Part shown: positions 1-49,451 of the stretch, one piece after another
Position numbering within the stretch: the stretch's first letter is position 1
Layout of the letters: the number at the start of each line of letters is the position of its first letter
Source of the DNA: Thraustochytrium sp. TN22
Taxonomy: Eukaryota; Sar; Bigyra; Thraustochytrida; Thraustochytriidae
Assembly (NCBI GenBank): GCA_013306675.1
Contig: JABLUY010000013.1
Coordinates: 1-49,451, forward strand
Reading direction: 5' to 3'
DNA: 49,451 nucleotides
The notes under the pieces: generated by a model
Database searches by the model: none
Told to the model about the DNA's origin: nothing
Seen by the model: the letters and a program-made list of their open reading frames with translations, nothing else
Made by a program: the position numbers and the translations under genes

Positions 1-2
1 GC

Positions 3-503
3 GCCGACATCCTCGCGGCCATGCGCGAGCACCGGGCCGATCGCGAGGTGCAAGCCAACGCATGTGCAGCACTTTGGAACCTCGCCGTCAACGCGCGCAA
101 CAAGGAGATCCTCGGCCAGGAGCTGCGGGCCGGTGTCGATATGCTCGCGGCCATGTGCGAGCACCGCGCCGATCGCGAGGTGCAGGCCCAGGCTATCGGA
201 GCGCTTCAAATCCTCGCCGTCAACGCGCGCAACAAGAAGATCTTCTCTCAGAATCTGAAGGTGGCCGCCAGCATGCGCGCTGTCATATGCATGTTCCCGG
301 CGGATCCCAAGTTGCAGGCTGCTGCGAGCGACGCTTTGCAAGATTTCAGACGCATCACGTGTTTCGGCGAAATTAGTGCTGCCTTTCTTGCGGCCCTGCG
401 CACAGTCCAGCACGATCTCAGGGTGCAGCTGTTCATTTGCATCGGGATCCTAGTCATGCATGCATGGCATTTCCAAGTCTCCTGCGCTCCGGGGCATCTT
501 TGA
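3..503 (+). CDS. Armadillo-like repeat protein, copy A (5' partial)
   Basis: The frame is open from the left edge, so the start lies outside the window. The visible 166 residues hold most of one 44-residue ARM-like unit (core ALWNLAVNARNK), a second diverged unit and a degenerate third. A non-repeat tail follows, ending in a hydrophobic stretch (LFICIGILVMHAWHF) and the terminus CAPGHL. ARM solenoids usually bind proteins; the partner cannot be read here. Tail and terminus match the gene ending at 3695 almost residue for residue, so the two are paralogues from a local duplication. The hydrophobic tail could be a C-terminal membrane anchor, which is inference. Family assignment rests on the repeat core only; HEAT-like is the alternative. 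Confidence 0.75.
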   Translation, partial: ADILAAMREHRADREVQANACAALWNLAVNARNKEILGQELRAGVDMLAAMCEHRADREVQAQAIGALQILAVNARNKKIFSQNLKVAASMRAVICMFPADPKLQAAASDALQDFRRITCFGEISAAFLAALRTVQHDLRVQLFICIGILVMHAWHFQVSCAPGHL

Positions 504-2168
504 AAAACAAGTGTGGGCACAGACAAGGGTGTCATGTCGGAAAGTATTCAGGTTTGGCCCAAGGGGGGGCGTCTCTCTTGTCGTGGACGCCATCGCAACC
601 ACTGACAAGCTCGTCAGAGCTGGCAATGCGCCTTGCACGTGAGGGCCGTTTTGACAGAGCTGCCATTACGGGTTTGGGGCCCCCGTGCGACCCTCGGGCA
701 TCCCTGGCAAACCCTGTGCTATCTGGCGAGCAGCCACTGCGGCTGCCGCCACACGGCGCCGAGCCACCATCACTACCACCCGCAACTTGAGGCTCCACAG
801 GCACGCCGCACGCCGCAATGCCACGGCCACTGGCACTGCCAGTGCGAGAAAGTCAGCGTCCGAGGGACCGAGTCGACGACGGCCCGTCAGCCGGGAGCCC
901 GTGTCAGGCTGCAGTGTACTAGGTTGCGAAGGTCGCGTGGTGGCAGGTTCACAGGCTGCTTGCGGCCTGCCTTCACTGCAGGTCGTACTGATGTGAAGCC
1001 GAAACGTGCGTGGTACTGGCAGGGAACCTGCGCAGCACTAACGTTTTAAAAAGGCAATTTCCTTGTTGCCATGCGTGAGCAGCGATGTGCATTCCAGAGT
1101 ATTTGCGGCCCTTACCGTATTTGCGGTCCTTACCGCATCGCTCAGGAGCGACAGGCTGGTGCTGTTGCTTCAGAAAAAAATTGACAGTGACCACCCATGT
1201 GCAAACCAACGCTTCAGACCCGTTTCGTTCTTTCCAAAGGAGATGGCTTGTGATGAGCAGCGTGGTGATGGTCGCTGCGGTTTTCTATGCTGTTCCACGC
1301 TGACAAGCAACGCTCCCACTCCGGCGACGTTGCTGTCTCCGCCACAGACCCACGGATTTGTTGTGGACGGCGTCGCCGTGCTCGTGCACAAAGCCTGACG
1401 AGCGCAATCCGTGACTCAATACTAGGTCTTCGCCCTAAGCACCATTATAAAAGCTCGGTTGACTGCGCTCGAAAGTTGCCATTGTTGCTGCCACCGTGAC
1501 ACGAGCCGCACTGGATGCAGCGTAATTGTCCCACTCTGTCAGAAGGCCGGGCCCTGCAGACGGCTCATCACATTCTCAATAAGGGTTAGCCTGTCAGTGC
1601 CTGTGGCCTGAGTCTGGCAGCCGCGCGCGTCAAGCGCCCACAGTGCCGCACGCCAGCGCTGCTGCTAAGTTCGCGCTGCCTCGGCGCTACTTGTACATAG
1701 TAGTAGTATCATGAGATGAGTCGCTCAATCATCCGTGACTCAAATCGCCCGTGACTCGGTCTGAGCCGTTCCGAGTCCGAGTCCCGGCCGAGTCAGAGTC
1801 TTTCAGAGGCTCTCAGTCCAAGTATGTGAGTCCAGTCGGTCTTCGCGGCCGGCCTCCAAACTTTGGGCGCGGGCAGTCCATAGTCCTGAGCACCAGGCGG
1901 GAGCAGCGGGCCGGCGTCGACGAGCGAGCCGGAAGGGACGCATTCGCGTGGACAAGCGGCCAAGGCGACAGGATGCACCTCCGCAGCAGTCCGGGTCACG
2001 AGTCAGGCTCTGGACGACTCTCTCGCAACCAATTCAAACCTTCAGTCTGCGCTGGCACGGCAAGTTGCACAGCTTTTGAGGGGCCTGGTCGTCGCATGGA
2101 CTCTCCGCCTTTAAAATTTACACCCTCCTATGTTTCCCGCTTTCCCGCGTGCAAAAAATCAATTCTGA
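504..2168. other. Intergenic region between the two ARM-like genes
   Basis: No convincing gene was found; the open frames are short, overlapping and lack recognisable domains. Bases about 510-900 resemble the flank downstream of the second ARM-like gene (see the duplication entries). TGACTCA-type heptamers occur at 1412-1418 and 1736-1742, with one-mismatch relatives at 1717-1723 and 1752-1758. A stretch near 2110-2165 is AT-richer than its surroundings and could be the promoter of the following gene. Confidence 0.5.
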
Positions 2169-3695
2169 ACCCAAGTGGCCTGGCTGGATGTGCTGGAACA
2201 TTCGAGCCCGACGCCTGGCTGCACGTGCGGTGATGGTGAAGCCCAGCCTCTAGATAGCAGCTGCAAATCTCCGCAAACCAGCAACGTTGTGCGAGCTCGG
2301 AGTCGGCGTTGTCGTCGTCGTTGTAATCCTATTCGGCGGCGGCGGCAGCGGCAGCGGTGGCGGCGGCGGCGGCATATCCTCGGCCAAGAGCTGCAGGCCG
2401 GCGCCGACATTTTCGCGGTCATGCGCGAGCACCAGGCCGATCGTGAGGTGCAGGCCAACGCATGTGGCGCACTTTGGAACCTTGCCGTCTACGCGCGCAA
2501 CAAGAAGATCCTCTGCCAGGAGCTGCAGGTCGGCGCCGACATCCTCGCGGCCATGCACGAGCATTGGGCCGATCGCGAGGTGCAGGCCAACGCATGTGGC
2601 GCACTTTGGAACCTCGCCGTCAACGCGCGCAACAAGAAGATCCTCTGCCAGGAGCTGCAGGCCGGCGCCGACATCCTCGCGGCCATGCGCGAGCACCGGG
2701 CCGATCCGGAGGTGCAGGCCGAGGCATGTGGCGCACTTTGGAACCTCGCCGTCATCGCGCGCAACCAGAAGATCCTCGGCCAGGAGCTGCAGGCCGGCGC
2801 CGACATCCTCGCGGCCATGCGCGAGCACCGGGCCGATCCGGAGGTGCAGGCCGAGGCATGTTCCGCACTTTGGAACCTCGCCGTCAACGCGCGCAACCAG
2901 GAGATCCTCGGCCAGGAGCTGCAGGCCGGCGCCGACATCCTCGCGGCCATGCGCGAGCACCGGGCCGATCGAGAGGTGCAGGCCAAGGCATGTTCCGCAC
3001 TTTGGAACCTCGCCGTCAACGCGCGCAACCAGGAGATCCTCGGCCAGGAGCTGCAGGCCGGCGCCGACATCCTCGCGGCCATGCGCGAGCACCGGGCCGA
3101 TCGAGAGGTGCAGGCCAAGGCATGTTCCGCACTTTGGAACCTCGCCGTCAACGCGCGCAACCAGGAGATCCTCGGCCAGGAGCTGCAGGCCGGCGCCGAC
3201 ATCCTCGCGGCCATGCGCGAGCACCGGGCCGATCGCGAGGTGCAGGCCAAGGCATGTGGCGCACTTTGGAACCTCGCTTTCAACGCGCGCAACAAGGAGA
3301 TCCTCGGCCAGGAGCTGCAGGCCGGCGCCGACATCCTCGCGGCCATGCGCGAGCACCGGGCCGATCGTAAGGTGCAGGATGGGGCATGCGGTGCGTTGGG
3401 GAACCTCGCCATCAACACGCGCAACCAGGAGATCTTCTCCCAGAATCCGCAGATTGTCGCCGACATTCGCGCTGTCATAAGCCGGTTCCCGGCGGATCCC
3501 AAGTTGCAGGCTACTGCGAGCACCGCGTTGCATAACATCAGATGTAACATATTTCTCGGCAAAGTTAATGCTGCCCTTCTTGCGGCTATGCGCACAGTCC
3601 GGCACGATCACATGGTGCAGCTGTTTATTTGCGTCGGGATCCTAGCCATGTATGCATGGCATTTCCAAGAATCCAGCGCTCCCGGGCATCTTTGA
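2169..3695 (+). CDS. Armadillo-like repeat protein, copy B (5' end unresolved)
   Basis: The open frame begins after a stop at 2166-2168. The first in-frame ATG is at 2421, inside the first repeat, giving a minimum product of 424 aa; an upstream exon or a truncated 5' end is equally possible. From about 2380 to 3430 there are eight ARM-like units of exactly 44 codons. Each unit has the core ILGQELQAGADILAAM, then ADREVQA and ALWNLAVNARN. Units 3-7 are almost identical in DNA, which indicates recent tandem expansion or gene conversion. The C-terminus repeats the degenerate unit, hydrophobic segment and APGHL ending of copy A. Before the first unit lie a (GGC)n tract and Arg-rich codons that do not look like protein of this family. 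Probable role: protein-binding solenoid; partner unknown. Confidence 0.7.
   Translation, partial: TQVAWLDVLEHSSPTPGCTCGDGEAQPLDSSCKSPQTSNVVRARSRRCRRRCNPIRRRRQRQRWRRRRHILGQELQAGADIFAVMREHQADREVQANACGALWNLAVYARNKKILCQELQVGADILAAMHEHWADREVQANACGALWNLAVNARNKKILCQELQAGADILAAMREHRADPEVQAEACGALWNLAVIARNQKILGQELQAGADILAAMREHRADPEVQAEACSALWNLAVNARNQEILGQELQAGADILAAMREHRADREVQAKACSALWNLAVNARNQEILGQELQAGADILAAMREHRADREVQAKACSALWNLAVNARNQEILGQELQAGADILAAMREHRADREVQAKACGALWNLAFNARNKEILGQELQAGADILAAMREHRADRKVQDGACGALGNLAINTRNQEIFSQNPQIVADIRAVISRFPADPKLQATASTALHNIRCNIFLGKVNAALLAAMRTVRHDHMVQLFICVGILAMYAWHFQESSAPGHL
2334..2375 (+). repeat. Interrupted GGC trinucleotide tract
   Basis: A run of GGC/AGC/GGT triplets lies immediately before the first ARM-like unit. 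Confidence 0.8.
2380..3435 (+). repeat. Eight tandem 132-bp coding repeats
   Basis: The unit is exactly 132 bp (44 codons). Successive GAGGTG landmarks fall at 2450, 2582 and 2714. Third-codon positions are conserved between the central units, so the similarity exceeds what protein selection alone would keep. Confidence 0.9.
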
Positions 3696-4549
3696 TTAGG
3701 CAATCATGAAGCGCAAGCACAGACAAGAGGAACATGTCGGAGTTTATTCGGAATTTGGGGGATACAGCTCTCTTGTCACGGATGCCTTGCACAGATGGTC
3801 GACGAAACGGAGCTGGGTTGTGCATGTGGGAGTTCCACTAAAAGGGGCAAAGTCGGGTGTGACGAGACCAACTATTGAATCTGCAAGACGCAAGACAGAC
3901 ACTGACATCCGGAGCCTTGACGTCCGCGGATAGCTTTCTCGCTACCCTCGCCATGGGGAGTTGTCAACGCATTGGTAATTCCTGTCAATCCGATGCGCAA
4001 GTCTTGTCACCCGGGCTCGGTAAGTGCGCTCGAGAACCCTCATCTGGAAGCTGCATAGCTGGCAATCCGGCCGCCACCGTGACGCCGTGGCAACTTCTTA
4101 GTTTCAGAGGGCCCATTGGCAAGCCCCCCGAGCAGAAAATGCACCTTGTATAGCTTGCATGTGAGGGCCGTCTTGACAGAGCTGCCATAGTAAATTTGGG
4201 CGTAGGTGCGACCCTTGGCCATTCCTGGGCAAACGGTGCGCCATCCGGCAGCCGCCACCGCGGCTGCCGCCACGCGGCGAACCACTTGAAGGCTCCCCAG
4301 CCGCGGCACGCGCTGCACGCTGGGAAAGTCAGCGTCCGAGTCGACGTTTACGATGTCACAACCACAGCGGCAAAGTGGACAATCTGCGTGACAAGCCATG
4401 GTGAGCGCAACGCGTCGAGTCGCACTGTTACCCAAGTTGAAGAACATGCAAGCCACTGCGAATGAGCTGCTTGGAAAGGTTGGCGCTCGCCCAGCCTCTA
4501 GCTTCACGCGCGTTCCGTGCCTCGTCGTTCTTTGGGAGTTAGGCTATTT
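3696..4549. repeat. 3' flank of ARM copy B, homologous to the flank of copy A
   Basis: No gene is supported. Blocks match the region after copy A in the same order and orientation: GAGGGCCGTCTTGACAGAG near 4161 against GAGGGCCGTTTTGACAGAG near 642, and AAGTCAGCGTCCGAG near 4328 against 850. Copy B has about 350 extra bases between the blocks (roughly 3790-4150). Confidence 0.7.
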
Positions 4550-5392
4550 TCAGGTGTGGATCGAGTAGGCGGCGGAGAGGAAGTCCTCGTACTGAAAGGT
4601 GGCGTTGCCATCGCGCTGGGTGTCCTTCTCCTTAAAGGCCTCGGTAAGCTTGTGGAGCTCGCAAAAGAGCGCGACGAACATGTCAAAGCCGAGGCCGCCG
4701 GCCTTGTCGGTGCCATAGATCTGAAAGAGGCGCTGGAAGAAGGAATCGGAGAAGGCGTAGCCGACCTGGCGGATGGCGCTGGTGAGCTCGCTCCTGCCGA
4801 TGACACCGGAGCGGTCGGTGTCGTGGGAGTCGAAGCACTTGCGCCACTCCTGCACGTAGCCCCAGAGGCCGCGGAACTCGTTGCGGTCGACGTCGCCATC
4901 GCGGCTGGAGTCGTACAGGTTGATGAGCAGGCGGCAGGTCTTGAGGCTAAAGTCCATCTTGCCCTGGCTGAGCCCGAATTGCAGCTCCTCGGCGCTCACG
5001 GAGTTGCTGCCGTCGCGGTCCATGGCCGTGAAGATGAGGTCGGCGTCCGGCGACGCGCCCGAGCGCAGCTTGGCCTCGGCGTCGCGAGACGCCGCGCACT
5101 GCTGGATCACCTGCGACATGGCGGCCATGGGCGCGCCCTGGCCGGGCGGCGGCGGCGGCGGCGGCGGCATGGGCGGCCCGCCGTGCCCGTACTGCGGCGG
5201 CCCGCCGTGGTGGCCGTGCTGCTGCGGCGGCGGCGCGCCCTGCGGCGGTCCGCCCGGCGCCTGGATTTCCAGCTGCATGCCGGCGTACACGTTCGCCGGG
5301 CACGTCACCCGCATGCGCTGCCCGTTCACGCTCACCAGGAACGACTGCCCGGGGCCCACGCCCTGGGGCACCTGCACGCGGTACCGCTGCAT
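4550..5392 (-). CDS. Penta-EF-hand (ALG-2/sorcin-like) calcium-binding protein
   Basis: The 280-aa product starts at the ATG of MQRYRVQVPQG; upstream in-frame codons look like leader. Residues 1-45 form a small conserved-looking module (VPQGVGPGQSF, then VTCPANVYAGMQ). A Gly/Pro/His-rich linker follows to about residue 95. The C-terminal ~170 residues carry successive EF-hand loops: DRDGSNSVSAEE, DSSRDGDVDRNE and DTDRSGVIGRSE, plus two weaker ones (TDKAGGLGF and TQRDGNATF). Five hands in this spacing after a Gly/Pro-rich N-terminus is the penta-EF-hand layout (ALG-2, peflin, sorcin). These proteins sense calcium and dock on membrane-traffic machinery such as ESCRT and COPII. A calpain-like small subunit is an alternative. 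It is divergently placed from the gene at 6505. Confidence 0.85.
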   Translation of the reverse strand: MQRYRVQVPQGVGPGQSFLVSVNGQRMRVTCPANVYAGMQLEIQAPGGPPQGAPPPQQHGHHGGPPQYGHGGPPMPPPPPPPPGQGAPMAAMSQVIQQCAASRDAEAKLRSGASPDADLIFTAMDRDGSNSVSAEELQFGLSQGKMDFSLKTCRLLINLYDSSRDGDVDRNEFRGLWGYVQEWRKCFDSHDTDRSGVIGRSELTSAIRQVGYAFSDSFFQRLFQIYGTDKAGGLGFDMFVALFCELHKLTEAFKEKDTQRDGNATFQYEDFLSAAYSIHT

Positions 5393-6504
5393 CCTGCCGG
5401 CTATAGGCTCGCTGCGGCTCCTCCGTTGTCGCTCTGCTGCTTTCAACGTGCGGCTGGCTGGCTATCTTTTCACTGTCAGTCAGTCAGCAAAGCGAGCAAC
5501 ACGAAGGAGCAAAGACCCCAAAGACCCGTCGGTTCCGGCGTTCCAGGAGCCGGAGAGAGCCTACTACATCGTCAGCGGCCATCTTCTGCCTTGCTGACGG
5601 CTGCTCATCACCTGCTCCGTCTGCGTCGAATAGCCTGGCGAGCGCCTCTGTTACGATGACGAGAGCCCGACACCGATGACCGACCGTCCACCCCTGGCTT
5701 CAAGTGGCTTGGCACTCCTTCCGCGCCCAGCTTTTCCGCGGGACCCGTGCGTGCTCGGAGCGACGCGCGTGCCAGCGCCCCCTCGGCCAGGGCAGGCCCA
5801 GCTCAGCTCCTCCGCGCAGGCCAGGCTGCGCCGGAGCAGCTGCCTCAGCTGCGCACGACCTCTGCAACTTCAAAGGCGGCCGCGGATCTCGCGACGCCGC
5901 GCGCCACGGCGTGCTGAGCTCACCTCGTCGTGACGCGCGGAGGCCGGCTGGCGGGCGAGCGTGGTGGCACCGCTCGCGCCGGCGCCCGCCGTGACGCCGG
6001 GGCAAGCGTGCCGCGCTTGCTTGCTCTGAGCGGAGGAGGCGGAGGAGGCGTCGTTCGTGTGCAGCTCCGTCGAGCGGACCGAGCGGAGCCGCGCCGCCGC
6101 GCCGGCAACCGCGCGCCTGGCCGGCGGGGCCTGACGGCGGCGAGAGCGAGTGGGCGAGCCCGGGCACTGCACGGCCGGCGTGCGGCGCGAGCTGGTCTTG
6201 ATCGCGCGCCGATTCGCGCCCAGCGGCACGGCACGGCGCTGCGCCCGATAATTCGAATTTGAATTCGAGGGCGGGGCGCGCCGCAGACAAATCCTCAACC
6301 CACTCGGTCGACTCCGCGCGCGCCGCGAGCAGACGCCGAGGGCGGCAGGGCGCGGCAGGGCAGCGCGTCGCGGGTTCTCGCGCTCCTCCGCGAGCTTGCT
6401 TCGCTGGCGGCGCCGGGGCGCGTCGCCGTCGCCCCGAATCGTGAAGCAGCTGAAGCTGGCGAGCGCCCGACTTCCCTCCTGCCAGGAGTGCCGTGCACAA
6501 AGAG
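5393..6504. other. Divergent intergenic/promoter region
   Basis: About 1.1 kb separates two divergent genes. It is very GC-rich, with open frames on all strands but none with a recognisable domain. It contains one AT-rich palindrome at 6254-6267. Both 5' UTRs must lie here. Confidence 0.5.
6254..6267. promoter_or_regulatory. AT-rich palindrome CGAATT-TG-AATTCG
   Basis: Perfect 6-bp inverted arms flank a 2-bp centre, embedded in strongly GC-rich DNA about 240 bp upstream of the ATG at 6505. A protein-binding site is possible; function is inference. Confidence 0.3.
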
Positions 6505-6689
6505 ATGGAACCGCCGCAGCCACGCGACGACGTCGAGCACACGCGCGCCGAGCACGGCGTGAGCGGGCGTGTCAGTGAGGCGCCCGCGCAGAAGCCGCAG
6601 ACCGCGAAGTCGCAGCCCCAGCCGGCAACGCAGCAGCAGCAGCAGCAGACCTCGGTCGAGCACGAGCACGAGCACGAGCACGAGCGCCA

Positions 6690-6731
<42 letters not shown>

Positions 6732-7716
6732 GCAGCGGCACGGGCCGGGCATCGGCATCCGAGAAGGCGGTGGTGCCAGTGGGACGAGGACGGCCGGCAC
6801 GACCAGTGGCGTGGCGAGCGGCTTGAGCGTGAAGAGGATGGCCAAGCTCCCGGCGCTCCTGGGCGCGGACGGCCTGCTCAAGGCGGTGGGCGCCAGCAGC
6901 GGCGCGGCTGGCAAGAAGCGCTCCTTCTTTGGCAGCGTGGACGAGGACGAGGAGACGGAGGACGCGCGCTCACAGGCCGAGCTCGGCGAGGGCAAGGAGG
7001 AGACCAACAAGAAGGATGGCGATGGCGATGAAGAGACCACGGACGAGGCGCCGCGCACTGTCCAGGCCAAGCGCTGCAAGACCGCGGCGCTGGCTGAGGA
7101 CGCCTCGCCCAGCGCCGCAGCGGACAGTGCCGACTCTTCAGCAGCCGTGGCGGTGTCCACCAAGACCATTACGCCGTCCAAGCGGCCCCGCGAGACCGCG
7201 TCTGCGGCAGCCCGGTCCACCTCGCCCCTGCCGAGCGCCATGCGCGCCGCCAGCGCCCGCCATGAGCCGCCCCGGCGCGCCATTTTGCCGGCGCTGGGCC
7301 GCGACGCCAAGCTGCGTCGCCGCCAGCTGCACGCCGACGGCGACAGCAACGAAGGTGACATCAGCCACGAGGCCGCTGCTGATGACAAGGAGAACGACGA
7401 CCTGTATCCGCTCGACGCCGAGCCCTGGCACGCGCGCTTCGACGACGTGGACGAGCACGGGCCCCCTGTCATCCGCACCGTCGACGGCGGCATTCTCGAC
7501 CTCCCGGCCGTGGGCGAGCCCGCGTTCACCGCGGACCCGCTCTTCCAGGCTGTGCACGAGCAGCTCGACGAGCTTGTGCACGAGCTCTCGGATCACGCGC
7601 GTTCCTCGGCGCACCTCGTACACAACGCCGCCGAGCTGCGCTCCCGCGCGGAGAACCTCGTGCGCTCCAAGCAAGCTGCTGTCGGCCAGATCAAGGCTCT
7701 CCTTGAGCAGCTCTGA
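6505..7716 (+). CDS. Unrecognised polyQ-containing protein
   Basis: The ATG at 6505 gives 403 aa. The N-terminal third is low complexity: QQQQQQ near residue 45, a His-Glu run and a 14-Gln tract encoded by 6688-6729. The middle is acidic and Lys/Arg-rich, with a possible nuclear localisation motif (KRPRE). The last ~100 residues look folded: LDAEPWHARFDDVDEHGPP is followed by a predicted helical segment rich in Leu and Ala ending IKALLEQL, which could form a coiled coil. No family is recognised. Composition suggests a nuclear scaffold or regulator, but this is inference. Confidence 0.65.
6660..6729 (+). repeat. CACGAG and CAG microsatellites inside a CDS
   Basis: A (GAGCAC)n run encodes His-Glu. 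CAG repeats with one CAA follow directly and encode 14 Gln (6688-6729). Confidence 0.9.
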
Positions 7717-8143
7717 TCTTTTCTTTCTTCCCAGGCCCTGGCTGCTGACAGCGCGCTGGTGAAAAGGGTCGTGGCGCACAACACCAGCACCACGAACTGC
7801 AGCACCAGCACCAATGCGAGCCCTGAGCGAACACCTTGTACCAAAGCCAAGCGGCGCCATGATGAGAAGCGACTCTCGCCACCCACAAAACAATGCATGC
7901 ATGTTGACGATGTCTGTCTGACTGACACCCCTGTCTTGAGTTACTCTTGCTCGTGCTGTTGGTCTTCGGGTTGTTTCTCTTGCTCACGTGGCGAGATTGA
8001 CCGTGGCTCGAACGTTGACGGCCCGTCAGCTCAGGCTCGCCTTGGCAGGCAGGTAGGCAGGCAGGCAGGCAGCTAGGCAGGCAGACCAAAGATCTGGCTG
8101 GAGCGGCGGGCGCGAAGCTCACGCAGGCGAGACAGCAGGCGGG
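7717..8143. other. Intergenic region with GGCA repeat
   Basis: No gene is seen. A (GGCA)n microsatellite occupies about 8044-8083, some 60 bp before the next ATG. Confidence 0.6.
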
Positions 8144-8722
8144 ATGGCGCGCATGGGCGTGGTAGCGGCGGCGCTGGCGGCGCTGGTGCTGAGCTGCGTG
8201 CCGGCAGCGCGCGCGGAGATCTCGGCGTCGCGCAGCATCACGTACATGGGCGGCCTGGACCTCAAGATCGATATCGATGGCTGCAAGTCCACGGACAAGT
8301 ACGGCTGCAAGAGCCTGACGACGGAGTGGGGCAAGAACATCTCCGGCAAGGTCTACGCCAACCTGCACAAGCAGCTCGACGAGGGCTCGCACTTCGTGAC
8401 GAGCGCGCACATCAAGACCGGCCTCTTCCCGCTGCCCTTTAAGCTCTCCTGCAATCTGTGCAACGCCAAGTGCGGCTTCAAGATCCCCGTGCTTGAGAAG
8501 GACGTCGAGATCGAGATGCCACCCTGCCCCATCACGCCGGGCGAGCTCACCAAGAAATTCAATGAGATGATTCCCGGCAACGACCCGGTTCCGCTCAAGC
8601 TTGGCGTTGACGGCATCACCAACGTCTACGCCAGCGACGGCACCGAGATCGCCGCCGTGCACTTCTCCGCGCGCGCTAGCCAGGAGCATGACGCGCCGCG
8701 GGTCCGCCTCCAGCTCGACTAA
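8144..8722 (+). CDS. Secreted ML-domain (NPC2-like) lipid-binding protein
   Basis: The 192-aa product begins with a clear signal peptide (hydrophobic VVAAALAALVLSCVPAARA, cleavage likely after ARA near residue 24). The mature part is about the size of an ML domain. It has six cysteines: two in GCKS contexts, three in CNLCNAKC and one in MPPCPI. The last context plus the preceding alternating beta pattern (FKIPVLEKDVEIEMPPCPI) resembles NPC2/MD-2 proteins, which carry sterols or other lipids in the lysosome, vacuole or outside the cell. A charged C-terminal tail follows. Assignment rests on cysteine pattern and length, so another small secreted beta-sandwich is possible. The next gene is convergent, 282 bp away. 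Confidence 0.6.
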   Translation: MARMGVVAAALAALVLSCVPAARAEISASRSITYMGGLDLKIDIDGCKSTDKYGCKSLTTEWGKNISGKVYANLHKQLDEGSHFVTSAHIKTGLFPLPFKLSCNLCNAKCGFKIPVLEKDVEIEMPPCPITPGELTKKFNEMIPGNDPVPLKLGVDGITNVYASDGTEIAAVHFSARASQEHDAPRVRLQLD

Positions 8723-8807
8723 GACATGATGGCCCGGACCCCAGAGGGCGCGCCCCATGGTCCGCACAAGCCGCTCGTCCGCCTCTAGTGGCGGCACTCT
8801 CCTCTTT

Positions 8808-8828
8808 TTCTTCTTCTTCTTCTTTTCT
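8808..8828 (+). repeat. TTC trinucleotide tract
   Basis: A short pyrimidine microsatellite lies in the shared 3' region of two convergent genes. Confidence 0.7.
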
Positions 8829-9004
8829 ACCCATCCTTCCATACAACTGCAGCTAGCTACGAAGAGTTTCTCCGTTTCTCTCTCATATTTGCCTTGCGCG
8901 ACCTGCGATCCGGTCTCGGCCTCGTGTAGACGACGACACCTCCGAGAAAAGGAAGGAAACCCAAGCGCCGTGCCAGCCGACGGTCTCTTCAATTCCGCTC
9001 GTGC

Positions 9005-9951
9005 TTAGATCATGAAGGCCAGGTCCTGGTTCTTGCGGCCGTCACCCACGTAGACCGAGCCAAAGCGCGCCGTGTTGGGCTCGTGGTAAAAGGTGTAGCC
9101 CGGGTAGATGAGGCTGCGCAGCACCACGGCACTCTTGCACGGGTCCGCGCACACCGACCAGGCGCCCGTCGGGTGCGAGCTGGAGATGGGCTCCAGAAAG
9201 GCGCGCGGCTTGAGCAGGCCGTCCGCGTCGCGCACTGCAGCGCCCTCGCCCGGCTGCCGGAAAAGCAGGTAGCTGCCCACGTCCTGCGCCTCGGCCACGC
9301 TCAGGCCCGTGAAGTTCACGTTGCGCGCCACGCGATGCAGCGGGTCCACCACGAAGGCGTCACGCGGCACCACGGCGCACGCGTCGTGGATCTCGCGCAC
9401 GATGCTCGATACCAGATCCTGCTCCACGTACGCCTCAGCCGCGGCCGTGCCCTCCTCCTCGGACGCCTCCACCGCCGGCACCAGCTCGGTGCTAGCGTCG
9501 CCGGTCAGCGGCGTCGTTGCGCTCACTGCGTTGCGTGGCCTCGCCAGCGTCAGTCTCTATCGCCCGTGTCCTCGTGCAAGCAGGGCGAGGCGAAAATCGC
9601 GGGTGCGCCAGCGTCGCTAGCGATGCAGCGATCGAGATTTTCGAGTAAACATGCAAACCTACCTTCCGCGTGCCGCGTCGCCCACGCCGACACGAGCGGG
9701 CGCAGCTTAAAGTCCGCCGTCGAGCAGAACCAGAAGCTTTGGTTCGGGTAGTCGTCCTCCTCCTTGAGCTTGTCCTGGCCAACGATCACCAGGTAGTCTG
9801 CTGAGGCGCCCTCCAGCTTGCCCCAGAACTGCAGGTTGTCGAGGCCCGACGCGTCAAAGCCGCGCAGCTCGTTGTCCAGCAGCGCCTCCTCCTCCGGCGT
9901 CAGCCACCGTGTGGAGAACGCGCCTGCGCGCGTGTCCAGCGCCATGGCCAT
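9005..9951 (-). CDS. RSPH9: Radial spoke head protein 9 homologue, one intron
   Basis: Spliced product of 269 aa, close to the roughly 276 aa of animal RSPH9. Exon 1 is 9951-9663 and exon 2 is 9525-9005. The 137-bp intron (9526-9662) opens with GTAGGT and closes with GCAG; phase 1 on both sides restores the frame. The C-terminus is diagnostic: VVLRSLIYPGYTFYHEPNT, then FGSVYVGDGRKNQDLAFMI. The N-terminal LQFWGKLEGASADYLVIVGQ matches the start of the family. RSPH9 sits in the radial spoke head of motile 9+2 axonemes and supports control of dynein-driven bending, so the organism should make flagellated cells. The chosen ATG has A at -3; a second in-frame ATG follows six bases later. Confidence 0.92.
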
Positions 9952-10818
9952 ACTTGCTTGCGCCTGCCTGCCGCCGAGTCCGGCTCTTGCCTTCCTGCCT
10001 GCCCGCCTGCCCGCCGGCCTGCCTGCCTGCACGCACGCACGCACGCACGCACGTGCGCAGATTGCGCCGCGCCGCGCCCGCCGCTCGCTCGCTCGCGCGC
10101 TCGCTCGGCGCGTGCGTGTGCGATGGGTTGCTATGGTGATGCTGCGTTTGTTTGCTGCAACGTGGTAGACCGTTGAGCGGAACTGGCCTCTTTCGGCGCG
10201 TCGGGGCGCCGCACTCTCGAGGCGTGACAAGGCGTGGCATGACGGGATCGGCTGCGCGCAAGCTTCGCCTTGGCAAGGGGTGTGAACGATGGTTTTCATG
10301 CGGCCATATAAATGCTGCTTACCACCTGTGGCAATGACGGTGTCGGCTGCGCGCAAGCTTCGTCACCAGAATGTACAGCACAGGAAAGATTCTTCGCTGA
10401 AGCTCTCTCGCTCATACTCACGCCGTCTCTCTTTTATCGCCAACACCGCACGATGGGCTGGTCCTCGATGAGCTCCGTCAGGTGTGTTGCCCACAACGGA
10501 GTTGAAATGGTTTCACTCGCCACCTCGTATTTGTACTCGCGGCAGCCCTCGATGGGAATGATGGTGTGTTGAAGGCGGACTTCTTCACCACCAGGACGAT
10601 CTCGTCCGCGAGCCGCTAAAAGAGGTACTTTTGATCTGCGCCGTGGTGATGACGTGCGTACCATTTCCCTCTCTCTCTCACACACAGACTCTCCGGGTCG
10701 AGTCCTCATGGTCATGCAATGGCGGAGTGGCGTCTCACTCTCAAGGCCGGTGGGGCCATCCGTCGTCGACGGAGACTGGCGGACCCAAAGCGTCCGGGTA
10801 AATACGCGCTTGGCTCGA
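9952..10818. other. Intergenic region with CCTG and CACG repeats
   Basis: This 867-bp stretch lies between two same-strand genes. It holds (CCTG)n/(CCCG)n at about 9995-10030, (GCAC)n at about 10029-10052 and CGCTCG-rich DNA at 10080-10110, close to the RSPH9 start. No further gene is supported. Confidence 0.6.
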
Positions 10819-11802
10819 TCACTTGGATGACCGCCGCGAGGTTTTGAGACTCTCCTGGATGGCGCGGTGCATGGCATCGTCGTCGTCCAGGTTGGCGAAG
10901 CCATCATCCTCGACGTCCGGGTCGACGTCTGGGTCATCGTGGATGGAGACGTCGCGCATGGAACCCTGCAGGCTGAGTGCGAGCGCGGCTTGCACCTGCG
11001 CGTCGTCGTCCAGACCAAAGTCAACGCTATCGTAGGCCGCCGAGAACCGACCCCCCACGGTGGCGGCCGTGCTATGCATGCTTCCGCGCCGGGCGGAGTC
11101 CGAGTTCATGCTGGCGCGCAGCGCCGCGCGCAGCTCCGGGTCGTCCACCTCGTCCAGGTCGAGCGGTTTGGGCGGCTCGTCCTCGTCAACGCCCTGATCG
11201 TCGACGCCCGGGACGAACCAGTCCGAGCGCTGACCGGCGTCCACCATGTCATTCGGGTTCAACAGTGGTGGCAGCGTTCCTTCGACCAGAAAGATTGAGT
11301 AGCCCTCCTCGCGCAGCTGGCCCAGGTAGGCAGAGAGGTAAAAGAGCGAGATGCGCATGGGCCGCTTCTTGAGCGAGTTCAGGTCCCACATCTCGCTGCG
11401 GATGCTGCGCAGCGCAAACCAATGATTGGCCAAGTTGCACACGAAGGCCACATCCTCGCTCAGGTCCGCCTCGTCGCCGCTCAGGTGGTCCAGGATCTGA
11501 TTCACCAGCTTGCGGTCCTGCACCATCTTGAGCCCGTGGTAGCGCAGCAGCGCCTCCGACAGCACCTGCACCGAGAAGTTGCCTGCGTCGTCCACGTTGT
11601 TGGAGTGCTTCGGCTTCTCGTCGCCCTCCAGGAGCTGGTTCTCCATGGCGTCCAGCTCGGCCGCAATGTCGCTCAGCATGTCCGGCGTGATGTACGGGCC
11701 CTGCAGCAGGTTGTTCAGGCAGTGCTGCCCGCACATCGATCCGTACTGCTTCTCGTGAAAGATGGCGCCCTCCAGGTCGCCCTCCATCGGCGTGCCCTCC
11801 AT
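10819..11802 (-). CDS. ATXN3: Ataxin-3-like Josephin deubiquitinase
   Basis: The product is 327 aa from the ATG at 11802; upstream open codons lack an ATG. The Josephin domain spans residues ~12-180 with the full papain-like triad in family context: Cys24 in QYGSMCGQHCLNNLLQG, His127 in NHWFAL and Asn142 in WDLNSL. The helix ending QLREEGYSIFLVEG is also typical. Three ubiquitin-interacting motifs follow: DDPELRAALRASM (~220), DDAQVQAALALSL (~266) and DDAMHRAIQESL (~308). The enzyme edits or removes ubiquitin chains in protein quality control. There is no polyglutamine tract between the motifs, unlike human ataxin-3, although Gln tracts are common elsewhere in this window. It is divergent from the gene at 12314. 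Confidence 0.95.
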   Translation of the reverse strand: MEGTPMEGDLEGAIFHEKQYGSMCGQHCLNNLLQGPYITPDMLSDIAAELDAMENQLLEGDEKPKHSNNVDDAGNFSVQVLSEALLRYHGLKMVQDRKLVNQILDHLSGDEADLSEDVAFVCNLANHWFALRSIRSEMWDLNSLKKRPMRISLFYLSAYLGQLREEGYSIFLVEGTLPPLLNPNDMVDAGQRSDWFVPGVDDQGVDEDEPPKPLDLDEVDDPELRAALRASMNSDSARRGSMHSTAATVGGRFSAAYDSVDFGLDDDAQVQAALALSLQGSMRDVSIHDDPDVDPDVEDDGFANLDDDDAMHRAIQESLKTSRRSSK

Positions 11803-12313
11803 CTTGCTGGCCACAGACAGGGCCAACGAGCGGGCGGGCGACCGCGCGAACGACTGGCTCGGGTGGCGCTACGCGCGCGGCAGCCGCTCTCGCGCGACGC
11901 GGCGCAGCGCAGCGCGGCGCGACGGGAGAGGCGCAAGGGGGCGGGCGGCGTTGCGCGCTTGGTGATGATGAGACCGCCGCGCGCTCGGAGCGCGCGCACG
12001 TGCTCTGACTTGTAGCTCACGAAGCTAAGTTAGTGATTTGCACACATCTCGCGCAAGTGGAACTCTCCCGAAATCCGCACTTGCGGCGCACTTGCGGCGG
12101 AGAGCGAGCGCACGCTGCGTAGACCGCCTCCTCTTGACCGGCGGCCGCGGCAAGGGCGCCGCCCTGGACGGGAGTAGTAGGAGGCTGAGCGGCTTTGAAG
12201 ACCCGCACGATCATGATGAGAGCGATTCGGGCGGGCGGGACCTTACGGTTTGGATTGGGCTCAACGCTGGCGCTGCATGACCGCTGCGATTTTGCCTTGC
12301 CTCGACCAAGGCC
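11803..12313. other. Divergent intergenic region
   Basis: A 511-bp gap between the ataxin-3-like gene (-) and the nuclease-kinase gene (+). No open frame shows a domain. The part next to 11800-11960 is very GC-rich and Arg-coding in several frames, typical of leader DNA here. Confidence 0.5.
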
Positions 12314-14209
12314 ATGGCGCGGAACGAACGCAGACGAGGTGGAGCAAGCGATCATGCGCGGCCTCGTGCAAATACAACTTTGCCTTTATTCTGCTCATGC
12401 ACCAGCTCTTCTCCACCCCTCGAGAACCAGCGACTTCTCCTCTTCGACATGGAGGGCGGTCGCCTCTCTTGTCTGCCGCAGTCCTTCATGCATCGCATTG
12501 TTGGTCTCGGAGTGCTCGATGACTCCGAGAGGGAGTCACGCATCGCAGAAAAGATCAAACCCGACGACGACACGGGCAAGAAGCGGTTATGGCGGCACGA
12601 GGCGCTCTGGAATGCGATAGGGTCGTCCTTCTCAGGGTCGCGCGTTTTCATAAGAGATAAGGTTCCCTGGATTTTCCAGCCCAGGCGCGTCTTCCCCTGG
12701 ACCTCCTTCGGGGACGACTCGCATGCGGACCTCGACATCTTCAAAATGGCGCTGCTCAACAGAAAGTACGGCAACCCGGGGCTTGAGGGAGAACTGCCAG
12801 TTGATGCTCCGTTCGAGAACGAGAGCGATACGCCGGTGCAGAGCTGGATGCACATTTTCCAAACACGCGTAATCATGAAAAGCATCCATCCTGTCCTCGG
12901 GGCGCTTTCCGGTGATGGAGTGCACCAGGGTCTGAGCTACTCGATAAAGCGAATCGTACCACTTGGAATGGGCCTCGGAGACCGATTGGTAGATGGCGAG
13001 ACGCTGTCTGTCGACGACCTCTCCATTGTCGCTTGCACCGAGTGCAAGCACAAGGGCACCATGTCGTGGGTCTCAATGATTGAAGAGTACAACCGCATGC
13101 TGCCCAATGGGAATCACGACCCACGTGTGGATCCCGATGTGGAAAGCGAGCACCCGAGGCGCAATGTGGTCGACTGGCGCCTCATGGTCGCCGACCCGCT
13201 GGGCGAGCTTCTCATGTACATGCTCATGTCCGGATGCAAGTTCGGCATATTGAGCAACAGCTACCGCACCTTCTTTGTGCGCCTGGGCATCCGCCCGCGA
13301 TCAGTCTACGTGACCGAGGCCTTTTACCCTGTGCGCGACGATGACCACCAAAACCCAAGCGACCTGAGCTTGGGTCAGGCAACCCTACTCTTCTACGCGC
13401 ACGCGCTCCGCGAGCACGTGCCAGGCCAGGCAAGGACTCCTCTTTGGGCGTGGTTCGGTTGCCCAGACGTACCCGGCCCGAGTAGTGATTCGCGATTCGA
13501 GGACACCGATCGGCAGGGCAACGAAGACGACGACGACAACCATGACGTCGGACCCCTCCAGGATCTCTACGTACATGACGTGAACGCGCTTTTCAAGCAG
13601 AACGTCTCGTTGACCGCTTACGATGGCTCGGGCGTCCTGGACCTTGAGCTGGGCCAGCGCTATTGGGACAAGGGCGAGGGCGTGAACGTGCTTTGCGACA
13701 AGGGCCTCGGGATGGCAAACGTGGACGTCGGTGGGCGGTCCTGTTTCCTCAAGACCGTTCCGTTCTCTGAAAAGGACGCGAACCGTGAGCTTCTCAACGA
13801 GGCCACAATCAACAGCGAACTACGGCACCTTCAGGGCACAGTGCTACCGACTGTCGTCATGCACGGTCATGACAGCTTCTTCGGAGTTCGTGCCGTGCTG
13901 ACGACGCAGGAGGGTATCTCACTCGCCAGCGGTATCGACAAGGTCGCGCGCCGGATTGAACGCGCCGGTGGTATTGCCGCGCTGGTGGCCCGTATTCAGG
14001 CCGTGCTGAGCCAGCTGCACGCTGCGGGCTACGCCCACGGGGACGTCGCGCTGCGCAACGTCGTCGTCAACGAGGCAGGCGAGATCAGGATCATTGACCT
14101 CGGACGCGCACACAAACTGCGATCTCCAGAGGAGGCCAAAAAGGAGCTTGAGGAAGCCGCAGACATGTGCGTAGAGCTTGCAGAGCGCTCAAACAACGTC
14201 CAATATTGA
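12314..14209 (+). CDS. Restriction-nuclease-like plus protein kinase-like protein (Crinkler/FunK1-type architecture)
   Basis: The frame gives 631 aa from an ATG in good context (GCCATGG); the next in-frame ATG is at 12449. The C-terminal ~170 residues are kinase-like. A beta-3-like lysine lies in CFLKTVPF and an alpha-C glutamate in NEATINSEL. The catalytic loop is HGDVALRNVVV (His575, Asp577, Asn582), and DLG replaces DFG at Asp595. The HGD...N form is typical of FunK1 and other HGD-type kinases. The middle holds a candidate PD-(D/E)xK nuclease core: DDLSIVACTECKHK with E243-x-K245, then LGELLMYMLMSGCKFGILSNS, which resembles the nuclease segment preceding such kinases. An acidic linker separates the halves. 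Related proteins occur in oomycete and fungal effector families and mobile elements; location and target here are unknown. Confidence 0.7.
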   Translation: MARNERRRGGASDHARPRANTTLPLFCSCTSSSPPLENQRLLLFDMEGGRLSCLPQSFMHRIVGLGVLDDSERESRIAEKIKPDDDTGKKRLWRHEALWNAIGSSFSGSRVFIRDKVPWIFQPRRVFPWTSFGDDSHADLDIFKMALLNRKYGNPGLEGELPVDAPFENESDTPVQSWMHIFQTRVIMKSIHPVLGALSGDGVHQGLSYSIKRIVPLGMGLGDRLVDGETLSVDDLSIVACTECKHKGTMSWVSMIEEYNRMLPNGNHDPRVDPDVESEHPRRNVVDWRLMVADPLGELLMYMLMSGCKFGILSNSYRTFFVRLGIRPRSVYVTEAFYPVRDDDHQNPSDLSLGQATLLFYAHALREHVPGQARTPLWAWFGCPDVPGPSSDSRFEDTDRQGNEDDDDNHDVGPLQDLYVHDVNALFKQNVSLTAYDGSGVLDLELGQRYWDKGEGVNVLCDKGLGMANVDVGGRSCFLKTVPFSEKDANRELLNEATINSELRHLQGTVLPTVVMHGHDSFFGVRAVLTTQEGISLASGIDKVARRIERAGGIAALVARIQAVLSQLHAAGYAHGDVALRNVVVNEAGEIRIIDLGRAHKLRSPEEAKKELEEAADMCVELAERSNNVQY

Positions 14210-14490
14210 CCACGGCGGCAGCCGAACCTCATCCTTGCCCGACGAGGCTGTTCTTTTAGTTGTAAATCATGTGTTGTCAATTTTCCGTCACCACACATTG
14301 ATGAAAGCGACGCTCAAGAGCTTCAGCACGTCCCATACGGACGTAGAGTTTGGCTTCGCCAAGAATCAGAGTTCAGCAAGAAGGTCGCCATCACTGATGC
14401 ACGCAAGCGCACAGACGCGGCGGCGCCGGCGGGCGGCAGGCGGCGGCGGTAAACGCACAACTAGCGGCGGCGGCACATCGAGCCGCAGCC

Positions 14491-14569
<79 letters not shown>

Positions 14570-15303
14570 CAGCAGCAGAGTGCGCGGAGGAGGACCGCAG
14601 CCTGGACGACTATGCCGAGGAGAGCAAGCGCGCGGCGGTGATGATTCTTCTCTGCAAGTCATCCCACTCAATGTCAGCTTCACAGTGAGAGGCTTCCACG
14701 TACAACCTGCACTTTCCCTTCAGTTAGGCTGTCCTCCCTTCCCATGACCTTTTCGACCCACCACTGGCACTGCAAGTTCGGTCCCCCGCTTCGCTGATGC
14801 GACCGAAAGCAGTAATGGTGACGACGAAGCGTGCCTCGAGCGCCCACTGGCTGCTTACGACTCTCTCCCGCGCCGAGGCTGACGTCTAGCTAGGTCGCCG
14901 GCTGCGCGCAGCACGGCGGCCACTTCTCGAGCCAAGTCGAGCCCGCCAGCCAGAACATGCGAGTTGCTTGCAGGAGTTTGCCGAGTCACTGTAAGCTCTG
15001 AATGGCAGTCTCTTGGTCGTCTCCTGTCCCTTGCAGACGTACCGTACATTTCTGGTCGTGACCAAGGTCTGCCAGATCGCGCTCCGATGTAAGTCCGATC
15101 GGGCCTGCTTGGCACCAGATTGCGCTCTCCGCCGGTCCGCTAGCTGCGCGCTCGCCTGGCACGGCCGGACGGTCTGCGCGCGCGCGGGTCGCGGCGCGGC
15201 GCGGCAGCAGACCCTGGACGCGCAGAACGATCGGCAGACGCAGTCGCAGCCGCAGCCGCAGCAGCAGCAGCAGCAGCAGCAGCGAAAGAGGAGCAGCAGC
15301 AAG
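14210..15303. other. Intergenic region with long CAG tract
   Basis: About 1.1 kb with no supported gene. A Ser- or Leu-coding frame runs through the CAG microsatellite but has no domain. The last ~300 bp are probably the 5' leader of the nitronate monooxygenase gene and include a second CAG run near 15258-15282. Confidence 0.6.
14484..14578 (+). repeat. CAG/AGC trinucleotide microsatellite, about 30 units
   Basis: Nearly pure (CAG)n of about 95 bp with a single interruption near its end, in apparently non-coding DNA. Confidence 0.95.
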
Positions 15304-16454
15304 ATGAAGGAGACCATCCGCACGGCGGTGACGGAGAAGCTGGGCATCAAGGTGCCCATCCTGCTCGCAGGCATGAGCGGCGTGAGCCACGGCGAGCTGG
15401 CGGCGGCCGTGTCGAACGCTGGCGGTGAGTTGTCTTGCCTTGCGAGGCGTTGTGCGCCGACTGACTGACTGACTGACTGGCTGACTGGCGGACGTGCGTC
15501 TCGCGTCTCGCAGGCCTGGGCGTGATCGGCGGCCTGACGCTGTCGCCCAAGGTGCTCAAGAAGGAGATCGACGACCTCAAGGCGCACCTGACGGACAAGA
15601 ACCTGCCATTCGGCGTGGACCTGGCCATCCCGCAGGTGGGTGGCAACGCGCGCAAGACGAACCACGACTACACGCACGGCAAGCTGCCGCAGCTAATCGA
15701 CATCATCATCGAGGAGAAGGCCAGCCTCTTTGTGTGCGCCGTGGGCGTGCCGCCCAAGTGGTGCGTGGACAAGCTGCACGCGGCGGGCATCCCCATCATG
15801 AACATGGTGGGCGCGCCCAAGCACGTGGACAAGGCCATCGAGGCCGGCGTGGACCTGATCTGCGCGCAGGGCACCGAGGCGGGCGGCCACACGGGCGAGA
15901 TCGGCACCCTGGCGCTCATCCCGCAGTGCGTCGAGCGCTGCAAGGGCCACAAGTCGGCGCTCGATGGCGGGCCCATCCACGTGGTGGGCGCCGGCGGCAT
16001 CGTCTCCGGCGAGGGGATCGTCGCGGCGCTCGCTCTCGGTGCCGAGGCCGTCTGGGTTGGCACGCGCTTCGTCGCGTCCACCGAGTCGCATGCCAGCGAC
16101 CGCCACAAGGCGCGCGTCGTGGAGATCGGCCCGCTCGACACCACCCGCACGCTTATCTATTCGGGCCGCCCGCTCCGCGCCTACCAGTCGGCCTACGTGC
16201 GCGATTGGCACACCAAGCGCAAGGATATGATCGAGGATCTCTGCAACAAGGGTGTCATCCCCTTCAGCTACGACCTCAAGGAGGCCGAGAAGTCTGGCGA
16301 GCACTTCGACCTCGCTGGCAACTTCCCGCAGCTCATTGGCCAGGGCTGCGGTCTCATCAAGGAGGTCAAGCCCGCCGGCGAGATCGTCGAGGACATGATG
16401 AACGAGGCCATTACTGCCATGCGCAAGGGCCCCAGCCGCATTGCCAAGCTTTAA
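15304..16454 (+). CDS. Nitronate monooxygenase / 2-nitropropane dioxygenase-like flavoenzyme, one intron
   Basis: Spliced product of 353 aa: exon 1 15304-15424, exon 2 15514-16454. The 89-bp intron starts GTGAGT, ends CTCGCAG and contains an ACTG repeat; phase 1 joins correctly to give NAGGLGVIGG. The fold is a TIM barrel binding FMN. The N-terminus (PILLAGMSGVSHGELAAAVSNAG) and the signature QGTEAGGHTGEIG (His166, the likely catalytic base of this family) are clear. The phosphate-binding strand-loop VGAGGIVSGEGIVAALALGA and VGTRFVAS follow. Such enzymes oxidise alkyl nitronates or the toxin propionate-3-nitronate; exact substrate is not evident. Length is normal for the family. An alternative is an enoyl-ACP reductase-like FabK relative. 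Confidence 0.88.
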
Positions 16455-17122
16455 TTTATGTCTTTCAGTTTCGCTGCGCTGTTCGGGTCATTATTGCGCA
16501 ACGGACGCATTGCCAAGCTCCAAGTCAAGTTCGCAGTTACCAAGCGCAAAGATGCAGCTGATCGTCACACCGCCCGATGAGAAGCAAATTATCATCATGC
16601 GCAAGTGCCAAATTGCCAAACTCGAGACTCGCCTCGCTTTCCCCTTGTCTTTACAACATGCTGGTCCGGCAAGCATCCCGACTTCGCTGGCAACGTCAAG
16701 AACAAATGACGTAACGCCATCGCCGCCATGTGCAAGCATAAGATTGCCAAGCTCGAAATTCGCTTTGCTTCCCTTGTTGCTACTACAGCATGCGAGTTCG
16801 AAACTCGCTTTGCTATCCTTGTCTTTACAGCATGCAAGTCCGGCAAGCACCCCAACCTCGCTGGCAACGTCAAGAACAAATGACGTAACGCCAACATCGC
16901 CGCCATGCGCGAGTGCAAGATTGCCAATATCTGCCCGGAGTCTCTCTCGCCAAACCCTTGCACTTCTCTCTCTGCTTCATCCTTCAAATCTTTACTTGTA
17001 CACACACTCTGAAACATGATCGCGTGGCTCGCGCTTCACGCGAAGTACGCTTCGCAAAAGCGCACCTCGCTCGCTAGCTCTACTAGGACGCCTCGCTTCG
17101 CTGCACTTCGCTCCATGGCGCC
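16455..17122. repeat. Degenerate repeats downstream of the flavoenzyme gene
   Basis: The 3' region holds two copies of an ~88-bp unit, 16645-16730 and 16819-16907, offset by 174 bp. They share TTGTCTTTACA, GTCCGGCAAGCA, TCGCTGGCAACGTCAAGAAC and GCCGCCATG. Phrases such as CTCGCTGGCAAC, GCCATGCGC and ATTGCCAAGCT echo the last 150 bases of the coding sequence, so the units may be decayed partial copies of its 3' end. No gene is supported here. Confidence 0.6.
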
Positions 17123-18010
17123 TCACAGCACGCGGCGCTTCTTGGCCGTGTTCGTGTAAGCGTGGCGCACCCACTCAATCTCCGCGTTGCGATCATCCAC
17201 GGTGCCGAGCTTGATCTGGTACAACTGCATCTCAAAGCGCGGGCCGACCTCGCTCAGCTCGACATGCTCCTTGTCCGTCGTGTTAGCCTCGCCGCCCAGC
17301 TTCTTGAAGGTGTGGTGCCGGAACGAGATGAAGTCGCTGTCGTTCGAAAACGTCATCACGCGCTGCGACTCCGGCTTGGGCACTGGGAACAGGTACTTGA
17401 GGATACTCGTGACGCGCTCGCCCAGCGCCGTGCTGAAGTGGTCAAAAATAAGGTGCGGGTACGCCTCCGACATGGTACCGCAGTCCTCAATGTCGTGCCG
17501 CATGACCGCGTTAGACAGCGTGAAGGTCGCAGTGGGCCCGTACGGCAGGTGGCACACCACCAGAGCGTCCGGCTCGCCGCGGTGCTCCTGCACCATGATG
17601 ATGTCGGTGAAGTCGTTGGCGCGAGCCGTCTCCACAAGCTCGCTCAGCTTGACCGTGCCGCGGTTGATGCGCTGCGAGTTCGGGAACATGAGCCGCACCT
17701 CCTTGGCGAACTGCTTCAGCCGCGAGCTCGGGTCCACCGAGGTGGTCACGCAGACCTTGGGGTCCCGCACGCCCGCGTTCGCGTACTCGTCGTCCACGTG
17801 CGACTTGGGCTTGATCGTATACTCATCGTCGCGAGCCAGCTCCTTGCGCAGCGCCTGTTCTTCGCCGCGCAGCTCCGTCGGCAGCGGCTTGCCCTCCGCC
17901 AGCGCCTCCCGGATGACGCGCTTCTTCTCGTACTGCTCCTTCTCCTTGCCTTCCAGAGACTTGCGGTACAGGTACTCCTTGCGCTCGCGGATGTGCCTCC
18001 GCATCGACAT
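17123..18010 (-). CDS. IMP4: U3 small nucleolar ribonucleoprotein IMP4 (Brix domain)
   Basis: The product is 295 aa from the ATG of MSMRRHIRERKEYLYRKS; the next ATG, two codons on, aligns equally well with family starts. The charged N-terminal helix (RERKEYLYRK) and PTELR are typical IMP4 features. The Brix domain covers ~residues 80-270: SHVDDEY, KVCVTTSVDPSSRLKQFAKE, MVQEHRGEPDALVV, HLPYGPTATFTL and MRHDIEDCGTMSEAYPHLIF. The C-terminal hallmarks LSEVGPRFEMQLYQIKLGT and AYTNTAKKRRVL follow. IMP4 works with IMP3 and MPP10 in the small-subunit processome, bridging U3 snoRNA to pre-rRNA in the nucleolus. Normal length, no intron seen. Confidence 0.97.
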   Translation of the reverse strand: MSMRRHIRERKEYLYRKSLEGKEKEQYEKKRVIREALAEGKPLPTELRGEEQALRKELARDDEYTIKPKSHVDDEYANAGVRDPKVCVTTSVDPSSRLKQFAKEVRLMFPNSQRINRGTVKLSELVETARANDFTDIIMVQEHRGEPDALVVCHLPYGPTATFTLSNAVMRHDIEDCGTMSEAYPHLIFDHFSTALGERVTSILKYLFPVPKPESQRVMTFSNDSDFISFRHHTFKKLGGEANTTDKEHVELSEVGPRFEMQLYQIKLGTVDDRNAEIEWVRHAYTNTAKKRRVL

Positions 18011-18362
18011 CCTGCCGCCCGCGAGCTCCCGACCACCCAGCTTTGCCCCGCGCCGCGCCAACTCGCCCCGCGAGACGCGACCTCGGCGCCCCGACTCACC
18101 AGGGCCAGTGCCGCCACCTGGCCACCCAACATGTGTGCGCCCCGGGGACACCGTGCTCGGTATCGACCCACTATGCCCGGTTGCGAGCGCGGCCTGCTCA
18201 CAGCTCACGGTCAGTCAGAAAAAGGAGAGTTCAAGCGCATCTGAGCTGCGCTTCCTCGCAGCCAGCCTCGAGGTCTGCCGGCCAGTCGGCTCACGGCCGG
18301 CTAGCTCGCTCGCTCGCTAACGAAGCACGCATGAAGCACCAAGTGGAACCTGGATGAGCAGG
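18011..18362. other. Divergent region between IMP4 and the small Ala-rich gene
   Basis: No domain-bearing frame is seen. It presumably carries both promoters and leaders. A short CGCT run lies near 18305-18318. Confidence 0.5.
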
Positions 18363-18437
18363 ATGTCGTTCGTGCGCAACGAGCTGCAGACCTCAAACGA
18401 GAAAGCACGGCGCGCGAGTCGCCGCGCCAAGGCATGA
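18363..18437 (+). other. Upstream open reading frame overlapping the next start (ATGA)
   Basis: ATG at 18363 opens a 24-codon frame (MSFVRNELQTSNEKARR...) that stops at 18435-18437. The stop overlaps the ATG at 18434 by the sequence ATGA. It could be a regulatory uORF or the true N-terminus of a protein joined by an unseen splice or frameshift. Confidence 0.4.
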
Positions 18438-18721
18438 CAGGCAGCGACGCAGCGGCGGCTGCGGCGGCAGCCGCGGCGGCACCTGCTGATGCCGCGGCGG
18501 GTGGCGCGCAAGGAAGCGGCGCGCAGAAGGGCGTCCAGGAGGACGCCGACGTCCTGCGGAGAGCTCAGGAGCAGCTCAAGGAGACCCGGCTGTGGCAGTG
18601 GGACGAGCCGGCGCACAGGCTAGAGCCGGCGCTGCTCAAGGCGCGTAAGGAGGTGGAGCAGAAACTGCTTGCAAGCTTGATTGAGGAGGAGAAGCGTCAG
18701 CGTCAGCAGCAGCAGCAATGA
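18434..18721 (+). CDS. Small Ala-rich, charged helical protein, unrecognised
   Basis: The 95-aa product has a poly-Ala N-terminus. A strongly charged segment follows (DADVLRRAQEQLKETRLWQWDEP, then PALLKARKEVEQKLLASL), predicted to be helical. It ends in a Gln run encoded by a CAG microsatellite that includes the stop context. No family is recognised. The WQWDEP phrase between two helices looks like a conserved element rather than random coding. Support for a real gene is moderate: high coding character, good length for its position, divergent from IMP4. The alternative is that it is the second half of a longer spliced protein. Confidence 0.5.
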   Translation: MTGSDAAAAAAAAAAAPADAAAGGAQGSGAQKGVQEDADVLRRAQEQLKETRLWQWDEPAHRLEPALLKARKEVEQKLLASLIEEEKRQRQQQQQ

Positions 18722-18796
18722 AAGATTTTCTCCTGAGACGATGAGGCCTTGCAGCATCAGCATCAGCATCAGCATCAGCAGCAGCAGCAGCAGCAT

Positions 18797-18827
<31 letters not shown>

Positions 18828-18868
18828 AGCAACAGCAACAGCAATGAAAGATTTTCTCATGGGAAGAT
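18708..18868 (+). repeat. Duplicated CAG-rich 3' end
   Basis: The block CAGCAATGAAAGATTTTCTC, continuing to ATGAGGCCT, occurs twice, near 18714 and 18838. CAGCAT, CAG and CAT repeats (18753-18835) lie between the copies. Confidence 0.8.
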
Positions 18869-19045
18869 GAGGCCTCGTAACCCTCCCTTTCCGACGAAGG
18901 CGTGCGCCAGCCGCCAAAGTGCGCAGTGCCCGGACATTGGCGCGGCGAATGAGGCGCGCGTCTCAACGTCTGGTCGCGAGCTTGATCGAGCATTGAGCAG
19001 CAGCACCAGCAGCACCAGCACCAAGGCGTTCCGACGCCGTCATGA

Positions 19046-21907
19046 TCAGGCCTTGGTATTCGCAGTCTTGTTGGCAAGCGCCTGCTGCCAGGCGACCTTG
19101 CGGTTTGTGAGAATACGCAGGACCTGGAGAGACGAGTCGACCATGGCATCCTTGCCGACAAGGCGCACGCCAGCGCCGGCGCGGCGCGCAGTGCCTTCGG
19201 CGCGAATGAAGTCGCCTTCCAGGCGGAAAGTCTGCGCGAGGCCACGCTTGAGCGCCGAGAAGATGTCCCCAACCGTGGTACCCGGGAGCGCCTGCAGGCA
19301 GTCGGGGCGACGCACGGACTTGAGGTCCGTGACTGGGTAGACAAGCCGTGGCTCGCGCAGCGCGATGGCGGCACTGATGCAGTCCACGACGCCAGTTGAC
19401 CCAAAGGTGTCCAGGACGCGCTGCGCGGCGTCGATTCTCTTGCGTAGAGCCGGCGTGACCTCGGCATCGGCGCGGGGGGCGAAGTGACTGGAGCCAAACT
19501 CATACTCAAGCTGGCCCTGCCCCGCAAGCGCCAGCATGTCCGACTCGAGCATGGCCGTGCAAGGCACTGCAACATAGCCCTGATCGCGCGCCACCTGACG
19601 CGCTTGCGCCAGCTTCTCCATGCCGGCGGCCTCGTCGAACTTGGCACTGAGGATGAGGCGGTCGCACTTGTTGAGCGCCAGACACATGGGGAAGCGCACG
19701 CTGAGGAAGTGCGCGATAAAGCGGTGCAGGTCGGCGCGCGTCCACAGGTTGGCCGTCACCGGGTCAAGCTTGCTGCGCACCGCAGCAGCTGCGACGATGC
19801 TCTTGGTATGGCCCTGGTAGCCCGTGAGCAGCCCAATCAGGCGCGTTTCGGCAGCGCGGTCGGTCTGGCGGTCTCGACCGGCGCGCTCCACTCCCCGCCA
19901 CTTGGCCGCCACGTTGCCGAAAATCCACCGGTGTAGCTCCTCGCGCACCCACTTAATGTCCTCCTCGGCAGTCGACGCCGACTGCACGTCGTCCATCACT
20001 GCCACGCCGTTGCGGTCGCTGGACCCAGACACATCAACCACGTGAATGAGCACGTCCGCGTCGCACAGATCGCCCAGGAATTTATTGCCCTTCCCCTGGC
20101 CCTTGTACGCGCCGGGAATCAGGCCGGCCACGTCCTTGATGAGCAGCGGCAGCAGCCGCCGCCCCTGGCCGTCGCGGCCGTGCTCCGTCAAGTAGGCGTC
20201 AGACGTCGCGTCGCCGCCCTCCGGCATGCGATCGTCCTCGTCGTTCGACGCCCACCAGCCGACGCCGTAGTTGGGCTCGATTGTCGTGAACGGATGCGCC
20301 GCCACCTTGGCCATGGTCTGCAGCCGTGTCGTGCAGCAGAACAGCGTTGACTTGCCGGCCGACGGCTTACCCACCAGGCCCACCACGAACTTCTTCACGC
20401 CGCGCCCCTTGGCCACGCGACCGGCGTCCGATACCTCCTCGCGCTGCCGCCGGGCTACCTCCAGGCACGCCTCGCGCGTCGCGCGCTCCACCAGCTCCGC
20501 CTCCACCGCCTCGTCCACCTCATCCTCCCATATTCTCTCAGTTGTCCCGACGGCACCATCGTCTCCGTCGTCGTCGTTGTCGCAATCGCTGTCGCGCGCA
20601 ACCGCTGCGGCGCCCGCATCGCCCGCCTTGGCTCTGGCTGCTGCGGATTGCAGCAGTGCCAGGCTCTCCGGGTCCTCCAGCCACGCCTCCGCTGCCGACA
20701 CGGCACTGTACACGCACGGCATCCCGGCCTGCACCTCCAGCTCCGCGCGAATACGCGCCAGCAGCGCCGCCTCAGCGCGTTGCGGAAACTGCAACATGCC
20801 CAGGGAGTGCTCCACGCGTACCGTCGGCATTTCCTCCGGGTAGTTGGCCGGATACGCCACTACGAGGCGCACTTTCTCGTGCAGCGGCGAGTCGGGGCTC
20901 GCCAGAAGGAACCTGAGCTCACCGCACGCCTCTCCCGCCGCCGTCGGCGCCGGTCGCGTCACCTCCATGGAGTCTGGATAGATGGACAGCATCGCCTCCA
21001 TCTCCTCCTGCTGCTCCGTCGCAGACGCGTCCGACGCGCAAGTCGGCGGACTCGCCGGCTCTGACTCCTTCGCAGGTTTCGCCGACGCCGACGCCGACCC
21101 CGAAGGGGGCACTGGCGCCGTTGGGGCCACCGCAGCATTCTGCACAAGGCGCTCGTGCTGTGTCGACAAAAATCCGACAATCAGGTCGCGCGCCGGGGCG
21201 TTCGACGGGATCAGGTGGCCCTTGTCGTGTATAAAGACCTGCGGGTCCACGAAGCGTTCCGCGAGCTCGCGGCTCGACTCCACCGAGACCACCTGGTCCG
21301 AGGTACCCATGATGTGCACGCTCGGCACGTCGATGGGCAGCTTCGGCTCGCCACCCGTTGCAGCCCAGAACTCCTCGTCATGCCAAAACTCGTGCGTCGA
21401 GCTCATGCCCGGGGCGCCGCCCAGCAGCACGAATTGCAGGCCCTGTTCGCCAAGATCAGAGCCGGGTCAGTCAAACAACTCGCAGCGACCACCACGCCAT
21501 CACAGCGACCACCTTGCCAGACAGCAAGTACCTCGCCGAGCACGTACCGGGAATCGATGCGGGCACGCCGCCATGCGTGCAGCCGCCGCAGCGCCCATGG
21601 AGAAGCCCAGCACGCCGTCGAAGGGGCCCTGCTCAGCCCAGACCGTCTCCAGGTGCGCGAAGCTCTCGTGCAAGGTGCGCAGCATCTCCGGCTTTTCCGA
21701 CCGGTACCGCCACCACGTGCGCGTTGGCACGCTGTCGCCCTCGCGCAGCGGCAGCTCGTGCGGCGCGTCGATGAAGATCATGTCCGCCAAGCTCTTCGCC
21801 TTGCTCTTGCGCAGCCAGCCCAGCCGCGACCGCAAAATCTCCTTCGTCTGGCTGCTGCCGTGCAGGCACAGCACGCGCAGCGCGCGCTCACCCTGCGCGC
21901 CCGACAT
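19046..21907 (-). CDS. Tri-domain fusion: FSH1 serine hydrolase - RWD - OBG-family GTPase (YGR210C-like), one intron
   Basis: Spliced product of 918 aa: exon 1 21907-21548, exon 2 21442-19046. The 105-bp intron (GTACGT to ACAG) is phase 0. Residues ~8-210 are an FSH1/OVCA2-type alpha/beta hydrolase: LCLHG, nucleophile Ser103 in GFSMG, Asp169 in GTSDQVV and His196 in DKGHLIP. Residues ~265-375 are an RWD domain ([28 protein letters not shown]). From ~470 comes a GTPase: G1 GKPSAGKST, switch PFTTIEPN, G3 [24 protein letters not shown]4 NKCD, and a TGS-like C-terminus ending [13 protein letters not shown]. The G-domain, with its long insert before the TGS, resembles the YGR210C/YchF branch. RWD proteins partner related GTPases on ribosomes, so a translation link is inferred. 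Hydrolase substrate unknown. Confidence 0.88.
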
Positions 21908-22271
21908 GGCTGCTGCCGCGTCCGCGTCCGCGCCCGCGCCCGGCCCGGCGCTGTGCCTTTGCTGTTCTGCACGCGCGCCGACCGCCGCCGAGTGGTCGCC
22001 GTGCAGTCGAAGGACGACCCGATGAACAATGTAAAAGTAGAAGACGACTTCATCATGAACAGCAGCTTGCCTTGAAAGGATGAGCGCTCCGAGTCCTGCG
22101 GGAGACAAGTCGTGCAAGAAAGACAGAAGCGCTCGTGCTTTTTGCGAGCGAGCGCCTCGCGGTTCCGGCGCCGCCATCGCCGCCATCATCATCAAGATCA
22201 TCATCGCCATCGTCATCAACCGGCAACATCGTCATCATCACCATCATCGTCCTCACTTCTCTGCAAGCCAC
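21908..22271. other. Intergenic region with ATC/CAT-rich tract
   Basis: A 364-bp gap between same-strand genes. It contains an imperfect (CAT/ATC)n tract at about 22185-22250. No gene seen. Confidence 0.6.
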
Positions 22272-23357
22272 TCAAATACCTGTGCGGGTCATGGCGTCAA
22301 TGAACTCATCCGAGGAGATCTGGCTGTCCTGAGAGCGGTCGAAGAAGTTAAAGACAACCTCGACGGTGCGCGGGTCACGGCCCATGCCGTATGCGTCCAT
22401 GGCGGCGGAGAACTCGCCCAGCGTGATGCGGCCCATGGAGTCGCTATTGACGAGGCGAAAGGCCTGCTGAAGGGAGCGCGCCTCGGTCATGCCGTTCGGC
22501 GTGCGCTGGCTCACCTGGCGAAGGAGCGTCTCGCGGAAAGAGCGAACGAGCGCCAGGGTCTCCGTGGACTCGTCCTGCTCGCGGATGCCGAACTGGCGCT
22601 CCACCATTTGCACGAAGATGTCGTCGCTGTCAATGGGAGCACTCAGGTCAGTAAAGTGCGCGAAGAACGCCTGCTCGTCCACCTTGTCATCGTCCACGGC
22701 CCAGTGGTCCATGCTCTCCCGGTGAAGGTCCTCAACGCGCGCCTCGCTGGCCTGGCCGCTGATCACGAGCGGGTGCGCGCGCAGCGACCCAAAAGCCTCG
22801 GCCTTGGGCACAAGACCACCCGCGTCCGCGCCTCCCGAGCGCGCCAACAGCGAGGCCCACGCACGCTCGCAAATGTGGAAGCGGCGGTCGCTCATGGGGC
22901 CGCGCACGCCGCTTAGAAATTCGCGGTGGTCCAGGCGCCCGTTGCCGTTCGTGTCGAAGGCGCGCATGAGCGTGTCCTGCGCGCTCGCGCTCAAGAAGAC
23001 GCCAAACTTGTTGATGGCCTCTTTGAACTGCCAGGCGTCCATGGTCGGTTCCTCCTCGCCTCGCGCCGCGCCGCGCGTCGCCGCGTCGAAGATGCGGTTC
23101 AGCCCGCGGACCGTCCATGTGCGCGCGCCGCCGTGGTACATCTGGCGGCGGAACTCGCGCAGCACCACATTGCGGTCGAGCGCGTCCACCTCCGCGAGCG
23201 TGGCCGGCGCCCACTCGTCCTCCTTTGCCTCTTCCAGAGCTCGTTCCGCAAAGCCGTGCGCGATCAGGTACTTCTCGCCGTACCCAAAGGCCACCTCCAT
23301 CACATCGCCCTTCTTGTGGCTCGCGTCCAGGTCCTCGAGCAGCCGCACGCGCATCAT
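22272..23357 (-). CDS. bL9 N-domain fused to an EF-hand protein
   Basis: The product is 361 aa from the first of two adjacent ATGs (23357, 23354). Residues 2-40 read like the N-terminal RNA-binding domain of ribosomal protein bL9: VRLLEDLD, KKGDVMEVAFGYGEKYLI, HGFAERA. The linker and C-terminal ribosomal domain of bL9 are absent. From ~60 on the protein is helical and calcium-binding-like. It has one canonical EF loop (DTNGNGRLDHRE, ~135) and two degenerate ones near the C-terminus (NSDSMGRITLGE and DRSQDSQISSDE), in a calcyphosin-like series. No splice signal separates the halves. It might couple calcium to an RNA or ribosome contact, perhaps in the mitochondrion, but that is inference. It is divergent from the WW gene by 318 bp. 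Confidence 0.8.
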   Translation of the reverse strand: MMRVRLLEDLDASHKKGDVMEVAFGYGEKYLIAHGFAERALEEAKEDEWAPATLAEVDALDRNVVLREFRRQMYHGGARTWTVRGLNRIFDAATRGAARGEEEPTMDAWQFKEAINKFGVFLSASAQDTLMRAFDTNGNGRLDHREFLSGVRGPMSDRRFHICERAWASLLARSGGADAGGLVPKAEAFGSLRAHPLVISGQASEARVEDLHRESMDHWAVDDDKVDEQAFFAHFTDLSAPIDSDDIFVQMVERQFGIREQDESTETLALVRSFRETLLRQVSQRTPNGMTEARSLQQAFRLVNSDSMGRITLGEFSAAMDAYGMGRDPRTVEVVFNFFDRSQDSQISSDEFIDAMTRTGI

Positions 23358-23439
23358 CTTGGCCTCGCGACCGCACCGAGCAAGCGAGCGAGCGAGCGAG
23401 CGAGCGAGCGAGCAAAGACCGCGCGCGCGCGCGCGAAGA

Positions 23440-23473
<34 letters not shown>

Positions 23474-23675
23474 CTTCGTCGATCGATCGCCGCATGCACG
23501 CTGCCGCGTGCACAGAGCAAAAGGTCCGGTAACCCCCAAGTTGACATGTAAATGCCCAAACAGAGAGCGCGCCGCGCGTGCAGCCGCCGCGCAGGAAAAG
23601 CAGCGGCGCGCCGATCGAGACGGCAGACGGCGAGACGCGGCGCGGGCGCGCGCGCGGGCGAAGGAAGGCTTCACC
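23358..23675. promoter_or_regulatory. Short bidirectional promoter region with three microsatellites
   Basis: Only 318 bp separate two divergent ATGs. The gap holds (GAGC)n at about 23380-23412, (CG)n at about 23420-23435 and (AGAC)n at about 23444-23472. Both genes must be driven from this stretch, so repeat length could influence their expression. Confidence 0.6.
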
Positions 23676-26600
23676 ATGGCGGACGAGAAGGAGTGGCTGA
23701 AGCAGGTGGACGAGGAGAACAATGTGTTCTTCTACAACCTCAAGACCGGCGTGACGCAGTGGGACCCGCCGCCTGGCTACGTGGACTCGCTCGGTGAGGA
23801 CTGGGTCGAGGCGCTCGACGAGGCCGGCACCGTGTACTACTACAACATCGCGACAGGGGTTGCCTCATGGGACCATCCAGCGGGCGCCGCCGCCGCGACG
23901 CCGCCACAGCAGCAGGAGGCGCAGCAGGAGGAGGCTGGGGCGAATGCGACCACGGCCACGACGGAACCGGCCGCCGCCCCTGGCACCGTCGAGTCTGAGG
24001 AAATGCCGGAGTGGTCGCGCATGTTTGATCCGGCCAGCAAGATGTACTACTACGTCAATAACCGCACGCTGGAAAGCAGCTGGGACGAGCCCGAGGGCTT
24101 CCGCGAGGTGGACCTCACCAAGGCCAAGCTGCTCATGGCGCCCGAGGTGCGCGCCGCTCTGATGCTGCAGAATGCTTTTCGCGCCAAAATTGCGAGGCGA
24201 GATGTCCGTGTCCAGCGAGGCAAAACCAAGCAGGATGGTACCGAGGCCGCCAGCGGCTGGAGCGAAATCCTCGACCCGGCCTCCGGCCTGCCCTACTACT
24301 ACAACTCGGACACCCACGAAGTAACCTGGGACAAGCCCGCAGAGCTGACAACTACTACGGCGCAGGTCGAGGCTGGCGCGTTTACGACCGCAGAGGAGAT
24401 TGAGGAAGATGTGGCTGAACTGCTCGTGGAAGGCGAGAAACTTCCGGAGTGGGTCGAGGTCTTCGACCCACAGTCCAGGCGCTACTATTACTTCAACAAC
24501 TCCACGAGCGCCACGCAGTGGGAGGAGCCAGAGGGCTTCGTGCGCCCCAAGCTGGGCGCTGCAAAGCACCTCATGGCGCCGGAATTGCGCGCCGCCATCA
24601 TGATGCAGACCGCTTTTCGTGCCAAAATCGCCCGGAGGGACGTGCGTTTGCAGCGCGCGCGCACGCAGGCTGGTGATGAGTCGATCTGGCAGGCTATCGA
24701 GGACCCAGGATCCGGCAGCACCTACTTTTACAACCGCGAGACCGAGGAGACGACCTGGGTCAAGCCTCAGGAGCTCATGACCGATGAGGAAAAGCAGGCT
24801 GCGGCCAACAAGCCCAAGTGGTACACCGCCATCGACAAGGAGAGCGGGGAGGTCTACTTTTACAACACCGAGACTGATGAGGCCGTCTGGGAGAAGCCCG
24901 CCGACTTTGACGGCGATGGCGCCCTCCTTGGCCCGGACAACATGGACGCCGAAACGCTGCGCGGCCTGCGCCGCAAGATGGTTCTCGCGCTCGAGGGCAA
25001 GCTCAAGCGCCGCTCCGCGGACATGGAGGCGCGCATGCGTCGTTCGCGCGTCGAACAGACACGTCTCTCGAGCGCCGCGCACCGTCGCTGGTGCGAGGTC
25101 TATGATCCGAACCAGGACGCCTTTTACTACTACGATGTGGACACGCACGAGACCGTCTGGGAGAAGCCCCGCGACTTTGTCATGCAAGCCAGCGATGAGC
25201 TTCTCGCCGCGGCGCTTCTCATCCAGGGCATCTTTCGTAGCAAGCTCGCGCGCAGCCGCGCTCGCCTGTTGCGTGCTCTGCAGGCCACCAAGCATCAAGC
25301 CCCGAACCAACCGCCGCTCTGGGTCAAGCTCCACGATAAGGACGCCAAGCTCGACTTTTGGTTCCACAAGACCACGCACGAGATTATTTGGACCGAGCCA
25401 GCTGAGGCTGTCGCCGAGGTTGAGGATCCAGCTATCATCGAGGAGCAACCTGCTGCGGCTGCCGCTCCTGCTGAAAAGCAAGCTCCTATCGAGGAGCAAG
25501 CTCAAGTCCTGGTCGAGGAGGAGGATGCAGTCGACGAGCAGGTTGCCATCGAGGAGCAGGATGCTGCCGAGGAGCAAACTGCTGCCGAGGAGCACAATGC
25601 TGCTGACGAGGAGCAAGCTGTTGCCGAGCAAGCTCCTGCTGAGGACCAGGCAACGGTCACGGAGCAAGCAACTGTTGAAGAGAACGTCACGGTCGAAGAG
25701 GGATCCACCGTTGAGACGCAAGCTACGGTTGAGGGGGGTGCACACTACGAAGCGCAAGCTCCAGTCGAGGAGGAGAACGCTGCGGGCGGAGAGCCAACCG
25801 CTTCTGAGGAGCTGCCATATGTTGAGGAGCAGCCGCATCCCAAGGAGGAGACCGTCACTTCGGAGCAAACAGCTCTCGAGACCCATGCTCAGGTCGGAAC
25901 TCCGCCGCAAGAACCCGCAGAAGCCGTCGTGGAGGCCGAAGAGACGCCCGGCGTTGCCGCGACGGCCGAACGTGAGCATCCTACTGAACGAGTAGATTCC
26001 GCCCTGGCCCAAGACCAGCAAGCCGCCCCTGGTGCTGAGCGACCTGCACCTGTCGAACTCTACGCGGAGGAGCAGCCCGAGGATGAGGGCTACGAGGAGC
26101 CTGCCAAGCCAGCGTCTCTCGCCGAGCGGCGGCAAGCACGCGCACAAGCCCGCGCACAACGTGCGGCCGATGAAGCCAAACGTGCAGAGGAGAAGGCACG
26201 CAGGGTGGAAGAGCAGGTTCGTGCGAGGGCTGCGGAGCTCAAAGCAGCGGAGGCGGAGGCGCTTCGTGCCAAGGAGGCTGCTCGCGCCGCAAGCGTGGCC
26301 AGCAAGCAGGAGCGCATGGTCGCAACTGCCGCGAAGCGCGAGAAGGAAGCGCAACGTAAGAACCAGGCCACCAAGCACAAGTTTGAAGCAGCGCTGGAGG
26401 CGAGACGCACTGCGCAGGAACGCAAGGCAGCCAACAGGGCGCGCGAGGCGCAGGAGCTCAAGGAGAACCTGACGACCTGGCTGCAGCACTTCCAGAGGAG
26501 CGTCGAGGCATCGCAGCCGCGGTCAGAAGCCAACTTGGAGGCCATCCGCGCCAAGGTTGCGCAGGAGGAGCGCACGCAGGCCGCGGCGCGGGCTGCTGCG

Positions 26601-27380
26601 GCGTCCAAAGCGGCAGTCTCGGCCGAGCATTTCGCCGACCTCTTCGACGCGATCAGCAAGGGCGTGGCCGATCGCAACGTGCTGCGGATGCTGGTTCCGG
26701 CGGGCCAGACCGTCGCGGAGATGCGCAACACCTTCGGGCGTACGGCTCTTCACGACGCCTGCTGGCTGGGCTTCACGCCGGTCGTGGAGAGCCTGCTTGC
26801 GCTCGCCGCGGAGGGCGAGGAGGGCGAGGTCATGGCTATGGTCCAGGCCGTGGACTCGTGCTGCAGCCTGGCCACGCCCCTGCACGAGGCGGCTCGCGCA
26901 GGCTGGGGCCGCGAGGTGGTGGAGCTCCTGGTGCGCGCCGGCGCCCTTGTGGATGCCTGCGATCATCTCGGTGACACCCCGCTCCACTGTGCCGCGCGCC
27001 ACGGCAACTACGCGACCGTGAAAGCTCTCATTGAGGCAGACGGCACCATGGAGACGCTGGTGATGCGCAACCTCAAAAACAAGACGGCGTGCGAGGTGGC
27101 TGAGGCGCAGCTGGCCGGGACGCACAAAAAGTCGCGGCAGACGCACCACCCGAGCGGCGAGTGCTTGGACTTTGCTGGGAATCTGCAGTGCACGGTGGAT
27201 GTGCTCCGCTCCTTCTACAAGGCGGCGCTTGCGCATTTGGGCGGCGCGAGCCGCGTCCGCAAGAAGCTCGCCAAGAAGCGTCAGAGCACACTGCTCGAAG
27301 CGCGCAAGAAGAGCAAACTGCGAAAGGACGACATCACCATCCGTCACCTCTTCCCTGGGCCACGTCCGAATCCGGCGTGA
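23676..27380 (+). CDS. Nine-WW-domain protein with IQ motifs, coiled coil and ankyrin repeats
   Basis: The product is 1,234 aa from ATG in CACCATGG context; the frame is open upstream but reads as leader. Nine WW domains occupy ~residues 5-580, each a W...YYYN...W..P pattern, e.g. EWLKQVDEENNVFFYN and DWVEALDEAGTVYYYN. Three IQ-like helices lie between WW units (LMLQNAFRAKIARR; IMMQTAFRAKIARR; LLIQGIFRSKLARS) and could bind calmodulin. Residues ~590-800 are Glu/Gln/Ala-rich EEQ-type repeats, ~810-960 a highly charged coiled coil, and ~1010-1160 ankyrin repeats (GRTALHDACWLGF, ATPLHEAARAGW, DTPLHCAARHGN). WW domains bind proline-rich ligands; this is a multivalent cytoplasmic scaffold by inference. 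The exact family is not recognised. It converges on the next gene at 106 bp. Confidence 0.9.
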   Translation: MADEKEWLKQVDEENNVFFYNLKTGVTQWDPPPGYVDSLGEDWVEALDEAGTVYYYNIATGVASWDHPAGAAAATPPQQQEAQQEEAGANATTATTEPAAAPGTVESEEMPEWSRMFDPASKMYYYVNNRTLESSWDEPEGFREVDLTKAKLLMAPEVRAALMLQNAFRAKIARRDVRVQRGKTKQDGTEAASGWSEILDPASGLPYYYNSDTHEVTWDKPAELTTTTAQVEAGAFTTAEEIEEDVAELLVEGEKLPEWVEVFDPQSRRYYYFNNSTSATQWEEPEGFVRPKLGAAKHLMAPELRAAIMMQTAFRAKIARRDVRLQRARTQAGDESIWQAIEDPGSGSTYFYNRETEETTWVKPQELMTDEEKQAAANKPKWYTAIDKESGEVYFYNTETDEAVWEKPADFDGDGALLGPDNMDAETLRGLRRKMVLALEGKLKRRSADMEARMRRSRVEQTRLSSAAHRRWCEVYDPNQDAFYYYDVDTHETVWEKPRDFVMQASDELLAAALLIQGIFRSKLARSRARLLRALQATKHQAPNQPPLWVKLHDKDAKLDFWFHKTTHEIIWTEPAEAVAEVEDPAIIEEQPAAAAAPAEKQAPIEEQAQVLVEEEDAVDEQVAIEEQDAAEEQTAAEEHNAADEEQAVAEQAPAEDQATVTEQATVEENVTVEEGSTVETQATVEGGAHYEAQAPVEEENAAGGEPTASEELPYVEEQPHPKEETVTSEQTALETHAQVGTPPQEPAEAVVEAEETPGVAATAEREHPTERVDSALAQDQQAAPGAERPAPVELYAEEQPEDEGYEEPAKPASLAERRQARAQARAQRAADEAKRAEEKARRVEEQVRARAAELKAAEAEALRAKEAARAASVASKQERMVATAAKREKEAQRKNQATKHKFEAALEARRTAQERKAANRAREAQELKENLTTWLQHFQRSVEASQPRSEANLEAIRAKVAQEERTQAAARAAAASKAAVSAEHFADLFDAISKGVADRNVLRMLVPAGQTVAEMRNTFGRTALHDACWLGFTPVVESLLALAAEGEEGEVMAMVQAVDSCCSLATPLHEAARAGWGREVVELLVRAGALVDACDHLGDTPLHCAARHGNYATVKALIEADGTMETLVMRNLKNKTACEVAEAQLAGTHKKSRQTHHPSGECLDFAGNLQCTVDVLRSFYKAALAHLGGASRVRKKLAKKRQSTLLEARKKSKLRKDDITIRHLFPGPRPNPA

Positions 27381-27486
27381 ACACCCACCGGAGCGCGCAA
27401 GGCGAGTAACAGGAGGACTCGGAAGATAAATAGAAAATCAATCATTGTAGGATACCACCACCACGCACCGGCCCGTTTTCGAAAAT

Positions 27487-28704
27487 TCACCAGGCCCACA
27501 CCGTCTCCTGCGCGAACTTGCGCACGATCATGCGCGAGCGGCGCAGGTCTGCGTCACTCACCTCCGGGGCAACATCTTCGGCGCGTGGGAATGAGCGCCA
27601 CAGCTCCACGTAGGTTCGTACCCACATGCGCGCGCTAGCGTCCTGCGGCAAGAGGAGGTCATCGTAGCAGCCCGCATCGAGGAGGGGCAGCAAGCGCCGA
27701 AAGCGCAGCATCTGAAGCGCAGCGCGCGGCAGCCTGCACTCGTTGCGGACCAAGACCTCGTGCAGGTACTCGTCCGGCCCCCACACGGGCTGCAGCTGGT
27801 CAAGACCAGAGCCAGGAGCCGGGCGCTCCACGTCAGCCTGCTGCGTTGCCGCGAGCGCGCTCAGGGCCTCCACGGTCTCGGCGCTGCAGCCGGCCTCCGC
27901 GGCCTCCGCGGGCGGCACCGGGCAGCCTGCGACCCATATGTCCGGCAGCGGCGAGGCCGCGGCCGCGGCCGAGGACGCGGCGTCCTCCCAGGTGAGCTGC
28001 GCAGCGAGGCCACCAAGGTGCTGGATGAGCGCGAGAAACTGAACCCAGTCCGGGTGCCCGGCGGACTCGGCAGTGCGCATGCGGGCGACCGCGACGGCTA
28101 GGCCGCCGACGGCCTCCAGCGCCGCCCAGACCGAGGCCTCGCGGCGCACCTCGCGACGAGCCTGCGCGCACATGGCTTCCGCGAAGGCGAGCGAGACGCG
28201 CGCCGCGGCCGCTGCCGCAGCGCCGGCCGCAGTCTGCAGCTCGCATCGCATGGGCACCACGCGCAGCGTCTGCTCACCGTGGTAGAGCATCTTGCACGGC
28301 TTGCCCGTGTCCACGACGCGGAAGCCCGCATTCTCGTACATGCGCACAAGCGCGCCGAAGCGGTCCATCTCCTCCTCGGCCTCGAGCGCGACGGCCTCGT
28401 ACGCCAGGTCGTCGCGCAAGAACGCCTTGCACTCCTCCAGCAGCCGCAGCGCCAGCTTCTGCCCGCGCAGCGCGGGCCGCACGGCCACCGACTGGATGAA
28501 GCCCTCGCGCCCTCGCGCGCCCTGCTCCAGCAGCGCAATCAGCTTGCCCTGCGCGCCGCGCTTGTCGCCCACGAACACCAGCCACCGCACCTCGCGCCCA
28601 TCCGCGCCGTCTCGCCGCTCGATGCGCACGCGGCCGCCGCCGCCGCCGCTCACGCTGCTGCCGCCGCCGCCGCCGCTGCCGCCGCCCGCCGCCGCCGCCT
28701 CCAT
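27487..28704 (-). CDS. GNAT-family N-acetyltransferase with long C-terminal extension
   Basis: The product is 405 aa from the ATG of MEAAAAGGG, followed by a Gly-rich start encoded by GCC repeats. The GNAT fold covers ~residues 35-145. Motif A is FIQSVAVRPALRGQKLALRLLEE, whose R-G-Q-K-L-A loop fits the acetyl-CoA pyrophosphate-binding R/Q-x-x-G-x-A consensus loosely. Motif B is MYENAGFRVV. Residues 150-405 are Ala-rich and helical and match no domain I know; they end in RKFAQETVWAW. The acceptor (amine, protein N-terminus or lysine) cannot be told. Not adjacent to any pathway genes. Confidence 0.75.
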   Translation of the reverse strand: MEAAAAGGGSGGGGGSSVSGGGGGRVRIERRDGADGREVRWLVFVGDKRGAQGKLIALLEQGARGREGFIQSVAVRPALRGQKLALRLLEECKAFLRDDLAYEAVALEAEEEMDRFGALVRMYENAGFRVVDTGKPCKMLYHGEQTLRVVPMRCELQTAAGAAAAAAARVSLAFAEAMCAQARREVRREASVWAALEAVGGLAVAVARMRTAESAGHPDWVQFLALIQHLGGLAAQLTWEDAASSAAAAASPLPDIWVAGCPVPPAEAAEAGCSAETVEALSALAATQQADVERPAPGSGLDQLQPVWGPDEYLHEVLVRNECRLPRAALQMLRFRRLLPLLDAGCYDDLLLPQDASARMWVRTYVELWRSFPRAEDVAPEVSDADLRRSRMIVRKFAQETVWAW

Positions 28705-29138
28705 CGCCGGGCCGCGCCGCGCGCGCGCGCGGAGTCGTTGGCCGCGTTTAGGTTCCGAGTCTGCCAGGCTGCGCGTGCAGCTCCGCGCCAAGGAGGAGGA
28801 GGAGGAGGAAGGCAGGGCGGAGCAGCGGCGCCAGCGGCGCAGGGCGGGCTCGGGGCTTGCTCTAAGTTGCTCAAGTTGCAAGCTGCGCATCGCTCGCTCG
28901 CTCGCTTCGTCAAGAGCTTCGCCTGGCCGCAGGCTCGACCGCGGAGTTCGTTGGCTACGCTACGAGAACGACGAGGGCACGTGCACGGCAAGCTTGTAAA
29001 GGCGCATTCGAGCGGAGGTTCGCTTGCAGATCGCTCCTGGACGAACTGGAGGACGGCCGGAACAAAGGCGAGACGACGGAGCGAGTTGAGGCAGCGTACT
29101 GGCTCGCTAGCTAGCTAGCGATGGCTTACATTTACGGC
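28705..29138. other. Intergenic region between GNAT and VHS-GAT genes
   Basis: A 434-bp gap between same-strand genes with (GGA)n near 28793-28812 and a CTAG-rich run near 29103-29118. No gene is supported. Confidence 0.5.
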
Positions 29139-30251
29139 TTAGTTGATGGAGTCCCAAGGGTTGGAGCCGGCTGCAGGACGGCCCTGCTGCTGCGGCGGCT
29201 GCTGCTGGTACTGCTGCTGGTACTGCTGCTGCTGCTGAGGCTGCTGAGGCTGTTGGTACTGCTGCTGTTGGTAATGCTGCTGTTGCGGCGGCGACGGCTG
29301 CTGGTACTGTTGTTGCTGCTGCTGCGGCGGCTGCTGCTGCTGCTGCTGATACTGCTGTGACTGGAACTGCTGAGGCTGCTGCGGTGACAGCTGCGGCGAC
29401 TGCTGCGGCGACTGCTGCGGCCGGGGCGGTTGCTGTTGGCCTGGCGCAGCTGGGCGTGCCTGAGGGGCAGGCGGCCGGGACTTGCCAGGCGCAGACGGCC
29501 TGCGCGGCTGCTGCAGACGAGGCTGGGCAGCGGGCGTCGGCGTGGGGGCACCCCAGGAAATGGCGCCGTTGCCCGGAGCCGCGGACGGCGGCGCACTACT
29601 GCCCTGCTGCAGGTTCATGGACCCCATCATCTTGGCCCAGTCATCATCCGCAGATCCGCCAGAAGCTGGCGCCGGAGCTTGCGGCGCTGTGCGCTGCGGC
29701 TGCTGCGACTGATACGGTTGCGGCTGTTGCTGCTGTTGCTGCTGCTGCTGCTGCTGCGGCGGCGGCGGCTGTAGCTGCTGCGGGCTCCAGCCGGGCTGCT
29801 GGTGCATCGGCGGGTAGGCTCCAGACTGCGGTCTGCCCTGCTGCATGTGCTGCATGTGCTGCTGCAGGTGCTGTTGAGAAGGATATGCAGCCGATTGTGG
29901 CCTGCTCGGCTGTTGGTGCTGCGGAGGATAGGCTCCGGACTGCGGCCTAGCGTGTTGCGGCTGCGGCTGCGGCTGCGGCTGCGGAGGCGAAAGGGGAGCG
30001 GGCGAAGGCGACGCCTTGTCCCAGGCGGACGACGCCCAGTCATCGTCGTCGTCGTCGTCCGAGGAATCCTGGTCAACATTGAACGCGTCAAAGGGGTTCG
30101 CATCACTCGACGAACCGGCCGGCTTTGGTGCAGACGCGCCCCAGTCCGAGCCACCCCAGCCCGGAACTGCCGGCGTGGCCCCCGACGGCTGCGCTTGGGC
30201 ATATTGCTGCGGCGGCGGCAGCATTTGCGGCGACTGCTGTTGTTGTTGTCG

Positions 30252-30282
<31 letters not shown>

Positions 30283-31451
30283 TGTAGGCCAAAGGGATCG
30301 AAGGATTCATTGGGGCTACGCGGGTTCGGCTGCGCGCCCCAGCCAGGCTGCGGTGCCGTGGCAGTGGGCTGGGGCTGCAATACGCCGGAACCGGCGTGCC
30401 AGCCAGCACCCGAGCCAGTGGCACGTGGATCCGAGGGCGGCGCGATAAGACCCACGAGCTCGCGCGAACTATCGGGGCTCGCGGCGCGCGCCGTGGGAAT
30501 ATCGTTCGGAGAGCGGAGCTCCTCGAGCGGGAAGGTGGTGGGCTTCTGGCCTTCGCGAGGCGGGCCAACCTCGACAGCACGCTTGTGCAGACTGAGAACG
30601 CGCAGCACCTTTTCGTTGAGCTGAATGAGCGAGTCGAAGCGCGCAGAGGAGTCGTCCTCCTGACTGAGGCGCGTGGCGATCGTCGTCTGGAAGCCGCGGC
30701 ACTGCTCGACGAGGTCGACGATGACCTCGCCGGTGGCGGCCTCTTCCTTGGAGGTGACGTTGAGAAGAAGATCCTCTAGCATTGACGTGACATTGGTGAT
30801 GAGCGCGTCCTGCTCCTCAGGCGAAAGTCCGGCGAGCTGCGAGGAAGCCTGCTGGCCCTGGGCCATGCCCCTTTGCGAACGGCCGCGCGCGGCGCCGGCG
30901 GCGGGAGCAGAGGCGCCCGCGGTGGCGGCCTGCTCTGAGCTTGCCACAGCCATGGCCGGGTCATGGTAGGTCACGCCTTTGCCCTTGAGCATCCTGTAGG
31001 TCTCATGGATGTTCTTGGCCACTGCAGTCTGTGTCTTGAACTTGGCGTGCCAGGTCTCCAGCAGAAAGAGCGCCTTGTCGGCCTCCCTCTTCTTGCGGCT
31101 GTTGCCGCTCTTGCCGGCCTTGATGAGCCGCACAAACTGCGTCATCATCTTGTGGATGCTCATGGCCATGACCAGGTCCATGTGCGCGTCCTGCATCATG
31201 CGATCCAGCAGCGCGAGCGTGTTCATGACGACGTTGTGGTCCTGAAGCTTGAGCTTCTTGCGCAGTCTGCGCACGATATCGGCCAGGTGTTTCGGCTCCG
31301 TGATTTCGCGCACGCTGTCGCTGATCTCCGTGTTCAGCCGCTCGTCCGGACCCGACCCGTTCACCGCCGCCTCGATCTTGTCGTACAGCTCCGAGTCGGC
31401 CTTGCCCTTGGGCGCGTAGTACGACGCCATGAAGGCCTTCTTCATCGACAT
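29139..31451 (-). CDS. VHS-GAT domain adaptor with long Gln/Pro-rich tail (TOM1/GGA-like)
   Basis: The product is 770 aa from the ATG of MSMKKAFMASYY. The VHS domain spans ~residues 20-160 (LYDKIEAAVNGSG, DIVRRLRKKLKLQDHNVVMNTLALLDRMM, ETWHAKF). A GAT-like three-helix segment lies at ~205-300 (ITNVTSMLEDLL to LRVLSLHKRA). VHS binds sorting signals or ubiquitin and GAT binds ubiquitin, placing the protein in endosomal sorting, in the role ESCRT-0 or GGAs play in animals. The last ~400 residues are disordered, with many Gln runs and scattered DPF, NPF and NPW peptides (FDPFGL, ANPFDAF, SNPWDSIN at the end). Such peptides commonly recruit clathrin adaptors and EH-domain proteins. There is no GAE ear, so TOM1-like fits better than GGA. 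Confidence 0.9.
29190..30290 (-). repeat. CAG-rich DNA encoding polyglutamine
   Basis: Many CTG/TTG runs on the + strand (e.g. 29728-29756 and 30236-30283) encode interrupted Gln tracts in the VHS-GAT tail. Confidence 0.85.
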
Positions 31452-31538
31452 CGTGCCGCGCGCCGCGCCGCCCCGTGCCGCCCCGCGCCCCCCGAACCCC
31501 GCGCCGCCGCCGCCGCCCGAGCCCCGGGCGTGGATATG

Positions 31539-31576
<38 letters not shown>

Positions 31577-31839
31577 GCCTGCGCGCGCGGGCAGGCAGGC
31601 AGGCAGGCAGGAGGGAGGGAGGGAGGGAGAGAGCGCGCAGGAGCGGGCGGGGTCCGCCGGCTCGCCTTGCCCGCGCCGCGCCGCGCAGAGCCGCGCCGAG
31701 CCGCCCGCGCCGCGCCAGACGGTTGTCGGCCGGGCTGGGGTTTTGAAAATGAAAGCCCTTCTCCTGCCTGCTGAGGCTGCCGCGCCGCCGCCGCCGCCAG
31801 AACCCGAGGCGCGCGGCGGCGAGCGGCGCGGCGGCGAGC

Positions 31840-31870
<31 letters not shown>

Positions 31871-31877
31871 GGACGCG
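31452..31877. promoter_or_regulatory. Divergent promoter region with CGC and GGCA/GGGA repeats
   Basis: A 426-bp gap between divergent genes. It carries (CGC)n at about 31538-31577, (GGCA)n then (GGGA)n at about 31590-31632 and (GGC)n at 31843-31866. An in-frame upstream ATG at 31749 could extend the receptor gene. Confidence 0.55.
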
Positions 31878-33096
31878 ATGGCGGCGGTCGCGCGCCCGGG
31901 GCCCGCGCGCCCGGCGCCCCTGCGCCCGGCGCGGGCGCTGGTGGCGCTGGTGGTGGCGGCGGCGGCGGCGAGCCCCGCGGCGGCCAACGTCTGCAGCTTC
32001 GTGGTGGACGGCCTCGCCTTCGACCTCACGCACGCGAGCCATGAGTACGTTGGGAAAGGGGGGGCGGCCTGGGCCTGCGGAAGAGACTTGGGCGCGCTCT
32101 GCACGAGCTAGCGACTGACGGTGGTGCGCGACTTCGCGCTCGGCTGGACGCAGGGCGCCGCCGCCCTACGAGCGCTTCGTGAGCGATATGCAGAGCCTGG
32201 CGGCGATTTTCTACGTGAACGTGTGCAGCCCCGTGGTGGTCGGGTACGCCGCCGAGAAGGGCCCGTGCGCGGCACACGCGGACGCCGTCGCCGTGAGCGT
32301 TGACTACCAGAGCTGCACGCCGTGGGGCTTGCTGCAAAGCGAGCAGCCGTGGAGGGGCTTGGCCGGCAACGCCGGCAGCGGTGTCGAGAACCGCTACACG
32401 ACGCCACCGGACGCCGTCTGCGCCACGGGTAGGTCGGCCACGGTCATGATCAAGTGCGACGAGTCGCGCGAAACGACGCTGCTGGACAGCGTCAGCGTGC
32501 AAGATGCCTGCAACGTCGTCTTCCTTTTCAAGTCCAAAGCAGGCTGCGGCACGCCTACCCAGGACGCGCCTTCAGGGTCGTCGTCTGGCTCCGGGTCCGG
32601 CTCTGGATCTGGATCCGGCCCGGCCTCCTCGCCCACATCGCCGTCCGCGTCGGGCTCCGGCGGCGGCGGCAGCCAGAGCGCAGGTGGCAACGGCGGTTCC
32701 CCGGACGACTCGAGCGCCTTCTCCGTGTTCCTTACCATGATGCTCATCGGCACCTTTCTCTACTGTGTTGTGGGCATCTGCGTAAACATGCGCAACGAGG
32801 GCCGCGAGGGTATCGAGGCTGTCCCACACATTGACTTCTGGCGCGCGCTTCCAGCGCTCCTCGTGCATGCCGTCGCTGTAACCGTGGCCTGGATCCGCAG
32901 TCACATTGGCTTCAGCGACACCAACTCCTACCACGCCTTCTCTCCATCCACCTCAGGTGGCCCCTCCATGAACTCGTCCACCTACTCCATGCCCTCACCC
33001 ATGTCCGGGCCCTCCGGATCCGCCGTCTCGCCGTTGGGCGACGAAGAGTCGCCCGCCGCGCCGCGCGGACCGTCTGGCGAGTACACGGTAATCTGA
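31878..33096 (+). CDS. Type I membrane protein with MRH-like lumenal domain (ATG27/M6P-receptor-like), one intron
   Basis: Spliced product of 369 aa: exon 1 31878-32044, exon 2 32154-33096. The 109-bp intron (GTACGT to ACGCAG) is phase 2 and joins HASHE to APPPYERF. A signal peptide (residues 1-36, ALVALVVAAAAASPAAA) is followed by a cysteine-containing beta domain: NVCSFVVDGLAFDL, FYVNVCSPVV, CATGRSATVMIKC and CNVVFLFKSKAGC. This order matches mannose-6-phosphate receptor homology domains. A Ser/Gly linker leads to one transmembrane helix (VFLTMMLIGTFLYCVVGI). The ~110-residue Ser/Pro-rich cytoplasmic tail contains YHAF, a possible YxxPhi sorting signal. Likely a Golgi/endosome cargo receptor or ATG27-like protein. 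Sugar-binding residues were not verified. Confidence 0.78.
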
Positions 33097-33337
33097 TCGC
33101 GGCGTCATCTTCACCATGTTTCCATCCCATCCCTCCTCTCTTCTTTTCCCCTCTTGCCAGTAGAATACATAAGAAGAATGGGCTTCCGTACCAAGGCCGG
33201 CCACCACGAGCGGGTTCGCCTCGTCTACTACTAACAGATTCTTGGAGTGCTGCGCTGTGCTGCGTTGCGTTGCGCTGCGCTGCGCTGCGCTGCACAGCAC
33301 AGCACCGACAGGCACACTCGTCGTCCTCACCAGTTCC
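33097..33337. repeat. Convergent 3' region with TGCGC repeat
   Basis: Between the MRH-like gene and TOR. A (TGCGC/TGCGT)n run occupies about 33247-33292. Confidence 0.7.
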
Positions 33338-36300
33338 TCACCAGCAGGCAGACCAGCCGCGGTAAAGCTGCGCCAGGTTTTCCTTGTTGGTGGCCTGGTC
33401 AATGAGCTTGAGGACCTGCTTCTCCACGCTGAGCGGGGTCGCCGTCGGCGCGTTGTCAAAGTCCGTGCCCTGGAGTTTGTCGCGCACGCGGTCAATGATC
33501 TGCACAGCGCGCTGGTTGAGCAGGTCCCGTGCTCCGCTCGACCCGTCCGCGCCGCCAGGCCTGGGCGGCGGCCGGGGAAGCGCCTCGGACTCGGCCCCGG
33601 CGTCCACGGCGTCGCCGCTGGCGGCGACCGACGTCGTGGGCTCAACCTGAGCCTCTGGACGCAGGATGCGCCAAGAGACGAGCGGGTCATACACAAAGGC
33701 CTCGAGCATCGTCAGGATGGACTCGCGGTTGTCGCGCAACACGTGCATGACGGCGTTGCAGGTGACCCGAAAGGTGCCCTCGAGACCGGAGACTTCCATC
33801 GCCTTGACGAGCATGCGCGTGAGACGAAAGGGCACGGTCTCTGGGAAGTTGTCGCGGTGCATGGCAACCTCGAAGCAATCGCCAAAATCAATGTGCAGGA
33901 TGCGGCCCGAGCTGCGCTCGAGCATGAGGTTGGACGGGTGGCGGTCGCCGAGGCCGAGAATGTACCCGACCATGGACATGGCGGCCAACGAGCGAGTGTA
34001 GTTGTTGCGACGACCGACCCAAACCTCGGTGCTGGGGCTCTTGAGCCACAGCACGCGTGCCAGGTCCTGGCCCGAAGTGCTCTCCATGACGTGCTCGAAG
34101 ACCTCCACCTTTTGAATCCAGCTCAGGTTGTCGAAGTTCGCCTGTGCGAACTCGTTGATGAGGTTCTGCTCGCACTGCACCGGGATGCCACGCGCCTCGC
34201 GGTACTCCTCAATGAGGCGGTGCAGCGTGTCGGTCTGCGGGACCCACTCGACGATACCGGAGCCGGACGACAGCGGCACAACGGCGTAGCGCTGGATCTC
34301 TAGCGCCAGCTTGCTCGTGTCGCCGTCCAGGTGAAGCAGGCCATTCACCAGCCCAAAGAGCTGCATCACGCGCTCATCCATGCGCAGGTCCTCATTGCCC
34401 TTGAGAAGGAACATGTTGGACGAGCCGTCGGAGCCAGCCATCGTGATAACGCGCGGGCGCTGCTTGGACGTGATGATGCGCACCGATGGCTCAAAGTGGG
34501 CAATGCGGACCACCGCCGACCCAGCCTGATACGTTCCCGGCACGGCCAGGTGCAGGTCGCGCGCAAGCAGCAGCACGGGCGAGACGTTGCGCAGCTCGAT
34601 GCGCTTGTTCAGCAGCTGCTGCTTGATCTGGCGGAAGACGCCATAATACAGGTTCCAGGCCTGATCCAGGAATGTCTTGTTGGAGCAGCCGGAGCTGGTG
34701 AACTGGAAGAGCCACTCCTGGGCCTCCTGCAGGTCCAGGCCATACGCCTGCATGAAGGCGACCTCATGCAGCGTGCGCGCGCCATCCTCCATCTCTAGGT
34801 GCAGCGAGATGAGGATGTTGATCATCTCGTCTACGTCGGGGTTCTCCGTGAAATAGGCGCGCGAGGCGTCCTCGAGCTTGTTGTACCACTTCTCGTGCCA
34901 AAGCACGGCGATGCGAATCAGCTCTCGCGACACGTCCCAAGCCTCCTCGGCCAGTTCCGGGTACTGGTCGCGCAGGCCACGCATCACGAAGATGGCGGCC
35001 TCGGCCCGCGCAGGGTTGTCCGACTTGGACGCGACCGTCAAAGGGTAGATGAGCACCTGCGGGTGCAGCTCGCCGATGCGCAGCAAAAGCTCACACATGA
35101 GGTCGCCAGGTGTCTGCAGGCGCGCGATCAGCTGCGGGATGACGCCCAGCCACACCTCGACGTCCAGAAGGTTGAAGCCCTCGCGCATGACGCGGCCCAC
35201 CTCGGCGCTCTCGAAGTTGCTAAACCACAGTGTCAGCAGTCGCAAGATATCCTGCAGCACGTCCACGCCCTTGCGACGGCCCAGCGTGATGGAGCGAAAG
35301 AAGCCGCGCATGGCGGGCTCCACAAACTGGTTTCGCGCCGCGGCTTGGGGCAGGCCCTCGGCCGCACCCCCGGTCGCACCCACGCCCCGGTGCGGTGATA
35401 CGGCCGCGGAGAAGTTGGCCAGCGCCCACGCCTGCCATGCCTTCTGGTTGCCCACGTCGTATTCGGTCGCGGCACGGTAGCACTCGAGCACCTGCGCGAA
35501 GATGCGCGGGTGCGAGTGCACAAGGTCAAGCGGCCGTCGAAGAAGCACGCTCTCCTGTGCGTTGCCGCGCTCGCGCTGGTGGATTCCGGCACTGATCGAC
35601 GTTCGCCGGTTCCGGCCCCTCCCGGAACCGCGGCGGCCGCCCTGCCTGCGAGCGTCCCGCGCAGCCTCCTGCGCCATCTCCCGGTTCCGCTCGTCCTGCT
35701 CCAGCTTGAGCTGGGTACGCTTCTTCTCCTCCTCCACTGCATCGACGAGCCAGGACCCGAGCTTGTTGCAGCACTGCACCAACAGCTTCCGGAGCGCCTG
35801 CTTGCGCTGGACGTTGATATCGAGCGCCTGCAGGTCGGCCAAGAAGTGCTCCTCCAGGTCCTCCTCCGACTCGTCCAGAGCGGGGCCTCCGCTCGCGGCC
35901 CTCTGCAGCTCCCGCGCCGCTGCGGCCGCCGCTGCGGCCTCCTGATCGCTCGCCGCCATCTCCGCACGCAGCTGGCCCACGTCGAGCGTCGAGCCGTCCA
36001 TGGGCAGCGGCCGCGAACTCACCCCATTGAAGTCGTCGAAGAAATCGCCGCCCTCGCCATCCCAATCCTCCTGCTCGCTGTCGGTCCGCGGCGATACGCT
36101 CAGGCGCGTTGGCAGCGGCGAGGACACCTGACGCACGTGCTGCGGGTCGCGTGTGCGCAACTGCGGCCGAGAGCCGCCGCCGCCGCCGCCGCCGCCGCTG
36201 CCGCCACCGCCACCGCCGCCACCACTGCCGCCGCCGGAAAATGACGAGGATGTGTCCGCACCGACAAGCGGGTGCTCCGACTCCAGACAGCGTGCCAGCA

Positions 36301-39300
36301 CGAGGCGCAGGCGACGAAGGCGGTGGACGGCCTCGGCGTGGTGCCCGGCCGCCCAAATGTGCTTAATGTACGCAAAGGCGACCCGAGGCTTCACCTTGAA
36401 GCGCCGAGAACGCATGTGGGCGCGCCCGCGCTCACTGGGCGCTACCATGTGGAACGCGAAGTCCTCCTCGCTGAAGAAGCGCGACGTGAAGAGCGCAGCG
36501 GGCTCGGTAGGTTCCTTTTCCTCGCCCGAGTGCATTCCCTCGCCCTCTGCGTCGCCGTCCGCGTTCGCCTTCTTTGGCGGAATATGCAGCGCCGTGATGC
36601 TTGACGCCGACGTGATGCGGCCCCGTGAGGCGAGCTGCGAGTCGGACCCGATGCCCAGACGCATAAGCGCTTGCAGTGAGAGCGCCAGAAGCTTCTCCTT
36701 GCGCGCAATCTTGGCAAAGTGCAGCCACGTTTCGGCGTCGTCGACTGGGTCCACAATGAGGCTGCGGTACGCCAGAATGAGCATGTATGAGGATGCCGAA
36801 TTCTGCAAGCCTTGGAGCCGGGCGGACCACACGCGCCGCAGACGGTTCAAGTAGAGCTTTGCCTCCTCAGTGTTCTCCTGGCGCTGCAGCTTCTTGTAGT
36901 CTAGAATCTCCTGCAGCTCCACCATGTGCTGCACGCGGACCAGGTGCGGATACGCGCGGCCATAGCTCTCCTTCACCAGTGACGGCAGCGAGCGATCCAG
37001 GAGCGTGTACGCTTTGTCAATATATACCTGCGCTTGGCCCAGCTGGTCCTCGTGCAGCGCCAACATCACTTTGAGCATGCAGCCGTCCGTGCGGTTCGTA
37101 TCCACGTACGGCGCAAAACGCGACATGTTTTCCCACTTGCCCAGCGCGTACGATGCCAGCCCGCCAATGGTTGCCATCTTCTGCGCGTACCAGCGAAGAT
37201 CCTGCGTGTCGCACACAGCCGGAGGCGTTGGCATCAGCTTTTGCGCCGCGTCCTGCGTACGGCCCTCGTCCAGGCTCCCGGCGTCGCTCTCGGCGTGCAT
37301 GTCGCGTTGCGTCTGTGTGGCCGCCACCGTGCTGAAGGCGCCCATGCCCTTGTAGTAGTCGCGAATGTCACGCGACAGGGGATCCTGCGGGTCCGCTGAC
37401 GTGGTGGCATCGGCCGCCACGCGCGCGCGCACCGCGCCCAGGAAAGCGGCATCGGGGGCCTGCGCGGAGATACCGCCACCGCGATCCGCCGACAATGCTG
37501 CATCGCCTGGCCCAGTCTGCACGCTCATGGAGGAGAACATGCGGTCCGCAGGCCACTCGCCGCCGCCGCCACCGCCGCCCATACCTAGGCTCACAGCGCT
37601 CCCAGTACTGCGGTGCCCGGGCCCGAAAAGGAAGGGCAGCTCCTGGTGGCTCTGCGCGCCGTTCGTGCCGTTGGTCGCCCCGCCGCCTCGCCCAGCCTGG
37701 CCATGTCCGCCGTGCACAAAGTCCTCCTCCGTCAACGAGCGAATCGTGCCGAGCCGGCTTTCGGGCAGGTCGTCGTCCGTATTGTACGAGACCACGGAGG
37801 CGGATGCCTGCGACCGGTTGCGCATGAGCACACCGATGGGCTGGCCGAGCGCCGATGCCCCGCCCGGACCCTCGTCCAGCGAGCGCCGTCGACTCGTCGG
37901 AATGTCGGACCCAGTCAGCGTGGGCTCCATGATGGTGAGGTGGTCGGACGATCCGCGGAACTTGGACACGAAGTGCGACGGCTGGGAGGCCGCGTTGCTC
38001 ACGCCGGATGACGTCGATCCGCCCACCGCCGCGACGCCGAGACTTGGTGCCGATCCGGTCTTGCCGCTTGTATGCGGCAGCTCCCTCGACGGGGTCTGCA
38101 AGCCTTGCTGTTGTTGCTGTTGCTGCTGGTCGCCCCGCGGACTCTCCGCGTGCTGTGAGAGCGCGTCGAGCTCGAGGCCGTCCTCACCGCCAAGGTGGCG
38201 ATCAAGCTGGCGCAGCTCCTCCCACTGGACCTCGAGCGAGGCGAGGACCGTGTTCCACCCGCCGACACTGTTGAGACAGCGCAAGTAGCCCACGTTGAGG
38301 AAGGCTTGCTCGCGCAGGATGATGCCCGCGCCAGCGTACTCGCGCGAGAGGACGTCCTGCTGATTCTTGTACTCGCTAAGCGCCTGATCCCATTGCTCAA
38401 GGCGCTCGAACCAGGACGGCTTGACCGCCAAGGTGTCGCGAAGGTGCTTTCGTGCGTAAAAAACCACACCCTCGGCGGCGTCCCTCATCTCCAGGTGTTT
38501 GTTGATGTTGATGAGCTTCTCGATACACTCCTCCGGGGGCAGCGCACGGAACTCGATCTCTGCGAAGCGGAGCGCCTTGGCATTCGCCTGGCAGCGAAGT
38601 GCCACTTTGCTGAGGAGCCGCACATCGATGGGCAGCGGCTTCTCGTCATGCTCCATGAAGTCAACGAGCGCCAGAAAGGTCTGGAGGATGTCGCGCGGAA
38701 TCTTGGGCGACACCATGGCGGACTCCAACTGCTGCAGGAGGTGGTCCCTGGCCGGGGTTTCGAGCTCGTTCCAGCACGACAAGAACGCCGCGTTGAAGAG
38801 CTCCTGAGCCACCGGCTCGTACGCCTCGGCCAGCGGGCTGCACACAAAGAGCGCTTGGATGGGCGACTGCTTGAGCAGGGCCAGCGTGAAGCGTCGCATG
38901 TAGTCGCGCCACTCCGCCTCGGTGCTGATCTGGCCTGTGTGCCAGGCGGGCCTGAGCTGCCTCAGGTCCATGTTGTGCGTGCGGACCAAGGATTGCGTCC
39001 GCGTCTGGCGTGTGGCGACCAGCTTCGCCGGCGCCTTGAGGTAGACGGTCTCCACCTCTCCCTGCGGGTCGCGGCACCAGTCAGGTGGGCGCTCCAGCAC
39101 CTGACCGCGCAGCACGCGCTGCGTCAGTTCCATGTACGCGTTGATGGCGCGGTCCTCCACGGTGCCCTGGAGCTCCCCTGGGGGCACGACTGCGGGCGCG
39201 GTAGGCAGCAGATCCGAGGCGACAATTTCGCCCAGCGCGCGCTCCACAAGCGCAACGTAGACGGCAAAGTCGTCTTCCAGTCGATACACGAGCGAGGTGA

Positions 39301-42300
39301 GCGCGTCCATGACTTTCACGAAGAGCATGCGCTCGCTCGCGTAGCGTGAACCGTGCAACGAGCCGCCGACGCCGCCGATGCCGCTGCCAACGCCGCTGCC
39401 AACGCCGCCACTTCCGCTGGTGACCGCTGAGTTATGCGTGCTTCCGGCGGCCTGCGACTTGTCACCAGCCCCAGTCCTGCCGGCCCCGGAAACAGGGCCG
39501 ACGGGCGCCGTAGGGGGCAAACTCGCGGTGTCCGCGTCGCCTGCCTGGGTCATTTTGCGCGCCCGACAGTCGTCCAGGGCGTGCACGAGCGGGTGCACGA
39601 TGAGCGTGCCGTACTCGCCCACGTTACACGAGCGAATGACCGCCTTGAGCGTGTCTACGGCCAGCATGCGCACGTTGATGGGCACGAGGGTGCTGTCAAC
39701 GAGCGCGGCAAGGGTGGGCACCACCAGGTACAGGTGCTCATCGAGAGCCGGGCCGAGATGTGAGAGGACGTGCAGCACATGAACCGAATCATCGAACTTC
39801 TGCGCGTCACGCTCAGCATGCAGGAGCGACAGCATGTCGTCGAGCAGGGTCGCCATGTGCGGGCGCAGGGCCTCCGGCGAGAGCTTGGCGATGAGCGTCT
39901 CCGTGAGCATCACGATGGAGTCCTTGTAGTTGCCGCCCCAGATCTCGTGCTGGAGCTCGAAGATGGCCGCCACGTACGGTGAGATGGCCTCTCCGGCCTT
40001 GGAGACGAGCCTGGCAAACTCCTCCAGCTTTCGAGGCAGCGTGGGCCGGCCGAGCGCCGCGGCGCGCTGCAACACATGGATGAGGCGCGGCATCACGAGC
40101 GGCAGGAAGAGCGCATAGTTGAAATCGAGCGCCTCGAAGACGTGGTTGACCGCGACAAATGCGTTGTAGAGATGCTCCTCGTGCTCGAGCCGCGGGCCGC
40201 CCAGCACCTTGGTGAGTGCCATGATGGCCACACGAGGGTAGTACTCGGCAGTAGATGCCACCGACGAGGGGAGCAAAGTCTTGGCTGATGCTTGGTTGAG
40301 CGTCTCCAGGTCCAACTGGTCGTCCGCGAGCTGGTCCTGCACCAGCTTATTGGCGGCGGCCGCCGCGAACGCAGAGGCGCCAGTGAAGACGTCGAAGCGA
40401 TCATGGCGCAGGTCATCATGTTGCATCATGGCGCCAGACGTTACGCTCGTGCCGGGTGCCACGGCGCCGCCTGCCTTGGACGTTTGGACAGCGCTAGCAC
40501 CCGCGGCAGATGCCGGCGCCAGAGCACCGAGGCCCTGCTTGGTGGGCGTGGCCAGCTTGGCCGCGGTATTCGCCGCGGACATGGCAAAGTTGTGCTCGCC
40601 CGGCTTGCTGGCCATGGTGCCAACCGCCTCGGGGCCCGATGCGCGCGTGGGCGCGTGCACGGCGTACAGCGTGCTGCGGCGGCGCGTCTTGTGCTTTGTC
40701 GTGTGGGACATGACGTTGATTTGCTGCGCCACAAGCCGGATCGAGGACTTGCGGCGCGTGCGCGGCCTGCGCGGGTCGCGCGTCGCGGCCCGTCTCGCTT
40801 GGCTGTTGATTTCCAGGGTCGCCTGGAAGGTGGAGCTCGCTGTGGCGGCGCGACGGTGCGGCTGGCCCAGCAGCGCGCCGTTCTGCGCCGCCTCGGCGCC
40901 CGTGCCGGCGTCCACAGACAGGCCGTTGGATGCCTGGCTCGCCAGCAAGGATGTGATGCGCCCCATCGCCATGCTGTTGTTTGCGCTGCCCGGGTTGTTG
41001 AGCACGCGCCCCCCACCCGCCGTGGACAGGGGTGGCATTGAGATTGTCGACGGGTCCGCGAGGGGCCCCGTGAAGGAGAAGCTCTGGTTGAGCGCCGTGC
41101 CGTTCGGAGGCGAAGGCAGTGGCGGCGGCGGTGGCGATGGCGGCGGCGGCGGCGGCGGGAGGTGCCGACTGACAGTCGATGCCTGCTGCGAGGCGGCCGG
41201 AAGGTTGAGGGGCGGCATGCCAGCAGCGAACGGGAGCCCCCTGAGCGATGGCGACGCGGCCCCGGTTTGTCGTTGCGCCGCGCCGACCGCTCCGGTCTGC
41301 CCGGGATGGCTTGCGGAGTACAGGTCGGCCTTGACGAGGTAGGAGGTGCGGCGGGAGCGGCCGGCCCAGAGCGAGTGTCTGGCGGGCGTCAAGGTGGGGC
41401 TCATGAGACCAGTAGGGCCAAGTCCCTGGGCAACGTGCGCAGTGCCAGCGCCAGCGCCAGCGCCAGCACCAGCGCCGGCGCCGGCGCCCCTTCTTTCGAG
41501 ACTGCTGCTACTGCCTGTGTTGCTGGCCGCCTCGGTGGGCCCCACGCCGCGATTCCCTGAGGTGTTGATGGTGCTCGGGGTGGCAGCGGCAGTAGTGCTG
41601 GTGGTCGCAGCGGCCGCCATGGCAGTACCGGGCATGTAGGCGCCGGCGCCGAGCGAGTCGTTCCCGCCTGTACCCCCCGACATTTGATGCGAGTGGAGTG
41701 GGGGCGCCTCGAGGTCAAAACTACTGAGGCCCTCGACGAAGCTGTCCTCAAAGTAGACCTCGTACTCGCCACCTTGGCTGGCATCGTCGCCCTCGTCTTC
41801 GTCCGCGTCAATCTTGCGCGCGGAGAAGGCCTGCGCGACGGCGGAAGGCAGGTCGCGCGTGCCGCCAAATGCGAGCAGCAGCTTGGGCAGCTCCGCAGCC
41901 CGCTCCCCGTCCGCCGCAGTTCCGTCCTTGTCGAGCTCCTGGTGGTTGCTATGAAGAAAGGGATCGAGAGCGCCGAGGATGCCGTAGGTGATCATGGCCT
42001 GCTTACGCAGCTTGAAGGGAGCTCCCGGCATGACCATGATCTTGAGGATGCTGTCGAGCAGCTGCGGGAAGCAAAAGTACGGCCAGACAGGCAAAGCGGC
42101 GTGGCTGGCCATGATGGCGAGCGTAGAGAGCGCGACCTCGCGCTTGAGAAAGGTGCTGGAGGAACCGTCCTCGAGGATGTCGACGATAATGGGGAGCACG
42201 CGTGCCAGCAGCGGTGACAGCGTGGCCTCGTCACCGACGTGGGCCACCTCGCCGAGCGTGGCGAGCATGGCGGTGGCGACGTTGCGATGGACGCTGCGAA

Positions 42301-45300
42301 TCTTGGGGAGGAGCATGTTGATGACGTTGGAGATGTGCGGTCGCGCGAGTGCAGGCGTGAGCGAGCGGATGAGCAAGCCCAGCAGCACAACAGAGTCCTC
42401 GCGCTGCTTGGGTTCGACGGAAAAGTTGAGCTCGTTCAGGTGGCGCAGCAGGACGGCGTGCACCGTAGGCATGATGCTGGACGGCGCAAGCGAGGCGAAG
42501 CTACCGAGCGCGTCCACGGCGACGGCGCGTACCTCGAAGTGGCGGTCGTTTGCCAGCACCACGTAGGAGCGGACGAACTCCGGGTTTCGCAGGAGCAGCG
42601 GCGCGAAGCGGTACGCCATGTCGAGCACGACGTACTGGCGAAGCGCAATGTCCTCGTCGGTCATGGCCACGATCAGAAGACGCGCCAGGACATGTTGAAC
42701 GGCGTGCATATCGACGCGCGCGCCGTTGGGCGTGGCGTCCGTGTCGGCAACCTCGGACTGGTCGTCGACTGTGAATTCGCCGTTCGCCTCGGCCTGCGGC
42801 ACGGACCCGCTCCGCGCTGCAGGCTGGGCGGCTGCCCCGCCGCTGGACCTTGGGCTCGGCGCTGCCGCGGCGCCGGTGCTGCCCGCAGTCTGCGTGGGCG
42901 TAAGGGGAAGTGCCTGCGAGGTCTGGCGAAAGCTCGAGCTCGGGCTCAGGAGCGCCTCGCCATCCGGGGAATCGAGACCGACAAAGGCGAGGTCCGAGAG
43001 GCGTTTGCGGCCGGGTTCGACGTCGGACTCTTGCGACGACTTCTTGCTGAGCCCACGCACCAGTGAGGTGCCTGCGAAGTAGGCCTCGTTGGTGCCGAGG
43101 AGCGAGCGCGAGAGGATGTAGCCGCTAGCTCTGCAAGCCTCGAGGCGCACGCGCGGGTCTGCAGCGTCGAAATGGCGCACGACCAGCGAGACGAGGACCG
43201 GAAGGAGGTCGATGCCTTCGAAGCGGAAGGTGGAGAGCGCGCGCAGCGCGAGGATCTGATCCTGCACGCCCGGATCGGTGTCGTCGTACTGCTCCTTCTC
43301 GTTGCCCCTGGACTTGAGCGCTGAGGCGTTTGTGGCGGTGCCCATGTTGGACCAGAAGTTGGCGGCCCGCCACTTGAGGTCCTTCCACACGTCGCGCACG
43401 TTGGACCCATTGTCGGAGTTCTTGGAATTGGAGTCGGCGCGCACTGAGCGGCGCGCTGAGCTGTCCAGCAGAGTGGCCGTGTCGAGCGTGTCCAGGTCCT
43501 GGAAGCCGACGGGCACGAGCTTGAGCAGGTTGCGCACCTGCTTCTCTTGCACATGCTGCTGGAAGGCGCGATTGCGCTTGCCGCCGTGCACGGCGGACAC
43601 CGCAAGAATGTTGGTGGCGGCCTGCAGCAGGCGCGCCTCCAGGACGATGGCGTCACCCGGGAGTGTCGCGGTGAGGACGGACACGGTGGCCACGAGAGAC
43701 TCGTTGAGGCGATCGTTGAAGAGGCAAGGAATGAGTGCCTGCAGTGGGCCGGGCGTGTTGAGCACGCTGACCACCTCGTGCGCTTGCAGGAGCAGGCGCA
43801 GGCAGTAGAGCGCCTCGGTACAAAATGGCCACTTCTCGGTGGGCGTGAGCGCGTCACGGATCAGGTCGAGAATCTCGAGGAGTCGCGCCTCAAAGGCCGG
43901 GGCGGCCTTGTTGAGTGTGCTCATCTGGCCCAGTGCTCGAAAGGCCGCGGCCCGGCTGGTAATCTTGGCCGCGTCGCTGTCCTGCTGCGCCTGCGCGCCC
44001 TGCGCGCCCTGCGGCGAAGCGACGCTGAAGCGGGCAGCCTGGCTCGTGCTGGAGCGCACCGAGTTCGCCGGCGACGGGGCGGCACTCGTCTGTTGATGCT
44101 GCGGCGACGCGAAGCCGTGCGGCGACTGGGCCGCCCCAAAGGACATGCCCTGGCTCGGCCCGCTCGCGCTGGAGGCGCAGACCAGGAGGTACTCCATGCT
44201 GTGGCTCATGAAGACGTCGAAGCTGTGCGGGTTCGGCGCATGCAGCGCGAGGCGCGGCAGGGTCATCATGACGGCCTCGCGCACGAGCGGATCGCCATGG
44301 AAGCGCACTTCAGGCAGCCAGAGGCAGGCGTCGAAAATCTCGTCGAAGCGAAAGCGCGTGAACTCGCCTGTGCACTCGCCAACCAGTTCGTAGATGGTCA
44401 GCAGAGCGCCGTGCAGCGTACTGACGTTTCGGAGTGACGCGGATCCCGCCGCTGCGGAGTGCGCCGCGGCAGTCTCGAGCATCGAGACGCCCGCGTCCTG
44501 CGCGTCCTGCGCGCTGCCACTGCCGCTGATGAAGCTAAAGAGGCCCTGCGCCCTGTGCTGACCCGAGCGCTTGAACTTCGAAAAGCGCCGCGCGCGCGGC
44601 GACGCGAAGCCTCGGGGCGCCGAGGCGCCCCCCGCCCCGGACCCCGAGAGACTCGAGCCACTGCCGTAGCTGTCGAGAGTCGCCGGGAACACCTTGCGCG
44701 CTGTCGAGTAGAGGTCATTGTACAGCCTGTTTTTCTGGGCTTCCTGGCGCTGCCCAATGACGCGAAGCGCGTATCGTAGCGAGATCGCCGCTGTAAAGCG
44801 GATGCGGTCGTTGCGATCGCAAATGGCGTCGAAGATGCCGGGAAAGTACTCATCGCTCTTGTGATTGAAGAAGGTCGGCACGTTGAGCGCGAACTCCTTC
44901 AGCAGGAGCACTGCGGCAAGCCGCTTGACCTCGGACGCGCCCTTCTTCTCCTTGAGCCATTCGATGGAACGAACGATCTCGCGCTCCACGAAATGCGAGG
45001 CCACCGCGGGCTGGCCCGTCGCGAGTTTGCCCAGCTCGCGACAGGCTGACTCCAGCGCCACCAGGCCCGGGCTCGAGCCGGAGCTAGGAAGCCGCCCGGT
45101 CGACTCCTGATGCACAATGCGGATGAGCAGATTTACCAGGTAGATTTGGACGCTGCTCTTTTTCACCTCGGGGTGCGTCATCTGCACGATCTCGTGGATT
45201 AGAATGGCGCACGCCAGGCTGTCCACCGAGCTAGAGCTCTTCTTCCACCGGTCCATATGGTCAATCACCGCGCGCAACACGCGCGCGAAGCTTTCCTGCG

Positions 45301-45719
45301 ACCGGCTTCGGCTCTCCTGCTCCAGGTACCGCCGCACCCGCTTGGCGGCCGCCGCGCGGTCATCTCTGTTCTTGGTGCGCAGTCCCTGCGTCGCGTCGCG
45401 TTGCGTTGCGTTGCGTCGAGCCAAGCAAGCCTCGCCGTCAGTTAAATGCTCACCGCTCACGCCCTTATTCGGTCTCCCATTGCGCTCCGCGCCGCGCGGC
45501 CGCCTGCTCGACCCGCCGCCGCGCTGCGCCGCGAGCCGCGAGCCGCGAGCCGCGAGCCGTGAGCCGCGAGCCGAGCCATCCAAGCCATCCATCCATCCGT
45601 CCGTCCACCTAGCGCCGTGCCTGCTGCGCGCGCGTGCGGGCACCGCCACTCACATCCAGCGTCTTGCGCAGCGTGTCCTGGCCGCGGTCGCCGCCCTGCG
45701 ACAGCCGCCAGTAGTTCAT
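33338..45719 (-). CDS. TOR: Target of rapamycin (TOR) kinase, unusually long, one intron
   Basis: Spliced product of about 4,037 aa against ~2,500 in most eukaryotes. Exon 1 (45719-45654, 22 codons, MNYWRLSQGGDRG) joins exon 2 (45385-33338) across a 268-bp phase-0 intron (GTGAGT to CGCAG). HEAT repeats fill the first ~2,180 residues. FAT runs ~2,200-3,500 (FNAAFLSCWNEL, FMEHDEKPLPI, SYGRAYPHL, GFFRSITLGR, PQLIARLQTP). FRB is near 3,515 (NKLEDASRAYF, DQAWNLYYGVF), and the PI3K-like kinase starts near 3,660 (ITSKQRPRVITMAGSDG). The catalytic loop is GLGDRHPSN and the metal loop HIDFGD. FATC ends YRGWSACW, where most TORs have a Phe before the last Trp. Extra length comes from low-complexity inserts (poly-Gly near 3,080, Gly-Ala near 1,325, Gln near 2,450). 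TOR couples nutrients to growth; the FRB supports rapamycin-FKBP12 binding. Confidence 0.96.
45386..45653 (-). other. TOR intron with CAACG and GAGCCGC repeats
   Basis: The intron contains (CAACG)n at about 45392-45418 and (GAGCCGC)n at about 45526-45567 (read on the + strand as CGTTG and CGCGAGC). Splice ends are GTGAGT and CGACGCAG. Confidence 0.85.
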
Positions 45720-46255
45720 GGCGGCCGCCGCGATCGGCGTCTACGAACTGCCGTCGATGATGATTGCCGCCTCCGAGTCGTCGCGACAGGGCAAAAGGCA
45801 GAATCAGGGCAAAAGGCAAAATCGAGCACTGGCGAGGCGGCGGCAAATCTTCTTCGCGCCCAAGGCACATCAATCGCCACCGCGCGAAGGCGAGGAGGAG
45901 GACGCAGCCGTCGAGTTTCTGAGACGGGAAAGGATGAAAAGCCTGCTCCGCGTCGTGACGTGAGTGATGACGAGCGCGCGTGAGCGCTGCTCGGGCGCTG
46001 ATCGCAGCTCTGAGATCACTACAGCGCGCACAGCGCCAGCCAGACCACATTCTCATCATCCTCACTCAGCCAGCCAGCGCGAGCGCCCGAGGACGGACGC
46101 GGCAGCCGCATGTAACCCGCGGCCAAGCGTCTGGCCAGGGATGGCGGCGTGCTCGCCGACCACCCTGACGGCGACAAACGGATGACGAACGCTAATGACC
46201 ACGCGCGGCGACGAGACGGCAAGCGACGGCAAGGACCTACCGTAAGGCCGATCGA
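45720..46255. other. Divergent region between TOR and the NEL-like gene
   Basis: A 536-bp gap carrying both promoters. No domain-bearing frame seen; a short duplicated GGCAAAAGGCA motif occurs at 45788-45820. Confidence 0.5.
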
Positions 46256-49060
46256 ATGACGGTATGTATGCCTCGCAGAAGATGGCTTTCGCATCGCCAA
46301 CACGGCGATCTGGGACGTCGAGCCGCAGTCGCGCGAGCCAGCCAAACCGTCGCGGCCAGCGGGCCGCCGGCAGGCTGCCGCGCAGAACTCCAAGCCGAGC
46401 CGCGGGCCCGGGGTCGAGGCCGAGCCCTCGCGCGGCGCAGGCTCGACGACGACGGCCACGGCGGCCACGGCGGCCACGGCGCCGGCGGCCACGGCGCGCT
46501 CGTAGGGCGGCGGCGACACCAACGTAGACACGCGGGGGCCCGGCGCCGACCCGCGCGGCAAGTCGCAGCCTCGTTCGAGCCCGAGTCGGCCGCCCGCGCG
46601 CTGGCAAACTCGATCGCCACGGGCGCTGCGCGGCGAGCGTCGCCCGGAGCCCGCCGCGGCGTCGTCGAGGCGCGCAGCGAGGCCTCGCGGCGTCCCGGGG
46701 GCGGCGGCGTCTCCGGGCGGCCGTCGGGGCCGTGCCGTGGACCCCCGGAACGCCGGCCAGAGCGCGACAAAGAAGACCCGGACCGCCGACGCCGCCTCGG
46801 AGCTCTCGGGTCCAGCGAAGAGCTTCGCTACACCACTCCTGGCGAGCGCGTTGAAGACATGCTGGTCCACGGGCACAGGCCCAACGTGGCGCGACGCGCG
46901 GAAGAGGCCTGGCTGGAGCGGGAGGGCGGCCGCGAACTCGTGCAGGCGCTGCGGTCCTGCAGGCTGTTCTTCACGGAGGAGGGCTCAGAGGAGGGCAAGC
47001 GCAAGCTGGTGGTGCTGCCTCTGTGGTCGCAGGAGACGCTCGTCATTAGCGGCGTGCAGCGGCTGCCGCCGCTCATCGTGCGATGCGGGCTCAACGTCCA
47101 GGGCGACCTGCAGAGCATGGCGGACGGCCTCCAAGTGGACGGGGACCTGGTGCTGGAGCAGTGCGAGGCACTGACGCATCTGCCAACGGGGCTGACTGTC
47201 TTTGGATCTCTGACCGTGTCGCGGTGCAGGCAGCTGCGCAGCGTCGGCGTGGACCTGTATGTAGAGCAGAACTGCCAGTTCCAGCTATGCCGCGAACTCG
47301 CGGCGCTGCCGTCGAGAATGTATGTTGGGGGCGACCTGCAGCTGAGCATGCTGGACACGCTGGAGGTCCTGCCGGCGCGCCTTGGCGTGGGCGGACGCGT
47401 GGTGATGACCTTTGGCGCGGACCTCGCCATGCTCACGGACGAGGAGGTGCTCACGCGGGCGTCGCCCGACGCCGCGGCTGCCTGCATGCACGCCACTCGC
47501 CCCGTCCCGTCGCACCGGCCTGCAAGGGTCGTAGGTAGCGTGCGCGTCATGGGCTGCGCAGGCGTGCAGGTGGGCGAGGGCACCTGGGTGGGCGGTGCCT
47601 TCTGTGTGGCGGCGCAGGCCGGCCGCCTGGGTCGCCGCGACGACGTGGCGCTGCCCTCGCCGCACCTGCTTCCGATGGATGTCCTCTTTGTCGGCGGCAA
47701 TTTGTATGTAGAGGGTCTGCTGGGCAGCGCGGAGCTGCCCTCGGACCTCGTCGTCAAGGGCAGCGAGGTGGCGCTGTTCTCATGCTGGGGCGTCACCCAC
47801 TTGCCGGTGGGCCTCTTCGAGGCGCGCGCAGGCGCAGATCCCCTTCACATTCTCTTGCGCGGTACCGGTGTCCGAGGCGCGGCGCTGCACGCGGCGCTCG
47901 ACATGCGTGTACCCTTTGTGCATGTGGACGTGGTTGGCGCCGGCTTCGCAGCTGGCGCTGGCGCTGGGGCTGGCGGCGAGAGCGGCGGCACGTGGGGCGA
48001 TTTGCAGCAGCGGCAGCAGCAGGGTGAGGAGGAGGCGGAGGCGGAGATGACGCTGGCGCTGGAGCTGAGCCGTGACTCGGCCGCACGCGAAGTGCGGCGT
48101 GCCGTGGGCGCCTGGGATGCCGCCCTGGCAGAAGCGCTGGAGCTTGACCCCGCGTACCAGCGCGGCGTCGTGCTCTTCTTGGGCAAGCTGCGCTCGTCGC
48201 GCGAGTTTGTCAACGACAAGCTGCGTCCGGGCCTGGAAGCTCGCGTTCGCGAGGTCCTGCAGCTGCTCGTCGCGGCTGACGAAGCGACGCGTGCCGAGCT
48301 CGTCTCGCGCATGTGCGACAGCGTGGATAGCTGCGGCGACAAGCCAATATGGGCGCTCAACCAGATGTGCGCTCTGGCGGCCATCTTGAGCGCCCGCGGC
48401 AAGGAGCAAGCGCTGCGCGAGGTCGGCCGTGGCCTGATGCGACTCGGTATCGTGCATGAGTACGCGCGCAAAAAGGCCGCGATGCTCGGGCCCGGCGTGG
48501 ACGAGGTGTGCGTGTTCCTGCGTTTCGAGGTGGCGCTGCGCGAGCGGCTCTCGCTGCCCGTGTCGGCGCGCGAGATGCTCTACCCGAGCTACGTTGACAT
48601 CAGTACGGCTGATCTGGACGCCGCGGCGCGCGCCGCGGAAGCCGTCTCCGCCGAGGCCTTCGAGCGCTGGCTCGCCGACTGGGACGAATGGCGTCGCATG
48701 CAGCGCGAGCGAAGCGTCCCTCCATACGATGCGCTCCCGACCACGTGCGAAGCACCGTCCGAGCGCGACTCGGCGCTTGTGCTCCCGGTCCTCTGCAACG
48801 GCGTCGAGCTTGAGTTTGAGGAAGTCGCAGCCTACTGGGTCCGCACCGGCCTAGACATGGCCACGAACACCCGCATCGATGCTGATGCTTTGTTTGGCGG
48901 CCTGCGTCGCCCGTCTGCTGCACTCGTCGACCGCCCGGCTGGCGCGGCCGCCCGCCGGCTAGGGACGCAGCAGGCCGTCACGACTCAGCGCAGGCCCTCC
49001 TCCAGTTTGTTCTCCCGTCTGGCGCGCTATCTTCCCTCGCGCACACTCAAGCATGTGTGA
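46256..49060 (+). CDS. Leucine-rich repeat protein with NEL-type E3 ubiquitin ligase-like domain
   Basis: The frame from ATG 46256 gives 934 aa. The first ~200 residues are Arg/Gly-rich and may be leader; the well-supported part starts at ATG 46859. Residues ~265-400 have a ~20-residue leucine-rich pattern (VQGDLQSMADGLQVDGDL, LTHLPTGLTVFGSLTVSRC, LAALPSRMYVGGDLQL) like the LP-type repeats of IpaH/SspH/NopM effectors. Residues ~620-840 resemble the all-helical NEL domain. The catalytic-type CxD is Cys693-Gly-Asp695 in DSCGDKPIWALNQM. Then come RLGIVHEYARKKA, DEVCVFLRFEVALRERL, MLYPSYVDISTADL and a closing WLADWDEWRRM. In bacteria the Cys forms a thioester with ubiquitin and the repeats pick the substrate. 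A eukaryotic host suggests gene transfer. No intron or secretion signal is apparent. Confidence 0.8.
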   Translation: MTVCMPRRRWLSHRQHGDLGRRAAVARASQTVAASGPPAGCRAELQAEPRARGRGRALARRRLDDDGHGGHGGHGAGGHGALVGRRRHQRRHAGARRRPARQVAASFEPESAARALANSIATGAARRASPGARRGVVEARSEASRRPGGGGVSGRPSGPCRGPPERRPERDKEDPDRRRRLGALGSSEELRYTTPGERVEDMLVHGHRPNVARRAEEAWLEREGGRELVQALRSCRLFFTEEGSEEGKRKLVVLPLWSQETLVISGVQRLPPLIVRCGLNVQGDLQSMADGLQVDGDLVLEQCEALTHLPTGLTVFGSLTVSRCRQLRSVGVDLYVEQNCQFQLCRELAALPSRMYVGGDLQLSMLDTLEVLPARLGVGGRVVMTFGADLAMLTDEEVLTRASPDAAAACMHATRPVPSHRPARVVGSVRVMGCAGVQVGEGTWVGGAFCVAAQAGRLGRRDDVALPSPHLLPMDVLFVGGNLYVEGLLGSAELPSDLVVKGSEVALFSCWGVTHLPVGLFEARAGADPLHILLRGTGVRGAALHAALDMRVPFVHVDVVGAGFAAGAGAGAGGESGGTWGDLQQRQQQGEEEAEAEMTLALELSRDSAAREVRRAVGAWDAALAEALELDPAYQRGVVLFLGKLRSSREFVNDKLRPGLEARVREVLQLLVAADEATRAELVSRMCDSVDSCGDKPIWALNQMCALAAILSARGKEQALREVGRGLMRLGIVHEYARKKAAMLGPGVDEVCVFLRFEVALRERLSLPVSAREMLYPSYVDISTADLDAAARAAEAVSAEAFERWLADWDEWRRMQRERSVPPYDALPTTCEAPSERDSALVLPVLCNGVELEFEEVAAYWVRTGLDMATNTRIDADALFGGLRRPSAALVDRPAGAAARRLGTQQAVTTQRRPSSSLFSRLARYLPSRTLKHV

Positions 49061-49341
49061 GCCCGGGCGAAGGCCGGGCGAAGGCCCCCAACCCTTTAAG
49101 CTCGGGCGAACCCGCCCTCCCCCCCACTTATTGCCAAGCCTGCACCGGTACCTGCACACATGAAGTACATGCCCTGTTTTGTTCAATTTTACCTTATTTG
49201 CGATCAATCCCTGCAAACGCTGGGCGGCGGCGCAAAGCGAGAGCACCCCGGCGGCCAGGCCAGCTGCCAACAAACTCGCCAGGCGGCAAGCGAGAATCAG
49301 GGCGGTGCGATTGAGAAGGATCTGCTTCATCTGCTGCAACA
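49061..49341. other. Convergent 3' region
   Basis: A 281-bp gap between the NEL-like gene and the partial TPR gene. An AT-richer stretch near 49160-49215 may contain polyadenylation signals. No gene seen. Confidence 0.4.
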
Positions 49342-49449
49342 CTACAGGTTCGCGCGGCAATCGCGAAGCCATCCCTGCAGGTTATGCGTTTCTGAGTGGC
49401 CCGCGCCGAGCGACTCCAAGTAGATGCTCTCAGCTTCCTCCAGGAGCGG
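49342..49449 (-). CDS. TPR-repeat protein, C-terminal end only (partial)
   Basis: Reading leftwards from the right edge gives 35 codons ending in TAG at 49344-49342. The peptide (LLEEAESIYLESLGAGHSET, then HNLQGWLRDCRANL) fits the kinesin-light-chain/NPHP3-type TPR pattern, where A-x-x-I/L-Y-x-x-x-L-G-x-x-H-x-x-T precedes a second helix. The rest of the gene lies outside the window. Such TPR arrays are protein-binding; nothing more can be said. Confidence 0.65.
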   Translation of the reverse strand, partial: PLLEEAESIYLESLGAGHSETHNLQGWLRDCRANL

Positions 49450-49451
49450 GA

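Follow-up and report, generated by a model that had tools for sequence, protein, structure and literature searches.

A resident family of NEL-type E3 ligase genes in a thraustochytrid, with a C-terminal module that appears U-box-like

Introduction

NEL ligases are familiar chiefly as weapons delivered by bacteria into the cells of their hosts, and RBR E3 ligases as enzymes that combine RING-type docking with a catalytic cysteine. In bacterial NELs the thumb consists of two long antiparallel helices with the E2-Ub binding site, according to one study (PMC12506513). On the eukaryotic side, two papers respectively report a NEL in a green-alga NLR, assigned through an LRR-type superfamily match (PMC7145615), and list PF14496 as a query (PMC7029713). 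Among our protein-search matches, Hondaea fermentalgiana, a thraustochytrid, was the only named eukaryote to have a NEL, and its protein carries the database name 'NEL domain-containing prote...', which looks automatic. A NEL domain in a thraustochytrid is therefore not new to the databases. A partial literature search of open-licence papers found no paper on NEL ligases of thraustochytrids, nor did it find in print the family size, the domain fusions or the U-box-like replacement of the thumb described here.

Results

The window, that is, the whole stretch of 49,451 nucleotides analysed, corresponds to positions 1-49451 of contig C44 (293,739 bases) in the 37.9 Mb, 453-contig assembly of Thraustochytrium sp. 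TN22. The first-pass annotation had placed a NEL-type gene at 46256-49060 (+). The frame is indeed open, but its 5' end is probably over-extended and the ATG at 46859 the true start, because codon-position GC shifts there, because codon usage upstream departs from that of the neighbouring TOR gene (r 0.591 for the 603 bases 46256-46858, against 0.958 for the CDS from 46859), and because P0001, a protein from a transcriptome collection with 44% identity over 97% of the query, has an N-terminus similar to the stretch from 46859. The likely CDS (46859..49060, +) would encode an LRR-NEL-U-box-like protein of 733 aa, in which Cys693 of the ORF becomes Cys492; ORF numbering is used below.

The catalytic domain had been read as a NEL-type E3 domain with a CxD cysteine at Cys693/Asp695, and both the HMM comparison and the predicted structure bear this out. 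Pfam NEL (PF14496) matches residues 637-818 of the ORF with E 1.3e-27 (97 bits, cut-off 24), sequence matches in the PDB are to SspH1, SspH2, SlrP and IpaH-type proteins, and a fold search with the structure model finds the helical NEL catalytic fold of the bacterial enzymes, at 48080..48718 (+). The SspH2, SlrP and IpaH models of NCBIfam also match, all far under their curated cut-offs. The motif Cys693-Gly-Asp695 lies at 48332..48340 (+); its C and D are kept in 29/29 protist and 46/46 bacterial rows of the tree described below, and CxD is present in all 25 NEL copies of the genome itself. Arg729 and Asp749 are kept in 26 and 28 of the 29 protist rows, respectively, and each in all 46 bacterial rows.

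Upstream of this domain, a structure model of the region at 46961..47932 (+) (maf0d139bd851, mean pLDDT 75.5) predicts an LRR-like beta-solenoid, presumably the substrate-binding part. It matches SspH2, YopM and the SspH1 LRR, and beta-helix proteins at similar Z. No Pfam LRR match was found in the window protein, and among the 19 of 25 family members scanned two paralogues have LRR over the cut-off.

The gene was proposed to lie beside TOR, to share the local codon use and to be resident in a eukaryotic genome, and all of this holds. Pfam recognises PI3_PI4_kinase, FAT, FRB, mTOR_dom and FATC in the neighbour at 33338..45649 (-), and the codon usage correlation with TOR is the one given above. 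The genome holds 25 NEL matches on 17 contigs, all above the Pfam cut-off, and the same number of places is returned with the window NEL plus C-terminus as query; the family thus has at least 25 genes, whereas none of 14 control genomes has a NEL match. Some copies are grouped, with four on C335, three on C158 and four on C453. Paralogues among the 19 scanned are fused to other domains, with SPRY in two (C139, C20), SAM in one (C288) and Arm repeats in one (C348). Bacterial contamination or misassembly might be suspected, since a run of N begins at 49452, shortly after the end of the gene, and since bacteria are otherwise the best-known source of NELs. We give this explanation a practically negligible probability and reject it, because of the spread over 17 contigs, the TOR neighbour, the TOR-like codon usage and the SPRY, SAM and Arm fusions; further arguments against it are that Hondaea and a collection of eukaryote transcriptomes contain relatives, and that the best bacterial match by E-value is 26% identical.

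Two other origins were considered and set aside. A T3SS secreted effector encoded by a bacterium does not fit a gene of native codon usage that adjoins TOR in a eukaryotic genome. A viral carrier found no support in the scan of viral_contigs, in which 33 pattern matches included no relative.

Several further features were noted in the assembly. The run of N directly after the window (L111, from C44:49452) contributes to 8,449 N in the stretch examined. Near the SAM-NEL gene on C288 lies a gene for a Roc-COR-TIR protein (L116:2172-4772, -), a possible immune-type neighbour, and near the four-gene cluster on C453 lies a gene with LRR only, by Pfam (L114:6047-9016, +). One 1,719-aa frame of the genome contains two FabA domains, an arrangement shared with the PUFA synthases of thraustochytrid-like stramenopiles and, together with the Hondaea relative, consistent with such a host.

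The family could also be one of decaying or inactive ligases that retain the fold only for binding, and the window member, with LPV where the consensus of the C-terminal module has DPV, might be read in that way. This explanation is improbable, given that CxD is intact in every copy of the genome, that no NEL match has an internal stop, and that the NEL domain is under purifying selection in 6/6 paralogue pairs tried (dN/dS 0.07-0.39; pairs drawn from 8 of the 25 genes and sharing members, with two genes incomplete at the 5' side). The N-terminal LRR parts of the same six pairs, which have unequal repeat numbers, gave dN/dS of 0.37 to 1.0, higher than the NEL in five pairs and equal to it in C158_8175/C158_11418. 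The pair C335_2179 and C335_5938 has a value of 1.0 in the N-terminal part and 0.15 in the NEL.

The phylogeny with bacterial homologues that the first-pass annotation proposed sets the protist NELs apart. In an unrooted tree of 75 NEL domains (25 from this genome, P0001-P0004 and 46 bacterial, the bacteria sampled through one peptide pattern), the 29 protist rows fall on one side of a branch with support 100/99, a split recovered in each of the 200 bootstrap trees counted. The protist rows meet some of the bacterial ones through long branches, and the inter-group branch length is 1.4. Being unrooted, the tree fits a domesticated bacterial effector as well as an ancestral protist version. Left out of it were bacterial domains scoring below 45 bits, 27 of the 43 long rows from Pseudomonas, P0006 (no NEL match) and P0007 (for which the database lists LRR families without NEL). 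The window gene has P0001 as its partner (100/99), C120 has P0002 (100/99), C265 has P0003 (100/100) and C332 has the Hondaea protein P0004 (93/67). Since each of these relatives is paired with a different paralogue, several duplications probably predate the divergence of the organisms concerned. The protein searches scored only the 8,000 candidates sharing most words with the query, so that the count of eukaryotic relatives is a minimum.

Scanning genome_contigs with the single peptide pattern gave 140 stretches and 73 relatives, in Bradyrhizobium, Pseudomonas, Serratia, Symbiopectobacterium, Ottowia and Ensifer. No close bacterial donor emerged from this one-pattern scan, which NELs without the pattern would escape; the relatives are distant, with short segments of up to 39% identity. 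Among them, 43 Pseudomonas frames of more than 1,000 aa (at loci among L032-L103) carry a NEL of at least 45 bits near the C-terminus, and for P0008, which resembles these long proteins, the database also lists the Pfam domain PF20178. Four Bradyrhizobium loci (L040, L047, L073 and L089) have two NEL frames each, on opposite strands.

At the position of the bacterial thumb, at 48713..48919 (+), stands a conserved C-terminal module. The model of the window protein lacks the helical E2-ubiquitin-binding thumb and has strands and short helices there. Since PMC12506513 counts this thumb among the features of the family, we class the window protein as a variant of the NEL E3 ligases. The module of one paralogue, used as query, was found at 23 places in the genome, 22 of them behind a NEL; one stretch (C53) spans a TGA that is the end of that gene itself. 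The remaining place (G000:C358:8-268) is at a contig edge and probably marks a truncated 26th NEL gene. This query misses the modules of three NEL genes, those of C44 (the window), C288 and C156; the module of the window protein is nevertheless recovered, with 16.1 bits, by a module profile from which the window was left out.

Judged from profiles and the structure model, a different, U-box-like fold seems to have replaced the thumb. In the fold search the module region matches 2fd4, the RING/U-box-type E3 domain of AvrPtoB, which is the only one of the 50 matches listed to be confined to that region; NEL and LRR entries dominate the matches listed across the fold searches, and no U-box entry other than 2fd4 is among them. 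With hhalign, the module profile scored 24.3 (P 0.00064) against five U-boxes; the best of 1,000 column shuffles reached 17.6 and the best of 61 real decoy windows 15.9. The U-box alignment (A7) held five of seven U-boxes, the two weakest being omitted, and the module alignment (A6) held 19 of 25 modules, six near-copies being omitted. Against all seven U-boxes the score was 18.7 (P 0.0071; 1/600 shuffles as good), and 21.4 (P 0.0026) with 29 module rows, for which a forced global alignment was not sensible. The lower seven-U-box score of 18.7 makes the U-box reading slightly less likely. The Pfam U-box model matched 0/19 module members at E up to 10, a PDB profile search with the module found no U-box, and bacterial ORFs gave no significant match to it. 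The module might instead be a small alpha/beta domain of another kind, with a ubiquitin-binding or structural role, in a family of resident eukaryotic NEL E3s whose core binds the E2. We consider this less likely in view of the excess of the five-U-box score over shuffles and decoys, of the confined match to 2fd4, and of a placement where bacterial NELs have the E2-binding thumb.

Discussion

Our results favour, as the probable reading, that the window gene belongs to a resident multi-gene family of cysteine-type (NEL) E3 ligases, in which a U-box-like module docks E2~ubiquitin. By analogy with bacterial NELs, as described in PMC12506513 and PMC4133400, the LRR-like solenoid (or SPRY, SAM or Arm parts in paralogues) would bind the target, and ubiquitin would pass to Cys693 as a thioester and from there to the target. 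The docking of E2~ubiquitin by the C-terminal module is the step that we infer between them, and the whole would amount to an RBR-like logic built from unrelated parts, in which a RING-type docking module feeds a catalytic cysteine. Such ligases would presumably act on targets within the protist's own cell.

More tentatively, and with some doubt, the family could represent a eukaryotic relay E3 class, LRR-NEL-U-box, in which the U-box hands ubiquitin to the NEL cysteine. Through expansion and domain shuffling in thraustochytrid-like protists, it might provide a fast-evolving recognition repertoire, possibly for cell-autonomous defence, and would give a fold regarded until now as invented by bacteria its native counterpart in eukaryotes. 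A review states that E2 mutations ablating RING or HECT activity spare transfer to NELs. A NEL working with a U-box, if the proposal is true, should depend on the ordinary RING/U-box surface of the E2, and the docking idea is therefore testable in vitro. The family also offers a eukaryotic branch for tracing the origin of the effector fold, in protists that are grown for omega-3 oils.

The bacterial NEL E3s (IpaH/SspH/SlrP and the NopM-like proteins of rhizobia) share with the window protein a repeat solenoid followed by the NEL subdomain, with CxD and the same fold. The protist NELs differ from them in forming a large family inside a eukaryotic genome, in the fusions to SPRY, SAM and Arm parts, and in having a U-box-like module where no helical thumb is visible. 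The Pseudomonas NEL proteins of 1,500-1,700 aa likewise have a NEL domain with CxD, but they fall on a separate branch and bacterial ORFs give no significant match to the module. The 2fd4 domain of AvrPtoB and eukaryotic U-boxes resemble the module by fold and profile, whereas in the protist it is joined to a cysteine-type catalytic domain and has diverged too far for the Pfam U-box model to match it. With RBR E3s the protist NELs would share the proposed logic; the catalytic domain differs and no sequence relation is claimed. Hondaea fermentalgiana FCC1311_016312 (P0004) has a NEL and the same C-terminal module as the protist family, in a protein of 505 aa whose counterpart here is a paralogue other than the window gene.
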